64,000 nucleotides of DNA from the NCBI GenBank assembly GCA_018057825.1, contig JAGPCY010000024.1:62001-126000 (forward strand). The letters are read 5' to 3'. The notes under the pieces are model-generated. The model was not told the DNA's origin. It was given only the letters and a program-made list of their open reading frames with translations, and searched no databases. The stretch is from Kofleriaceae bacterium (lineage in GTDB: Bacteria; Myxococcota_A; Polyangia; Haliangiales; Haliangiaceae). Of this stretch, positions 1 through 64,000 are shown piece by piece (positions within the stretch are counted from its first letter, which is position 1; each line of letters starts with the position of its first letter). The position numbers and the translations under genes were made by a program.

Positions 1-1
1 G

Positions 2-442
2 CCCGAGAAGCGCGGCTGCACGATCATGATCTCGACCCACCTCCTGACCGACGTCGATCGGGTGTGCGACAGCGCGCTCATCATGCACCAGGGCCAGGTC
101 CGGTTCAGCGGCACGATCGACCTGCTGCGCGCCAGCGCCGGCCGAACCCGCGACTACGTGATCGAGGTCCGCGACGCCGTCGGCACGATGTACGACGTCT
201 TGACCGCGCGCGGCGCGCTGGCGCGGGCGTTCTCGCCGGTGGCGCTGACCGCGACCCTGCCCGAGGGCATGACCGCCGACGAGGTGCTGGCGCTGGCCCA
301 CGGCGCCGGGGTGCAGGTCCGCATCCTCGAGCCGCACCGCGAGTCGATGGAGCAGGCGTTCCTGCGGATCATCGCGACCACCGAACCGCTGGCGCCGAGC
401 GGCGCGCCGACGACCGCCGCGGCCGCCGGAGGGTCACCATGA
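2..442 (+). CDS. ABC transporter ATP-binding protein (3' part)
   Basis: Only the last 146 codons are present; the start and the Walker A and B region lie before the window. The visible part begins just before the H-loop (ISTHLL, switch histidine), followed by the late beta strands typical of ABC-2 export ATPases (ALIMHQGQVRFSGT) and a C-terminal extension of about 110 residues that would sit on the partner permease. The stop codon overlaps the next gene's ATG by 4 nt, so it is translationally coupled to the permease at 439. It would supply ATP hydrolysis at the cytoplasmic face of an exporter. Substrate unknown. Confidence 0.85.
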   Translation, partial: PEKRGCTIMISTHLLTDVDRVCDSALIMHQGQVRFSGTIDLLRASAGRTRDYVIEVRDAVGTMYDVLTARGALARAFSPVALTATLPEGMTADEVLALAHGAGVQVRILEPHRESMEQAFLRIIATTEPLAPSGAPTTAAAAGGSP

Positions 443-1349
443 CGACCGACGCCGCGATCGCGCCCAAGAAGGGCGTGATCCACGATCTCGGCTACGCCCG
501 CTACTCCGGCGAGCGCCGCCCGATCAGCGCGCTGTGGCGCGTGATCATGCGCCATCAGGTCAGCTACGTGTGGAAGACCTGGTGGCGGTGGAAGGCGGCG
601 GCCATGGTCGCGCTCATGATCACGGTCAGCGTCGGCCTGGTCATGTACCTGTCGCGCGACGAGATGTTCCGCGCCCTGCGCTCGAACGGCGTCGCGGTCC
701 GGTTCCTCGACGGCCTGGTGCCGATGTCGATCGGCTTCTTCCGCAAGGCGGCCTTCGTCATCACGATGACCGTGGCCGCGACCGGCATCGCCCGCGACCG
801 CGAGACCGGCGCCTTCGCGTTCTACTTCTCGCGACCGGTGCGGCCCCGCGACTACGTGCTCGGCAAGTTGGCCGGCATGACCCTGGTCATGGCCAGCATC
901 ATGCTCCTCGGGCCGCTGCTCCTGTCGGTGTTCCGCATCGCGCTGTCCGAGGACACCGACGAGGCGTTGCGCCTCCTGCCATGGCTGTGGCGGACCGTCC
1001 TGGTCGGCGGCCTGGCGTCGGTGATCTACGCCGCGGCGCCGATGGCGATGTCGGCGCTGATCGGCCGGCGGTGGATCGCGCTCGGCGTGTGGGCGGCGTA
1101 CTGGGTCATGGGCACGCAGATGCTGGCCATCATCGGCTACCTGACCTGGAAGCCGCTCATGGCGCTCGATCCGGGGCTCGCGATCGACACCCTGGCGCTA
1201 CGGCTCTGGCACCTCGAGGCCGAGGGCCCGGCGGCCAGCGTCGGCATCGCCGCGGCGCTGATCAGCCTGACCGTGCACCTCGGCCTGGCCCTGGGGCTCC
1301 TGTACTGGCGCGTGTCCCGGCTGGCCGTGACCTCGGTGGGGGCCAGCTC

Positions 1350-1353
<4 letters not shown>
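439..1353 (+). CDS. ABC-2 type transporter permease
   Basis: 304 residues with about six hydrophobic segments (roughly residues 50-70, 95-120, 150-170, 190-215, 220-240 and 270-295), as in ABC-2 permeases of the bacitracin/NatB/gliding type. The motif ARDRETGAFAFYFSRPVRPRDY between TM2 and TM3 resembles the amphipathic coupling region of this family (sensing of the ATPase). The ATG at 439 overlaps the upstream stop and has GGAGG upstream, fixing the start. Third to second gene spacing is again a 4-nt overlap. It forms the membrane channel for the ATPase before it; the cargo cannot be told from sequence. Confidence 0.85.
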
Positions 1354-2293
<940 letters not shown>

Positions 2294-2297
<4 letters not shown>

Positions 2298-2992
2298 CGA
2301 CCTCCTACCTGTCGGGTCTCGAGGCCACGACCGCGATCGCGCGCCTGTCGGTGCGGCGCGTGCTGCGCGGCAAGGCGATCTGGTTCGCGGTCGCGCTCGG
2401 CCTCCTGCCGACCCTCCTGGCGATCGCCCAGCGCGTCAACGACGCCGACCTGACGCAAGCGTGGAACGCCTCCCTGACCAGCTACACGGCGATCCTGGCG
2501 ATCGTCGCCCCGATCCTGGTCGCGGCGTCCTTGTCCGACGAGATCGACGATCGCACGTCGGCCTACCTGTGGTCGCGGGCGCTGCCGCGGTGGTCGGTGG
2601 TGACCGGCAAGCTGCTCGGCCTGGCGCCGATCGCGGCGGCGGTGGTGGCGGTCGGCCTGACCGCGACCTGGCTGATCCAGGGCCAAGGGTCGGTCGGGCT
2701 CCTGGCCCGCGGGCTCGCCGGCTTCACCGCCGGCGCGCTCGGGGCGTGCGCGATCTCGGCGATGGTCGCCACGCTGTTCCCGCGCTTCGCGGTGCCGATC
2801 GCGGTGAGCTGGCTTCTGCTCCTCGACGGCGCGATCGGCGCGATCGACGCCGGCGTCCACGTGATCGCGGTGTCGTTCGGCGCCCGCGCGATCGCCGACG
2901 GCGACGGCGGCCTGGCGGCGCCGCTGTCCCTGGTGACGCTAACCGCGATCGCGCTCGCGGTCGCGATCTGGCGAGTCGACCGGATCGAGTGA
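2294..2992 (+). CDS. ABC-2 type transporter permease
   Basis: 232 residues with about six predicted membrane spans (around residues 28-45, 62-82, 105-130, 138-160, 165-185, 205-225). The segment SDEIDDRTSAYLWSRALPR after TM2 corresponds to the coupling region also seen in the permease at 439, so the two permeases are paralogues. It starts in an ATGA overlap with the ATPase gene. Its 3' end runs 54 nt into the convergent metallophosphoesterase gene ending at 2939, leaving no room for a terminator between them. Export substrate unknown. Confidence 0.85.
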
Positions 2993-5527
2993 CGGCGCGG
3001 CGGGTGCGGCGACGGCGGCCGGCGCGACGGTGAAGACGTCGACCAGGAACGGGCGGAGCTCGGTCACCGCGGTGGGCCTGCGCGGGTCGACCACCTCGCA
3101 CAGGCCGATCACGTAGCCGGTCACCCGGTCGGGCTCGACCTTGAAGCGGATGAACTGACGGTAGCGGTCGACGCGCGCCGCCCCGCCGACCTCGTTGTTG
3201 TGGAAGCCGAGGCTGCTCATCGCCGCGAAGTACCAGCCCAGGTGCGCGCAGCCGAGGAACATCGCGCCGAGCGCGGACCCGGCCATGAGCACCGCCCGCT
3301 CGAAGGCGCCCGCGGGCGTCACCAGGTGGTGCTCGGCCGCCCAGCCGATGCCGATCCACAGCCCGGCGACCGCGGCCAACCAGGTCGCGATGATCAGCGC
3401 GGCCCGCCAGCCGTCGCGACAGTCGAGGGACGCCAACCGCGGCGCCACGAGCTCGTTGACCGCCAGGTAGCCGAGGCCGATGAGGGCTGACCATAGCGGC
3501 GCGGCGAGCGCGATCCGAGCCAGGACCACCATCGTGACGAGCTGGATCGCGACGTGGAGAAACGCCAGGAGCACGCCGGTCCAGCGCCGCGCGCCGCGCA
3601 GGTGTTCTCCCCCGAAGTGCGTGCGCGTGAACCAAGCGGCGAGCACGGGCGCCGCGGCGAGCCCCAGGACCGCGAGGGTGTCGACGGTCAGGCCGTGTTG
3701 ATAGCTGGGGAACAGCTCGGGCCCGAGGGCCAGCGCCGCCAAGCCCACCCCCGCGATCAGGGTCACTAGCCAGTAGCCCCGGGCCCAGTCAAACGCGGTC
3801 GACCAGAACTGCCCGGGCTCGGCCTCGAGCAGGCCGCGGCGCCGACGCGGGTCCTCGGCCTGGCGCACCATGATCGCGCGCGCGAGGTACCCGGCCGCGA
3901 TCAGGAGCGCGAAGGCGCCGAGCAAGACCACCGCCTTGGCGCCGAAGGCCCGCGCCTGATCGCCGGTGATCGGCGACAGGTGATCGCGGAGCGGCGCGCC
4001 GCCGAAGATGTGGACCTCGGAGCGGAAGCCGAGCTGCCAGAGCACCTCGTCGCCGAGGGCGCGTGCGGTCCCCGGCTGCAACCACACCCAGGTGAACAGC
4101 ATCGTGAGGAGCAGCGGGATGACCCGCACCCAACCGCCGATGAACAAGGTCATGGCGCGCGTGCCGCGGGCGACGTCGCGGCGCGCGGCGGCAGGCGGCG
4201 GGAACAACGTGCCCGTGACCGGGCGGTAGGTCCCGAGGGCCGTGTGGGTGCCGTGGAGGAACGCGCCGCCGAGGCCGGACACCACCGCCTGGTAGGGTCG
4301 CGGGGCCGCGACCTGCGCGGGCTCGTCGTCGGGCGCGAGGTAGCGCGCGTAGTGATGGGTGTCGCCCGACAGGTCGAGGCGAGCGGGCGCCTCGCCCACC
4401 GGGGCCTCACCAGCGTAGATCCGCGGTAGACCGAGGGCGGTCAAGGCGTCCTGGTGGGCCGGGGTCTCGTTGCGCTGATGCATCACCACCGGCGGCGATG
4501 GCGTGCACACGATCAGGCGCGCGGGTGGCTGTGGTCCGGCACCGCTGTCGCGGAGGTGCGAGGCGAAGTACCGGCGCTGCGCCTCGTTGAGGCCGCGGTC
4601 GATGTCGAGGCCCCACAACTGCCATCCCCACGGCAGCGCGATCGCCAGGTGCGACGCGTGCTGGCGACGACGAAACCCGATGAGATCGATGGTGCGCGCG
4701 GCGAGGTGACGCTCGGCCTGGTGGGCCCCCTGGGACGGCGACGGCCCCGGCCCGGCGCGGAAGATCCGCGCGAAGCCATCTAGTTCATCGTACCAGTCGT
4801 GGTTGCCGGGGATGCCGTAGATGCGGGCCGGTCGGTCGACGTAGAGGCGGGCCGCGGTCAGGGCCTGCTCGGCCCAGGTAAACGGCGCCTGCACCCGGGT
4901 CACCAGGCTGACCCGATCGGCGATGTGGTACGCGGTGTCGCCGCCGACGAACAGGAAGTCGCCGCGCGGCAGGACCGCGGGGCCGGTCGAGCCCGGCGCC
5001 ACCAGCTCGATACGCAGCGCGGCGGGGATCCCCTCGGACGGCTGGTCCGCCCATCGTTGACGCGCGGCCACGATCTCAGCGGCGTTCGGCGGCGCGCCGC
5101 CGGCGGTCAGGCGCAGGTCGGCCTGCAACAGACAGGCGGTCGAGAACATCGCGGCGTTGCCGTCGCCGATGTCGGCCACGTAGTCGAACCACAACGCGCC
5201 GCTGGCCGGCTCGGCGATCGGCGCCGGCGGTGTCGGTAGGTCGGCGCGGGGAGCCGAGCCCGTCGCCACCGGTCGCCAGGCGCCCGCGGCGACGCCGTCC
5301 TCGACGTGGGCGTACCCGGGTTGGAGCCACATCCAGCGCAGCGGATCGGAGCGCTTGCGCGCGATCGCCCGCAGGCCGGCGACCAGCTCCGGCGACAACA
5401 TCCAGCCGACCGGCTTGAGCACCCGCTTGGGCCCATCGCCGACCTCGCGGTAGATACGCCGACGACGCGCCTCGGCGCGCGCCACACTATCGTCGGCCGC
5501 GTCAGCGACCCGAGCGTGATCCCCCAT
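2939..5527 (-). CDS. Membrane metallophosphoesterase, paralogue A
   Basis: 862 residues. The N-terminal half is a calcineurin-like metallophosphoesterase: metal-site motifs YVADIGDG, FLFVGGDTAY, GIPGNHDWYDE and LSGDTHHYARY in the expected order. From about residue 440 follow eight or so membrane spans and a conserved C-terminal soluble tail (NEVGGAARVDRYRQFIRF and a final LRPFLVDVFT). The first metal motif is D-I-G-D-G rather than the common D-x-H. It is the second of two tandem paralogues; 39 nt separate it from the upstream copy. The catalytic domain would face either side of the membrane; no signal peptide is visible. Substrate unknown; phosphodiesters or phospholipid-linked phosphates are possible. 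Confidence 0.85.
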   Translation of the reverse strand: MGDHARVADAADDSVARAEARRRRIYREVGDGPKRVLKPVGWMLSPELVAGLRAIARKRSDPLRWMWLQPGYAHVEDGVAAGAWRPVATGSAPRADLPTPPAPIAEPASGALWFDYVADIGDGNAAMFSTACLLQADLRLTAGGAPPNAAEIVAARQRWADQPSEGIPAALRIELVAPGSTGPAVLPRGDFLFVGGDTAYHIADRVSLVTRVQAPFTWAEQALTAARLYVDRPARIYGIPGNHDWYDELDGFARIFRAGPGPSPSQGAHQAERHLAARTIDLIGFRRRQHASHLAIALPWGWQLWGLDIDRGLNEAQRRYFASHLRDSGAGPQPPARLIVCTPSPPVVMHQRNETPAHQDALTALGLPRIYAGEAPVGEAPARLDLSGDTHHYARYLAPDDEPAQVAAPRPYQAVVSGLGGAFLHGTHTALGTYRPVTGTLFPPPAAARRDVARGTRAMTLFIGGWVRVIPLLLTMLFTWVWLQPGTARALGDEVLWQLGFRSEVHIFGGAPLRDHLSPITGDQARAFGAKAVVLLGAFALLIAAGYLARAIMVRQAEDPRRRRGLLEAEPGQFWSTAFDWARGYWLVTLIAGVGLAALALGPELFPSYQHGLTVDTLAVLGLAAAPVLAAWFTRTHFGGEHLRGARRWTGVLLAFLHVAIQLVTMVVLARIALAAPLWSALIGLGYLAVNELVAPRLASLDCRDGWRAALIIATWLAAVAGLWIGIGWAAEHHLVTPAGAFERAVLMAGSALGAMFLGCAHLGWYFAAMSSLGFHNNEVGGAARVDRYRQFIRFKVEPDRVTGYVIGLCEVVDPRRPTAVTELRPFLVDVFTVAPAAVAAPAAPSLDPVDSPDRDRERDRG

Positions 5528-5566
5528 GACGGGTATCTCACCACGATCGCCCCGGTGCGGTCGAGG

Positions 5567-7869
5567 CTAGCGCTCGGGCGCGATCGTGAACACGTCGACG
5601 ACGTAGGGGCGAAGCGCCGCGGGATCGGCGCTCGGGCGATCGATCGCGATCACGAAGCCGGTCAGGCCGTCGGCGGTGAGCCGGAAGCGGATGAACTGCC
5701 GGTAGTGATCGATGCGGGCGGCGCCGCCGACCTCGTTGCCGTGGGCGCCCAGGGCCGCGGCGACGGCGAGGTACCAGCCCATGTGGGCGCAGCCGATCGC
5801 GATCGCGACCACCGCGGTGATCGCGATGACCGCGAGGCGGGCCGCGGTCGAGGCCGGCGCCAGGGCCACGCCGTCGGCGGCCACCAGCGCGACGGCGATG
5901 GTGACGAGCCACGGCCCGAGCCACAGCGCCAGGAGCGACCACCACGGCGCGCCGCGATCGAGGAGCTTGCGGCCGGCGGCCAGGGCCAGGCCGAGGACCA
6001 CCAGGGTGAGCGGCACGACCCACGCCACCCCCAGCGCGACCCGGGCGATCACGAACGGCGTGAGGACCTGGGCGACGCCGTGGATCAGCCCGAGCAGCAA
6101 CATGCCGATGCGCCCGGGCGCCGGCAAGAGTCGGCCACCGACGGCGCCGACCGCGACCGCGCCGAGCAAGGTCGCGGCGCCGATCAGGACCCACCAGGCG
6201 TTGAACCACAAGGTCGCGGCCAGCGGCGACGGCACGAACCACGGCGAGAAGAACGGCAGGAGCAGCGCGGCAGCGGCCAGCGCCATCGCCAGGGCGCGGC
6301 GCGGCGCCGGCGCCAGGCGCCCGAGGACTCGCATGAACGCGCCGGGTGACCGCCGCTGCGCCGACGACAGGGTCACGCCGTGGACCCGCAGCGCGAGCAG
6401 GCCGAGGATCACCGCGGCCACGCCGATGCCGAGGAAGGCCATCGACGGCAGCAGGTCGGCGGGGCCGCCATCGACCAGCGATCGCGGCGCGCCGCCCCAG
6501 GCCTGCTCGGCGGTCACCCCGAACCAGCCGAGCGCGTGATCGCACAGCCAGCGAGTGCCGGCGCTGCGGGTCGAGCCGATCGCCGCGGTCAGGGTCAGGA
6601 CCAGCGGCATGATCCACGCGAGCCCGCCGTCGAAGATCCGCCACGGCTCGAGGAGGCGACGCGAGACCGCGCGGCGCGACACCGCCGGGCGCGGATAGAT
6701 CGCGTGGGGCGGCATCGTCCCGAGCGGCTGGAAGCTGGGATGGTGGAACGCGCCGCCGGCCCCCGAGACGACGCCGGCATAGGCCGCCGGGGTGGTCGGG
6801 CCGACCGCAGCGGCGCCGTCGCCGATCGCGACCGTGGGCGGCGGCGCCTGGCCCGGCTGGTAGCGCGCGTAGTGGTGGGTGTCGCCCGACAGGTCGAGGC
6901 GGCATGTGCCAGCGGCCGGCGCCGCGCCGTCGTACAGCTGCGGCAGGCCGATCCGCTCGAGGGCGTCGCGGTGAGCGGCGCCGGCGACGACCGCGCCTTG
7001 CACGATTGGCGGCGACGGGGTCGCGACGATCAACCGACGCGCGGTGGGCAGTTGCCGGAAGTACCACTCCTGGCGCGCGTCGATCCACTCGTCGATGTCG
7101 AGGCCCAGGAGCTGCCAGCCCCACGGCAGCGCGATCGCCAGGTAGGACGCCTCCTGGACCCGCTGATAGCCGGGCAGCGCCAGGGGCGGGACCCGACCGC
7201 CCGGCCCGGCCTCGTGATCGTCGGTGGCGCCGTGGCGGAACATGCGGCCGAAGCCGATGAGCTGGGCGTAGTAGTCGTGGTTGCCCGGGAGGCCGTACAG
7301 GCGGCGCCGCGGGAGGTCGGGTTGGACCTCGGCCAAGGCGGCGGCGGCGCGCACGAAGGGCGCCTGGACCCGGGCCTCCAGGGTGTCCGGATCGGCGACG
7401 TGGTACGCGGTGTCGCCGCCGACGAACAAGAACTGTCCCCGCGGTAGGCCCACGCCCGGCGAACCCGGCGGCGCGATCGCGAGGGCCTGACCGATCGCGG
7501 CGCGCGGCTCGGACAGGGTCGACAGCCCAGGCATGGTCAGCTCGGCGCCGCAGACGTAGGCGGTGGCGAACATCGCGACGCCGCCGTCGCCGATGTCGGC
7601 GCAGTAGTCGAACCACAGCTCGCCCGAGGCCGGCGGGACGATCGCGGCGACCCGCAGGTCGCGCTCGCGTCCGGGCTCCGGCCCGCCATCTTCGACGTGG
7701 CCGTGGCCGTCCTCGAGCCGCATCCAGTCGCGCGGATCGAGATCGCCGCCGTAGAAGGCGTGCAGGAGCGTCCGCTTGGTGTAGGCGATCAGATCGGGCG
7801 CGAACAACCAGCGCACCGGCGGCAAGAGCCGGGGGTGCTCGGGTCGACCGGGCGAGCGGCCAGCGCCGG

Positions 7870-7873
<4 letters not shown>
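5567..7873 (-). CDS. Membrane metallophosphoesterase, paralogue B
   Basis: 768 residues, with the same order as the gene that follows it: an N-terminal calcineurin-like domain (YCADIGDGG, FLFVGGDTAY, GLPGNHDYYAQ, LSGDTHHYARY), about eight membrane spans from residue 400 on, and the shared C-terminal signature (NEVGGAARIDHYRQFIRF, LRPYVVDVFTIAP). The GTG start sits in a GTGA overlap with the rimO stop, so all three are probably co-transcribed. Divergence between the copies is substantial outside the motifs, which points to an old duplication rather than a recent one. Substrate unknown. Confidence 0.85.
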
Positions 7874-9231
<1,358 letters not shown>

Positions 9232-9307
9232 GATCGGCGCAGTCTGTCGGGGGTGGCCCAGCGTGTCAACTGCCGTCGCGTGGCCGGGCCGTGGCATGAT
9301 GCCGGCC

Positions 9308-10174
9308 ATGCGCCCCGCCCTCTTCGTCCTCGCGCTGGCGGCCTGTGGCGACGCCACCCCGGCCATCATCGACGCCCGGATCGTCGACGGCGCGACCGGC
9401 GATGGCGGGGTCGGCGACGACGCGGCGGTGATCGACGGCCCCGTGGTCAGCCCCGACGCCCCGGTGGTCGTCGCCGACGCCGCGGTGGTCGACGGGCCGG
9501 TGGTCAGCCCCGACGCCCCGGTGGTCGTCGCCGACGCCGCGGTGGCCGACGGGCCGGTGGTCAGCCCGGACGCCGCCGCGATCGACGGCCCCGTGGTCAG
9601 CCCCGACGCCGCCGCGCCCGACGCGCCGACGGTCGCCCCCGACGCCGCGGTGCCCGAGTTCTTCGGTCCCACGCCGTACCTGTCGCCCGGAGATCGGCCG
9701 TTCACCGTCGCCGCCGCGCAGTTCGAGGACTTCGAGGACGGCGCGCTCAACACCCTGGGCGTGACCGCGTCGACGTTCTCGATCGCCTCGAGCTTCGGTC
9801 CCGGGCTGATCGACTCGGTCGACGTCGATGACGGGACGCTCGACGGCACCTGCCAGCCCGGCTGCGACGATCTGTGGGCCAACGGCTCGGTGACCTTCAC
9901 CTTCGACGCCGCCGCCCTGGGCGGTCTACCGACCCACGTCGGCCTGGTGTGGACCGACGGCGGCCCGGGGTCGACCGTGACCCTCGAGGCCTTCGACGCC
10001 GCCGGGGTGTCGCTGGGCACCCGGGCCGGCACCGGCTTCGCCGACGGCGCGTTCACCGGCGGCACCGCCGAGGATCGGTTCTTCGGCGTGCGCTGGGCCG
10101 GCGGCGTCCGCCAGGTCCGACTGTCGAACACCAGCGGCGGCATCGAGGTCGATCACCTGTACTACGGGCGCTGA
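9308..10174 (+). CDS. Secreted lipoprotein with Asp/Pro-rich repeats
   Basis: 288 residues. A short signal ends in the lipobox LALAAC, so the protein should be acylated at that Cys and sit in the envelope. Residues about 20-115 are a low-complexity linker in which a block reading [18 protein letters not shown] is repeated. The remaining 170 residues form a compact beta-rich domain ([17 protein letters not shown] to [10 protein letters not shown]), similar in style to choice-of-anchor or lectin-like sandwiches. An in-frame ATG at 9296 would lengthen the signal by four residues. Function unknown; surface binding is a guess. Confidence 0.75.
9375..9652 (+). repeat. In-frame DNA repeats coding the lipoprotein linker
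   Basis: Inside the lipoprotein gene, blocks containing ccccgtggtcagccccgacg recur four times with near-identical DNA, not just similar protein sequence. This suggests expansion by slippage or recombination while keeping the frame. Confidence 0.7.
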
Positions 10175-10187
10175 GCCAACCGCCGAC

Positions 10188-10294
10188 CTCGGTCTCGGCC
10201 TCGGTCTCGGTCTCCGCCTCGGTCTCGGTCTCGGCCTCGGTCTCGGTCTCGTTCTCCGCCTCGGCCTCGGTCTCGGTCTCCGCCTCGGTCTCGA
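10188..10294. repeat. Hexamer array 1 (CTCGGN)
   Basis: A run of CTCGGT, CTCGGC and CTCCGC hexamers filling nearly all of the space between the convergent lipoprotein and sdaA genes and ending 3 nt from the sdaA stop codon. One of six such arrays in the window. Confidence 0.9.
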
Positions 10295-10297
10295 GCT

Positions 10298-11668
<1,371 letters not shown>

Positions 11669-11679
11669 GGGCGGGGCGC

Positions 11680-11689
11680 AGGGTACCAT
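11680..11689. promoter_or_regulatory. Overlapping divergent -10-like elements sharing GGTACC
   Basis: On the plus strand TACCAT (11684-11689) ends 7 nt before the acetyltransferase GTG at 11697. On the minus strand TACCCT (11685-11680) ends 11 nt before the sdaA ATG at 11668. The two hexamers overlap inside the palindrome GGTACC, so the promoters cannot both be occupied at once. Confidence 0.45.
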
Positions 11690-11696
11690 CGCCAGC

Positions 11697-12227
11697 GTGC
11701 CCGCGCTCACCACCGACCGGCTCGAGCTGGTCCCGATCACCTTGCCGTTCGTCGAGGCGGTGCTCGCCGGCGACCGGGCCGGCGCCGAGGCGCTCTGCGG
11801 CGCGCCGCTGCCGGCGACCTGGCCCGGCCCCGACCTGATCGCGCGCGCCTTCACCCCGTCGATCGAGGCGGTGCGCGCCGATCCCGCGACCCGGCTGTGG
11901 GGCGACACGCTGCTCATCGCCCGGACCGGACGGCGGCGCGTGGTCGGCAGCGTGGTCTTCCACGGCCGCCCGACCGACGGCGTGGCCGAGGTCGGCTACG
12001 GCGTCGACGATGACGAGCAGCGCCAGGGCTTCGCCACCGAGGGCACCCGGGCCTGCGTCGAGTGGGCGCTGACGGAGCCGGGCGTGACCGCGGTGACGGC
12101 GACCACCTTCCCGTGGCACACCGCGTCCTTGCGGGTGATCGCGCGGCTGGGCATGCGGCCGGCCGGCAACCGCGAGCACCCGTTCCTGGGCGAGCTCCTG
12201 GTGTTCGAGCGGCGGCGCGCGGGGTGA
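11697..12227 (+). CDS. GNAT family N-acetyltransferase
   Basis: 176 residues. RimJ/RimL-type GNAT fold: [12 protein letters not shown] at the N-terminus, the acetyl-CoA pyrophosphate loop around [12 protein letters not shown] (variant of RxxGxG/A), and the C-terminal strand [15 protein letters not shown]. It probably acetylates a small molecule or a protein N-terminus; substrate unknown. The GTG at 11697 is preferred to an ATG at 11667 because homology starts at ALTTDRLE and a TACCAT element lies 7 nt upstream. The stop overlaps the GTG of the cytochrome gene. Confidence 0.85.
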
Positions 12228-13981
12228 GGACCGCCGGCGTGACCCGGCGCGCGGTCGCGGTCGCGGTGGTGGCGGGGATCGCGATCGCGGCCGCGACGGT
12301 CGCGGTGATCGCCCGCGGCGGGCCCCGCCGTGGCCAGGACCGCGGCGCGCCGTCGCCGGGCCTGGCGCCGACCGTCCGGGTTCCGGACGTCCGGGGGCCG
12401 GACACCGCAGCCGCCGCGCTCGACGACGCGGCCGCCAGCAACGTCACCGCCGCCGACTACGTCGGGCCGGACCGGTGCGCCGAGTGCCACCGCGACAACG
12501 CCGCCGCGTGGCGGGCCGGGCTCCACGCGACCATGACCCAGGCGGCCACCGGCGCCGCGGTGCGCGGCGACTTCGCCGACGTCGCCCTGCCCTACGCGGG
12601 TGGCGTCGCGACCTTCACCCGCGACCGCGGCCAGCCGACGATGCTCCTGCGCGGGGCCGACGGCGTGGTCCGGCGCTACCGCGTCACCCGGACGATCGGC
12701 AGCCGCGGCCTCCAGGAGTACGTCGGGATCGCCGACGGCGAGGCCGACGCGGTCGAGGTCCGGCTGCCGTTCGGCTGGTGGCTCGGCCGACCCGGCTGGT
12801 ACCCGCAGCCCTACTACGACTCGTGGTTCGAGGCCGAGTACGACGGCGAGCGCCCGCGGGTCGACGTCTACGCCGCGGCCGAGCCGTGGGCGGCGCGATG
12901 CGCGTGGTGCCACAACACCTATCCGTTCGCGCTGCGCCTGGCCCGGCCCGGCGTCGGCCACGGTCCCGAGCGCGACCTCGCTCCGGTGGCGCCCGCGGTG
13001 GTCGACAACGTCTTGCCGATCGCGGCGCTGGTGACCGTGGGGATCAGCTGCGAGAGCTGTCACCTGGGCGGCCGGGCCCACGCCGCCGCACCGGACGAGC
13101 GGCCGCCGTCGTTTGTCCCTCGCGGCGTCCAGGTCGTCCGGAATCCGGACGCGGTGCCCGGGCCCGCGACCGACCCGCGCGGCCTGGGCGCGATCTGCGC
13201 CCAGTGTCACAGCGCGCCGTCGCCGCGCTTCCCCGACGGCAGCGCCGCCCGCAACTCGAGCGAGGCGCTGGCCATGGCGGCCGGGGCCTGCGCCAGCGCG
13301 ATCCGGTGCGTCGATTGCCACGATCCTCACGTCCGCGGCCCCGACCCGGGCAGCGGCGATCGCGCGGATCACCTGGCGGTGTGCGTCGGCTGTCACCGCG
13401 AGCTGGCGCCGCCACCGGCCCAGGCCGCGCACTCCGGCCACGCGCCCGGCGACGCGACCTGCCTCGACTGTCACCTGCCGCGCCTGGTCCAGGGCCTCAC
13501 GACCTACGTCCGGTCGCATCGGATCTCGTCCCCGACCGACCCGCGCATGCTGGCCGTCGGCGCCCCCAACGCGTGTAACCTCTGCCACCTCGATCGGTCG
13601 ATCGCGTGGACGGCGGCGGCCCTGACGCGCTGGGGCCACCCGATCGCGCCGGCGCCCGACTGGGCCGCGGCCTACGGCGGCGACCTCGACTACGCGGTCG
13701 GCCTGGCCTGGCTGCGCCACCCCCAGGACTACGTGCGCATGACCGCGGCCGCGGCCTTCGCGCGGGCCGGCGACCCGGCCGCGCTGCCGGCGCTGGTGGC
13801 CGGGCTCGACGACGCCCGGGCCAACACCCGGATGTGGATGGTGTTCGCGATCGAGGCGCTCGTGGGGCGCCGCCTGACTCGCGCCGAGTACGATCCACTC
13901 GCGCCGCCGGCGCTCCGCGCCCGGCAGGCCACCGCCTTGGCCCGCGCGGTGGCTACGGGGTCGGCGCGCCGCGCCAGGTGA
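12224..13981 (+). CDS. Membrane-anchored octaheme c-type cytochrome with HEAT-like tail
   Basis: 585 residues. One N-terminal hydrophobic segment (residues about 6-28) serves as export signal or anchor. Eight CXXCH haem-binding motifs follow in order: CAECH, CAWCH, CESCH, CAQCH, CVDCH, CVGCH, CLDCH, CNLCH. After the last one comes an alpha-helical stretch resembling HEAT repeats (DYVRMTAAAAFARAGDPAALPALVAGLDD). It should act in electron transfer on the periplasmic side; a catalytic role such as nitrogen or sulfur oxide reduction is possible but unproven. GTG start in a GTGA overlap with the acetyltransferase gene; its 3' end overlaps the convergent MFS gene by 29 nt. Confidence 0.93.
   Translation: MRTAGVTRRAVAVAVVAGIAIAAATVAVIARGGPRRGQDRGAPSPGLAPTVRVPDVRGPDTAAAALDDAAASNVTAADYVGPDRCAECHRDNAAAWRAGLHATMTQAATGAAVRGDFADVALPYAGGVATFTRDRGQPTMLLRGADGVVRRYRVTRTIGSRGLQEYVGIADGEADAVEVRLPFGWWLGRPGWYPQPYYDSWFEAEYDGERPRVDVYAAAEPWAARCAWCHNTYPFALRLARPGVGHGPERDLAPVAPAVVDNVLPIAALVTVGISCESCHLGGRAHAAAPDERPPSFVPRGVQVVRNPDAVPGPATDPRGLGAICAQCHSAPSPRFPDGSAARNSSEALAMAAGACASAIRCVDCHDPHVRGPDPGSGDRADHLAVCVGCHRELAPPPAQAAHSGHAPGDATCLDCHLPRLVQGLTTYVRSHRISSPTDPRMLAVGAPNACNLCHLDRSIAWTAAALTRWGHPIAPAPDWAAAYGGDLDYAVGLAWLRHPQDYVRMTAAAAFARAGDPAALPALVAGLDDARANTRMWMVFAIEALVGRRLTRAEYDPLAPPALRARQATALARAVATGSARRAR
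12374..12388. repeat. Palindrome GTCCGGNNNCCGGAC, copy 1
   Basis: Perfect 6-nt arms around GTT, inside the cytochrome gene, in frame as Val-Arg-Val-Pro-Asp. Confidence 0.8.
13136..13150. repeat. Palindrome GTCCGGNNNCCGGAC, copy 2
   Basis: Perfect arms around AAT, in the cytochrome gene, read as Val-Arg-Asn-Pro-Asp. The identity to copy 4 in menD extends to about 23 nt, well beyond the palindrome. Confidence 0.8.
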
Positions 13982-15146
13982 CCCGACGCACCGCGACCGC
14001 GGCCAGGACCGCCATCCCGACGAAGCCGATCGCGCCGCACAGGAGCATCGCGCTGTCGGCGCCGTAGAGGCCGGCGATCGGCGAGAACACCCCCATCGCG
14101 CCGCGCCGCACGATGCTCTCGACCGACAGGATCGTGGCGCGCCGCCCCGAGTCGGTGATCTCGCGGTTGAGGAGCGGCTTGACCAGCGGCGAGTAGAGGC
14201 CATTGGCCACCGCCTGGACCGCGAGCAAGGCCAGGACCCAGCCGCCGCGCAGCTCGGCCATCAAGACGAACGAGCCAGCCAGGCCACCGAGCAGCGCCCA
14301 CAGGAGCGGCTCGTCGCCGATCCGCTCGCGCAGCGCGTGGCCGCGGGTGGCGACCGCCGACGCCGCCAGGTACACGCCGGCGTAGACCAGCCCGATCTGG
14401 GCGTAGTCGAAGTGGGCACGATCGAGGAGCGGCTGGTACAGGTACACGGTCGCGCGCAAGAGCACGAACACCACCGCCGAGTAGCCGATGATCCAGGCCA
14501 GCCGACCGCTGGCGCGGACCTCGGCGATCGCGGCGCGCATGTGAGCCAGCCACGATCGCCACGCCAGCACCGCGCCGCGATCGGCCCGCGTCATCGGCGC
14601 GCGATCGTCGCCCATCGCCGCCGCGGTCGCGAAGGCCGCGACCGCCACCGCGGCGGTCACCAGGTACGGCAGGCGCAGATCGATCATCGCCAGCCCACCG
14701 CCCGCGGCGTAGGCCACCGCGCTGCCGGCCTGGTGCCAGGCCGAGGCCGTGCTCTCGCGCCGCCCGTACTCGTGGGCGGCGCCGTGGCTGGCCAGCAGAT
14801 CGAACAGGTAGGCCGAGTCGGCGCCCGAGCACAGAGACATCGACACCGCGGCCAGCACCTCGGCGACCAGGAAGGTCGCGAAGCTGTCGGCGTAGAACGC
14901 GGTCAGGCACGACGCTGCCATGATCAACGTGCCGGCCATCATCGAGGTCCGACGGCCCAGGCGATCGGCGAAGGCTCCGGTCGGGATCTCGACGACGATC
15001 ACCACCGCGCTGTAGATGCCGCCGAGGATCATCACGTCGCCGAAGCCGAGCCCACGCGACAGCATGTAGGGCACGAAGATCGGCACCCACAGGTACGAGG
15101 TCGCCAGCAGGCGGAACAGGTAGAACAGCCGGAGGTCGCGGGCCAC
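13953..15146 (-). CDS. Major facilitator superfamily transporter
   Basis: 397 residues with about twelve hydrophobic segments. The MFS loop 2-3 motif is visible as GAFADRLGRRTSMMAG. The GTG at 15146 follows the upstream stop in a TAGTG overlap of 1 nt, so it is translated right after the zinc-ribbon/HEAT protein. Homology starts at ARDLRLFYLFRLLATSYLW, which supports this start over one further upstream. Drug or metabolite efflux is the usual role of similar proteins; no substrate can be named. Its 3' end overlaps the cytochrome gene. Confidence 0.9.
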   Translation of the reverse strand: MARDLRLFYLFRLLATSYLWVPIFVPYMLSRGLGFGDVMILGGIYSAVVIVVEIPTGAFADRLGRRTSMMAGTLIMAASCLTAFYADSFATFLVAEVLAAVSMSLCSGADSAYLFDLLASHGAAHEYGRRESTASAWHQAGSAVAYAAGGGLAMIDLRLPYLVTAAVAVAAFATAAAMGDDRAPMTRADRGAVLAWRSWLAHMRAAIAEVRASGRLAWIIGYSAVVFVLLRATVYLYQPLLDRAHFDYAQIGLVYAGVYLAASAVATRGHALRERIGDEPLLWALLGGLAGSFVLMAELRGGWVLALLAVQAVANGLYSPLVKPLLNREITDSGRRATILSVESIVRRGAMGVFSPIAGLYGADSAMLLCGAIGFVGMAVLAAVAVRRVTWRGAPTP

Positions 15147-16471
15147 TAGCGGTCCTCGGCAGCGGTGAGGATCACGATCGCCTCGCACGCCGACAGCGCG
15201 TCGAGCTCGCGCCCGCCGTCGAGGGCGGCGACCAGCACCGGCAACAGCGGCGTCGGGTCGAGGTCTGGCGCGAGCTGGCGCAGGCCCAGGGCGGCGTCGA
15301 CCCGCAGGGCCGCGACCTCGAGCATGGCGATCAGGTGTGGGCGCGCGGCGGGATCGTGGGCCCGGGCCAGGGCGACCGCGGCGTCGCGCCGAAAGCCGGG
15401 ATCGTCGAGGGCGGCGCGGGCCGCGGCCAGCCCCTCGGGCGCGCCGGTCGCGGCCAGCGCGATCGCCGCGCGGGTGCGGTCGTCGGGATCCTTGCCGTCG
15501 GCGGCGACCGCGGTCAGGAGCTTGATCGCCGCCGGGTCGCCGCGTCGGGCCAGGAGCTCGGCGGCGCCGATGCGGAGCTGACTGACGCCCAGGAGCCCGC
15601 GCAAGTAGCGGTCGCCGGCCGGGTCGCCGGCCTCGGCGAACACCCGGGCCGCGTCGATCCGCGGATCCCGTCGGGCCGGCTCGGCCAGGGCCGCCGCGAG
15701 GGCCGTCCGGCCAGCCGGATCACCGCAGCGAAACAGCGCCGCGGCCAGCCCCAGGCGCGCCGCCTCGGCGGTCTCGGAGTCGAGGCCATCGCGTAGGACC
15801 TCGAGCGCCTCGGGCTCGCAGGCGCGCGCGATCACCAGGGCCGCGCTGCGCTTGACCCGCCAGACCTCGCTGGCCAGGAGGCCGCGCGCGATGGTCAAGG
15901 CCCGGGCCCGCACCGCGGCCGGGTCGAGGCGAGGGGGCTCGACCGCTCGCTCGACCGGCGCGCTGGCGACCGCGACCGGCGCGTCCGGGGCTGCCGGCGC
16001 GCTGGCACCGCCGCGATCCATGAACGCCACCGCGACCGCGAGGACACCGACCGCGCCGCCGAGGCCGAGGGCGGGCACGATCCAACGCGGCCGCTCGGCG
16101 GCGGCGATCGGCGCGAGCCCCGGCGGCGCGATCTCGACCGGCGCCGCGATCTCGACCGGCGCCGCGACCTCGACCGGCGCCACCGCCTCGACCGGCGCCA
16201 CCGCCTCGACCGGCGCCACCGCTTCGACCGGCGCCGCGATCTCGACCGGCAGCGGCGCGACCGCGACCGCCGCCACCGCCTCGACCGGCGCCGCGACCTC
16301 GACCACCGGCGGCGCGGCCGGTCCGCGGGCCGGTGCCGCCGGGACCGGCGCCTGACGCTCGGCGCAGGCCACGCTGCAGAAGCCGACCACCACGCCGTCG
16401 CGCACGCGCACCACCCGAGCCCGCACCGGATCGACGGGACCACCACACCCGGGGCAACTCGCCGCGGTCAT
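15146..16471 (-). CDS. Zinc-ribbon, TM and HEAT-repeat protein
   Basis: 441 residues in four parts. Residues 1-40 hold two cysteine pairs (CPGCGG and CSVAC) like a TRASH/MYM-type zinc ribbon. About residues 50-125 are a Pro/Ala/Val/Glu linker made of repeated VEAVAP and VEIAAP units. A single membrane span lies near residues 140-160 (IVPALGLGGAVGVLAVAVAF). The rest is alpha-solenoid HEAT repeats (DGLDSETAEAARLGLAAALF and similar). The ATG overlaps the kinase stop by 4 nt. A protein-interaction scaffold in the membrane is likely; it may be a partner or substrate of the kinase encoded before it. Confidence 0.75.
   Translation of the reverse strand: MTAASCPGCGGPVDPVRARVVRVRDGVVVGFCSVACAERQAPVPAAPARGPAAPPVVEVAAPVEAVAAVAVAPLPVEIAAPVEAVAPVEAVAPVEAVAPVEVAAPVEIAAPVEIAPPGLAPIAAAERPRWIVPALGLGGAVGVLAVAVAFMDRGGASAPAAPDAPVAVASAPVERAVEPPRLDPAAVRARALTIARGLLASEVWRVKRSAALVIARACEPEALEVLRDGLDSETAEAARLGLAAALFRCGDPAGRTALAAALAEPARRDPRIDAARVFAEAGDPAGDRYLRGLLGVSQLRIGAAELLARRGDPAAIKLLTAVAADGKDPDDRTRAAIALAATGAPEGLAAARAALDDPGFRRDAAVALARAHDPAARPHLIAMLEVAALRVDAALGLRQLAPDLDPTPLLPVLVAALDGGRELDALSACEAIVILTAAEDR
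16128..16300 (-). repeat. In-frame repeats coding the VEAVAP linker
   Basis: Units of about 18-21 nt around gcgatctcgaccggcgcc repeat roughly nine times inside the zinc-ribbon/HEAT gene. Confidence 0.7.
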
Positions 16472-17643
16472 GGGAACGCCAGCACCTTGGCCTCGCCGTG
16501 GGTGGCGATCAGGCCGTCGACGTAGGCCAGCGCGCGATCGCGCCGGCCCAGCACCGCGGCGATCTCCTCGTCGGTCAGCAAGCGCTCGAAGGGACCGGCG
16601 TCGGCCAGGACCGCGCGGAGCTGAGCCTCGTCGAGGGCGCGCAGCCGCGCGACCAGCCGTCGCGAGAAGGTCTGGACCCGCTGCAGGTAGCGATGGCTCT
16701 TGTCGTGGCCGCGGCGGTTCTTGCCGAAGGCCAAGGTGTTGTCCATGAAGTACAGCACCGCGCCGTCGGCCGACACCTTGGCGTTGTTGCCGGTCCAGCG
16801 ATCGGTGTTGTCGATGACGAAGTCGAACAGGGTCATGGTCGAGAGCTGCTGACACAGCCCGACCCGATCGGGCGGGATCTTGGCCCCGGCCTTGAGCCAG
16901 GCCCGCCAGGTGACGATGCCGTCGGTCTCGTCGATGCGCGCGCCGCTGATGCGCGCGTCGGCCAGGACCGGCACCCACCACGACAGCTCGCCGCGCAGCT
17001 CGGCGCCCCGCGGTCGCGTGTCCGTGCGCAGCCGGGTCCGCGCCTCGCCGTCGCCCGGATCGACGGCCGCGATCAACTCGTCGAGCGTGTAGGTGACCGG
17101 GATCGCGGGCGGCACGCGACCGATGCCGAGCAGGCGATCGATCCGATAGGCCGCGATCTCGCGCCGCGGGTTGGATTGCCCGAAGACCTGATCGGGCTTG
17201 AACGCGCCGCGCGCGCCGTTGTCGAGGTCGAGCCGGAGCGACAGCGAGGTGCCGCCGCGGTTGACCTTGACCCGCGCCGGCCGGCCGGCCCGTAGCGGCG
17301 CCAGGAGCTGCGCGTCGTCGACGTCGCCGAACCGCCACACCGGCGCCAGCGGATCGCCGGCCGCGGGGACCGGCGCGATCGCGACCGTCGCCGTCGCCGC
17401 GACGCCGCTCGGCGCCCCGGCCGCGGATGGGCTCCGGCTCGCGGACACGTTGGTCGGCGGGACCGGCGCGCGCGCGCCCGGCGGTGGCGGCAGCGGCCGC
17501 GGCGGGCGCAGGTCGAGGGTGATCCGCGGCTCGGCGTCGGGGCCGCGCCACTCGGCGGCCAGGCGGGTCGCGCCCCAGGTAGCCCCCGACAGGGCCGCCA
17601 GGATGACGACCGCCTCGACGGCGATGCAGGTCCCGAGTCGCAC
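16468..17643 (-). CDS. Predicted Fam20/Fj-like protein kinase, membrane anchored
   Basis: 391 residues. An N-terminal hydrophobic segment (residues 8-28) is followed by a Pro-rich linker to about 100. The rest matches the layout of the Golgi kinases Fam20/four-jointed: GAFKPDQVFG with Lys149, REIAAYRIDRLLGIGRVPP with Glu162, the catalytic loop DFVIDNTDRWTGNN with Asp281, and the metal-binding DNTLAFGKNR with Asp301 in place of DFG. The similarity is judged by motif order from memory, not by a search. A HipA/PI3K-like relative is the main alternative. If it is exported, it could phosphorylate envelope proteins. GTG start, apparently leaderless. Confidence 0.65.
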   Translation of the reverse strand: MRLGTCIAVEAVVILAALSGATWGATRLAAEWRGPDAEPRITLDLRPPRPLPPPPGARAPVPPTNVSASRSPSAAGAPSGVAATATVAIAPVPAAGDPLAPVWRFGDVDDAQLLAPLRAGRPARVKVNRGGTSLSLRLDLDNGARGAFKPDQVFGQSNPRREIAAYRIDRLLGIGRVPPAIPVTYTLDELIAAVDPGDGEARTRLRTDTRPRGAELRGELSWWVPVLADARISGARIDETDGIVTWRAWLKAGAKIPPDRVGLCQQLSTMTLFDFVIDNTDRWTGNNAKVSADGAVLYFMDNTLAFGKNRRGHDKSHRYLQRVQTFSRRLVARLRALDEAQLRAVLADAGPFERLLTDEEIAAVLGRRDRALAYVDGLIATHGEAKVLAFP

Positions 17644-17650
17644 GAAAAAA

Positions 17651-17680
17651 ATTCTATCAGTCGCGATCGCGCGACCGCAA
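17651..17680 (-). promoter_or_regulatory. Promoter of the Fam20-like kinase cassette
   Basis: On the minus strand TTGCGG (17680-17675), an 18-nt spacer and TAGAAT (17656-17651), with a local AT-rich run in otherwise GC-rich DNA. The -10 ends only 7 nt before the GTG at 17643, so the transcript would start at or next to the start codon. Confidence 0.55.
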
Positions 17681-17706
17681 AATCCCGACCGTCCCGGGCG
17701 CCGAAG

Positions 17707-17901
17707 CTACTCGGCGCCGCCGGTCTCGACGAAGCCGGCCTTGCGATGGCGGGCGGTCGGGACGTGGGCGGCCCAACACTTCTGGCTGCAGAACACCAGC
17801 TTGTGGCGCCCGGTGTTGCAGCTCGCGACCGTACATCGCAGGTGCCGCGCACCGTCGGCGATGGGCGCACGGCAGGTCGCGCAGGTCAGGGGTGCGGCCA
17901 C
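17707..17901 (-). CDS. Small Cys-rich protein, MYND-like zinc finger
   Basis: 64 residues. Three cysteine pairs and trailing histidines: CATC, CTVASC and FCSQKCWAAHVPTARH. The last part has the C-x3-C-x3-H-x5-H spacing of MYND fingers, so one or two zinc ions are probably bound. GTG start. It lies upstream of the kinase cassette in the same direction, separated by the kinase promoter. Function unknown; protein-protein contact is the usual MYND role. Confidence 0.6.
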   Translation of the reverse strand: MAAPLTCATCRAPIADGARHLRCTVASCNTGRHKLVFCSQKCWAAHVPTARHRKAGFVETGGAE

Positions 17902-17974
17902 CGCGCGTTGGTAGCACAGCTCGCGCGCTTCGATAACTCGTTCGATAGCGCGGTCGCCACGCGGTGCCGCGACC

Positions 17975-19006
17975 TCACGGTCCGCGCCGCAAGCGATCGA
18001 CCGCAGCGATCGCCGCCGTGGCGTCGCTGGTCACCCGCCGCACCACCCCGGCGCGATCGACCACCACGGTATAGGGATAGGAGTAGACGCCGTAGCGCTC
18101 GGCGGCGTGGCCGTCGTCGCCCACCAGGGTCATCGCGTAGCCGGCCCGATCGAAGATCGCGCGGGCCGCGGCCGGATCATCGACGTTGACCGCCACCACC
18201 GCGACCTCGTCGCCCCAGCGGCGCGCGGCCGCGTCGAGCTTGGGCAGCGACGTCAGGCACGGGCCACACCAGGTGGCCCAGAAGTCCACCACCACCACCC
18301 GCCCGCGCAGCGCCGCCAGCTCGACCCGCGGCCCCGGCGCGCCGTCGGCCTCGAGGCGCGGCAAGGCGAAGCCCGGCGCCGGGGTCCCGGCGGTCAGGGG
18401 CCGCAGCCAGTCGAGGTGACCCGCGATCCACACCAGGTTGACGGCCAGGCAGCCGACCACCACCGCGGCGACCGGGGCGCGGCCCCGCGGCGCGGCGGGC
18501 GCGCCGGCGGTCGGGCGTCGACGCGCCGCCTGGATCGCCGCCCACAGCCCGGGCCCGGCCGCCGCGATCACCAGACCGATCGCCAGCACCCGCGGCACGG
18601 CGAGCTGGCCGCCGAGCGTGGTCGCGACCAGCGCCACCAGCACGGACGGCAGCGCCGCGACGCACGCCAGATCGATGTCGCGACCGAGATCGCGGCGGGC
18701 CCCGGCGGCCAACCACACCACGATCGACGCCACCGCGACCACCGCCAGGGGCAAGGTCGCCGCCGCGGTCACCGCCCCCATGACCGGCGCCAGCGCCGGC
18801 CGCACGCCGTGCTCGACCGCGATCCATCCGCCGGCGACCAACGCCCGGGTGTGGCCGGCGAGGATCACCACGGCGATCGCCTTGATCAGATCGACGCCTG
18901 GACGGCCCCCGACAGTGGCGGCCTCGGCGCGGGTCATGGCCGCGGCCGGGCTGCGGACCGCCTCGGTCCACCGCGCCAGCCAACCGGGGTCGGCGGCTGC
19001 GTTCAC
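17975..19006 (-). CDS. Membrane protein with C-terminal TlpA/ResA-like thioredoxin domain
   Basis: 343 residues. About five hydrophobic segments occupy residues 38-215; the last 140 residues are a thioredoxin fold of the TlpA/ResA type with the active site FWATWCGPC and a cis-Pro region YSYPYTVVVD. The domain should face the periplasm and reduce disulfides, for example in cytochrome c maturation, which would fit the octaheme cytochrome nearby (inference). GTG start in a GTGA overlap with the preceding gene. Confidence 0.85.
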   Translation of the reverse strand: MNAAADPGWLARWTEAVRSPAAAMTRAEAATVGGRPGVDLIKAIAVVILAGHTRALVAGGWIAVEHGVRPALAPVMGAVTAAATLPLAVVAVASIVVWLAAGARRDLGRDIDLACVAALPSVLVALVATTLGGQLAVPRVLAIGLVIAAAGPGLWAAIQAARRRPTAGAPAAPRGRAPVAAVVVGCLAVNLVWIAGHLDWLRPLTAGTPAPGFALPRLEADGAPGPRVELAALRGRVVVVDFWATWCGPCLTSLPKLDAAARRWGDEVAVVAVNVDDPAAARAIFDRAGYAMTLVGDDGHAAERYGVYSYPYTVVVDRAGVVRRVTSDATAAIAAVDRLRRGP

Positions 19007-20127
19007 TTCCCCCCCGAGCGCGCGTTCAAGAGCTTGCGGGCCTGGGCCACGACCGCCGACGGAATGCCCTTGCTCGACGCGATCAACCGCAGATCGCGCT
19101 CGCGCAGGTGCAGCAAGAGCTTGGTCGACTCGGTCAGCGGGGTCTTGGGGTTCAGGATCAACGCCTTCTTGGTGCCGTAGAGCCGGGTCCAGTCCCGGCG
19201 CGCGGCGATGTAGGCGATTACGTCGGCCGCCAGCGCCTGGTTACCGGCGTACTTCGCGGCCTCGAGATCGGTGACGCCGGGGGACTTGATCGCCGCCACC
19301 GCCACCATCTTCATCGGATCGCGGATGAGCAGGGCGCGCGCGAAGGCGTTGCCCAGCGTGGCGAGCCGGATCTTGGCCGGCACCGACATCTTGTTGAGCG
19401 GGACCTTGGCCGGGTCGACCGCCGGGGCGGCGTCTTCCGCCTCGGTCACCACCACCGCGTCGTCGGCGGCCGCGGCGTCGGTGGCGGCGTCGGGCACGGT
19501 CGCGACCCCGGCCAGGGCCTGGGCGAAGGCCGCGTCGTCGGCGGCGCTGGCCCCAGCCCCGCCCGCGGTCACCAGGCGGGCCAGCTCATCCCAGGCCGAG
19601 ATGCCAGCGACCCGCACGCCCGAGCGCACCGCCAGCTCGACCGCGCGATCGACGGTCGACATGCGCGCCTTGGGGTTGCCGTACATCGCGCCGATGATCT
19701 CGGGGCAGCGCAAGAGGCGCTGCTCGTTGGTCGCGATGAGCTCGATCACGCCGGCGTCGCCATCGCCGGCGAGAGCGACGATCGTCTCGTCGGGCACCAG
19801 CGGCGCGCCGATCAGGGCCTCGACCAGGGCCGGGCTCGTGCGCGCGCGCGGCGCCAGCCAGCCCAGGACCGGGCCGGGCACCGTCGGGTCGGCCAGCACC
19901 GCGGCCACGATCTTGTCGGGCAGGCCGGTCGCGGTCGCGGTCGCCGCCGCGGCCAGCGCCGGGTCGATCGCGGCGATCTGGAAGAGGACCGTGGCCAGCT
20001 CGGCCGGGCGCGGCAGCGGCACCAGGCCGCGGGCCGCCATCATCCGCCCCGGACCCGGCGCCAGCGCCTTGGCCGCCGCCGGCGACAGCGCCGCCACGAC
20101 CGCCGGCTCGAGCGGCGTCACCGTCAC
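19003..20127 (-). CDS. Conserved protein of unknown function downstream of coaX
   Basis: 374 residues, no signal or membrane segment. It is alpha-helical and Ala-rich, with an acidic Ala/Asp-rich linker at about residues 205-245. The C-terminal 130 residues (NKMSVPAKIRLATLGNAFAR, then RDPMKMVAVAAIKSPGVTD) look like a conserved solenoid-type domain that I associate with deltaproteobacterial proteins but cannot name. GTG start in a GTGA overlap with coaX, stop overlapping the thioredoxin gene, so it is the middle gene of a three-gene operon. Confidence 0.75.
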   Translation of the reverse strand: MTVTPLEPAVVAALSPAAAKALAPGPGRMMAARGLVPLPRPAELATVLFQIAAIDPALAAAATATATGLPDKIVAAVLADPTVPGPVLGWLAPRARTSPALVEALIGAPLVPDETIVALAGDGDAGVIELIATNEQRLLRCPEIIGAMYGNPKARMSTVDRAVELAVRSGVRVAGISAWDELARLVTAGGAGASAADDAAFAQALAGVATVPDAATDAAAADDAVVVTEAEDAAPAVDPAKVPLNKMSVPAKIRLATLGNAFARALLIRDPMKMVAVAAIKSPGVTDLEAAKYAGNQALAADVIAYIAARRDWTRLYGTKKALILNPKTPLTESTKLLLHLRERDLRLIASSKGIPSAVVAQARKLLNARSGGK

Positions 20128-20909
20128 GACGCCGCTCCGCCGACGTTGCGATCGTAGAGGAGCTTCAAGCCGCGCAGGGTCAAGAGTTCGTCGGTCTCTT
20201 CGATGGTCGCCGACTCCGAGGCCACGAGCTTGGCCAGCCCGCCGGTGGCGATGCACTTGGCCGGGAAGTCGACCTCGGCGCGGATCCGGGTCACCAGGGC
20301 GTCGACCATGCCGGCGTAGCCGTACAGGAGGCCCGACTGCATCGACGCCACGGTGTTGCGGCCGATCACCTTCCCCGGGCGAGCGATCTCGACCCGCGGC
20401 AGCTTGGCGGCGTGGGAGTACAGCGCCTCGGCGCTGATCTGGATGCCGGGCGCGATCGCGCCGCCCAGGTACTCGCCGCGCGGGGTGACCACGTCCCAGG
20501 TGGTGGCGGTGCCGAAGTCGACGACGATGCAGCCGACCTTGTGGGTCTCGTAGGCGGCGACCGCGTTGACGATGCGATCGGCGCCTACCTCGCGCGGGTT
20601 CTCGTACAGGATCGGCATGCCGGTCTTGATGCCCGGGCCGACCACCAGGGCCGGCGTGCCCAGGTACTGCTTGAAGAAACGCTGGATGCCGAACACCGCC
20701 GGCGGCACCACCGACGACACGATGCCGGCGTCGAGGCTGCCCCAGGCGAAGCCCTGGAGCTCGAGGAGCGACCGCACCAAGACCGCCAGCTCGTCGGAGG
20801 TCCGGCCAGCGTTGGTCTCGATGCGGAAGTGATTGACCAGGTCGCCGCCGCGGAACACGCCGAGCACGGTGTTGGTGTTGCCGACGTCGACAGCCAGGAG
20901 GCACGTCAT
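20124..20909 (-). CDS. coaX: Type III pantothenate kinase
   Basis: 261 residues. ASKHA-fold phosphate-binding motif LLAVDVGNTNT at the N-terminus, the pantothenate-site segment VGADRIVNAVAAYE, FGTATTWDVV, and GGAIAPGIQISAEAL. It phosphorylates pantothenate in the first step of coenzyme A synthesis; type III enzymes need a monovalent cation and are not inhibited by CoA. ATG at 20909 is fixed by the N-terminal motif. It is the first gene of a minus-strand operon and diverges from the lipoprotein gene at 20961. Confidence 0.96.
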   Translation of the reverse strand: MTCLLAVDVGNTNTVLGVFRGGDLVNHFRIETNAGRTSDELAVLVRSLLELQGFAWGSLDAGIVSSVVPPAVFGIQRFFKQYLGTPALVVGPGIKTGMPILYENPREVGADRIVNAVAAYETHKVGCIVVDFGTATTWDVVTPRGEYLGGAIAPGIQISAEALYSHAAKLPRVEIARPGKVIGRNTVASMQSGLLYGYAGMVDALVTRIRAEVDFPAKCIATGGLAKLVASESATIEETDELLTLRGLKLLYDRNVGGAAS

Positions 20910-20918
20910 TGCCGGCGC

Positions 20919-20924
20919 ATGGTA
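20919..20924 (-). promoter_or_regulatory. -10-like TACCAT of coaX
   Basis: Minus-strand TACCAT ends 9 nt before the coaX ATG, leaving little or no 5' leader. Confidence 0.4.
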
Positions 20925-20946
20925 GCTCCGAAGCGCCGGCCCGTAG

Positions 20947-20952
20947 TAGTCT
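20947..20952 (+). promoter_or_regulatory. -10-like TAGTCT of the coiled-coil lipoprotein
   Basis: TAGTCT ends 8 nt before the ATG at 20961. Confidence 0.4.
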
Positions 20953-20960
20953 TGCCGGCG

Positions 20961-21793
20961 ATGTCGAACCTGCGCCTTTCCTCGCTCCTGCGTGCGTCCG
21001 CCCTCGCGCTGGCCCTGGCCGCCTGCGGCGGCGGCGGCGATCCCGGCCCGCGGCCGCTGTCGACCCACTTCCAGCAGTCGTACATCGCCCAGGTCGCGGT
21101 CGATCAGCAGGGCGAGGTGGTGGCGGCCAACAGCGCCTGGGACGTCGCCAAGCGCGAGCAGATGAAGGCCGAGGCCGACCTGCGCGAGGCCCGCAACACC
21201 CTCGACATCGCCAAGAACGAGGCCAAGACCGCCAAGATCGACGAGGACTCGGCGCGCAAGAACTACGACGCCGCCAAGGCCTCCGCCGATCAGACCCGGA
21301 TCGCCGAGGCCGAGAAGGCCCAACAGGCGGCCAACCTTTCGCGCAACGCCGCCGACGAGCGGGTCAAGTACTACCAGGGCTACCACGACTGGCTGAAGGC
21401 CCACCTGCGGGCCACCACCGAGGCGGCGTTCTGGCGCGAGGCCCAGTACGAGCTGGCGATGGCCAACCTGGCCCAGAAGAACAACATTGCCCCGCCCAGC
21501 TTCAACCACGACAAGTTCGTCGACCAGGAGGGCCAGCGGGCCAAGCGGGCGACCGACTACCGCGGCAAGGCTGACGACGCCAAGGGCAAGGCCTCCGACG
21601 CCCGCAGCCGCTGGCTGGCGATCCAGGGCGAGGCCGACAAGGTCCTCGGCAAGAAGAGCGAGTACCCGGATCCGATGGCCAACAAGGCCGGCGGCGACGA
21701 TCCCACGGCTGGCGGCGCCGGCGGCATGACCGTCGGCGGCTCGGACGCGGCGTCCGATCCCAAGGCCCCCGAGCAGCCCGAGTCCGCGCCGCA

Positions 21794-21797
<4 letters not shown>
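20961..21797 (+). CDS. Coiled-coil lipoprotein
   Basis: 278 residues. Signal peptide with lipobox LALAAC (Cys near residue 22). Residues about 45-215 are highly charged and helical (KNEAKTAKIDEDSARKNYD, RIAEAEKAQQAANLSRNAAD), consistent with long coiled coils. The C-terminal 45 residues are Gly/Pro/Asp-rich and disordered. It is coupled by a GTGA overlap to the HD-GYP response regulator. A structural or spacer role in the envelope is possible; no family is recognised. Confidence 0.8.
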
Positions 21798-23338
<1,541 letters not shown>

Positions 23339-23767
23339 TACGTCGGACCCGGTGCGTGGGGCGCGAGGGTGGTGGTTCTTACCGGGCGGGTTTCCGGAAC
23401 CCCGGGGCGTGAACCAAGCGGCCCGGAGGTCGACCGCTGCGGTGGGGACGTGGCTGGCCGCGAGGGTCGGACTCGGACTCGGGTTCGGACTCGGGTTCGG
23501 ACTCGGGTTCGGGCTCGGACTCGGACTCGGGTTCGGACTCGGACTCGGGTTCCGGAACCCCGAGGCATGAACCAAGCGGCCCTGAGGTCGACCGCTGCGG
23601 TGGGGACGTGGCTGGCGGCGACGGTCGGATCGGACTCGGACTCGGTCTCGGACTCGGACTCGGTCTCGGGTTCGGGTTCGGGCTCGGGTTCGGGATCGGG
23701 ATCGGGATCGGGATCGGGTTCGGGACTCGGGATCGGACTCGGGTTCGGACTCGGGCCGGTGCCGCGA
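23339..23767. repeat. Hexamer array 2 with a duplicated unique segment
   Basis: This 429-nt gap between the convergent HD-GYP and CBS genes holds no convincing gene. Arrays of CTCGGA/TTCGGG-type hexamers occupy 23466-23554 and 23625-23757. A unique segment of roughly 78 nt (containing gaaccaagcggcc and gaccgctgcggtggggacgt) occurs twice, at about 23392-23470 and 23550-23630, each copy followed by an array. Confidence 0.85.
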
Positions 23768-24172
23768 TTACTTCAGGCGGGTGTGGAGCAGGTCGGCCAG
23801 CGCGGTCATGCCGTCGACGGTGGTGAAGATGCCGACCACCTTGTGGTTCTGGGCGACGATCACCGAGCCAGCCTTGCGCTCGGCCATGAGGGTCGCGACC
23901 TCGTCGAGGCCGGCGTCGGGCGACACCGTCAGGACGTCGGAGGTCATCGCGTCCTCGACGGTGATCAGCTCCGGGTTGACGTCGTCGAGGGAGGTGATGA
24001 TCGCGACGTCGCGGTCCGAGATGATCCCGACCAGCTGGTTGCCGTGCATGACCGGCAGGTGGCGGATGCCGTGCTCGCGCATCAGATCGTGGGCCTTCTT
24101 GAGCGACTGCTCGGCCCCGATCGTGTGCGGGCTGGTCGTCATGTAGCGCTGGATGGACGGGATGGCTTTCAT
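23768..24172 (-). CDS. Two-CBS-domain protein
   Basis: 134 residues, two CBS motifs in tandem (residues about 8-65 and 75-130): MTTSPHTIGAEQSLKKAHDL with HLPVMHGNQLVGIISDRD, and MTSDVLTVSPDAGLDEVATL with GSVIVAQNHKVVGIFTTVD. CBS pairs bind adenine nucleotides and usually report energy state to a partner protein. No effector domain is attached. ATG at 24172. Its 3' end is 10 nt from hexamer array 2. Confidence 0.93.
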   Translation of the reverse strand: MKAIPSIQRYMTTSPHTIGAEQSLKKAHDLMREHGIRHLPVMHGNQLVGIISDRDVAIITSLDDVNPELITVEDAMTSDVLTVSPDAGLDEVATLMAERKAGSVIVAQNHKVVGIFTTVDGMTALADLLHTRLK

Positions 24173-24305
24173 GTCCCGAGGTTGTGCACACCGGATGCCG
24201 GCGCGGCGGCCGCGCTGCGGGCCCCGGATCGCCTCACGCCCGCACCGGTTGCGCCGGACCTGCGCGCCGCTGCACCGGTTGCAGGCGACCTCCGGCCCGG
24301 CCGGC

Positions 24306-24560
24306 TCAGCGCTCTCGGGCCAGGCGCTCGGCCAGGCGGGCGGCGACGTCGGCCTCGACGGCGGGCGCGCTGAGCTGCCGTCGCAAGCTGGTGGCGACCG
24401 CGCCGTAGACCCCGCCGAACGCCGCGCAGTTGGCGCAGCCGGCGACGTGGGCCTCGACGCCGGCGCGCTCGGCGTCGGCCAGGGTGCCGTCGACGTAGTC
24501 GCCCAGGCGGAGCAGCACCTCGCGACAGCGCAGGCCCGCGATCATGTCATCGAGCGTCAT
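24306..24560 (-). CDS. Anti-sigma factor with zinc-finger (zf-HC2-like)
   Basis: 84 residues, starting 14 nt inside the upstream sigma gene. The zinc-binding anti-sigma pattern is visible as CREVLLRLGDYVDG, then EAHVAGCANC (H-x3-C-x2-C). There is no obvious membrane span, so it is probably a cytoplasmic, redox- or zinc-responsive anti-sigma that holds the sigma factor encoded just before it. The overlap ensures matched synthesis of the two proteins. Confidence 0.85.
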   Translation of the reverse strand: MTLDDMIAGLRCREVLLRLGDYVDGTLADAERAGVEAHVAGCANCAAFGGVYGAVATSLRRQLSAPAVEADVAARLAERLARER

Positions 24561-25119
24561 GATGGCCTCCTTCGCGGAGCGCCGCAGCCAGGGCGAGGCG
24601 GGCCCGGTGCAGGCGGCTCTTGACCGCCGCCACCGAGCAGCCCAGGACCCGGGCGGTGTCCTCGAACGTCTGATCGAGCACGTGGTGCATCCAGATCGCG
24701 GCGCGATCGTCGGCCGACAGCGTGGCCAGGGCGCGCTCGAGGGCGGCCCGGTCCTCGGCCTGGTGGGCGGCGGCGGCGACGTCGGTCGCGCCCCAGCCGG
24801 CGGCGGCCCCGAGCTGCTCGAGGGAGCGATCGTCGGTCGCGACCTGATCGGCGCGCCGACCCCGGCGGGCCGCGGCGTGGCGAGCGATGGCGTAGAGCCA
24901 CGCCCCGACCGCGCCGTCGCCGCGAAACCCGGCCGCGCCGCGCCAGGCGGCGAGGAAGGTGTCCTGAAGGACATCCTCGGCCGCGACGCGATCGCCGGTC
25001 AGGGCCCGGGCCAGGTGGAACACCGGGCCCTGGTAGCGCTCGACCAGGATCGCGAAGGCGCCCCGATCACCACCAGCGGCGGCGGTCAGGAGTTGGTGGT
25101 CGGCTTGCGCATCGGACAT
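24547..25119 (-). CDS. ECF-type RNA polymerase sigma factor
   Basis: 190 residues. Region 2 (about residues 20-85: FAILVERYQGPVFHLARAL, DVLQDTFLAAWRG, GAVGAWLYAIARH) and region 4 (about 125-180: LSADDRAAIWMHHVLDQTFE, CSVAAVKSRLHRARLAL). It directs RNA polymerase to a stress regulon, and is presumably held in check by the adjacent zinc anti-sigma. ATG at 25119 lies inside the small DUF2892 gene, a 34-nt overlap. An upstream in-frame ATG exists at 25200 but would add 27 unconserved residues. Confidence 0.92.
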   Translation of the reverse strand: MSDAQADHQLLTAAAGGDRGAFAILVERYQGPVFHLARALTGDRVAAEDVLQDTFLAAWRGAAGFRGDGAVGAWLYAIARHAAARRGRRADQVATDDRSLEQLGAAAGWGATDVAAAAHQAEDRAALERALATLSADDRAAIWMHHVLDQTFEDTARVLGCSVAAVKSRLHRARLALAAALREGGHHDAR

Positions 25120-25304
25120 GTGGACACGCCGAGGAGCGTATACGCGGGACAGCTCCCGAGCAGCCCGGTGGCCAGCGGGACGACGCCGAGGAGGCCCCAC
25201 ATCGTCTTGGGACCGACGAAGACCAGGGCCAGAAGGACCAGCCCGATCACCACGCGCACGCCGCGCTCGATCGTGTGTTCATTGCGGGGAAATAGGTTCG
25301 CCAT
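25086..25304 (-). CDS. DUF2892 (YgaP-like) inner-membrane protein
   Basis: 72 residues with two membrane spans (about 18-35 and 40-60). The DUF2892 pattern is seen as [19 protein letters not shown] at the start and [14 protein letters not shown] near the end, with the Cys residues conserved in the family. It precedes and overlaps the sigma gene, so it belongs to the same operon. Proteins of this family often accompany rhodanese or stress functions; a role in sulfur or redox stress is only suggested. Confidence 0.85.
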
Positions 25305-25424
25305 GGGGACTTTCCGGCCGACCCGATGGGGCGGGCTCACCTGCCAAGAGCCACAACCACGGCCGGTGATTCAGACATTCGTGCGGCGCGATGTCGCAGG
25401 GACGGCGGACCGCGGCGGACCGAA

Positions 25425-25631
25425 GACCGAGGCCGAGGCGGAGACCGAGACCGAGGCCGAGGCCGAGGCGGAGACCGAGACCGAGACCGAGGCCGAGGCG
25501 GAGACCGAGGCGGAGGCCAAGACCGAGGCCGAGGCGGAGACCGAGACCGAGACCGAGGCCGAGGCCGAGGCCGAGACCGAGACCGAGGCCGAGGCGGAGG
25601 CGGAGGAACCCGATCCCGATCCCGATCCCGA
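25425..25631. repeat. Hexamer array 3 (GAGNCC/GAGGCG)
   Basis: About 200 nt of GAGGCC, GAGGCG and GAGACC hexamers, ending in four GATCCC units 2 nt from the EF-G stop. The remaining part of this 329-nt gap (25305-25424) is the upstream region of the DUF2892 gene, where no clear promoter was seen. Confidence 0.9.
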
Positions 25632-25633
25632 GT

Positions 25634-27664
<2,031 letters not shown>

Positions 27665-27673
27665 GGCGCGCGC

Positions 27674-27679
27674 TCTATA
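27674..27679 (-). promoter_or_regulatory. Extended -10 (TGCTATAGA) of the EF-G gene
   Basis: Minus-strand TGC-TATAGA; the hexamer ends 9 nt before the ATG at 27664. No recognisable -35 lies upstream, as expected for an extended -10 promoter. Confidence 0.5.
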
Positions 27680-27752
27680 GCACGGGGCCTCGACCGCGCG
27701 GCGGCCTTGGCCGCGGGTCGGCGCCGCCGGGCCGCAGCGGCGCAAAGTGCGC

Positions 27753-27758
27753 TACCAT
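27753..27758 (+). promoter_or_regulatory. -10-like TACCAT of the TPR protein gene
   Basis: TACCAT ends 7 nt before the ATG at 27766. Confidence 0.4.
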
Positions 27759-27765
27759 CGCCGAC

Positions 27766-28680
27766 ATGAACATGCGTTCGTTGTGCGGAGTCGCGCTCGC
27801 GGTCGGGCTGACCGCGGGTGTGGCGGCGGCGCAACCCGACTACAAGGCCGCCGCCGAGCACTACCAGCTCGCCGAGACCGCGATGGCGCGGGGCGCGTAC
27901 ACCGACGCCGCCCTCGAGTACGGGATCGCCTACGACATCACCAAGGACCCGATCCTGTTCTTCAAGATCGGCCAGGCCAACGACAAGGCCGGCCGCTGCG
28001 CGGTCGCCCTCACGTACTACAACCGCTACCTGAAGGAGGGGAACCCGAGCCCGGAGTATCGCCGCCTGACCGAGGAGCGCGTAGTGGCGTGCGGCGCGGC
28101 CGGGACCGACGGGGGCACGGGCGACGGGGGCACGGGCGACGGCGGCACGGGCGACGGCGGCACGGGCGACGGCGGCACGGGTGACGGCGGCACGGGCGAT
28201 GGCGGCACGGGTGACGGCGGCACGGGCGACGGCGGCGCCGGCGATGGCAGCCAGGACGGCGCCCTCGGTGGCCCCGACGCTGGCGGGCCGTCGTTCATCG
28301 ATCAGCCGCAGTCGTGGAAGCGGACCGGCGCCTGGGTCGCGACCGGCCTGACCGTCGGTCTGGCTGCGGCCGGGGTGGTGCTGGCGATGTCGGCCTCGGG
28401 CAGCGAAGAGGATCTGCAACAGCTCCTCGACTTCCGCACCGCCGGACGACCGGCCCGCTACGACGAGGTCCGCGGGACCTACGACAGCCTCCTCGATGAC
28501 GGCGAGCGCTACGATCAGCTCGCGACGGTGGCCTTCATCGGCGCCGGCGCCACCGCCGTGATCGCGACCACCCTGTTCCTCCTCGATCGCGGCGGCCGGG
28601 CCGAGAGCGCCAAGGCCGCTCGGATCCGGCCCGCGGTCGATCGCCGCGGCGGCGGCGTCGTCGTCGGCTGGGAGTTCTGA
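27766..28680 (+). CDS. Periplasmic TPR-like protein with Gly-rich linker and membrane anchor
   Basis: 304 residues. Signal peptide (residues 1-23, cleavage after VAAAQ region), then a helical TPR-like unit ([20 protein letters not shown], then [20 protein letters not shown]), a linker of about nine GGTGD repeats, and two hydrophobic segments (about 190-210 and 250-270). This arrangement, TPR plus low-complexity linker plus two C-terminal spans, recurs in myxobacterial envelope proteins. It ends 2 nt before the next gene, so the two are co-transcribed. Function unknown. Confidence 0.8.
28105..28245 (+). repeat. 15-nt in-frame tandem repeat (GGTGD units)
   Basis: About nine nearly identical 15-nt units around ggcggcacgggcgac in the linker of the TPR protein gene. 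Confidence 0.85.
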
Positions 28681-28682
28681 CG

Positions 28683-29672
28683 ATGGCCAAGTTCACGTTC
28701 GCGGGCGCGTTGACCACCACCGCCTTGATCAACACAGCGTTGACCGCAACCCTCGCCGCGCTGGTGACCGGGTGCTTCGACCCGCCCAAGCCGGCCTGCG
28801 CGTTCCTGTGTGGGACCGACTCGAGCTGCCCGAGCGGCTACACCTGCGCTGGCGATGGCTGGTGCAAGCGCGACGACGTCGCGCCTAGCTTCGTATGCGA
28901 GCCGGGCACCGTCGATGCCGCGGTGGCCGACGCCCCGGCGACCGACGCCGCCGAGGTCGACGCCGCCGAGGTCGACGCCGCGATGGTCGACGCGGGGACG
29001 ACCGACGCCGGCGAGGTCGACGCCACCTCGATCGATGCCAGCGTGCCGCGCCTCGAGATCATCACCGCCAGCCCGCTGGCCTTCGGCGCGGTGGCCCAGA
29101 CCGCCAGCGCGACCCAGACCGTGATGGTGCGCAACAGCGGCGCGGCGCCGTCGTCGGCCCTGACCGTCGACGTGACCGGCACCGACTTCACCCGGGTCAG
29201 CGGCACCGACACCTGCATGGGCGCCACCCTGCCCGCCCTCGGCACGTGCAGCTTCGAGGCGCGGTTCGCGCCCGCGGCCCTCGGGCCGGCGACCGGCGTG
29301 GCCGCGGTCTCGGCGACGGCCGGCGGGACGGTGTCGATCAACCTGACCGGGACCGGCGCGCCCATGCTGACCGCCAGCCCGACGACGGTCGGGTTCGGCG
29401 ACGTCGCCAGCGGCGCGACGCCCGAGCGCACGGTGACGTTGACCAACGCGGGCACGGTCACGACCGGCACCCTGACCGCGGCCGTCACCGGCGACGCCCG
29501 GTTCTCGATCGCGACCGATAGTTGCTCGGCGGCGACCGTCGCTGCGGCCGGGACCTGCGCGGTCGCGGTGCGGTTCACGGCGTCGAGCGCCGGCGACGCC
29601 ACCGGGACCTTGACGGTGACCGGGACCCCAGGCGGACCGGTGACGGTGGCGCTGACCGCGACCGGGTTGTGA
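28683..29672 (+). CDS. Lipoprotein with two choice-of-anchor-D/ASH-like domains
   Basis: 329 residues. A lipobox-like ALVTGC gives a Cys near residue 31. A small Cys-rich module follows (CAFLCGTDSSCPSGYTC and CAGDGWCKRDD), common at the start of myxobacterial lipoproteins. Then comes an Asp/Ala-rich linker (VDAAEVDAAMVDAG). The rest is two beta-sandwich units, each with SPLAFGAVA or SPTTVGFGDVA, TGTDFTRVSG or TGDARFSIAT, and GTCSFEARFAP or GTCAVAVRFTA. These domains are usually surface adhesion or scaffolding modules. Confidence 0.82.
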   Translation: MAKFTFAGALTTTALINTALTATLAALVTGCFDPPKPACAFLCGTDSSCPSGYTCAGDGWCKRDDVAPSFVCEPGTVDAAVADAPATDAAEVDAAEVDAAMVDAGTTDAGEVDATSIDASVPRLEIITASPLAFGAVAQTASATQTVMVRNSGAAPSSALTVDVTGTDFTRVSGTDTCMGATLPALGTCSFEARFAPAALGPATGVAAVSATAGGTVSINLTGTGAPMLTASPTTVGFGDVASGATPERTVTLTNAGTVTTGTLTAAVTGDARFSIATDSCSAATVAAAGTCAVAVRFTASSAGDATGTLTVTGTPGGPVTVALTATGL

Positions 29673-29728
29673 GCGACCGAGTGGTGAAGGACCGGGCGGT
29701 GAGCGACCGGGCTGTGAAGGGCGGCGCT
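29669..29728 (+). repeat. Degenerate 15-nt tandem repeat at a gene end
   Basis: Four head-to-tail 15-nt units of the form GTGARSGACCGGGCN span the stop codon of the lipoprotein gene and the following intergenic DNA. Confidence 0.6.
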
Positions 29729-29773
29729 GCGGCCTGCCCGGCTGGCTAGCTGGTAGTGATCGGGTGGCGGTGC

Positions 29774-29779
29774 TATAGG
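29774..29779 (+). promoter_or_regulatory. Extended -10 (TGCTATAGG) of the HEAT protein gene
   Basis: TGC-TATAGG; the hexamer ends 9 nt before the ATG at 29789. Confidence 0.45.
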
Positions 29780-29788
29780 AAGCCCCGC

Positions 29789-30514
29789 ATGGTGTTCGGC
29801 CTGTTCTCGAAAGAAAAGTCGCTCCAGCGCACGATCGAGCGCGCCACCAACAAGCTGTCGCAGCAGGCCGACCGATGGGCCGCCCTCGAGAAGCTGCGCG
29901 AGGACGGCTCGGATGACGCCCTGGTCGGTCTGTGCAAGCGCTGGAACATCACCAGCAACAACCAGGTCGAGGACCAGCAAGAGAAGGCCTGGGTGGTCGA
30001 GGTCCTGACCGCCAAGGGCCCGGCCGCGCTGGCCCCGCTCAAGCGCTACCTGAAGGGCGCCCAGGTGCTGTCCCACGCCCTGGCGGTCCTCGGCGCGGTG
30101 GCCAGCCGCGAGCAGGTGTTCGAGGTCGTCGACGCCATCATCGCCGACGAGCCCCCCGGCTACACCCGCGATCCCGAGCGCCGCCTCGACCTGATCCGGT
30201 GGCTCAGCGAGTGGAAGACCGGCGGCCCGGACCTCGCGCCCAGGCTCCTGCCGTACCTGCGCGACTTCGACCAGAACGTGCGGGTGGCGGCGGCTGACGC
30301 GGTCGCCGACCTCGACCCCACGGTCACCGGTGGACCGCTCCTCGACGCCTTCGTCCGGCCCGAGGAGGAGAGCGGCCGATTCCGCAAGCGCATCGCCGAG
30401 ATCCTGGCCGCGCACAAGCAGCCGCTGGGCGATCGCGCCGACGTCGTGGCGGGGCTGCTCACCGGCCCGGTGTCCGGCTTCGCGGTGGTCGGCGGCACGC
30501 TCGTCGCTCGCTGA
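29789..30514 (+). CDS. HEAT-repeat-like cytoplasmic protein
   Basis: 241 residues, no signal peptide. It is an alpha-solenoid: QADRWAALEKLREDGSDDAL, GPAALAPLKRYLKGAQVLSH, and NVRVAAADAVADLDP are typical HEAT/Armadillo helices. The family appears conserved in myxobacteria and relatives, with no assigned activity. The ATG at 29789 gives the start MVFGLFSKEKSLQRTIE; a longer in-frame start is 33 nt upstream but would lie inside the promoter element. It ends shortly before hexamer array 4. Confidence 0.8.
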   Translation: MVFGLFSKEKSLQRTIERATNKLSQQADRWAALEKLREDGSDDALVGLCKRWNITSNNQVEDQQEKAWVVEVLTAKGPAALAPLKRYLKGAQVLSHALAVLGAVASREQVFEVVDAIIADEPPGYTRDPERRLDLIRWLSEWKTGGPDLAPRLLPYLRDFDQNVRVAAADAVADLDPTVTGGPLLDAFVRPEEESGRFRKRIAEILAAHKQPLGDRADVVAGLLTGPVSGFAVVGGTLVAR

Positions 30515-30537
30515 CCCGCCTCGACACCATCCTGGGA

Positions 30538-30760
30538 CTCGGCCTCCGCCTCGGCCTCGGTCTCGGCCTCGGTCTCGGCCTCGGTCTCGGCCTCGGCCTC
30601 GGTCTCCGCCTCGGTCTCGGTCTCCGCCTCGGCCTCCGCCTCGGTCTCGGTCTCGGCCTCCGCCTCGGTCTCGGCCTCGGTCTCGGACTCGGTCTCGGTC
30701 TCGGCCTCCGCCTCCGCCTCGGTCTCCGCCTCCGCCTCCGTCTCCGTCTCGGCCTCCCTC
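30538..30760. repeat. Hexamer array 4 (CTCGGN/CTCCGN)
   Basis: More than 200 nt of CTCGGC, CTCGGT, CTCCGC and CTCCGT units filling the convergent gap; the last unit touches the protease stop codon. Confidence 0.92.
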
Positions 30761-31903
30761 TCAGCGCGCGACCTCGAGGGTGACCTTGACCGAGCGCTTG
30801 TCGCCGTTGCGCGAGATCTCGAGCTCGACGACATCGCCGATCCGCCGGCGGTCGAGGACCTTGAACAGGTCGGCGGTCTTGACCACCGGGCTGCCGTCGA
30901 TCTTGGTGATGACGTCACCGAGCTCGAGGCCGCTGCGCCCCTGGATCAGGCCCGACAGCCCGGCGCGATCGGCGGGGCCCCCGCGGGCGACGTTGCGGAT
31001 GCCGACCCCGGTCACGCCGATCTGCCGCATCTCACCGTCGGACAGGAGGTTGATGCCGAGCACGGGGCGGACCTCGCCCTTCAGGTTCAGGATCTGCGGG
31101 ACGACCAGGTTGACGGTGTCGACCGGGACCGCGAAGCCGATGCCCGCGGACGCCCCCGACGGGCTGTAGATCGCGGTGTTGACGCCGATCAGCCGGCCCT
31201 GACCATCGAGCAAGGGCCCGCCCGAGTTGCCGGGGTTGATCGGCGCGTCGGTCTGGACGACGTCGTAGATCTTGCGCTGGCTGCGCGAGGTGATCTCGCG
31301 CCCGAGCCCGCTGATCACGCCGGTGGTAAGCGTCTGGTCGAGCCCGAACGGGTTGCCGATCGCCAGCACCTTCTGGCCGACCTGGAGGTCGGCCGAGGTG
31401 CCGACCATGATCTTGGCCAGCTTCGACGGCGGCGCCTCGATCTTGATCACCGCGAGGTCCTTGTCGCGGGCGGTGCCGATGATCTTGCCCTCGTAGGTGC
31501 TGCCGTCGGCGAGGGTCACCTCGGTCGAGGTCGCGCCCTCGATGACGTGGAAGTTGGTGACGATGTGACCGGCGTCGTCCCAGATGAACCCGGAGCCGGT
31601 GCCCTGGGGCACGTCATCGACCGCCGAGGTGATGACGTTGCGCATCTGGGCGATGTTGGTGATGTGCACGACCGACGGCGACACCGTCTTGAAGACGGTG
31701 ATCGTGGCCTTCTCGTCGGCGCCGAGCTCGCCGGCCGGCGGCGCCACCGGGCGGGACTCGTAGACCACCTCGGGCTGCATGCGCCGCATCTTCATCACCG
31801 TGAAGACCAGCGCGGCCGCCACCAGGAGCAGCATCACCGCGAGGAGCTTGGTCAGGAGCGACGACTCGGGACCGGCCGGGGCCGGAGGCTCGGTGGGGGT
31901 CAT
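30761..31903 (-). CDS. DegP/DegS-like trypsin-PDZ serine protease
   Basis: 380 residues. One N-terminal membrane anchor (residues 17-37), trypsin-like domain with His119 (TNFHVIEG), Asp149 (RDKDLAVIKI) and Ser227 (NPGNSGGPLL), then one PDZ domain (about 285-380). One PDZ plus an uncleaved anchor resembles DegS or HhoB-type proteins more than soluble two-PDZ DegP. It should act in the periplasm in protein quality control or regulated proteolysis of anti-sigma factors. A TACCTT hexamer ends 7 nt before the ATG. Confidence 0.95.
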   Translation of the reverse strand: MTPTEPPAPAGPESSLLTKLLAVMLLLVAAALVFTVMKMRRMQPEVVYESRPVAPPAGELGADEKATITVFKTVSPSVVHITNIAQMRNVITSAVDDVPQGTGSGFIWDDAGHIVTNFHVIEGATSTEVTLADGSTYEGKIIGTARDKDLAVIKIEAPPSKLAKIMVGTSADLQVGQKVLAIGNPFGLDQTLTTGVISGLGREITSRSQRKIYDVVQTDAPINPGNSGGPLLDGQGRLIGVNTAIYSPSGASAGIGFAVPVDTVNLVVPQILNLKGEVRPVLGINLLSDGEMRQIGVTGVGIRNVARGGPADRAGLSGLIQGRSGLELGDVITKIDGSPVVKTADLFKVLDRRRIGDVVELEISRNGDKRSVKVTLEVAR

Positions 31904-31910
31904 CGACTAG

Positions 31911-31916
31911 AAGGTA
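31911..31916 (-). promoter_or_regulatory. -10-like TACCTT of the DegS-like protease gene
   Basis: Minus-strand TACCTT ends 7 nt before the ATG at 31903. Confidence 0.4.
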
Positions 31917-31971
31917 ACCCACAAACGCCGTCGAGCCAGGCGGCCGTGTCGGCGCGGCCGCGCGCCGCCGA

Positions 31972-32496
31972 TCACATCGCGTGGGCCAGGCTGGCCCGCA
32001 GCGCGGCGCGGGCCCGGTGGCCGCGGATCTTGACCGTCGATACCGTCAGCCCGAGGGCGTCGGCGACCTCGGCCTCGCCGAGATCCTCGTCCAGCCGCAG
32101 CTCGAGGACCCGCGAGTACCGCGGGTCGAGCCGCGCCAGGTGACCGCGCAGCGTGTGGTGATCCTGGGCCGTGGCCAGGGCCCGCTCCGGCGTCTCGGTG
32201 GTGGCCAGCAGATCGCGGTCGGCGCCGCTGGGATCGAGGCTGCGGGTCACGCGGCGATGGCGGGCGCGGCGGAGGTGCGAGAGGGCCGACGTCACGGCCA
32301 CCCGGTAGAGCCAGGTGCGGTACCGGGCCTTGCCGGCGAAGGACGCCCGGTGGCGGAACGCCGACAGGAGCGCGTCCTGGGTGGCGTCGTGGGCGTCGTC
32401 CTCGTCGCGGACGATGCGCCGGACGACCGCGTAGACGAATGCGCGGTCGTCCGGGGTGAAGGTCACGGAGCGGTCGCGATCATCCGAATCGTTCAT
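31972..32496 (-). CDS. ECF-type RNA polymerase sigma factor
   Basis: 174 residues. Region 2 (residues about 15-80: VYAVVRRIVRDEDDAHDATQ, then DALLSAFRH, ARYRTWLYRVAVTSALSHL) and region 4 (about 115-170: LDPRYSRVLELRLDEDLGEA, TVSTVKIRGHRARAAL). No anti-sigma gene is next to it, so its control is not evident; the DegS-like protease gene just downstream on the same strand is a possible functional link. ATG at 32496 is preferred over one at 32517 because a TAGACT element lies 7 nt upstream. Confidence 0.9.
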   Translation of the reverse strand: MNDSDDRDRSVTFTPDDRAFVYAVVRRIVRDEDDAHDATQDALLSAFRHRASFAGKARYRTWLYRVAVTSALSHLRRARHRRVTRSLDPSGADRDLLATTETPERALATAQDHHTLRGHLARLDPRYSRVLELRLDEDLGEAEVADALGLTVSTVKIRGHRARAALRASLAHAM

Positions 32497-32503
32497 AACG
32501 GTC

Positions 32504-32531
32504 AGTCTAGGTCGCAATTCGTTCAGCGCAA
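32504..32531 (-). promoter_or_regulatory. Promoter of the ECF sigma gene
   Basis: Minus-strand TTGCGC, a 16-nt spacer and TAGACT (32509-32504), which ends 7 nt before the ATG at 32496. The intergenic DNA up to 32638 is shared with the divergent CarH-like gene and contains no other clear signal. Confidence 0.45.
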
Positions 32532-32638
32532 GGACGATTTGAATGTTTTGTCGTTCGACCTCGGGATCGCGCCCTTACCTGGCCTTTCCCGTGGCGCGTA
32601 ACGGAATTGGCTACCCTCACCTCTAACCGACGAACTCC

Positions 32639-33496
32639 GTGAAACGAGCCCTGTCTCCCAAAGACCTCGCTGCCGCCATCGGCGTGAGCGAGTCCTCCCT
32701 GAAGCGCTGGGCCGACTCGGGCAAGATCGCCGTGGTCCGCACCGAGGGCGGCCATCGCCGCATCGACATCTCCGAGGCGGTGCGCTTCGTGCGCGAGAGC
32801 GGCGTCCAGCTCGTGCGCCCCGACGTGCTCGGTCTGGCCGAGGTCGCGGCGGTCGCCAACGAGGACGGCCAGGGCGAGGCGCTCTACCAGCACCTCGCCG
32901 CCGGCAACCTGCCCGAGGTCCGCGGGCTCCTCGTCGGGATGTACCTGCGCGGCCAGGCGGTCGCCGCCATCTGCGACGGGCCGATCCTGGCGGCGATGAC
33001 GCGGCTGGGCGAGCTGTGGCGCCACGACAGCGCCGGCGTGTTCATCGAGCACCGCGCGACCGACCTGATCGTCCAGGCGGTGACCCAGCTCCGCGCGCTG
33101 ATCGAGCAGCCGCGCGAGAGCCACCGCGCGGTCGGCGGCGCCCCGGCCGGCGACCCGTATCTGCTGCCGTCGATGCTGGCGGCCACGGTGCTGGCCAGCG
33201 AGGGGGTCCGCGCGGTCAACCTCGGCCCGGACACCCCGATCGGGTCGCTGCGGCACGCGGTCGCACATCACCAGCCACGCCTGGTCTGGTTGAGCGTTTC
33301 GTCGCCGCCGCCGCCCGGGCTAGGCGCCGAGCTCGGCCGCTTCGCGCGCGAGCTGACCGACACCGGGGCGACCCTGGTGATCGGCGGGCGCCACCGCGCC
33401 GACGTCGCCGCCGCCGCCCGCGGCGCGACGGTCGTGACGACCATGGCGGAGCTGGCGGCCTTCGCCCGCGGCCTCTCGGTCGGCGCCCGGGGCTGA
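32639..33496 (+). CDS. CarH/LitR-like MerR-family regulator with altered cobalamin site
   Basis: 285 residues. A MerR-type DNA-binding domain (residues 1-60: KDLAAAIGVSESSLKRWAD, EGGHRRI) is followed by the helical cobalamin-cap domain (75-155) and a Rossmann-like B12-binding domain (165-285). Trp127, Glu137 and His138 preserve the W-x9-EH motif of CarH photoreceptors. The D-x-H-x-x-G cobalamin motif reads Asp172-Pro-Tyr-Leu-Leu-Pro177, so the axial His is Tyr174 and the Gly is missing. It probably represses genes in a DNA-binding oligomer, perhaps without B12-dependent light sensing. GTG start. Divergent from the ECF sigma gene. Confidence 0.88.
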   Translation: MKRALSPKDLAAAIGVSESSLKRWADSGKIAVVRTEGGHRRIDISEAVRFVRESGVQLVRPDVLGLAEVAAVANEDGQGEALYQHLAAGNLPEVRGLLVGMYLRGQAVAAICDGPILAAMTRLGELWRHDSAGVFIEHRATDLIVQAVTQLRALIEQPRESHRAVGGAPAGDPYLLPSMLAATVLASEGVRAVNLGPDTPIGSLRHAVAHHQPRLVWLSVSSPPPPGLGAELGRFARELTDTGATLVIGGRHRADVAAAARGATVVTTMAELAAFARGLSVGARG

Positions 33497-33509
33497 CCGC
33501 CCGCCCAGC

Positions 33510-34799
33510 TCAGCGTCGACGAGCGCGACCGCGCCGGCCCTCGCGGGCGTAGTCGTACCAGGCCGGCGCCGGCGTCGCCGCGTCGCGGATCCGCAGGACC
33601 ACGGCCCGGTCGGTGGGGATCTCGACCTCGGACCAGCCCGGCGGTGCGCTCGGCGTGACCCAGGCGTAGAGCGCGCGGGCGTCGCGCGGCGCCAGGTTGA
33701 TGCAGCCGTGGCTCTTCCGCGCGCCGAAGCGATCGTGCCAGTAGGCCGCGTGCAGGTAGAGGCCGCGGCGGAACCGCAGGGCCCACGGCACCGCGCCGAC
33801 GTCGTACTGGTTCTGCTCGTGCGCCTCGGCGGTCATCCGCGTGGTCGCCGCCTTGGCGACGATGCGGTAGAGCCCAGGCGGCGTGGTGCCGCGGCGACGC
33901 CCGGTCGAGACCAAGGTCACGTACACCGGCGTCGCGCCGACGTAGGCGACCAGGGTCTGCTGATCGAGATCGACGTCGAGCCACGGCGCGTCGGCGGCCA
34001 GATCGGGCGGCGGCGCCGCCGGCCGCACGACCCGCAGCTCGCCGGCGGCGACCCAGGCGTCGGGGCCGAGCTCGACCCAGCCCGGGCGCTCGGACCGCAC
34101 CCACACCACCGCGCGCGCGGCGCGCTGACCGACCACCGGGGCGTCGCGGCGCGGCGCCGCCCGGACGATCGCGTCGTGGTCCGGGCCGACGAAGGCCAGG
34201 GGCCAGGGCGCCGGCTGGGCCCGCAGATCGAGGCCGACGAAGGCCGACGGGTCGAGGGGCCGAAGCTCGGAGGCCGGGACCAGGCCGCGATGGGTCGGCA
34301 GGTAGTCCTGGCCGTCGATCTCGACCAGATCGCCGCCGCGCACGAGGACGTGGGTCGACAAGAGCTCGGTCGGCGCGCCGTCGCGCGCGGCCGCGACGTC
34401 GCGGTAGGCCGGGGTGTCGTCGGCGACGACGTCGTAGTACGCGCCGGGCAAGAGCTGGCCCGGCGCCACCGCCGGCAGGTCGGCGCCACCGGGGGCGGCC
34501 GAGGTCGGCTCGAGGTCGGACGCACACAAGAAGCCGCGGGGCGCGATCGCGACCCAGGCCGAACAGCGCCGATCGCCGGCGTGAAGGCCGAGCACGGCGA
34601 CCCGGGTGCCGGCGACGATCTTGCCGATCGCGGGGGCGCCGGTTCGCGCCGCCCCGAGGACGTGACGGGTCGCGCGCACCTCGACCGTCGCGGTGTCGGC
34701 CGGCCAGCCTAGCCCGACGGCGGTCGGCGGGTCGAGCGGCGCCGCGGCGACCGCGCGGGCACCGGCCAGCGCGACCAGCGCGACCGCCGCGAGCTTCAC
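33510..34799 (-). CDS. L,D-transpeptidase (YkuD family), secreted
   Basis: 429 residues. Signal peptide (residues 1-20), two SH3-like stretches in the middle and a YkuD catalytic domain (about 285-415) with the active site motif SHGCINLAPRDA containing the nucleophilic Cys and the preceding conserved HAAYW His. It forms 3-3 peptidoglycan crosslinks or attaches proteins to peptidoglycan in the periplasm. GTG start in a GTGA overlap with pdxA, an unexpected operon partner. Confidence 0.92.
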   Translation of the reverse strand: MKLAAVALVALAGARAVAAAPLDPPTAVGLGWPADTATVEVRATRHVLGAARTGAPAIGKIVAGTRVAVLGLHAGDRRCSAWVAIAPRGFLCASDLEPTSAAPGGADLPAVAPGQLLPGAYYDVVADDTPAYRDVAAARDGAPTELLSTHVLVRGGDLVEIDGQDYLPTHRGLVPASELRPLDPSAFVGLDLRAQPAPWPLAFVGPDHDAIVRAAPRRDAPVVGQRAARAVVWVRSERPGWVELGPDAWVAAGELRVVRPAAPPPDLAADAPWLDVDLDQQTLVAYVGATPVYVTLVSTGRRRGTTPPGLYRIVAKAATTRMTAEAHEQNQYDVGAVPWALRFRRGLYLHAAYWHDRFGARKSHGCINLAPRDARALYAWVTPSAPPGWSEVEIPTDRAVVLRIRDAATPAPAWYDYAREGRRGRARRR

Positions 34800-35752
34800 C
34801 GCCGGCCCCGCGCCGCCCGCATCGCCACCGCCAGCTCGAGGGCGGCGACCGTCGAGGTCGGGCGCGCCCGGCCGGTGCCGGCCAGGTCGTACGCGGTGCC
34901 GTGATCGGGCGAGGTCCGGACGATCGGCAGGCCGAGGGTGACGTTGACCGCGCGCTCGAAGTCGATCAGCTTGACCGGGATCAACGCCTGGTCGTGATAG
35001 AGCGCGACCAGGCCGTGATAGCGACCATCGCAGGCGTCGCGGAAGGCGGCGTCGGGCACCAGCGGACCGTCGACGATCGCGGCCGCCCCTAGGCTCGCCG
35101 CCAGCGCCTCCACCGCCGGCGCGACCAACCGGAGCTCGTCGTCGCCGAGCAGACCGCCCTCGCCAGCGTGGGGGTTCAGGCCGACGATCCCCAGGCGGAT
35201 CGGCGCCGGCCGGCCGAGCTCGGTCGCCAGCGCCGCCGCCAGGAGCTGGCCGACCGCGACGATCCGCTCGACGGTCAGCGCGCCGGGGACCGCGGCCAGC
35301 GGCAGGTGGACGGTGGCCAGGGCGACCACCAGCCGAGGACCGACGAAGGTCATCGCCACCTCACGCGCCCCCAGGCGATCGGCGAGCAGCTCGGTGTGCC
35401 CCGGGAAGGCCAGGCCGGCCCGACGGGCCCAGGTCTTCGAGATCGGCGCGGTGACCAGCGCATCGATCGCGCCGGTCTGAGCGGCGGCGATGGCGCCGTC
35501 GAGCCAGGCGACCTGGGCGGCGCCGGAGCGCTCGTCGGGGCGACCGGGCACGACCGGGCCAACCGCGGGGCCCTGGCAGCGCAGCGCGGGATCGAGGTCG
35601 ACGCCCATGGCGCGGGCGCCGGCCGCCAGGCACGCCGGGTCACCGAAGACGATCACCTCGGCGCGCACCGCCGGAGGCGCCGCGGCCAGGGCGGCGGCCA
35701 CCACCTCCGGCCCGATGCCGGCCGGATCGCCGAGCGTGATCCCGATCGCCAT
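34796..35752 (-). CDS. pdxA: 4-hydroxythreonine-4-phosphate dehydrogenase
   Basis: 318 residues, the normal PdxA length. N-terminal ITLGDPAGIGPEVV, zinc-site histidines in FPGHTELLAD, NPHAGEGG and YHDQALIPVK, and the C-terminal RTSPDHGTAYD. It oxidises 4-phosphohydroxy-L-threonine in the DXP-independent-of-R5P route to pyridoxal phosphate. The ATG at 35752 is chosen over 35764 because MAIGITLGDPAG matches the family and a TATGGT element ends 7 nt before it. Confidence 0.96.
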   Translation of the reverse strand: MAIGITLGDPAGIGPEVVAAALAAAPPAVRAEVIVFGDPACLAAGARAMGVDLDPALRCQGPAVGPVVPGRPDERSGAAQVAWLDGAIAAAQTGAIDALVTAPISKTWARRAGLAFPGHTELLADRLGAREVAMTFVGPRLVVALATVHLPLAAVPGALTVERIVAVGQLLAAALATELGRPAPIRLGIVGLNPHAGEGGLLGDDELRLVAPAVEALAASLGAAAIVDGPLVPDAAFRDACDGRYHGLVALYHDQALIPVKLIDFERAVNVTLGLPIVRTSPDHGTAYDLAGTGRARPTSTVAALELAVAMRAARGRR

Positions 35753-35759
35753 GGCCGCC

Positions 35760-35765
35760 ACCATA
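35760..35765 (-). promoter_or_regulatory. -10-like TATGGT of pdxA
   Basis: Minus-strand TATGGT ends 7 nt before the ATG at 35752 and overlaps the alternative ATG at 35764. Confidence 0.4.
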
Positions 35766-35817
35766 ACCGGCGTGGGCGCGGTTGAACATGGCGCCCCGGC
35801 GATGCGTCCATCATCGT

Positions 35818-36657
35818 ATGGACATGCGATCCGCGCGCGGCCTCGTGACCATCGCCGTGGCGACCGCGTTCGCGTGCGGCGGCGCCGGCGAGGCCCTCGA
35901 CCCGGCCGAGCCTGGCCCCGGGGCGACGACCGAGACCGCCCCGCCGTCGGTGCCCCTGGCCGCGGTCCACCCCGGCGAGAAGATGCGGTTCGAGGTCTCG
36001 CTGGCCGGGGTCCTCGCGGGCGAGGCCAGCTTCGCCACCGGCGACTTCGGCGAGCGCGACGGCCGCCCGACGGTGGTGCTGTCGTCGAGCATCCGCTCGG
36101 CCGGCGCCCTGGCGCTGGTCAAGGACATCCGCGACGAGGCCACCACGGTCCTGGCCATCGACGGCCTCGAGCCGCTGTCGACCACCGCCACCGTCAAGGC
36201 CAACCCCCGCGACTACACGGCCGAGACCCGGTTCGTCGATCGGGTCGCCGAGATCGAGTTCCGCCCCGCCAAGGGCCCGACCCAGCAGCTCCGCTACGAC
36301 TTCGCCGGCCAGGTCGCTCACGATGCCCACAGCGCGATGGCGACCCTGCGGGTGTGGCAGGCCCCGACCGGCACCACCCAGACCATGTGGGTCCTGGGCG
36401 GGCGACGGATCTGGAAGGTCGAGCTGACGCTGGGCCCGACCGAGGTGATCCACACCTTCGCCGGCAACCAGCCCGCCATCCGCCTCGACGGCCGCGCCAC
36501 GCGCGCCCACGCCAACCTGACGGTCGATCCGAGCCGGCCGCCGCGGACCTTCTCGGTCTGGCTGTCCGACGACGCCGATCGGGTGCCGTTTCGCGTCGTG
36601 GCCGCGACCGAGCTGGGCGACGTGTTGATCGAGATGGTCGAGTACAGCCGGCCGTAG
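35818..36657 (+). CDS. DUF3108-like lipoprotein
   Basis: 279 residues. The signal ends in a lipobox AFAC. After a Pro/Thr-rich linker (residues 25-50) comes a beta-rich domain starting VHPGEKMRFEVSLAGVLAGEAS and ending VVAATELGDVLIEMVEY, the DUF3108 pattern of envelope proteins that resemble LolA/LolB-type beta-barrel folds. Function is unproven. Start ATG at 35818 (MDMRSARG); an earlier in-frame ATG at 35782 has no signal-peptide character. Ends 5 nt before hexamer array 5. Confidence 0.82.
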   Translation: MDMRSARGLVTIAVATAFACGGAGEALDPAEPGPGATTETAPPSVPLAAVHPGEKMRFEVSLAGVLAGEASFATGDFGERDGRPTVVLSSSIRSAGALALVKDIRDEATTVLAIDGLEPLSTTATVKANPRDYTAETRFVDRVAEIEFRPAKGPTQQLRYDFAGQVAHDAHSAMATLRVWQAPTGTTQTMWVLGGRRIWKVELTLGPTEVIHTFAGNQPAIRLDGRATRAHANLTVDPSRPPRTFSVWLSDDADRVPFRVVAATELGDVLIEMVEYSRP

Positions 36658-36662
36658 CGGGC

Positions 36663-36882
<220 letters not shown>

Positions 36883-36895
36883 GGCGGATCGAACG

Positions 36896-38008
36896 CTAGC
36901 GACGACGCGCGACGGCGCGCCGCGCCAGGTCGCCGAAGCCGCGCTGACCGTCGACCAAGACCGCCGCGACGTCGTCGGTCGCGGCCCGCACGGTCGGTCG
37001 CCGCCCCTTGCCCGCGAAGAGCCCGGCGACCCCGCCGAAGGCCTGGACGGTCACCGCCAAGATCGCCAGCGACAGCCAGCCGCCGACCGCGACGCCCAGG
37101 AGCGCGAGGCGCAGCGCCGCCCGTAGCGGCTCGGGGACGTCGCCGAAGATCGGGCGGGCCAAGCTGCGGGGCCCGGGCGCGGTCAACGCCACCGAGGCCG
37201 CCGACGGCGGCAGCGGCGCCGGCATCGGCGCCTTGGCGAGGAGCGCCAGGACGTCGCGCGGCCGCGCCGGGCGATCGTCGGGGTCCGGCTCGACCATCGC
37301 CGCCAGCGCCGACCGCAGGACCGGCGACATCGCCGGCAGGTGGCGCTCGAGGTCCATCCGCAGGCCCTTGCGCGGCACGTCCTCCGGCTCGACGCCGCCG
37401 GCCAGGGCGACGATCGTCGCGCCTAGGCTGTACAGGTCGGTGGCCGGCGTGCACTGGCCGTGGAGCTGCTCGGGGGCCATGTAGCCGTAGGTGCCGACCA
37501 GCGTCGAGCCGCCCGACGACGCGCTGTCGGCGACGCCGCCGAAGTCGACCAGCGCCAAGGTGCCGTCGCGATCGCGCACCAGGTTCGACGGCTTGACGTC
37601 GCGGTGGACCACCGGGGGCGTGCGGGTCGCCAGGTAGTCGAGGATCTCGAGCGCGCGGATGAGGATGTCCTTCAGCTCGAGCTCGGAGAGGCGCTCGCGG
37701 CCGACCAGGGCCCGGAGATCGCGGCCCGGCATCCGCTGCATGACCAGGTTGAAGACCCCGGGCGGCTCCTCGAACGCGGCGTGCAGGCGCGGGATGCCGG
37801 CGTGGCGGAGCTGGCCGAGCACCTTGGTCTCGCGCTCGTGCAGCTCGAAGCTCTTCCAGCCGGCGCCGAGCTTGACCCGCTTGATCACGACCTCCTGCCG
37901 GCGCGCGACCTCGACCGCCAGGAAGGTCTGGCCCTGGCTGCCGCGACCGATCGGCTCGCTCACGCGCCACCTGCCTCCGAGGAGCGGACCGTCCGCGGGC
38001 TTGGCCAT
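36896..38008 (-). CDS. Hanks-type Ser/Thr protein kinase with C-terminal membrane span
   Basis: 370 residues. Kinase domain residues 10-270: Gly-rich loop [11 protein letters not shown], Lys43 (VVIKRV), HRDVKPSN with Asp137, DFGG with Asp155, and MAPEQLHG. A membrane segment lies near residues 310-335 and a short basic tail follows. No extracellular sensor domain is present, so the tail is probably cytoplasmic or short. It should phosphorylate Ser/Thr in cytoplasmic partners. The ATG overlaps the stop of the phosphoesterase gene (TGATG). Co-transcribed with it. Confidence 0.94.
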
Positions 38009-38769
38009 CACGCCGCCCGCAGGGTGACGACCGCGACCTCGGCCGCGGTGCCCTCGCCGACCCGGACGCGCACGCCCGAGTAGCCGACGCCCGGGGTCAC
38101 GTACAGGTGGCCGTCGTCGACCGGATACAGCCCGCGCCGGAACCTCCGGCCCATGCGCGCGATGATGCGATCGGTGACGCCGCGCAGGTAGATCTGACCG
38201 CCGTGCATGTGGCCCGACAACACCAGGCGGGCGCCGCGCGCGACCAGCCCCGGCGCGGCCTCGGGATCGTGACACAGCGCCACCGTGGTCGCGCGGCCGG
38301 TGGCGCCGGCGAACGCCGCCTCGGCGTCGTCGTGGCGCGTGATCGGATCGTCGACGCCGACCAGGCGAAGCGGCGCGCCCCGGACCTCCACCGCGGTGTG
38401 GGCGTTGGTCAGGACGTCGTAGCCGTGGTGGGCGAGCGCGGCGCGCACGCCCTTGGCGTCGGTGAAGTAGTCGTGGTTGCCCAGGGTCGCGACGACCGCG
38501 CGGGCCCGCAGCCCGCCGAGCTGCGCGCGCAGGAGGGCGACCTCGTGCTTGCGCCAGCACACGTAGTCGCCGGTCAGCGCGACGACGTCGGGCGCCGCCT
38601 GGTTGGCCAGGTCGATCGCCGCGCGGATGTGGCCCTCGGGCGTGAGGTTGCCGACGTGGAGATCGGACAGGTGGGCGATGGTCACGCCGTCGTGGCGCGG
38701 ATCGAGCCCAGCGACCGCGACCTCGTGGCGGACGAGCCGCGGCGGCGGCGGCGGTCGGCGGCGCGACAT
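38008..38769 (-). CDS. Calcineurin-like metallophosphoesterase (YkuE/YaeI type)
   Basis: 253 residues, mostly one domain. Metal motifs in order: LSDLHVGN (D-x-H), LTGDYV, LGNHDYF, CHDPE, SGHMHGGQI. All metal ligands are intact. YaeI/YkuE proteins act at the membrane on phosphodiesters or on phospholipid head groups; the natural substrate is uncertain. The protein lacks a clear signal peptide in this start choice; the basic N-terminus MSRRRPPPPPRL is unusual. ATG at 38769 has TACAGT ending 9 nt upstream. Confidence 0.9.
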   Translation of the reverse strand: MSRRRPPPPPRLVRHEVAVAGLDPRHDGVTIAHLSDLHVGNLTPEGHIRAAIDLANQAAPDVVALTGDYVCWRKHEVALLRAQLGGLRARAVVATLGNHDYFTDAKGVRAALAHHGYDVLTNAHTAVEVRGAPLRLVGVDDPITRHDDAEAAFAGATGRATTVALCHDPEAAPGLVARGARLVLSGHMHGGQIYLRGVTDRIIARMGRRFRRGLYPVDDGHLYVTPGVGYSGVRVRVGEGTAAEVAVVTLRAA

Positions 38770-38778
38770 CGAGCGGCA

Positions 38779-38784
38779 ACTGTA
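38779..38784 (-). promoter_or_regulatory. -10-like TACAGT of the phosphoesterase-kinase operon
   Basis: Minus-strand TACAGT ends 9 nt before the ATG at 38769. Confidence 0.4.
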
Positions 38785-38866
38785 GAGCGCCCGGCGGCAG
38801 GCGCAAGGGCGGCGGAGACCGCGGTTGCGGGGCCCGGTCGCGCCTGGCACATTGGACCCAGAGACG

Positions 38867-39883
38867 ATGGCACAACCAGCTCTGGCCGAGGTCCGCGTGT
38901 CCTGTCCGGCGTGTGGCGGAGCGATCCATCCGATCGCGGGGCGGTGCAAGCACTGCAAGGCGGATCTGGTGACCGCGCGGGGCGGCGCCACCGCGGCGAT
39001 CGGCTCGGTGATCCAGCTCGGCGCCCTGGCCGCGCCGGTCGCTCCTGCCGCCGCCGGGGTCGCGCCGCTGCCCTCGCCTCCGGTCGCCAGCGGGGCCGAG
39101 GCCGGGGCGCTGGCCGCGCCGGTGGCCACCGCGGCGCCGGTCGTGGTGGCGGTCGCGCCGGCCCGGCCGAGCCGTCGTCGGGCCTGGCGCCGACAATGGC
39201 CGCTGTGGGTCGCGGGCATCGCCGCCCTCGCGATCCTGGCCAGCGTGGCGGTCCTGATGTTCGGTGGCGAGGACGACAAGCCGCGGCGGCGGCGGGCCCT
39301 CGGTCCAGCGCCGGATCGCATGCAGACCGATCAACTGCCGACCGATCCGCGAAACGGCGCCGGCAGCCAGCACCAGCCGCTGCCCAACGCGCCGACGCCG
39401 GCCCCCGACGTGGATCCCGATCCCGATGGTGATCCCGACGGGGTTCCCGGTGTGGCCCCGGACCGCAATCCTGGCGGTAGTCTCGGTTCCACCGATCCCG
39501 ACGATCCGGACGATCCCCTTGGCGGGGTCCCGGGCGGGGTGCCCGGCGGGGTGCCCGGCGGGACGCCCGGCAGCGGCATCGCCCCACCGCCGGGCCCCCC
39601 CGACGCCTCGGCGCAGTTTCTCAGCCGTGCCCTCGACACCGCGTGCCAGCGGCTGTCGACCTGCTGGGGCGACCCCGCCGCGCAGCAGATGTGCACGCAG
39701 CTCAAGAGCCTGAGCCAGCAGTCCCTCGGTAGCCTCGACCTGTGCCCCAGCTTCGACGCCGCCGCCGGCGACCGCTGCCTGCGCTACCTGGCGCAGATCC
39801 CGTGTCCGGACGCCAACGCCTCGCCGCAGGATCTGCTCGGCATGGCGGCCGGCTTCGATGATTGCCTGCGCGTGTGCCAGTAG
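38867..39883 (+). CDS. Zinc-ribbon membrane protein with Pro/Gly-rich linker and Cys-rich C-terminus
   Basis: 338 residues. An N-terminal zinc ribbon (CPACGG and CKHCKADL) is followed by an Ala/Val-rich linker and one membrane span near residues 110-130. A long low-complexity region with PDVDPDPDGDPDG and GGVPGGVPGGVPGG repeats ends in a helical domain of about 90 residues with seven cysteines (CQRLSTCWGD, MCTQ, LCPSF, RCLRYLAQIPCP, CLRVC) that probably forms disulfides outside the cytoplasm. Function unknown; such bitopic zinc-ribbon proteins are common in myxobacteria. Ends 5 nt before the next gene. Confidence 0.8.
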   Translation: MAQPALAEVRVSCPACGGAIHPIAGRCKHCKADLVTARGGATAAIGSVIQLGALAAPVAPAAAGVAPLPSPPVASGAEAGALAAPVATAAPVVVAVAPARPSRRRAWRRQWPLWVAGIAALAILASVAVLMFGGEDDKPRRRRALGPAPDRMQTDQLPTDPRNGAGSQHQPLPNAPTPAPDVDPDPDGDPDGVPGVAPDRNPGGSLGSTDPDDPDDPLGGVPGGVPGGVPGGTPGSGIAPPPGPPDASAQFLSRALDTACQRLSTCWGDPAAQQMCTQLKSLSQQSLGSLDLCPSFDAAAGDRCLRYLAQIPCPDANASPQDLLGMAAGFDDCLRVCQ

Positions 39884-39888
39884 CCGCC

Positions 39889-40869
39889 GTGCACCGCCTC
39901 GCGCTCACCGCCGCGCTCACCGCCGGCCTCGCGGTCGCCGCGTGCAAGGGCCGTCGGACCTCGGCGCCGCCGCCGCCGCCGTCGTCGGCCGACGCCTCGG
40001 TCGGCCCGGTCGTGCGGGAGCTGCCGCCGCGCCCTGGGCCCCGGCCGACGCCACCGCCGATGCCGCGCGAGCTGCGCGCCAGCCTGCTCGACGCCGGCGC
40101 CGCGCCGCGCCTGCCCCGCCGCTACCGCGCGGCCCCGCAGCCCGAGCGGACCCTCACGGTCACCGCCGCGCTGACCGAGCGCCGGTACCAGGGCGGCGCC
40201 TGGATCGGACCGGTCGAGCACCCGCCGCTGCGCGATGGCTTCGCGGTGACGCGCACCGCCGACGGCACCCTCGCGGTGCGCGGCCTGGTGGGCGCGGTCG
40301 ACGCGCCCGACGCGGCCGCCGCCGCGCCGCTCCTGGCGCGCTGGCGCACGCTCCTCGAGCGTCGCCGCCTGACCGTCGCCGTCGATGACCGCGGCCGGAT
40401 GAGCGCCGCGACCTTCACCGACGATCCCGATCGCCGCCGCCCCGACGCCACCCTGGCCGAGGACGAGTTCGCGCAGCGCTGGCTGGCCCTGGCGGTGCCG
40501 TGGCCCGACGAGCCGATCGGGCTGGGCGCCCGCTGGCGGTTCATCCACGTCCTGCGCGTCGGCGGCGTCTACCTGAAGCAGACCGCGACCTACACCCTCG
40601 AGGCCATCGCCGACGATCGACTCACCGTCGCGATCGAGCTCGAGCGCCTGGGCGAGCCCCAGGCCCTCGACCTGCCCGGCGCGCCGGCCGAGCTGATCGC
40701 GCTGCGCCGCCGGCTGACCGGCCGGGTCACGGTCGGCGCGACCGACCCGCTGCCGCTGGCCGGCCAGCTCGTCGCCGAGCAGTCGAGCCACGCCCGCGTG
40801 CGCGGCGTTGGACCGGTGCCCGAGGATGAGCTGACCGACGATCGCGCGACCTTGACCCTCGGCGAGTGA
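39889..40869 (+). CDS. Lipoprotein of unknown function
   Basis: 326 residues. Signal with lipobox LAVAAC, Pro-rich linker (residues 25-60), then a mainly beta domain with TVTAALTERRYQGGAWIGPV and WLALAVPWPDEPIGLGARWR to the end. The last motif is reminiscent of proteins that compare surfactant-like or DUF6263-type domains, but I cannot name the family. GTG at 39889 chosen because it directly precedes the signal sequence; the frame is open further upstream into the previous gene. Confidence 0.78.
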   Translation: MHRLALTAALTAGLAVAACKGRRTSAPPPPPSSADASVGPVVRELPPRPGPRPTPPPMPRELRASLLDAGAAPRLPRRYRAAPQPERTLTVTAALTERRYQGGAWIGPVEHPPLRDGFAVTRTADGTLAVRGLVGAVDAPDAAAAAPLLARWRTLLERRRLTVAVDDRGRMSAATFTDDPDRRRPDATLAEDEFAQRWLALAVPWPDEPIGLGARWRFIHVLRVGGVYLKQTATYTLEAIADDRLTVAIELERLGEPQALDLPGAPAELIALRRRLTGRVTVGATDPLPLAGQLVAEQSSHARVRGVGPVPEDELTDDRATLTLGE

Positions 40870-40917
40870 CGTCGGCGAGACCTCGGCGAGCGCGGCGCCG
40901 CGGCGCGGACGGATCGA

Positions 40918-40946
40918 TTGACTTGGACCGGCCCGCGCCCTAAGGA
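40918..40946 (+). promoter_or_regulatory. Promoter of the CobW-like gene
   Basis: TTGACT (40918-40923), a 17-nt spacer and TAAGGA (40941-40946). The -35 is strong and the -10 weak. AAGGA also lies at Shine-Dalgarno distance from the ATG at 40953, so this gene may have a short leader. No Zur-like palindrome was seen. Confidence 0.4.
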
Positions 40947-40952
40947 CGATCC

Positions 40953-41978
40953 ATGCTCCCCGCGCCGCTGCCGGTCACGCTCCTCACCGGCTTCCTCGGC
41001 GCCGGCAAGACCACGCTGCTCAACCGCGCGCTGGCCGATCCCGCGCTGGCCGGCGCCGCCGTGCTGATCAACGAGGTCGGCGCGGTGGCGATCGATCACC
41101 ACCTGGTGCGCGACGTGCGCGGCGACGCGATCGTCCTCGGCTCTGGCTGCGTGTGCTGCACGATCGCCGGCGATCTGGTGCGCGCCCTGGCCGAGCTGCG
41201 GGCCCAGCTCGATCGCGGCGAGCTGCCGCCGATCGATCGCGTCGTCCTCGAGACGACCGGCCTGGCCGATCCGACCGGGGCGCTCGCGACGCTGGTGCAG
41301 CACCCGCTCCTGGCCCGCGCCTACCGGCCCCACGCGGTGGTCACGGTGGTCGACGGGCTGGCCGGCGACGCGATCCTGGCCCGCCACCGCGAGGCCCAGG
41401 TCCAGGTCGCTCTCGCCGACCGGGTGATCGTCGCCAAGGCCGACCTGATCGACGACGCCGGCCGGGCCGCCGTGACCGACGCCGTGCGGGCGCGCAACCG
41501 CGCCGCGCCCCTGCACTGGCTGACGCTCGACGGCGAGGTCGCGGCCGACTGGTTCGCGGCCGCGCCGGTGGTCGCCGACGACGGTCGACCGCTGGCGGCG
41601 TGGCTCAAGGCGGCCACCGCGCGCCCGGTCCTGGGCTCGACGCCATCGGCCCACGGCGAGGTCGTCACCGAGGTCGCGTGGTTCGCCGAGCCGCTCCGCA
41701 TGGGCCCGCTCGCCCTGTGGCTGTCGCTCATGACCCAGATGCACGGCGGCGCGCTCCTGCGGGTCAAGGGGCTGGTCGCGGTGATCGGCGAGGACGCGCC
41801 GGTGGTGATCCACACCGTCGGTCACGTCGTGTATCCGGCCCGCCAGCTCGCGGCGTGGCCCGACGACGATCGCCGCACCCGCCTGGTCTTCATCGCGCGC
41901 GGCCTGTCGGCGACGACGCTGCGCGCGCTGTTGGTCAACCTGGGCGAGACCCTCGGTCAGCCGTTGGTCGACGGCTGA
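40953..41978 (+). CDS. CobW/COG0523-type G3E GTPase, putative metal chaperone
   Basis: 341 residues. Walker A GFLGAGKTT near residues 13-21, the COG0523 metal-binding motif GCVCCT, the switch II/Walker B ETTGLADP, base-recognition VAKADL (variant of NKAD), and a C-terminal CobW domain (residues about 230-335). These GTPases insert or deliver zinc, cobalt or other metals. No tetrapyrrole, nitrile hydratase or zinc-paralogue genes are adjacent, so the metal cannot be told. It stands alone on the plus strand. Confidence 0.92.
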   Translation: MLPAPLPVTLLTGFLGAGKTTLLNRALADPALAGAAVLINEVGAVAIDHHLVRDVRGDAIVLGSGCVCCTIAGDLVRALAELRAQLDRGELPPIDRVVLETTGLADPTGALATLVQHPLLARAYRPHAVVTVVDGLAGDAILARHREAQVQVALADRVIVAKADLIDDAGRAAVTDAVRARNRAAPLHWLTLDGEVAADWFAAAPVVADDGRPLAAWLKAATARPVLGSTPSAHGEVVTEVAWFAEPLRMGPLALWLSLMTQMHGGALLRVKGLVAVIGEDAPVVIHTVGHVVYPARQLAAWPDDDRRTRLVFIARGLSATTLRALLVNLGETLGQPLVDG

Positions 41979-42008
41979 CGAGCGCGCGGCCTCGCGGCGC
42001 GCGGGCGG

Positions 42009-42179
42009 TCAGCGGGCCTGGGTCGCGGTCGGCGCGGACGGCGCGACCGCGTCGGCGCTGGCCACCACGGCGCCGAGACCAAACACGACGATGGCGGCGA
42101 TCGCGACGGCGAACAGGCGATCGCGGAGGGTGCGGCTGTGCTGGCGGCTGGCGATGTTGTCGAGAGAGGTCGTGGTCAT
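42009..42179 (-). CDS. Small single-span membrane or secreted protein
   Basis: 56 residues: MTTTSLDNIASRQHSRTLRD, then a hydrophobic segment RLFAVAIAAIVVFGLGAVV and a short Ala/Pro-rich tail. ATG at 42179. The hydrophobic core after a basic stretch suggests either a signal peptide or a one-span membrane peptide. No family is recognised; coding status rests on composition and codon pattern only. Confidence 0.45.
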   Translation of the reverse strand: MTTTSLDNIASRQHSRTLRDRLFAVAIAAIVVFGLGAVVASADAVAPSAPTATQAR

Positions 42180-42641
42180 GTCCGGTCGTATTGCGAAGCG
42201 CGGACCAACGCGCGTGGGTGGTCGTCGACGCGCGGACGACGCGTGCCCTCGACGTGGCCACGCGCGGTTAGCCGCGATGAGGTCGCGTCGGTTCGACCGC
42301 GCGGGTGACGTTCGACGACGATCGTCGACGAGTTGCGACGCGACGCTGGGACACCCAGGCTGTCGCACCGGGCCGCGACGCGCCCGGGCCGCGACGAAGA
42401 TGTCGTGGCGCTCCGGTCAGGCCACGCAAGTGACCGCGCCGCCACGCCTCCGACGGAGGGTCGAGTAGCCGGCAACTGGGCGCGCCGGCCACGAAGCCGA
42501 TTCTTCGACGGTCGGCCCGACGCCTACACCCACCGCACCAGCACAGCGTGGCGGTCGCAGACCGATACAGCGACCCACGCGACCGCGAGGCGACCGGCCG
42601 CAGGGCCCGGTCGCTCGGCGCCCGCGGGCCCTCGCGGGGCC
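42180..42641. other. 462-nt stretch without a supported gene
   Basis: DNA rich in CGTCGACG- and CGCGCG-like tracts, with no open frame of convincing codon use on either strand, no tRNA-like T arm with matching stem, and no recognisable hairpin-U terminator. It lies downstream of mutS2 and upstream of the small minus-strand ORF, and may hold that ORF's promoter. Confidence 0.5.
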
Positions 42642-45116
42642 TCAGCCGTCGCGCAGAAACACGACGGTCACGCCATCGCCACCCTCGTTGCCCTCGCCGG
42701 GCCGGGCCGACTTGGCGGCGGGGTGCCGCGCGACGTGCTGCCGCACCGCGCTGCGCAAGACGCCGGTGCCATGGCCGTGGAGGACGAACACCGCCTCGTG
42801 GCCGAGCAAGAGCGACTCATCGAGGAACCGATCGAGGTTGGCCAGGGACTCGTCGACGCGCTGGCCGCGCAGATCGAGGGTGGTCGACGGCGTCCGCGCG
42901 CCGGCCTTGGCCTCGGCGCCTGCGCCATCGACCAGCACCACCTCGGCCGCGCCGCGACCGCGCCGCGACCGGGGGGCGCGCTCGGCCGGGCGCGCCTCGT
43001 CGGCGACCTCGCCCCGCGCCGCCCGGGCCTGGCGGTGGCTGTCGATCAGCACCTCGCCGACGTCGACCAGGACGTGCATGCCGCCCAGCCGCACCGACAC
43101 CTTGCCGCGCTCGGGGGCGGCCGCGACGTGGCCGCGGCTGCGCAGGCGCGGCACCAGGACCGGCGCGCCGACGGTGAGGTCGCGCTCGCCGGGGCGGCGG
43201 CCCGGCGGCAGCGGCACCTCGGGCTCGTGGCGCGCGACCTCGGAGCCGACCTTGACCAGGGTCCGGCGCGCCGCCGCGACCTCGGCCTGCTTGACCAGGG
43301 CCTCGCGGCGACGCAGCTCGAGGCGGACCCGATCGGCCTCGGCCCGGGCCTCGCGCAGCGCGACCAGGGCCTCGCCGTGGGTGCGGCGGTGCTCGCGATC
43401 GCCGACCGCCCGCGCCTGATCGCGCTCGAGGCGGGTGGCGATGCGCTCGGACTCGGCGGCCTCGAGCTCGGCCAGGAGCGCCGCGCGCTCCTCCTCGAGG
43501 CGACGGCGCTGATCGGCGACCGAGGCCAAGAGCCTCTCGACCGACAGCCCGGCCTCGCCGACCAGGGCCTCGGCGCGATCGACCACGTCGTCGGGGAGCC
43601 CGACCCGGCGCGCCACCACCAGCGCGCCCGAGCTGCCGGGCACGCCGAGGTGCAGCTTGAAGGTCGGCTCGAGACGCTCGAGATCGAAGCCGACCGAGGC
43701 GTTGGCGTAGCGCGGATCGGTCGCCGCCACCGCCTTGAGCCGCTCGTAGTGGGTGGTGACGAGCGCGGTCACGCCGCGCGCAGCCAGCGCCTCGATCGCC
43801 GCCTGGGCCAAGGCCGCGCCCTGATCGGGATCGGTGCCGACCGCGAGTTCGTCGATGAGGACCAGCATCCCGGGCCGACCGTCGGCGAGGAGCTGGCGCA
43901 GGCGCGCGACGTGGCCGGTGAAGGTCGACAGGTTGGCCTCGAGGCTCTGGGCATCGCCGATGTCGCTGCGGACGTCGGTGAACCAGCCGATCGCCGAGCC
44001 GCTCTCGGCCGGCAGGTGCAGGCCGGCCCGCGCCATCAGCGCGCACAGCCCGGTGGTCTTGAGCGCGACGGTCTTGCCGCCGGCGTTAGGCCCCGAGATG
44101 AGCAGGCAGCCACCGGCCGCCACCGTGACGTCGTTGGCGACGCAGCGCCGACCGGCCAGGAGCATGAGCGGGTGGCGGGCGTGGAGCAGCGCCACCCGCG
44201 GCTCGGGCACGACGATCGGGGCGGCCGCGACCAGCTCGTCGGCGAGCCGGGCGGCGGCGGCGATCACGTCGAGCTCGCCGGCGGCCGCGACCGCGGCGTC
44301 GAACCCGTCGGCCTCTTCGGCGACCCAGCCCGACAGCCGGGTGAAGATCCGACGCTCCTCGTCGGCGACCTCGCACTCGGCGAGCTTCTTGCGGTTGTTG
44401 AGATCGACGATCTCCTCGGGCTCGATGAAGATCGTCTGGCCGCTGCCCGAGGTGCCGTGGACGATGCCCTTGACGAAGCCCTTGCCGTCGGTGCGGACCG
44501 GCAAGACGTAGCGGTCCTCGCGCTGGGTGTAGTAGTCGTCCTGCAAGAGCGGCGCGTAGCGCGGATCGCCGACCAGCTCGTCCATCCGGCGATCGAGCTG
44601 GGCGGTGAGCGCGGCCACCGAGCGGCGCAGCGGCCCGAGGGCCGGGCTGGCGTGATCGACCAGGCGACCGTCGGCGTCGAAGGCCTCGAGGATCGGGTGG
44701 TAGACGTGGCCGAGATCGGCGATCGCCGCGGCCTGGGCGGCCAGGGCCGGCGCCACCGCGGCGTGCTTGCGCAGGTGCGCGCGCAGCCGGGCCAGGGCCG
44801 CGCCGGTGTGACCGATCGCGACCAGCTCCGGGGCGTCGAGGCTGGCGGCCTTGCGGACCCGGGCCACCGCCGGGCTGACGTCGACGATGCCACCCAGGGG
44901 CAGCGCGGCGTCGATCGCCGCCAGGTGGCGCGCCTCGGCGATCGCGTCGACCCGGGCCTGGGCCTCGCCCGGGGTCTCGAACAGGCGCGCCGCCCGGACC
45001 GCGGCCGCGCCCCGGCTGGTCGCGCAGCGGGTGGCCCAGTGCTCGATCACCTGGGGCCACCCGAGGTCGGCGGAGGTCTCTGGATCGACGGCGGTCACGG
45101 CGAGGTCTCCTACCAT
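42642..45116 (-). CDS. mutS2: Endonuclease MutS2
   Basis: 824 residues, a little longer than typical MutS2 (about 780). Core and clamp at 1-330, ATPase domain with Walker A SGPNAGGKTVALKT and Walker B LVLIDELAVGTDP, a long coiled-coil middle (about 530-640), a KOW-like stretch and a C-terminal Smr domain with LDLRGQRVDE and HGHGTGVL. MutS2 acts in suppression of recombination and, in some bacteria, in rescue of collided ribosomes rather than mismatch repair. ATG at 45116 lies 38 nt from hexamer array 6. It stands downstream of the FHA-GGDEF gene on the same strand. Confidence 0.95.
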   Translation of the reverse strand: MVGDLAVTAVDPETSADLGWPQVIEHWATRCATSRGAAAVRAARLFETPGEAQARVDAIAEARHLAAIDAALPLGGIVDVSPAVARVRKAASLDAPELVAIGHTGAALARLRAHLRKHAAVAPALAAQAAAIADLGHVYHPILEAFDADGRLVDHASPALGPLRRSVAALTAQLDRRMDELVGDPRYAPLLQDDYYTQREDRYVLPVRTDGKGFVKGIVHGTSGSGQTIFIEPEEIVDLNNRKKLAECEVADEERRIFTRLSGWVAEEADGFDAAVAAAGELDVIAAAARLADELVAAAPIVVPEPRVALLHARHPLMLLAGRRCVANDVTVAAGGCLLISGPNAGGKTVALKTTGLCALMARAGLHLPAESGSAIGWFTDVRSDIGDAQSLEANLSTFTGHVARLRQLLADGRPGMLVLIDELAVGTDPDQGAALAQAAIEALAARGVTALVTTHYERLKAVAATDPRYANASVGFDLERLEPTFKLHLGVPGSSGALVVARRVGLPDDVVDRAEALVGEAGLSVERLLASVADQRRRLEEERAALLAELEAAESERIATRLERDQARAVGDREHRRTHGEALVALREARAEADRVRLELRRREALVKQAEVAAARRTLVKVGSEVARHEPEVPLPPGRRPGERDLTVGAPVLVPRLRSRGHVAAAPERGKVSVRLGGMHVLVDVGEVLIDSHRQARAARGEVADEARPAERAPRSRRGRGAAEVVLVDGAGAEAKAGARTPSTTLDLRGQRVDESLANLDRFLDESLLLGHEAVFVLHGHGTGVLRSAVRQHVARHPAAKSARPGEGNEGGDGVTVVFLRDG

Positions 45117-45153
45117 GAAGCCGGGCCGACGGCGGGAGCGACGTGTCGGGGGG

Positions 45154-45293
45154 CCGAACCCGAGACCGAACCCGAGACCGAGACCGAGACCGAGGCCGAG
45201 ACCGAGGCCGAGACCGAGACCGAGGCCGAGACGGAGACCGAGGCCGAGACCGAGGCCGAGACGGAGACCGAGGCCGAGACCGAGGCCGAGACG
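45154..45293. repeat. Hexamer array 6 (GAGACC/GAGGCC)
   Basis: About 140 nt of GAGACC, GAGGCC and GAGACG units between the two minus-strand genes, ending 2 nt from the FHA-GGDEF stop codon. Confidence 0.92.
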
Positions 45294-45295
45294 GG

Positions 45296-46228
<933 letters not shown>

Positions 46229-46236
46229 GAAGGGCG

Positions 46237-46242
46237 AGTGTA
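46237..46242 (-). promoter_or_regulatory. -10-like TACACT of the FHA-GGDEF gene
   Basis: Minus-strand TACACT ends 8 nt before the GTG at 46228, with a TTGCGC about 19 nt upstream of it. Confidence 0.4.
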
Positions 46243-46277
46243 GCCCGGGGCCCCGGCCACCGCGCAACTTTTGGCGC

Positions 46278-47015
46278 TCAGCGCGGCCGCGCCGGCGGCG
46301 GCGTGAGCTGCTCCCACGGCGCGTTCACCCCTAGGTACTCACCCCACTCGAAGCCCGACTGGTAGATCGAGTCGACCTGCTCCGGTCGCAGGATCGAGCC
46401 GATCCGCCCCTCGGCGCCCTCGAGGATCGAGCCCAGGCCGCCGGCGTATTGCAGGAGCCCTTTGACGTTGCGCTCGTAGGGCGTGAGGCTGCCGTCGGCG
46501 ATCGCGCTGTTGGTGTAGGCCAGGACCTCGTCGTAGACCTGCCCGAAGGCGGCGTCGAGCTCGGCCCGCTGGGCCTCGGTGACGCCGGCGGCCTGCTCGG
46601 CGGCCCGGCGCATATCGGCCAGCTCGTTGCGCCGCCCGCCCAGGGCCAGCTCGACCATCGGGGTGATCCGCGCCTTGTAGTCGGCCTCGGACTCGCCGGG
46701 GGCCCGGCCGAGCATGGTCGCCATCTGCTCCTGCCGCCGCAGCCGGCGCTCGAGGCGCGACTCGGCCTTGGGATCGTCGAGGGTCGGGCGCGGGCCCGAG
46801 CCGGTCATGGGCTTGCGCCCGAGGAGGCCGGCCATCGGCGCGCCGCCGCCGGTCCCGGGCGACGGCGGCGTCACCTCGCGCCAGGGGTCATCGCCGTCGG
46901 CTGCCGGCTTGGGACGCGCCGCCAGCTCGTCGCGCAGGCGGCGGTTGTCGCGCCACAGCCACCCGGCCAGGCCGAGGGACACGACCATGAGGGTCACCAG
47001 GATCCAGCGAACCAT
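46278..47015 (-). CDS. Membrane-anchored protein of unknown function
   Basis: 245 residues. One N-terminal span (residues 4-24: RWILVTLMVVSLGLAGWLW) then a basic juxtamembrane segment, a Pro/Gly-rich linker, and a helical charged region (about 85-190) followed by a conserved-looking tail ending with EYLGVNAPWEQLTPPP. I know similar short bitopic proteins from myxobacteria but no function. ATG at 47015 is supported by TAGGGT ending 7 nt upstream. Confidence 0.72.
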   Translation of the reverse strand: MVRWILVTLMVVSLGLAGWLWRDNRRLRDELAARPKPAADGDDPWREVTPPSPGTGGGAPMAGLLGRKPMTGSGPRPTLDDPKAESRLERRLRRQEQMATMLGRAPGESEADYKARITPMVELALGGRRNELADMRRAAEQAAGVTEAQRAELDAAFGQVYDEVLAYTNSAIADGSLTPYERNVKGLLQYAGGLGSILEGAEGRIGSILRPEQVDSIYQSGFEWGEYLGVNAPWEQLTPPPARPR

Positions 47016-47022
47016 GGCGGGA

Positions 47023-47028
47023 ACCCTA
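47023..47028 (-). promoter_or_regulatory. -10-like TAGGGT of the bitopic protein gene
   Basis: Minus-strand TAGGGT ends 7 nt before the ATG at 47015. Confidence 0.4.
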
Positions 47029-47087
47029 GCACCAACGATCCGCAACGCCGCGCCGCCGATCGCGGCGTCGCCCTAGGGCGCCGTCCC

Positions 47088-49703
47088 TCACAGGCCCATC
47101 CAGTAGTTGACCTTGACCATGACGACGTCCTCGGACGGCGCGGTCGCCAGGCCGGCCAGATCCCGCCCGAGATCGAAGGTGCCCTCGGTGACGGCGTCGC
47201 TCTGACCGTGGCTCCAGATCGCGAAGGCGGTCGCGCCCGGGCGGTACTCCCAACGCACGACCAGGTTGGCGCGCAGCTCGCGGAACGCGAAGTCGGGCAC
47301 GCCGAACGCGTAGTCGGTGGCGCCGTCGCCGTCCTCGTCGACCAGGTAGGTGTCGTCGGCGCGGGTCAGTCGATCGGCGGCGAAGCGCGCGAACCGATCG
47401 GCGAAGGCCGCGGCCCGGGTGGCGTCGGCGCGGGCGAAGTCGCGGTAGCCGCCGGTGGCGACGAAGGGCTGGGCGTAGAGCTGGAGCGACAGCGCGGGCG
47501 TGAAGGTCCACGCGCCGCGCACGGTGAGCCCGAGGGTCTCTTGCTGGATGCGCGCGAAGAGGTAGCGCGGCGCGCCGTCGCGCGCCTCGACCTCCTCGAC
47601 GTACTGCGCGTGGTTGGTCGCGGTGGCGTAGCTCGGCCCGACGAACAGCTCGAGGTTCGAGCGGGCCTGGATGTTGAGGCCGACCTCGGCCGAGCCGCGG
47701 AAGTCGTCGGCGGCCCAGGTCCGGCCCCAGTTGGCGCTGGCGTAGAGGTTGACCGGCTCGCGGTAGTCCGACGAGAACCCGACCCAACCGCTGGCGCTGG
47801 GGTCGAGGGCGAGCGCCGGGCCGCCGCGGGTCCCGCCGGGATCGAGCAGGTTGTGGTTGTACTCGACGCCGCCGAACAGGTTCCAGAAGTTGTCGAACTG
47901 GACGTTGCCGTTGAGGTTGCCGCCGTAGCCGTGGGTCTCGGGCGCGAGGTTGCCGAACAGCCAACCGTTGACGTTGAGCCGCCACGACATCACGTCGCCG
48001 TCGACCTCGTTGTCGAGGTAGGTCGCGTAGCCCCAGGTGACGTGACTGTCGACCGGGCCGTGGTAGCCGAGGTCGTTGGCCTCGAACCCGGCGGTCCGCA
48101 CGTCGCCGCCCAGGCCGTAGCGCCAGTGCTCGCCGCCGACCTGCATCAGGTCCCAGACCAGCGCGCCGCCGGTCAGGCTGGTCCGGGTCAGGTCGACCGC
48201 CAGGTGATCGGCGTCGGGCCGCTGGTACAGGTGGCGGAAGCTCTGCTGGGTTTCGGCGATCGCCGCCGGGCTGCCGTGGACCTGGGAGCCGACCGCGCGC
48301 GCCCGCAAGACCCAGTCGTCGTCGGCGAACTTGTGGGACAGCTCGAGGCCGCCGGTGAGCGCGCGATCGTGGAGAGTGTCCTCGAGGCCGGTGCCGTCGA
48401 GCTGCCGCACCACCGAGGTCGCGGCCAGGCCCAGCGCGGTCTTGCCGCCGCGCAGATCTTTCTTCAAGCGGACCAGGGCGTAGTTGGTGAGGGGCTCGAC
48501 CACCGCGGTGGTCTGGGTGCCGTCGGTGAAGGCGCCGGTCGCGGTCTCCTCGGCGGTGATCGCGTCGAGCAGGCCGAAGGACCAGCCGCCGGCGGTCTTG
48601 CCCGACACCTTGGCGGCGCCGTAGATCGTCGTGCCAGTCGGCTGATCGACGAAGTCGCCGTCGACGCCGCCGTGGGGCGCGGCGCCGATCCGGCGCGAGT
48701 AGAACAACGTGTCGCTGCCGCCCGGGCCGTCGCCGGTGCCGATCCCGAACTGGAAGATCTCGCTGCCCTCGAGGAAGAACGGCCGCCGCTCGGCGAAGTA
48801 GGTCTCGTTCGCGGTCAGGTTGACCTGCGACGGGTCGGCCTCGATCTGGCCGAAGTCAGGGTTGATCGTCAGCGCCGCGGTGACCGCCGACGACAGCCCG
48901 ACCTTGGCGTCGAGGCCGGCGCCGTAGCGCGGGTCGGCGGCGGCGCGGAACGGATCGGCGGCGTCGTGAGGCACCCGGGCCAGGCCGGCGCTGACGTAGG
49001 GCAGGACCTCGATGCGCCGCCCGCCCCGAAGGCCGCGCAGGCCGCGCAGCTCGCCGAACTGGCTGACGAAGGCTGGCTCGGTGCGCGGCGACGGCGCCCA
49101 CAGGTCGGTCTCGCCGGTGCGGCCGACGAACCGCATGACCTGCAGCCCCCACGGGCGGTCGTCCTCGGCGAACCGGAGCTGACCGAGGGGGATGCGGAAC
49201 TCCGCCGACCAGCCCTGGCGATCGACGTGGACGGCGCCGGCCCACACCGCGTCCCAGCCGGCGTCCTCGCTGGTGTCGTTGTACATGAGCAGGTCGCGCT
49301 GGACCCCGGCGGCGTTCAAGGCGAAGCCGAACGCGGTCCGGCGATCGCGGTACGAGTCGACCATCACGCCGATCCAGTCGGCCGCCGAGTCCTGATCGCG
49401 CCGGTGCAGGAGGCGGCGGATCGCGGTCGGCTCGTCGTCGTGGGCCCGGACCCCGACGTAGAGGGCGTGATCGTCGTAGGCGACGCGGAACTCGGTCGGG
49501 TGGCGCGGCGGCCGACCCTCGTTGGGCGCGCGCTGCCAGAAGTCGTCGGCGACCGGCGCGGTCGCCCAGCCGGCGTCGTCGAGGCGACCGTCGATGGCGA
49601 TCGCGCCGGTCCGCCGGACCGCCGCCGTGACCCGACCGCCGCCGTGGGCGACGCCGACGACGAGACACAGCGCGAGGGCGGCGAGCGCGAGGCGGACGGG
49701 CAT
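47088..49703 (-). CDS. DUF5916 outer-membrane protein with CBM9-like N-terminus
   Basis: 871 residues. Signal peptide (1-22), a CBM9-like sandwich (about 25-220) with IDGRLDDAGWATA and WSAEFRIPLGQLRF, then DUF5916 (from about 230) with NPDFGQIEADPSQVNLTANE and FFLEGSEIFQFG, and a long beta-rich C-terminal part ending in a Trp/Leu (MVKVNYWMGL), as expected of an outer-membrane barrel. These proteins are thought to bind or transport carbohydrate-like material in the outer membrane; the ligand is unknown. ATG at 49703. Confidence 0.9.
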   Translation of the reverse strand: MPVRLALAALALCLVVGVAHGGGRVTAAVRRTGAIAIDGRLDDAGWATAPVADDFWQRAPNEGRPPRHPTEFRVAYDDHALYVGVRAHDDEPTAIRRLLHRRDQDSAADWIGVMVDSYRDRRTAFGFALNAAGVQRDLLMYNDTSEDAGWDAVWAGAVHVDRQGWSAEFRIPLGQLRFAEDDRPWGLQVMRFVGRTGETDLWAPSPRTEPAFVSQFGELRGLRGLRGGRRIEVLPYVSAGLARVPHDAADPFRAAADPRYGAGLDAKVGLSSAVTAALTINPDFGQIEADPSQVNLTANETYFAERRPFFLEGSEIFQFGIGTGDGPGGSDTLFYSRRIGAAPHGGVDGDFVDQPTGTTIYGAAKVSGKTAGGWSFGLLDAITAEETATGAFTDGTQTTAVVEPLTNYALVRLKKDLRGGKTALGLAATSVVRQLDGTGLEDTLHDRALTGGLELSHKFADDDWVLRARAVGSQVHGSPAAIAETQQSFRHLYQRPDADHLAVDLTRTSLTGGALVWDLMQVGGEHWRYGLGGDVRTAGFEANDLGYHGPVDSHVTWGYATYLDNEVDGDVMSWRLNVNGWLFGNLAPETHGYGGNLNGNVQFDNFWNLFGGVEYNHNLLDPGGTRGGPALALDPSASGWVGFSSDYREPVNLYASANWGRTWAADDFRGSAEVGLNIQARSNLELFVGPSYATATNHAQYVEEVEARDGAPRYLFARIQQETLGLTVRGAWTFTPALSLQLYAQPFVATGGYRDFARADATRAAAFADRFARFAADRLTRADDTYLVDEDGDGATDYAFGVPDFAFRELRANLVVRWEYRPGATAFAIWSHGQSDAVTEGTFDLGRDLAGLATAPSEDVVMVKVNYWMGL

Positions 49704-49817
49704 GGCGAGGAGATGCGGGAGCGAGCCCCGCGGTGGACAGGAACCAGCGTCGCGCCGTCGAGATTCCGAGTCGAGCCCGATCGTCGACCGCGACACCTGC
49801 GACGCGTGCGACGGCGT

Positions 49818-50900
49818 TCAACCGACCGAGCGCTCGGCCTCGTCTTTGGCCCGGGCCAGCTCGAGCAGGAGCTGCGTGGTCGGCACGCCGACCTCGTCCA
49901 CGTCGACGATCTCGCCGGCGGTGAACTCGAAGTGGCCGGCGTCCCAGGTCAGGGCCGCGGCCAGGTGATCGCGGCCCGCTCCGACGGCGGTGCCCTCGAT
50001 CTTCACCACCCGACCGCGGGCGACCGACAGCCGGGCCTGGTCGCCGACCGCGGCGACCGCGACGAGGACGCCCGACTTGCGCTCGAACTCGAACAGCGAC
50101 AGGAGCGTCGCCACCGAGATCTCGGCCAGGTCGCCGCGCAGCACAGCGCGCTCGGCGCGACGGCCGGCGCTGGCCACCGCGCGCCGAGTCCGGATCACCA
50201 GCTCCTCGTCGAGAAACGGCCGGGTCAAGAGATCGCGGACGCCCAGCCGATAGGCCTCGAGGCGGACGTGATCGGAGATCTCGTCGGCGATCAAGAGGAC
50301 CGGCAGGCCCTCGAGGCGAGGGTTGACCGCGAGGGCGCGCAAGAGGCCGGCGCCATCGAGGCCGGGCATCGCCAGCGCCGCGACCACGCCGTCGGGGCGC
50401 GCGGCCTGACACGCGGCGTAGGCGGCGGCGCCGTCGGCGAAGGCCGTGACCTCCAGGCCCGCGTCGGTCAGCGCGGTCGCGATCCGGGCCCGCAGCGGCG
50501 CGCCGGGCTCGGCCACCACGACCCGCGCCGGCGCGGAGGTGGCGCTGGGAGGCGGCGTCAGCTCGTCGATCAGATCGTCGAGGTAGCCGGCCAGGGCCTC
50601 GGCGCCCCCCTCGGCCGCCAGGAACTCGAAGCCCATGCCGACGTGGCGGCCCAGGGCCCGGGCCGCCGACGGCGTCAAGAGGTGCGCGACCCGGGCGAAG
50701 GCCGCGAACCCGGTGTCGTCCGGGAGCCGGACCTCGAGCTCGGTGACCGCGCCGACCGGCAAGAGCTCATCGGTGCGCACGTACACGCCGCGGCGCGACA
50801 GGTCCTCGGACACCGCCACCACCCGCTCGCCCATGCGCTCGAAGACCACCTGGCACCGCGCGACGACGCGCGGGTTGCGGGGGCTGCGAGGGCGGTCCAT
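49818..50900 (-). CDS. PilZ-degenerate receiver-DUF4388 protein
   Basis: 360 residues. PilZ domain (1-110) with RVVAR and DLSRRG, the two c-di-GMP-binding motifs. A receiver-like domain follows (about 125-245), in which the phosphoacceptor Asp position is Ala (VVAALAMPGLDG), only one acid remains of the usual pair (VVVAEPG) and the conserved Lys is Arg (LTRPF). DUF4388 (255-350) ends the protein. It is likely a c-di-GMP-responsive adaptor that is not phosphorylated, perhaps working with the GGDEF and HD-GYP proteins here. ATG at 50900 with TAGTAT upstream. Confidence 0.88.
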   Translation of the reverse strand: MDRPRSPRNPRVVARCQVVFERMGERVVAVSEDLSRRGVYVRTDELLPVGAVTELEVRLPDDTGFAAFARVAHLLTPSAARALGRHVGMGFEFLAAEGGAEALAGYLDDLIDELTPPPSATSAPARVVVAEPGAPLRARIATALTDAGLEVTAFADGAAAYAACQAARPDGVVAALAMPGLDGAGLLRALAVNPRLEGLPVLLIADEISDHVRLEAYRLGVRDLLTRPFLDEELVIRTRRAVASAGRRAERAVLRGDLAEISVATLLSLFEFERKSGVLVAVAAVGDQARLSVARGRVVKIEGTAVGAGRDHLAAALTWDAGHFEFTAGEIVDVDEVGVPTTQLLLELARAKDEAERSVG

Positions 50901-50909
50901 GGGATCCGG

Positions 50910-50915
50910 ATACTA
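50910..50915 (-). promoter_or_regulatory. -10-like TAGTAT of the PilZ-receiver-DUF4388 gene
   Basis: Minus-strand TAGTAT ends 9 nt before the ATG at 50900. Confidence 0.4.
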
Positions 50916-51013
50916 CGGCTCGGGCTCGCCGGGCTGGGGTGAACGGGTGATCGGACGGGTATCGAAGCGCCGTCGATCCCGGGGGTTAGGAACGCCGCTT
51001 GCGGTCTTCGAAA

Positions 51014-51033
51014 GTTTCATGAATATTTGAAAC
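51014..51033. promoter_or_regulatory. Candidate operator GTTTCA-N8-TGAAAC upstream of the menaquinone operon
   Basis: An AT-rich 20-nt inverted repeat with 6-nt perfect arms, lying 40 nt before the ATG of the polyprenyl synthase in a region of otherwise high G+C. It is a good candidate for a regulator binding site or promoter core for the eight-gene operon. Confidence 0.5.
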
Positions 51034-51073
51034 CTCTGAACGCATCGATGATGTGGATTCGCAGGAGCCGCCG

Positions 51074-52147
<1,074 letters not shown>

Positions 52148-52148
52148 C

Positions 52149-53300
52149 GTGCGCCCGTCGAGTCGCATCGCCGGCTTCTACCGCGAGCCCGTGGCCGAGC
52201 GGCTGCGCCGCCTGACCGGCGCGGCGTCCGACGCCAGCCTGGCGTGGCTGGCCGCTGGCGGCGGCCTCGACCTGACCACCGCCGATCGCATGAGCGAGAA
52301 CGTGATCGCCACCGTCGGCCTGCCGCTGGCGGTCGGGCTCAACCTCCGGCTCAACGCCACCGACTACCTGGTGCCGATGGCGACCGAGGAGCCCTCGGTG
52401 GTCGCGGCGGCGTCGGCGGCGGCCCGGCTGGTCCGGCTGGGCGGCGGGTTCGTCGGCGACGCCGACCCGTCGATCATGACCGCGCAGATCCACGTCGACG
52501 GCGTCGACGACGTCGACCGCGCGCCGTCGGCGATCGCGGCGATCGCCGACGCGCTGTGCCGGCTGGGTGACGCGGCGATCCCGCGGATGGTCGCGCGCGG
52601 CGGTGGCTGTCGGGCCGCGCGCCTGCGGGTGCTCGACCGCGACGAGCGCGCGGTGGTGGTCGAGGTCGACGTCGACGTCGGCGACGCGATGGGCGCCAAC
52701 CTGGTCGACACCGTCGCCGAGGCGGTCGCGCCGCGGGTGATCGCGGCGCTGGGCGGCCACGCGCTCCTGCGCATCTTGACCAACCTCGCCCTCGGCCGAC
52801 GAGCCCGGGTCCGATGCGAGGTCAGCGCCGACGCCCTGGGTGGCGCCGCGGTCGCCGACGGCGTTGCCCGCGCCAGCCGGTTCGCCGAGCTCGATCACGC
52901 GCGCGCGGTGACCCACAACAAGGGCATCATGAACGGCATCGACGCCGCCGCGGTGGCGCTCGGCCAGGACTGGCGCGCACTCGAGGCCGGCGCCCACGGC
53001 TTCGCGGCGGTCGACGGCCGCTACCGACCACTCGCGACCTGGCGCCGCACCACCGACGGCGTGGCCGGCGCGATCGAGCTGCCGCTGGCGGTCGGCGTGG
53101 TCGGCGGCGGCACCCAGACCGCGGGCGCGCGGGCGGCCCGCGAGCTCACCGGGGTCGGGTCGGCGCGCGAGCTGGCGATGGTGCTGGCCGCGGTCGGGCT
53201 GGCCTCCAACCTGGCGGCGCTGCGCGCGCTGGCCTCGGTCGGCATCCAGCACGGTCACATGCGACTGCACGCCCGCCGCCTGGCCGGAGGCTCCCCATGA
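52149..53300 (+). CDS. mvaA: HMG-CoA reductase, class II type
   Basis: 383 residues, smaller than class I catalytic domains with membrane anchors. Catalytic Glu in PMATEEPSVVAAASA, Lys in THNKGIMNGIDA, Asp in ALGQDWRA and His in GHMRLHARRL; NAD(P) region GDAMGANLVDTVAEAVAP. It reduces HMG-CoA to mevalonate, or in some bacteria runs the reverse oxidation. Here, between two quinone genes, synthesis of isoprenoid precursors is the sensible role, implying a mevalonate pathway elsewhere. GTG start at 52149; its stop overlaps the ubiE ATG by 4 nt. Confidence 0.92.
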   Translation: MRPSSRIAGFYREPVAERLRRLTGAASDASLAWLAAGGGLDLTTADRMSENVIATVGLPLAVGLNLRLNATDYLVPMATEEPSVVAAASAAARLVRLGGGFVGDADPSIMTAQIHVDGVDDVDRAPSAIAAIADALCRLGDAAIPRMVARGGGCRAARLRVLDRDERAVVVEVDVDVGDAMGANLVDTVAEAVAPRVIAALGGHALLRILTNLALGRRARVRCEVSADALGGAAVADGVARASRFAELDHARAVTHNKGIMNGIDAAAVALGQDWRALEAGAHGFAAVDGRYRPLATWRRTTDGVAGAIELPLAVGVVGGGTQTAGARAARELTGVGSARELAMVLAAVGLASNLAALRALASVGIQHGHMRLHARRLAGGSP

Positions 53301-54046
53301 CTGACACCGCGACTGACACCGCCCTCGCGAGTTCCCCGTCGTCGCCGCCCCAGCCCGGCTCGGGCGCGATGTTCGATCGCATCGCCCGCCGCTACGATCT
53401 GCTCAACCGCCTGATGTCCTTCGGCGTCGATCGACGGTGGCGCAAGCGCACGGTCGCGGCCCTCGGGCTGGGCGATCGCCCGGGCCGCGTCCTCGACGTC
53501 GCCACCGGCACCGGCGACCTGGCGATCGACATCGCGCGGCGCCACCCTGCGGTCGAGGTGGTGGGCGTCGATCCCTCGGTCAACATGCTGGCGGTCGGCC
53601 AGCCCAAGATCGCGCGGTTCGCCGGCCGGGTCAGCCTCGAGGTCGGCGACGCCCAGGCCCTGGCGTTCCCCGACGCCAGCTTCGACGGCGTGACGATCGC
53701 GTTCGGCATTCGCAACGTGCCGGACCGCGCGCGCGGCCTGGCCGAGATGGCGCGGGTGTGTCGACCGGGGGCGCGGGTCGCGGTCCTCGAGCTGGGCGAG
53801 CCGCGCCGCGGCGTGATGGCGCCGCTGGCCCGGTTCCACATCCGCCAGGTCGTGCCGCGGGTCGGCGCGCTGTTGTCGGGGGCCCGCGAGTACCGCTACC
53901 TCCAGACCTCGATCGCGGCCTTCCCGCCGCCCGAGGAGTTCGCGGCGATGATGCGGGCCGCCGGCCTGGTCGACGTCGCGGTCGTCCCCCTGACCTTCGG
54001 CGTGTGCAACCTGTTCGTCGGCACCGCGCCCGGCGAGGCGGCGTGA
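53297..54046 (+). CDS. ubiE: Demethylmenaquinone methyltransferase (UbiE/MenG)
   Basis: 249 residues. SAM-binding motif VLDVATGTGDLAIDIA, the FDRIARRYDLLNRLMSFGVDR signature near the N-terminus and FGIRNVPDRARGLAEMARV, typical of UbiE. It C-methylates demethylmenaquinone in the last step of the pathway. ATG at 53297 in an ATGA overlap with the HMG-CoA reductase gene; stop overlaps the menF GTG. Confidence 0.96.
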   Translation: MTDTATDTALASSPSSPPQPGSGAMFDRIARRYDLLNRLMSFGVDRRWRKRTVAALGLGDRPGRVLDVATGTGDLAIDIARRHPAVEVVGVDPSVNMLAVGQPKIARFAGRVSLEVGDAQALAFPDASFDGVTIAFGIRNVPDRARGLAEMARVCRPGARVAVLELGEPRRGVMAPLARFHIRQVVPRVGALLSGAREYRYLQTSIAAFPPPEEFAAMMRAAGLVDVAVVPLTFGVCNLFVGTAPGEAA

Positions 54047-55440
54047 CCACCGCGGCGCTGCAACCGCGCGGCCGCGCGCCCCAGGCGGTGCCGGCCCCGG
54101 CCGCCGCGGCGCTGGCGGCCGGCCTCGAGCGCGCTGTCCGGTTTCCGGACGAGGCGCTGGTGCGGCTGGCGGTGCCGGCGCCGGTGGCCCCGGCGGCGAC
54201 GCTCTTGCGCGGCGATCCCGACGCCGTGGTGTGGGAGGATCGCGACGGCGCCGAGGCCTGGGCCGGCCTGGGGCGGGCCGCGGTCCTGACGGCCCGCGGC
54301 CCCGAGCGCTTCGCGGCGATCGCCGCCGCCGCCGCCGCCCTCGACCGCCGCACCGTCGCGATCGACGCACCGCCTCCGGCCCGCTGGCTCGGCGGCTTCG
54401 CGTTCACGCCCGGCGGCGCGGCTGGCGGGGCCTGGGCCGGGTTCGGCGACGCCCGCTTCGTCTTGCCGCGCTGGACCTACGCTCGGGTCGGCGAGCGCGC
54501 CGAGCTGATCCTGTGCGCGCCAGCCCGCGAGCTGGCGGACGCCGCGGCGATCCACGCCGAGCTGGCGACGACGCTGGCGCTCCTGGCGACGCCGTGCCCG
54601 GCGCCGAGCGCGCCGCGGCTGGCCCAGCGCGACGCCACCCCCGACGCCTGGCGCGCGATCGTCCTGGCCGCGACCGCCGCGATCGCGGCCGGCTCGCTGC
54701 GCAAGGTGGTGGCGGCCCGCGCCCGGGTGATCGAGCTGGCCCAGCCGATCGACGCCGCCGGCCTGGTCGCCGAGCTGGGGCGCCGGCAGCCGGCGTGCAC
54801 CCGCTTCGGGTTCGCGGCCGGCGGCGCGATCTTCGTCGGCGCCAGCCCCGAACGCCTGGTGCGCAAGCGCGGCCGTGCGCTCGACACCGAGGCCCTGGCT
54901 GGCTCGTGGGCCCGAACCGACGCCGACGGCGACGCCGACGCCGCGGTGGCCGCGCTCCTGGCCAGCGCCAAGGACCGCCGCGAGCACGCCTGGGTGGTCG
55001 AGGCGATCGCCGGCGCGCTCGGCCCGCGCTGCGCCGAGCTGCGGATCCCGCCGGCGCCGACCGCGCGGGTGCTGCGCCACCTGGTCCATCTGCACACCCC
55101 GGTGGTCGGTCAGCTCGATCGCGATCGCCACGTCCTCGAGCTGGTGGCGGCGCTGCACCCGACGCCAGCGGTCGGCGGCACGCCCACCGACGACGCGGTG
55201 GCCTGGATCGCCGGCCACGAGCCGACCGCGCGCGGGTGGTACGCGGCGCCGGTCGGCTGGTTCGACGCCGCCGGCGACGGCGAGTTCGCGGTCGCGATCC
55301 GGTCCGGTCTGTGCGCCGGCGCGACGGTCGCGCTGTACGCCGGCGCCGGCCTGGTCGAGGGCTCCGATCCCACCAGCGAGTGGCACGAGACCGAGGTCAA
55401 GCTGGCGGCCCTGACCGGCGCGCTGGGGTTGGGCCGATGA
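54043..55440 (+). CDS. menF: Isochorismate synthase (MenF type)
   Basis: 465 residues. The catalytic half (from about 220) has KVVAARARVI, GASPERLVRKRG, ALAGSWART, HLHTPVVGQL, LHPTPAVGGTPTDDAV, IRSGL and GAGLVEGSDPTSEWHETEVK, which are the chorismate/Mg sites of MST-family enzymes. It isomerises chorismate to isochorismate, committing it to menaquinone. The N-terminal 215 residues are divergent. GTG start in a GTGA overlap; stop overlaps the menD ATG. Confidence 0.95.
   Translation: MTTAALQPRGRAPQAVPAPAAAALAAGLERAVRFPDEALVRLAVPAPVAPAATLLRGDPDAVVWEDRDGAEAWAGLGRAAVLTARGPERFAAIAAAAAALDRRTVAIDAPPPARWLGGFAFTPGGAAGGAWAGFGDARFVLPRWTYARVGERAELILCAPARELADAAAIHAELATTLALLATPCPAPSAPRLAQRDATPDAWRAIVLAATAAIAAGSLRKVVAARARVIELAQPIDAAGLVAELGRRQPACTRFGFAAGGAIFVGASPERLVRKRGRALDTEALAGSWARTDADGDADAAVAALLASAKDRREHAWVVEAIAGALGPRCAELRIPPAPTARVLRHLVHLHTPVVGQLDRDRHVLELVAALHPTPAVGGTPTDDAVAWIAGHEPTARGWYAAPVGWFDAAGDGEFAVAIRSGLCAGATVALYAGAGLVEGSDPTSEWHETEVKLAALTGALGLGR
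54136..54150. repeat. Palindrome GTCCGGNNNCCGGAC, copy 3
   Basis: Perfect arms around TTT, inside menF, in frame as Val-Arg-Phe-Pro-Asp. Confidence 0.8.
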
Positions 55441-57188
55441 CCAGCGCGGCGATCCAGACCGCGTGGGCCGCGCTCGCCGTGGGCACGCTGGTCGACGCCG
55501 GGATCCGCGAGCTGGTGCTGTCGCCGGGCTCGCGTTCGACGCCGCTGGCCCTGGCGGCGGCCGCCACGCCGGGCCTGCGCCTGCGCGTGGTGATCGACGA
55601 GCGCGCCGCCGGGTTCTTCGCGCTGGGCGCGGCCCGGGCCCTGGGCCGACCCGTGGCGGTGGCGTGCACCTCGGGCACCGCGGTCGCGCACTACGCGCCG
55701 GCGGTGATCGAGGCCGCCCACGCCGGCGTGCCGCTGGTGGTGCTGTCGGCCGACCGCCCGCCCGAGCTCCACGGCGCGGGCGCGAGCCAGACCATCGATC
55801 AGCAGCGGCTGTTTGGCGGCTTCGTCCGCAGCTTCGTCGACGTCGGCGTGCCCGACGGCAGCGCCCTGGCGCTCCGAGCGCTGCGCCGCAAGCTGGTCGC
55901 CGCGATCGCCACCGCCCGCGGCCCGGCGCCGGGGCCGGTCCATATCAACGTCCCGCTGCGCAAGCCGCTCGAGGCCGCCGCGCCGACCACCGCCGCCGAC
56001 CACGCGGCGGTCGACGAGGTCGCGACCTTGCGCGCCCGCCCGGTGGCGATGGCCGCGCCGCCGACCGCGCGCCTCGCCGACGCCGCGATCGCCGAGGCCG
56101 CCGCGCTGATCGCGGCCCACCCGCGCGGCGTGATCCTCGCCACCGCGGCCGCGCCGACGCGCGCCGCGCTGCGCGGCCCGATCGCGGCCCTGGCGGCGCG
56201 GGCCGGCTACCCGATCCTGGCCGAGGCCGGCAGCCAGCTCCGGTTCGCGCCGGCGCCGACCGCCGCGGTCCGGATCGATCACGTGCCGCTCTTGGCCGCC
56301 GCCCGCCCCGACCTCGCGCCCACGTTGGTGCTCCAGCTCGGCGGCGAGCCGGTGGCGATGGCGTGGTCGGGCTTCGCCGGCGCCGCCGCGCGGATCGTGC
56401 TCGGCGAGTTCGGCTGGCCCGACGGCGACTCGGCCGCCGAGCGAGTGCTGGTCGGCGACGTCGGCGACGCGGTGGCCCGGCTGACCGACGCCCTGGCGCC
56501 GCGGACGAACGACTGGGCGGCCCGGTGGCGCGCCGCCGACGCCGAGGCCGCCGCCGCGGTGGCCGCCGCCCGGACCTGGCCGGGGCCGTGGTCCGAGAGC
56601 GATCTGCTCGCGCGGGTCGTGGCCGGCCTGCCCGACGGCGCGCAGCTCGCGATCGGCAACTCGCTGCCGATCCGGGTGGTCGATGAGGTCGCGACCTCGA
56701 CCGCCGATCTGGCGGTCCTGACCCAGCGCGGCGCCGCCGGCATCGACGGTCTCATCGCCGGGGCGGCCGGCGCGGCCTGGGCCACCGGCCGGCCGACCAC
56801 GGTCGTGCTCGGCGACGTCAGCTTCGCCCACGACGTCGGCGGCCTGGCCACGATCGGCGACCTGCCGGTCACGGTCGTGGTGGTCGACAACCGCGGCGGC
56901 CACATCTTCGACGACCTGCCGGTGGCCCGCGCCGGCGTCGAGCCCGCGACCTACCGCGCGCTGTGGCTGACCCCGCCCGGGCTCGATCCGACGGTGATCG
57001 CCGCCGGCTTCGGCCTGCCCGCCCAGGTCGTCCGGAATCCGGACGAGCTGCTCGACGGCGCCGGCCCGCGGGTGATCCACGCGATCGTGGCCGACGGCGG
57101 CGCCGCCACGACCCGCGCCCAGGCCCTCGCCCACCTGGCCGGCCCCCGAGCGGCCAGCCACGCCGACGCGCCAGGGGCTCGCCCGTGA
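55437..57188 (+). CDS. menD: SEPHCHC synthase MenD
   Basis: 583 residues. ThDP enzyme with the catalytic Glu in [16 protein letters not shown], the PP-domain [13 protein letters not shown] and [13 protein letters not shown], and [13 protein letters not shown] at the N-terminus. It joins 2-oxoglutarate-derived succinic semialdehyde to isochorismate to give SEPHCHC. The C-terminal half includes the palindrome-coded VRNPD segment. ATGA overlap with menF and GTGA overlap with menA. Confidence 0.96.
57030..57044. repeat. Palindrome GTCCGGNNNCCGGAC, copy 4
   Basis: Perfect arms around AAT, inside menD, read as Val-Arg-Asn-Pro-Asp. Identical to copy 2 over about 23 nt. Confidence 0.8.
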
Positions 57189-58081
57189 CCGCGGTCGCGG
57201 CCCCGGCGCCGTCGTGGCGTGCCTGGCTCGGCGCCGCCCGGGTCCGGACCTTGCCGGCCGCGGTCGCGCCGGTCGTGGTCGGGGTGGCGTGCGCCCACGC
57301 CGCCGGCGCGGTGGCCTGGGGCCCGGCCGTCGCCGCGCTTGTCGGCGCGCTCCTCATCCAGATCGCCACCAACTTCGCCAATGACGTCTTTGACGCCGAG
57401 CACGGCGCCGACACTCCCGATCGCAAGGGCCCGGTGCGCGCGGTCGCCGCTGGCCTGATCTCCGCGCAGGCCATGCGGCGCGCGATGATCGCGACCTTCG
57501 CGCTCGCGGTCGCGGTCGGCGGCTACCTGACCTGGATCGGCGGCTGGCCGATCGTCGCGATCGGCGTGGCGTCGATCGCCGCCGGCGTCGCCTACACCGG
57601 CGGGCCGTGGCCGCTCGGCTACCACGGCCTGGGCGACATCTTCGTCTTCGGGTTCTTCGGCCCCGTCGCGGTCGGCGGCACGACCTACGTCGCCGCCGGC
57701 CAGGTCACCGGCTTGGCCCTGGCGGCCTCGCTCCCCCTCGGCGCGATCGCCACCGCGATCCTCGTGGTCAACAACCTGCGCGACGCCGAGACCGACGCCC
57801 GCGTCGGGAAGCGAACCCTGGCGGTGCGGTTCGGCCGCCGCTTCGCGCTCGCCGAGTACGCCGGCCTCTTGGCCCTGGCGCACGCGGTCACCGCGGCGAT
57901 CGCGCTCTGGGGCCGGCCCCTGGTCGCCCTCGGGCTGGCGACCGCACCGCTGGCGGTCGCCCGCGCCCGAGCCCTCGCGCGCGCGGTGCCCGGGCCGGAG
58001 ATGAACGCGCTCCTGGCGGCGACCGCGCAGCTCCTCCTCCTGCACGCCGCGGCGATCGCGGTCGCCCTGGCGCTGGCGTGA
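57185..58081 (+). CDS. menA: 1,4-dihydroxy-2-naphthoate polyprenyltransferase
   Basis: 298 residues with about eight to nine membrane spans. The UbiA-family Asp motifs are [14 protein letters not shown] and [16 protein letters not shown], which bind the Mg-diphosphate of the polyprenyl donor. It prenylates 1,4-dihydroxy-2-naphthoate in the inner membrane, joining the tail made by the first gene of this operon to the ring made by the others. GTG start in the GTGA overlap with menD. Confidence 0.96.
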
Positions 58082-59013
58082 GCCGGCGCGGCGCGGTGGT
58101 CCGCGTGAGCTGGACGGTCGCGGCCACCGGCGCCGCGGGCCGCGGGCGCTGGCCGACCCGCCGGGCCGCCGTGATCGGCGTCCCGGGCGCGCGGGGATGG
58201 CGGTGGGGCGAGGCCGCGCCGCTGCCGGGCTTCGGCGATGACGATCTCGACCGCGCCACCGCCGAGCTAGCCGCGTGGCTCGACGAGCCGCGCGCCCCAC
58301 TCACCAGCCCGAGCGCCCGCTACGCCGTCGAGCAGCTCGCGCGCCCGCCGGGTCCGGCGCCGGCGCTCACGGCCGCGGTGGTGGTCGACGATCCCGCCGC
58401 CGCCGCCGCCGCGGTCGCCGCTGGCGCGCCGGCCCTCAAGCTCAAGCTCGACGGGCACGACGATCGCGCGCGGGTCGCGGCGATCCGCGCCGCGGCGCCG
58501 CGGGCGGCGCTCCACGCCGACGCCAACCAGATCTGGCCCCTGGCCGAGGTCGGCGATCGGCTGGCCGACCTGGCCGACCTCGGGCTCGCGTACGTCGAGG
58601 AGCCGGCCGCCGGCCTGGCCGCCCGCCTGCGCGGTCCCCTGGCGGTGCCGGTCGCCCTCGACGAGAGCCTGGCCGACCCCGAGCGCGAGCGCTGGCTGCC
58701 GGCGGCCCTGGCCTCGGGGGCGCTCGCGGCCCTGGTGTGCAAGCCTACCGTCCTCGGCGGCCGGGCCGGCCTCGCGCCGCTGTGGGCTGCGGCCCAGGCC
58801 GCCGGCGTCGCGGTGAGCGTGAGCCACGCCCTCGAGGGGCCCCTCGCGCTGGCCAGCCACCGCGCGCTGGCCGCCGCCCTCGCGCCCACCGCGCTCCACG
58901 GCCTCGGCCCGCACCCGGCCCTGGCCGCCTGGGCGCCGCTGACCGTCGATGGCGCGGCCGTCGGCGACGACGACGCGGTGGCCGCCGCCCTCGCCACCCT
59001 CGGGGACCGATGA
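58078..59013 (+). CDS. menC: o-Succinylbenzoate synthase
   Basis: 311 residues, enolase superfamily. The KxK pair is in ALKLKLD; Asp, Glu and Asp metal ligands are in HADANQ, VEEPA and ALDES; the late Lys is in [10 protein letters not shown]. It dehydrates SHCHC to o-succinylbenzoate. The N-terminal capping domain is short. GTG start overlaps the menA stop; stop overlaps the menE ATG. Confidence 0.93.
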
Positions 59014-60179
59014 TCGCGGCCCGCCCGATGATCGCGCGCAGCGACGCCGCCACCGTGGCCGCGATCGTCGACGTCCTCGACGGCGCCCCGCCGATCGGCC
59101 TCATCCCCGAGCGCGCGACCGCGGCCGAACAGGCGGCGCTGGCGGCGCGCCTCGCCGCGGCCCCGGTGCCCGACGACACCGCGTGCGTGGTCTTCACCTC
59201 GGGCTCGACCGGGCGCCCCAAGGGCGTGGTCCTGAGCCGCGCCGCGATCGCCGCCGCGACCGCGGCCAGCGCCGCCCACCTCGGCGCGTCCGACGACGAT
59301 CGCTGGCTCCTGGCGCTGCCGCTCGGCCACGTCGCCGGGGTCGCGGTGGTCGCGCGCGCCCACCGCGGCGGCCGCGTCCCGCGCCTCGGCACCGCCCACG
59401 ACCTCGCGGCGCCCGAGGTGACCCACGCCTCGCTGGTGCCGACCCAGCTCGACCAGGTCCTCGCCGATCCGACCTGGCGACCGTCGCCGCGGCTGCGGGT
59501 CGTCCTGGTCGGGGGCGCCGCCGCACCGCCGGCGCTCCTGGCCGCGGCGCGAGCCCGCGGCGTCCCGGTGCGCACGACCTACGGGATGACCGAGACTTTC
59601 GGTCAGATCGCCACCGCCGACGCCGACGCCCCCGAGCCCGACGGCGCGGTCGGGCGGCTCTTGCCGGGGGTCGCGGTTGTGGCCGGCACCGCGACCGCCC
59701 CGGCGCCGCTGGTCGTGCGCGCCCCCGGGCTCTTCACCGGCTACCTCGACGACCCGACGCCCCTCGGGCCGGCCGGCTTCCCGACCCGGGACCTCGGCTA
59801 CCTCCGCGGCGATCGCTTGGTGGTGTGTGGACGGGCCGACGACGTCATCATCACCGGCGGCGAGAACGTCTACCCGACCGAGATCGAGGCGGCGCTGGCC
59901 GCGGTCCCGGGGGTGCGCGCCGCCGCCGCGGTCGGCGTGCCCGATCCGCGCTGGGGCGAGCGGGTCGCGGCCGCGGTCGTCGTCGAGGCGGGCGTCACCG
60001 CCGCGCACCTCGAGGCCGCCACCGCCGGCTGGCCAGCCCACCGCCGGCCGCGACCGCTGGCCATCGTCGCCGCGCTGCCGGTCCTGCCGTCGGGCAAGCT
60101 CGATCGCCAGGCGCTGGCCGCCTACTTGCGCGAGCGCGGGCCGGCCTCGTCGGGCCGGACGCCGAAGGTCGGTCGGTAA
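59010..60179 (+). CDS. menE: o-Succinylbenzoate-CoA ligase, short type
   Basis: 389 residues, against about 450 for E. coli MenE. The adenylation motifs are complete: P-loop FTSGSTGRPKGVV (from about residue 63), TTYGMTETFG, RDLGYLRGDRLVVCGRADD, and the C-terminal GGENVYPTEIE with catalytic Lys in LPSGKLDRQAL. What is missing is roughly 85 residues at the N-terminus before the P-loop; short MenE forms are known in actinobacteria (from memory). It activates o-succinylbenzoate with CoA and ATP. ATGA overlap with menC. Its 3' end overlaps the convergent small gene by 58 nt. Confidence 0.93.
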   Translation: MIAARPMIARSDAATVAAIVDVLDGAPPIGLIPERATAAEQAALAARLAAAPVPDDTACVVFTSGSTGRPKGVVLSRAAIAAATAASAAHLGASDDDRWLLALPLGHVAGVAVVARAHRGGRVPRLGTAHDLAAPEVTHASLVPTQLDQVLADPTWRPSPRLRVVLVGGAAAPPALLAAARARGVPVRTTYGMTETFGQIATADADAPEPDGAVGRLLPGVAVVAGTATAPAPLVVRAPGLFTGYLDDPTPLGPAGFPTRDLGYLRGDRLVVCGRADDVIITGGENVYPTEIEAALAAVPGVRAAAAVGVPDPRWGERVAAAVVVEAGVTAAHLEAATAGWPAHRRPRPLAIVAALPVLPSGKLDRQALAAYLRERGPASSGRTPKVGR

Positions 60180-60571
60180 GTACGGCCGAAGCGGACCGCC
60201 CAGCCGCCGCCGTCGAGCGTGCGCACCGACCGCCGCCCGACCACCTCGACGCGATGACAGCGGCCGCGCGCCACCACCGGCGGGACGATCAGCTCGCCGG
60301 TCGCCGGCACCGCGACCACGACCTCGACGTGGTGATCGACCATCGTCATGCGCACGGTGTAGCGGCCCGGCCCGTGGACCGCGAACCGGTAGCCGCCGTC
60401 GGCCAGCGGGCGGGCCAGGGCTGGCGCCAGGTTGCGCGTGCAGTAGGCCGGCCGGCCATCTTCGCCGACCACCGGCACCACCACGGACACCGGCGCCGGC
60501 GCCGGCGGCTCGGCCACCGCCAGGCCGACGGTCAAGGCCACGGTCGAGACCACCACCAGGACGCGCTGCAT
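60122..60571 (-). CDS. Small secreted beta-domain protein
   Basis: 149 residues. Signal peptide (1-20, MQRVLVVVSTVALTVGLAVA). The rest is beta-rich (GYRFAVHGPGRYTVRMTMVD, ELIVPPVVARGRC) with two Cys that could pair. No family recognised. GGAGGG lies upstream at Shine-Dalgarno distance. The C-terminal 19 codons lie inside menE on the other strand. Confidence 0.7.
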   Translation of the reverse strand: MQRVLVVVSTVALTVGLAVAEPPAPAPVSVVVPVVGEDGRPAYCTRNLAPALARPLADGGYRFAVHGPGRYTVRMTMVDHHVEVVVAVPATGELIVPPVVARGRCHRVEVVGRRSVRTLDGGGWAVRFGRTYRPTFGVRPDEAGPRSRK

Positions 60572-60674
60572 GGATCGACCCTCCCACGGCCGCGGCCCGC
60601 ATCGCCAGCGCCCCGACCTGACACGCGCTCGCGGTTCGCGGCCGCGGTCGCGGCGCCTGTCGCAGGGCCTCGTG

Positions 60675-60680
60675 TACAGT
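60675..60680 (+). promoter_or_regulatory. -10-like TACAGT of the TPM-domain gene
   Basis: TACAGT ends 7 nt before the ATG at 60688; the intervening agagagg could also serve as a ribosome-binding site. Confidence 0.4.
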
Positions 60681-60687
60681 AGAGAGG

Positions 60688-61329
60688 ATGACCGTGCGCT
60701 GGCTCGACGACGCCGCCCGCCGGCGCCTGGCCGAGGCGGTCACCGCGATCGAGGCCGCGTCGGCGGTCGAGGTCCGGGTCGCGGTCCGCCGCGCGTCGCG
60801 GGCGTGGCCGCACGTGCCGCTCACGGTCGGCGCCCTCACCGCGTGGGCGGCGCTGGCGTTCATGCTCTACGCCGACCACGCCTTCGCGACCCTGTCGTTC
60901 TTGCTCGATCCGGTGGTCGCGGGCGTCCTGGGCGGTCTGGCGTCGACGGTCGCGCCCCAGCTCGTGCGCTGGCTGACCCCGCGGGCGATCCGCCGGCGCG
61001 CGGTGCTGGCCGACGCGCGCGCCACCTTCGTCGAGCTCGGCGTCCACCACACCCGGGGCCGCACCGGCGTCCTCATCTACTGCGCCCTCGCCGAGCGGAT
61101 GGTGGCGCTGGTGGTCGACGGCGCGATCGCGACCGCGATCCCGGCCGAGACCCTGGCGGACCGCGAGGCCACGATCGCGCGCGCGCTGCCCGCCGGTGGG
61201 CCGGCCACCGCCGCGGCGATCGCCGACCTGGCCGGGCTCCTCGGCGCCGCCCTGCCGCGCGCCGACGACGACGTCAACGAGCTGCCCGACGCGGTCGATC
61301 ACGACCTGGCGCGGAGGCCGCGCTCGTGA
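60688..61329 (+). CDS. TPM-domain membrane protein
   Basis: 213 residues. A TPM/TLP18.3-like layout: an N-terminal helix-strand unit (LAEAVTAIEAASAVEVRVAV), two membrane spans (about 45-65 and 70-95), and a C-terminal unit (HHTRGRTGVLIYCALAERMV). The family ranges from thylakoid acid phosphatase-like proteins to bacterial membrane proteins of unknown activity. The stop overlaps the GTG of the next gene, so the two are co-translated. Confidence 0.82.
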   Translation: MTVRWLDDAARRRLAEAVTAIEAASAVEVRVAVRRASRAWPHVPLTVGALTAWAALAFMLYADHAFATLSFLLDPVVAGVLGGLASTVAPQLVRWLTPRAIRRRAVLADARATFVELGVHHTRGRTGVLIYCALAERMVALVVDGAIATAIPAETLADREATIARALPAGGPATAAAIADLAGLLGAALPRADDDVNELPDAVDHDLARRPRS

Positions 61330-62825
61330 ACCGGCGCCGCACCGCCGCGCTCGTCGCGCTCGTCCTGGGCGCGACCGCCGCCTTGGCCTGGGCCCGCCCC
61401 GGCGGCGGCGACAGCTACTCCGGCGGCGGCGGCCACGGCGGTGGCGGCAGCGGCGGCAGCGGCGGCTCGGGCGACGCCGCGGTGTTGTTCGAGCTGATCT
61501 ACCAGCTCCTCCGGCTGTGCTTCCACTATCCGAAGATCGGCCTGCCGATCGTGGCGATCCTCATCGGCGCGTGGATCTGGGGCGCGTGGGTCAAGCACAA
61601 GAACAAGGACTGGCTGAGCGGCCCGCCGGTCGAGCTGGCCAAGCCGATCGCCACCGCCGACGACCTGCGCCGCCTCGATCCCGACTTCTCGATGATCGTG
61701 TTCGAGGACTTCGTGTACCGGCTGTACGCCACCGCCCACGGCGCCCGCGGCCGCCGCGGCGCCCTCGACGCCCTCGCGCCGTACCTCGGCCCCGCGGCGC
61801 GCGCCGCCCTGGCCAGCCGACCCCCGACCGATCAGCCGGTCACCGGCGTGGTGGTCGGCGCGATGCGCACCTTCGATGTGTGGGTGCCGACCCCCGACCA
61901 GCTCGCCGCCGAGGCCGAAGCGCCGTGCCGCATCGCCGTCGAGTTCGAGGCCAACTACACCGTCGGCACCAGCAAGCGGTTCGCGGTCGAGCGCTGGCGC
62001 CTGCGTCGAGCCGCGACCGCGCGGACCAAGCCGCCGAGCGCGGCCCGGATCTACACCTGCCCGAACTGCGGCGCGCCGTGGGCCACCGCCGACGCCGCCG
62101 GCGGCCAGCGCTGCGCGTCGTGCGGCGAGGTCGTCGACAACGGCCGCTTCGACTGGGTGGTCGAGGCCATCGAGCTGCGCCACGAGCGCAGCAACCTGCC
62201 CGGCCTGACCGACGAGGTGCCGGAGCGCGGCACGTCCTTGCCGACCTACCGCGACGACCGGGTCGACGCCGCCTGGCAGCGCCTGATCGGCGACGATCCG
62301 GCGATCGCCGAGACCTCGCTCTTGGCCCGCCTGCATCACGTCTACCGGGTGGTCAACGATGCCTGGACCGCGGGCGACGTCGCCGCCATCCGCACCGTCA
62401 CCACCGACGGCATGGCCGACTACCTGTCGTATTGGCTCGACGCCTACCGGGCCGCCGGCCTGCGGAACGTCCTCGAGGACATGCGCATCACCCACCAGGT
62501 CCCGGCCAAGATCACCCGCGACCGCTACTACGACGCGATCACGATCCGGATCTGGGGCACCGGCAAGGACTACGTCGTGGGAGCCGACGGCAGCCACGTC
62601 CGCGGCAGCCGCCACCGCGAGCGCGCGTACTCCGAGTACTGGACGCTCGTGCGCAGCGCCGCTCGCCGCGGGCCGCCGCGGGCCGACGGCGCGTGCAGCA
62701 ACTGCGGCGCGCCGCTGACGATCACCGCCGCCGGGGCCTGCGGTCACTGCGGGACCCACGTCACGGCCGGCGAGTTCGACTGGGTGCTGTCGAAGATCGA
62801 GCAGGACGACTCGTACCGCGGCTAG
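61326..62825 (+). CDS. Tim44-like membrane protein with two zinc ribbons
   Basis: 499 residues. Signal or anchor (about 6-24), a Gly/Ser/His-rich segment with GGGGHGGGGSGGSGGSGD (about 30-50), a membrane span (about 65-90), then two Tim44-like domains, each followed by a rubredoxin-like zinc ribbon (CPNCGAPW with CASCGE; CSNCGAP with CGHCGTH). The C-terminal part ends FDWVLSKIEQ. The Gly-rich export-like segment next to the partner TPM protein suggests a membrane complex. Function unknown. Confidence 0.82.
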   Translation: MNRRRTAALVALVLGATAALAWARPGGGDSYSGGGGHGGGGSGGSGGSGDAAVLFELIYQLLRLCFHYPKIGLPIVAILIGAWIWGAWVKHKNKDWLSGPPVELAKPIATADDLRRLDPDFSMIVFEDFVYRLYATAHGARGRRGALDALAPYLGPAARAALASRPPTDQPVTGVVVGAMRTFDVWVPTPDQLAAEAEAPCRIAVEFEANYTVGTSKRFAVERWRLRRAATARTKPPSAARIYTCPNCGAPWATADAAGGQRCASCGEVVDNGRFDWVVEAIELRHERSNLPGLTDEVPERGTSLPTYRDDRVDAAWQRLIGDDPAIAETSLLARLHHVYRVVNDAWTAGDVAAIRTVTTDGMADYLSYWLDAYRAAGLRNVLEDMRITHQVPAKITRDRYYDAITIRIWGTGKDYVVGADGSHVRGSRHRERAYSEYWTLVRSAARRGPPRADGACSNCGAPLTITAAGACGHCGTHVTAGEFDWVLSKIEQDDSYRG

Positions 62826-62845
62826 CGGTCGGCGCCCGCGCGCGA

Positions 62846-63730
62846 TCAGCGGGGGCGCGGCAACGTCGGCGGGAACGTCGCGGCGTCGGCCGCCGCCAGC
62901 TCCATGTCGGCGTCGGCGATCGCGAAGGCCCGCTGCACGAGCGCGATGAACGGGATCACCCGCCAGCGCGCCAGATCGGCCAGCGGCTCCGCGCACAGCG
63001 CGTACACCACCATCCAGTAGCGATCGACCGGATCCGGCAAGCCAGCGGCCAGCGACGCCAGCTCGCCGTCGGGGCCGGTCATGCGCGGTCGGCGGAACGC
63101 GTGATAGAGCAGCCCCTCGAGCTCGTGCTGGGCCAGGGACAGATCGGGGATCGCGCCCAGAAAATCGCGCAGCTCGAAGCGGTGCTCGTCGATCAGCTTG
63201 CCCAGGGTGACGGCGCGGATCGTGAAGACCTCGACCGCGACCCCGACCAAGCTGCGCAGGCGCAACAGGCGATCGTCGACGTAGGCGGCGGTGCGCCCGG
63301 CCTGGGCGGCAGCGAAGATGTCCTGGGCCTCGTAGGGCGCGATCCGCAGCGCCAGGCGGAGGTGCTCGAGGAAGGTCAGCTCGCCCTCATGGATGAGCTG
63401 ATCGGCGACGCACACCTCGCACGCCATCGCCATCGCGGTGATGCGGTGCAGGCGGGCCGGCAGCCCACGCGCGATCGCCGGGATCCGCGCGGTCGCGCTG
63501 CCAGCGAAGTTGACCGCGTCGGTCGCCAGCTCGAGCAAGAGCTTGCCGTTGGCCGGCGACAACCCGGCGAACATCTCGTGGCTGGCGAGGTAGCGCGACA
63601 GGACATCCCGCTCGCGCTGATCGACCGCGCCGTCGGCGTTCATCGCCCCGATCATCGCCTCGACCAGGAACCGGCGAGGATCGTTGGGGCGGAGCGTTCC
63701 GGCGATCACGTCGCGGGCGCGCGTCTCCAT
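62846..63730 (-). CDS. TerB-like (tellurite-resistance/DjlA-type) protein
   Basis: 294 residues. The N-terminal 140 residues are TerB-like helices with acidic metal-site residues (EAMIGAMNADGAVDQRERDV, VADQLIHEGELTFLEHLR). The second half (about 150-290) is helical with a possible short hydrophobic stretch and no family I can name. TerB domains are linked to membrane stress and envelope homeostasis. ATG at 63730 has TAAGCT ending 8 nt upstream. Stop at 62846. Confidence 0.82.
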   Translation of the reverse strand: METRARDVIAGTLRPNDPRRFLVEAMIGAMNADGAVDQRERDVLSRYLASHEMFAGLSPANGKLLLELATDAVNFAGSATARIPAIARGLPARLHRITAMAMACEVCVADQLIHEGELTFLEHLRLALRIAPYEAQDIFAAAQAGRTAAYVDDRLLRLRSLVGVAVEVFTIRAVTLGKLIDEHRFELRDFLGAIPDLSLAQHELEGLLYHAFRRPRMTGPDGELASLAAGLPDPVDRYWMVVYALCAEPLADLARWRVIPFIALVQRAFAIADADMELAAADAATFPPTLPRPR

Positions 63731-63738
63731 GGCGGCGG

Positions 63739-63744
63739 AGCTTA
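63739..63744 (-). promoter_or_regulatory. -10-like TAAGCT of the TerB-like gene
   Basis: Minus-strand TAAGCT ends 8 nt before the ATG at 63730; it overlaps the stop codon of the preceding gene, so a read-through transcript is an alternative. Confidence 0.3.
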
Positions 63745-64000
63745 CCAAAACCCTGCGGCCGCGCGGTCGATCGCGACGACCAGAACGATCGCCGCCACCG
63801 CGACGGTCACCGTGCGGCCGACGACCGCCGCCGGCAGCGGCGCGTGGCCGCAGGCCCGGGCCAGGACGAAGCCCAGCGCGATCGCCAGCGCGGCCGCGCC
63901 AGCGATCCAGCCGCCGTAGCGCGGCCGCTGGTGGCGGGCCGCGATCGCGCGCCGGACCGCCGGCTCGGCGCTGGCCCGGTAGCTGCCGTCGGCCGCGGCG
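63742..64000 (-). CDS. Membrane protein, C-terminal part (start outside window)
   Basis: The last 86 codons of a minus-strand gene whose start lies beyond the window. Translation reads RPRYGGWIAGAAALAIALGF with two hydrophobic segments and ends RAAAGFW before a TAA. It stops 11 nt before the TerB-like gene's ATG, so the two may form an operon. No family can be named from this fragment. Confidence 0.65.
   Translation of the reverse strand, partial: AAADGSYRASAEPAVRRAIAARHQRPRYGGWIAGAAALAIALGFVLARACGHAPLPAAVVGRTVTVAVAAIVLVVAIDRAAAGFW

Follow-up and report, generated by a model that had tools for sequence, protein, structure and literature searches.

The regulator gene and its predicted product

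The window, by which the whole analysed stretch of 64,000 nucleotides is meant, encodes a CarH/CtMerR-like transcriptional regulator, recognised from its open reading frame, profile searches and a structure model, next to a divergent ECF sigma factor gene. The two genes and the elements predicted between them are the following.

31972-32496, minus strand: divergent ECF sigma factor gene (Sigma70_r2 and r4_2); the likely ATG is at 32496, the mechanically called ORF runs from 32517
32487-32504, plus strand: predicted operator AATCGTTCA TAACGGTCA, an exact consensus match overlapping the ECF start codon
32531-32548, minus strand: second, weaker operator-like site with 2 mismatches
32598-32602, plus strand: GTAAC, the proposed -35 element of an ECF-dependent promoter of the regulator gene
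32639-33496, plus strand: regulator gene, 285 aa, GTG start
32639-32800, plus strand: BldC/HTH_17-like DNA-binding domain, residues 1-54 (HTH_17, MerR and BldC models; matches to 6ama and 6amk)

In the N-terminus of the regulator the Pfam models HTH_17 (31.3 bits) and MerR (29.4 bits) both score above their cut-offs, and the BldC model gives 40 bits against a cut-off of 77. The C-terminal half matches B12-binding_2 above the Pfam cut-off, and the model of the Rossmann half, B12-binding, reaches 15.9 bits against 32.1. An AlphaFold2 model built from a 76-row alignment has a mean pLDDT of 96.4 and a pTM of 0.92, its best Foldseek matches are the crystal structures of TtCarH and CtMerR with bound cobalamin, and the order of HTH, four-helix bundle and Rossmann domain is that of the CarH fold. 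The closest solved structure by sequence is CtMerR (8JBS, E 2.5e-25), followed by TtCarH (E 3.8e-9), and orthologues in many genomes are 43-63% identical.

As judged from its sequence, the regulator is CarH-like and is without the cobalt-ligating histidine, so that the comparison with CarH and CarA proposed in the original prediction upheld the general kinship. It did not, however, yield a CarH orthologue: the NCBIfam CarH model NF052513 scores 52.6 bits against a curated equivalog cut-off of 400, the DNA-binding domain is BldC-like, and the nearest solved relative is CtMerR. The protein is best described as a new variant within the CarH/CtMerR kind and not as a separate kind. No description of the tyrosine-bearing clade or of its operator was found in the openly accessible literature, which is weak evidence as subscription journals mostly lie outside it.

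Elsewhere in the window, degenerate 6-bp repeats (CCGAGG/CCGAGA or the complement) form four arrays of about 140-220 bp each, at 25418-25606, 30538-30757, 36662-36881 and 45152-45294, and long spurious ORFs result; low-complexity repeats of a similar kind recur at another place in the host genome (L158) as well as in G027 (L184). A 15-bp tandem array at 28107-28248, inside an ORF at 27766-28680 on the plus strand, encodes GDGGT repeats.

A B12-type pocket with tyrosine at the cobalt-ligand position

The residues that would line the pocket were located in the gene and followed through 76 aligned relatives.

33017-33019, plus strand: Trp127 of W-x9-EH (73 of 76 relatives)
33023-33025, plus strand: His129, a clade residue (60 of 76)
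33047-33052, plus strand: Glu137-His138 of W-x9-EH (each 76 of 76)
33152-33169, plus strand: D172-P-Y174-L-L-P177, codons GAC CCG TAT CTG CTG CCG, the counterpart of the CarH D/E-x-H-x-x-G/P motif with Tyr for the cobalt-ligating His
33224-33238, plus strand: G196-P-D-T-P200, the GxxxP pocket element (Gly in 76 of 76, Pro in 75 of 76)
33383-33388, plus strand: G249-G250, the GG element of the B12 domain (75 of 76 and 76 of 76)

The W-x9-EH motif that covers the upper face in CarH is therefore present as Trp127, Glu137 and His138, and Tyr174 does stand in place of the cobalt-ligating histidine, both as had been originally predicted. The loss of the final glycine of the motif, also regarded as informative there, did not hold up, since the CarH motif is given as D/ExHx2G/P and the terminal proline is an accepted variant (PMC9304148); the change of histidine to tyrosine alone is thus informative, and altered or absent cobalamin use could fairly be argued from the missing ligand. 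The light-responsive signature of SignatureFinder is likewise incomplete, as GxxW, EH and GxxxP are present and GxxH reads GDPY.

The relatives were gathered from GTDB with two peptide patterns, which returned 79 loci, mostly in Planctomycetota (many of them Phycisphaerae) with further ones in Myxococcota and a few other groups. One of the patterns spans EHR, so that the 100% conservation of Glu-His is partly a matter of selection, while the Trp, Tyr, GxxxP and GG positions lie outside both. At the position of residue 174 the alignment has Tyr in 62 rows, His in nine, Ser in four and Phe in one, and in the same rows the Trp, Glu-His, GxxxP and GG elements are near-invariant. Orthologues in the host family read DPY(L/I/V)(L/I)P nearly throughout, the one exception being DQHLLP (L011, the same gene as L040). 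Judging by this alignment, the pattern goes well beyond chance: Tyr174 is conserved across a large clade and is not a lone loss, a point that the original prediction had missed. Other residues appear to change along with it: His129, located two residues past Trp127 and without a counterpart at that place in TtCarH or CtMerR, accompanies 56 of the 62 Tyr rows versus three of the nine His rows (Fisher p 4e-4, kinship ignored), and P173 and P197 shift together with Tyr174.

In a quick maximum-likelihood tree, which has SH-aLRT support only, a midpoint root and many weak inner forks, the Tyr-rich rows form one clade (SH-aLRT 99) with the CtMerR-like His rows outside, and His recurs at several separate tip lineages within the clade. 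We read this as a single change to tyrosine followed by several reversions to histidine, which would be easily understood if a corrinoid is still bound in the pocket. The host itself uses B12, since its genome encodes methylmalonyl-CoA mutase and MetH; MetH is the sole other protein there with a B12-binding_2 domain, and a search of the genome found no CarH or CarA.

Predicted operator, regulon and gene neighbourhoods

Tandem 9-bp repeats with the consensus AAWCGTTCA stand upstream of the family genes. The sequence AATCGTTCA is found in 31 of 80 upstream regions, where 1.1 would be expected from the remaining DNA of these loci, and pairs of repeats at exactly 9-bp spacing number 33 against about one in the background. 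In the window, the site at 32487-32504 covers the ECF start codon and its conservation is hence partly coding. BldC binds 9-bp direct repeats of the form AATTXXXXC head to tail (PMC5859096), and the predicted 9-bp repeat operator is fitting for a BldC-like DNA-binding domain. In planctomycete loci the repeat often lies downstream of a TATAAT-like box, and relatives have repeats between a TTGACA and the ECF start, although a sigma-70 promoter scan of window positions 32400-32700 found none; such placement would suit a repressor. GTAAC precedes most of the Myxococcota family genes by 34-41 bp and, in nine of the 14 relatives scanned, precedes crtY by 21-58 bp; it probably serves ECF-dependent promoters as their -35 element.

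When the 8.9 Mb host genome was scanned with the 18-bp operator pattern, allowing up to two mismatches, five matches were obtained versus one for the reversed pattern. Two of the five lie in the regulator's own promoter region, one lies 39 bp before the lycopene cyclase gene that heads a crtY-crtE-crtI-crtB operon, another is located some 70 bp upstream of a fasciclin gene, and for the fifth (C69) no meaningful target was recognised. Scans of other genus members returned mostly self sites, with crt sites at equal stringency confined to the host genome, so the direct link between operator and crt genes consists of one genome together with physical linkage elsewhere. Photolyase was also considered as a regulon target in the host genome and was rejected, as a profile search gave no FAD_binding_7 match there. 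A two-mismatch operator-like site in another genome (L179, G024:C18:11132-11149) lies by a LexA-like ORF and may be due to chance.

Among 80 loci, the neighbours of the regulator genes include fasciclin (22), DUF2867 (19), photolyase (18), FolE, the GTP cyclohydrolase I (17), and a DUF1731-type epimerase (17), with at least one of these at 48 loci. FolE is the divergent neighbour in its 17 loci, fasciclin genes directly adjoin family members in planctomycetes, and a divergent ECF sigma factor is present at 12 loci, namely the window and 11 further ones in Myxococcota. PhrB and FolE are known members of the Pseudomonas LitR light regulon (PMC9758184).

The carotenoid operons of Kofleriaceae relatives (L195-L199) are paired with a true CarH, a CtMerR-like protein, or a Tyr-type regulator with an ECF factor. 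The regulator, the ECF gene and the crt operon lie together on one stretch in G025 (L195) and G011 (L198), crt genes are found beside a His-bearing CarH in G008 and G020, and in G024 they lie beside a His-bearing CtMerR-like protein. As the Tyr-type protein adjoins crt where G008 and G020 have CarH, it occupies the CarH slot. Two paralogues, L030 (G023:C101) and L032 (G026:C1569), have kept the DNA-binding domain, whereas their sensor halves are without W, EH and DPY; an ECF gene still lies next to them, together with an operator-like site, and they are fully degenerate versions of the switch.

Proposed mechanism and relation to known light regulators

We propose that the regulator is a transcriptional repressor of a light or photo-oxidative-stress regulon that takes the place of CarH/LitR in the host. 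Its BldC-like domain would bind the AAWCGTTCA tandem repeats head to tail, sitting over its own promoter and that of the divergent ECF gene as well as those of crtY-E-I-B and the fasciclin gene, and the ECF factor held down in this manner would drive the crt genes and the regulator from GTAAC-type promoters. The C-terminal half retains the fold of CarH together with its upper-face pocket and has a tyrosine under the cobalt position; it would bind a corrinoid, probably AdoCbl, without histidine ligation, and light would free the regulator from DNA. To this reading as a whole we assign a probability of about 0.5. The fold, the pocket residues, the conserved tyrosine, the repeat motif and the gene context can be read from the sequences themselves; DNA binding and repression by the regulator are very probable, and a light-linked regulon is likely. 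Corrinoid binding without histidine is an evenly balanced matter, and direct light sensing by the regulator is a slightly doubtful one. A broader proposal, that a widespread clade binds AdoCbl through a non-His lower face with tyrosine under the cobalt, His129 perhaps acting as the ligand from above, and still switches DNA binding by light, is rather unlikely, and the role of His129 as a ligand is speculation.

Corrinoid binding is favoured because the pocket is kept, histidine returns in the clade, the host uses B12, and other B12 domains without a histidine ligand exist, in which the residue below the cobalt is Trp, Arg, Thr or Leu (PMC13331322). Several results count against the corrinoid and light reading: the H177A substitution abolished AdoCbl binding and tetramer formation in TtCarH and H193A in the M. 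xanthus CarH led to loss of function in vivo (PMC4557120), a B12 domain with Arg at the lower-ligand place bound only OHCbl and not AdoCbl (PMC11796333), an FAD_binding_7 photolyase is missing from the host, and the degenerate paralogues L030 and L032 adjoin an ECF gene and operator, so that the circuit can exist without the pocket. The essential histidine of CarH and these paralogues also argue for a B12-independent repressor, in which the domain would be an oligomerisation scaffold without corrinoid and the signal, be it light, singlet oxygen or cell stress, would arrive via a partner or the ECF sigma factor. Precedents are CarA, whose action does not involve B12 and which CarS releases (PMC8156234), and class II LitR, which pairs with a short LOV protein and has lost B12 use but retains control over phrB, folE and further light genes (PMC9758184). 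Such an arrangement is somewhat less likely than not. CarA and class II LitR have lost the Trp or the Rossmann half, whereas the pocket residues here are kept across phyla; the LOV signature NCRFxQG was absent from the seven genus genomes scanned, which lowers the case for a LOV partner although a single strict pattern is not proof, and no CarS-like gene or anti-sigma factor was recognised beside the ECF gene.

It is improbable that the pocket holds another chromophore or ligand, such as haem or another tetrapyrrole, a flavin or a pterin, to which Tyr174 and perhaps also His129 would provide new contacts. The association of these two residues and the accompanying shifts of P173 and P197 would agree with it, as would the divergent FolE, the maker of a pterin precursor, but the repeated return of histidine in separate lineages favours a cobalt-bearing ligand, and FolE is also found within the known LitR clusters (PMC9758184) and is not necessarily a clue to the ligand. 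A degraded gene or a chance resemblance with no present function might be suspected from the subthreshold B12-binding score; this is hardly credible in view of the intact ORF, the orthologues, the near-invariant residues, the high-confidence fold, and the conserved operator and context, and conservation refutes it.

The corrinoid-bound repressor remains our preferred reading, and the clade is of interest beyond it. CarH photochemistry is thought to depend on the lower histidine, and a clade that keeps the pocket without it, resides in light-gene clusters and regains the histidine is a natural experiment on cofactor change or loss in B12 sensors; the swap could reveal a new mode of light sensing or a way of dropping B12. 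The predicted operator and regulon and the gene context, which the original prediction had also missed, point to light and carotenoid control. The predicted operator and regulon make the circuit directly testable, and they bring Planctomycetota, together with a myxobacterial family whose member here has no findable CarH or CarA, into the range of CarH-type carotenoid circuits.

Among the known systems, BldC has a similar DNA-binding domain and, like the operator predicted here, a 9-bp direct-repeat site with an A/T-rich start and a terminal C, but is without a sensor domain, whereas the regulator has one. The class II LitR proteins of Pseudomonas (PplR/PmlR) are CarH-type regulators of phr/folE light clusters that are presumed to be B12-independent; they have lost the Rossmann B12-domain similarity and have a LOV partner, whereas the regulator retains the domain and the pocket, with B12-binding_2 above the cut-off and the Rossmann half present in the structure model even though the B12-binding profile falls below it. 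CarA of Myxococcus xanthus resembles the regulator in being related to CarH, in having a changed B12 site and in belonging to a carotenoid circuit with an ECF sigma factor; the original prediction had drawn this parallel, and it was rejected as the motif pattern is the opposite, CarA retaining the His motif and EH and having lost the Trp (PMC9304148), the regulator retaining the Trp and having lost the His. CarH/LitR of Thermus, Bacillus and Myxococcus shares with the regulator the domain order, the fold, W-x9-EH and a control of carotenoid genes that is predicted here, but has an RxWERRY-type DNA-binding domain and a cobalt-ligating histidine in place of the BldC-like domain without such a residue, and its operator is made of 11-bp nnnnTnnACAn repeats (PMC9304148) in contrast to the predicted 9-bp ones. 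The closest likeness is to CtMerR of Chloracidobacterium thermophilum (PDB 8JBS/8JBT), the nearest solved relative by sequence and among the best by fold, which shares the short BldC-like HTH, the CarH-type helical bundle and the Rossmann domain, as well as GxxW, EH and GxxxP. CtMerR binds AdoCbl and responds to green light (PMC11796333), and where it has His204 as the lower cobalt ligand, the regulator has the tyrosine.
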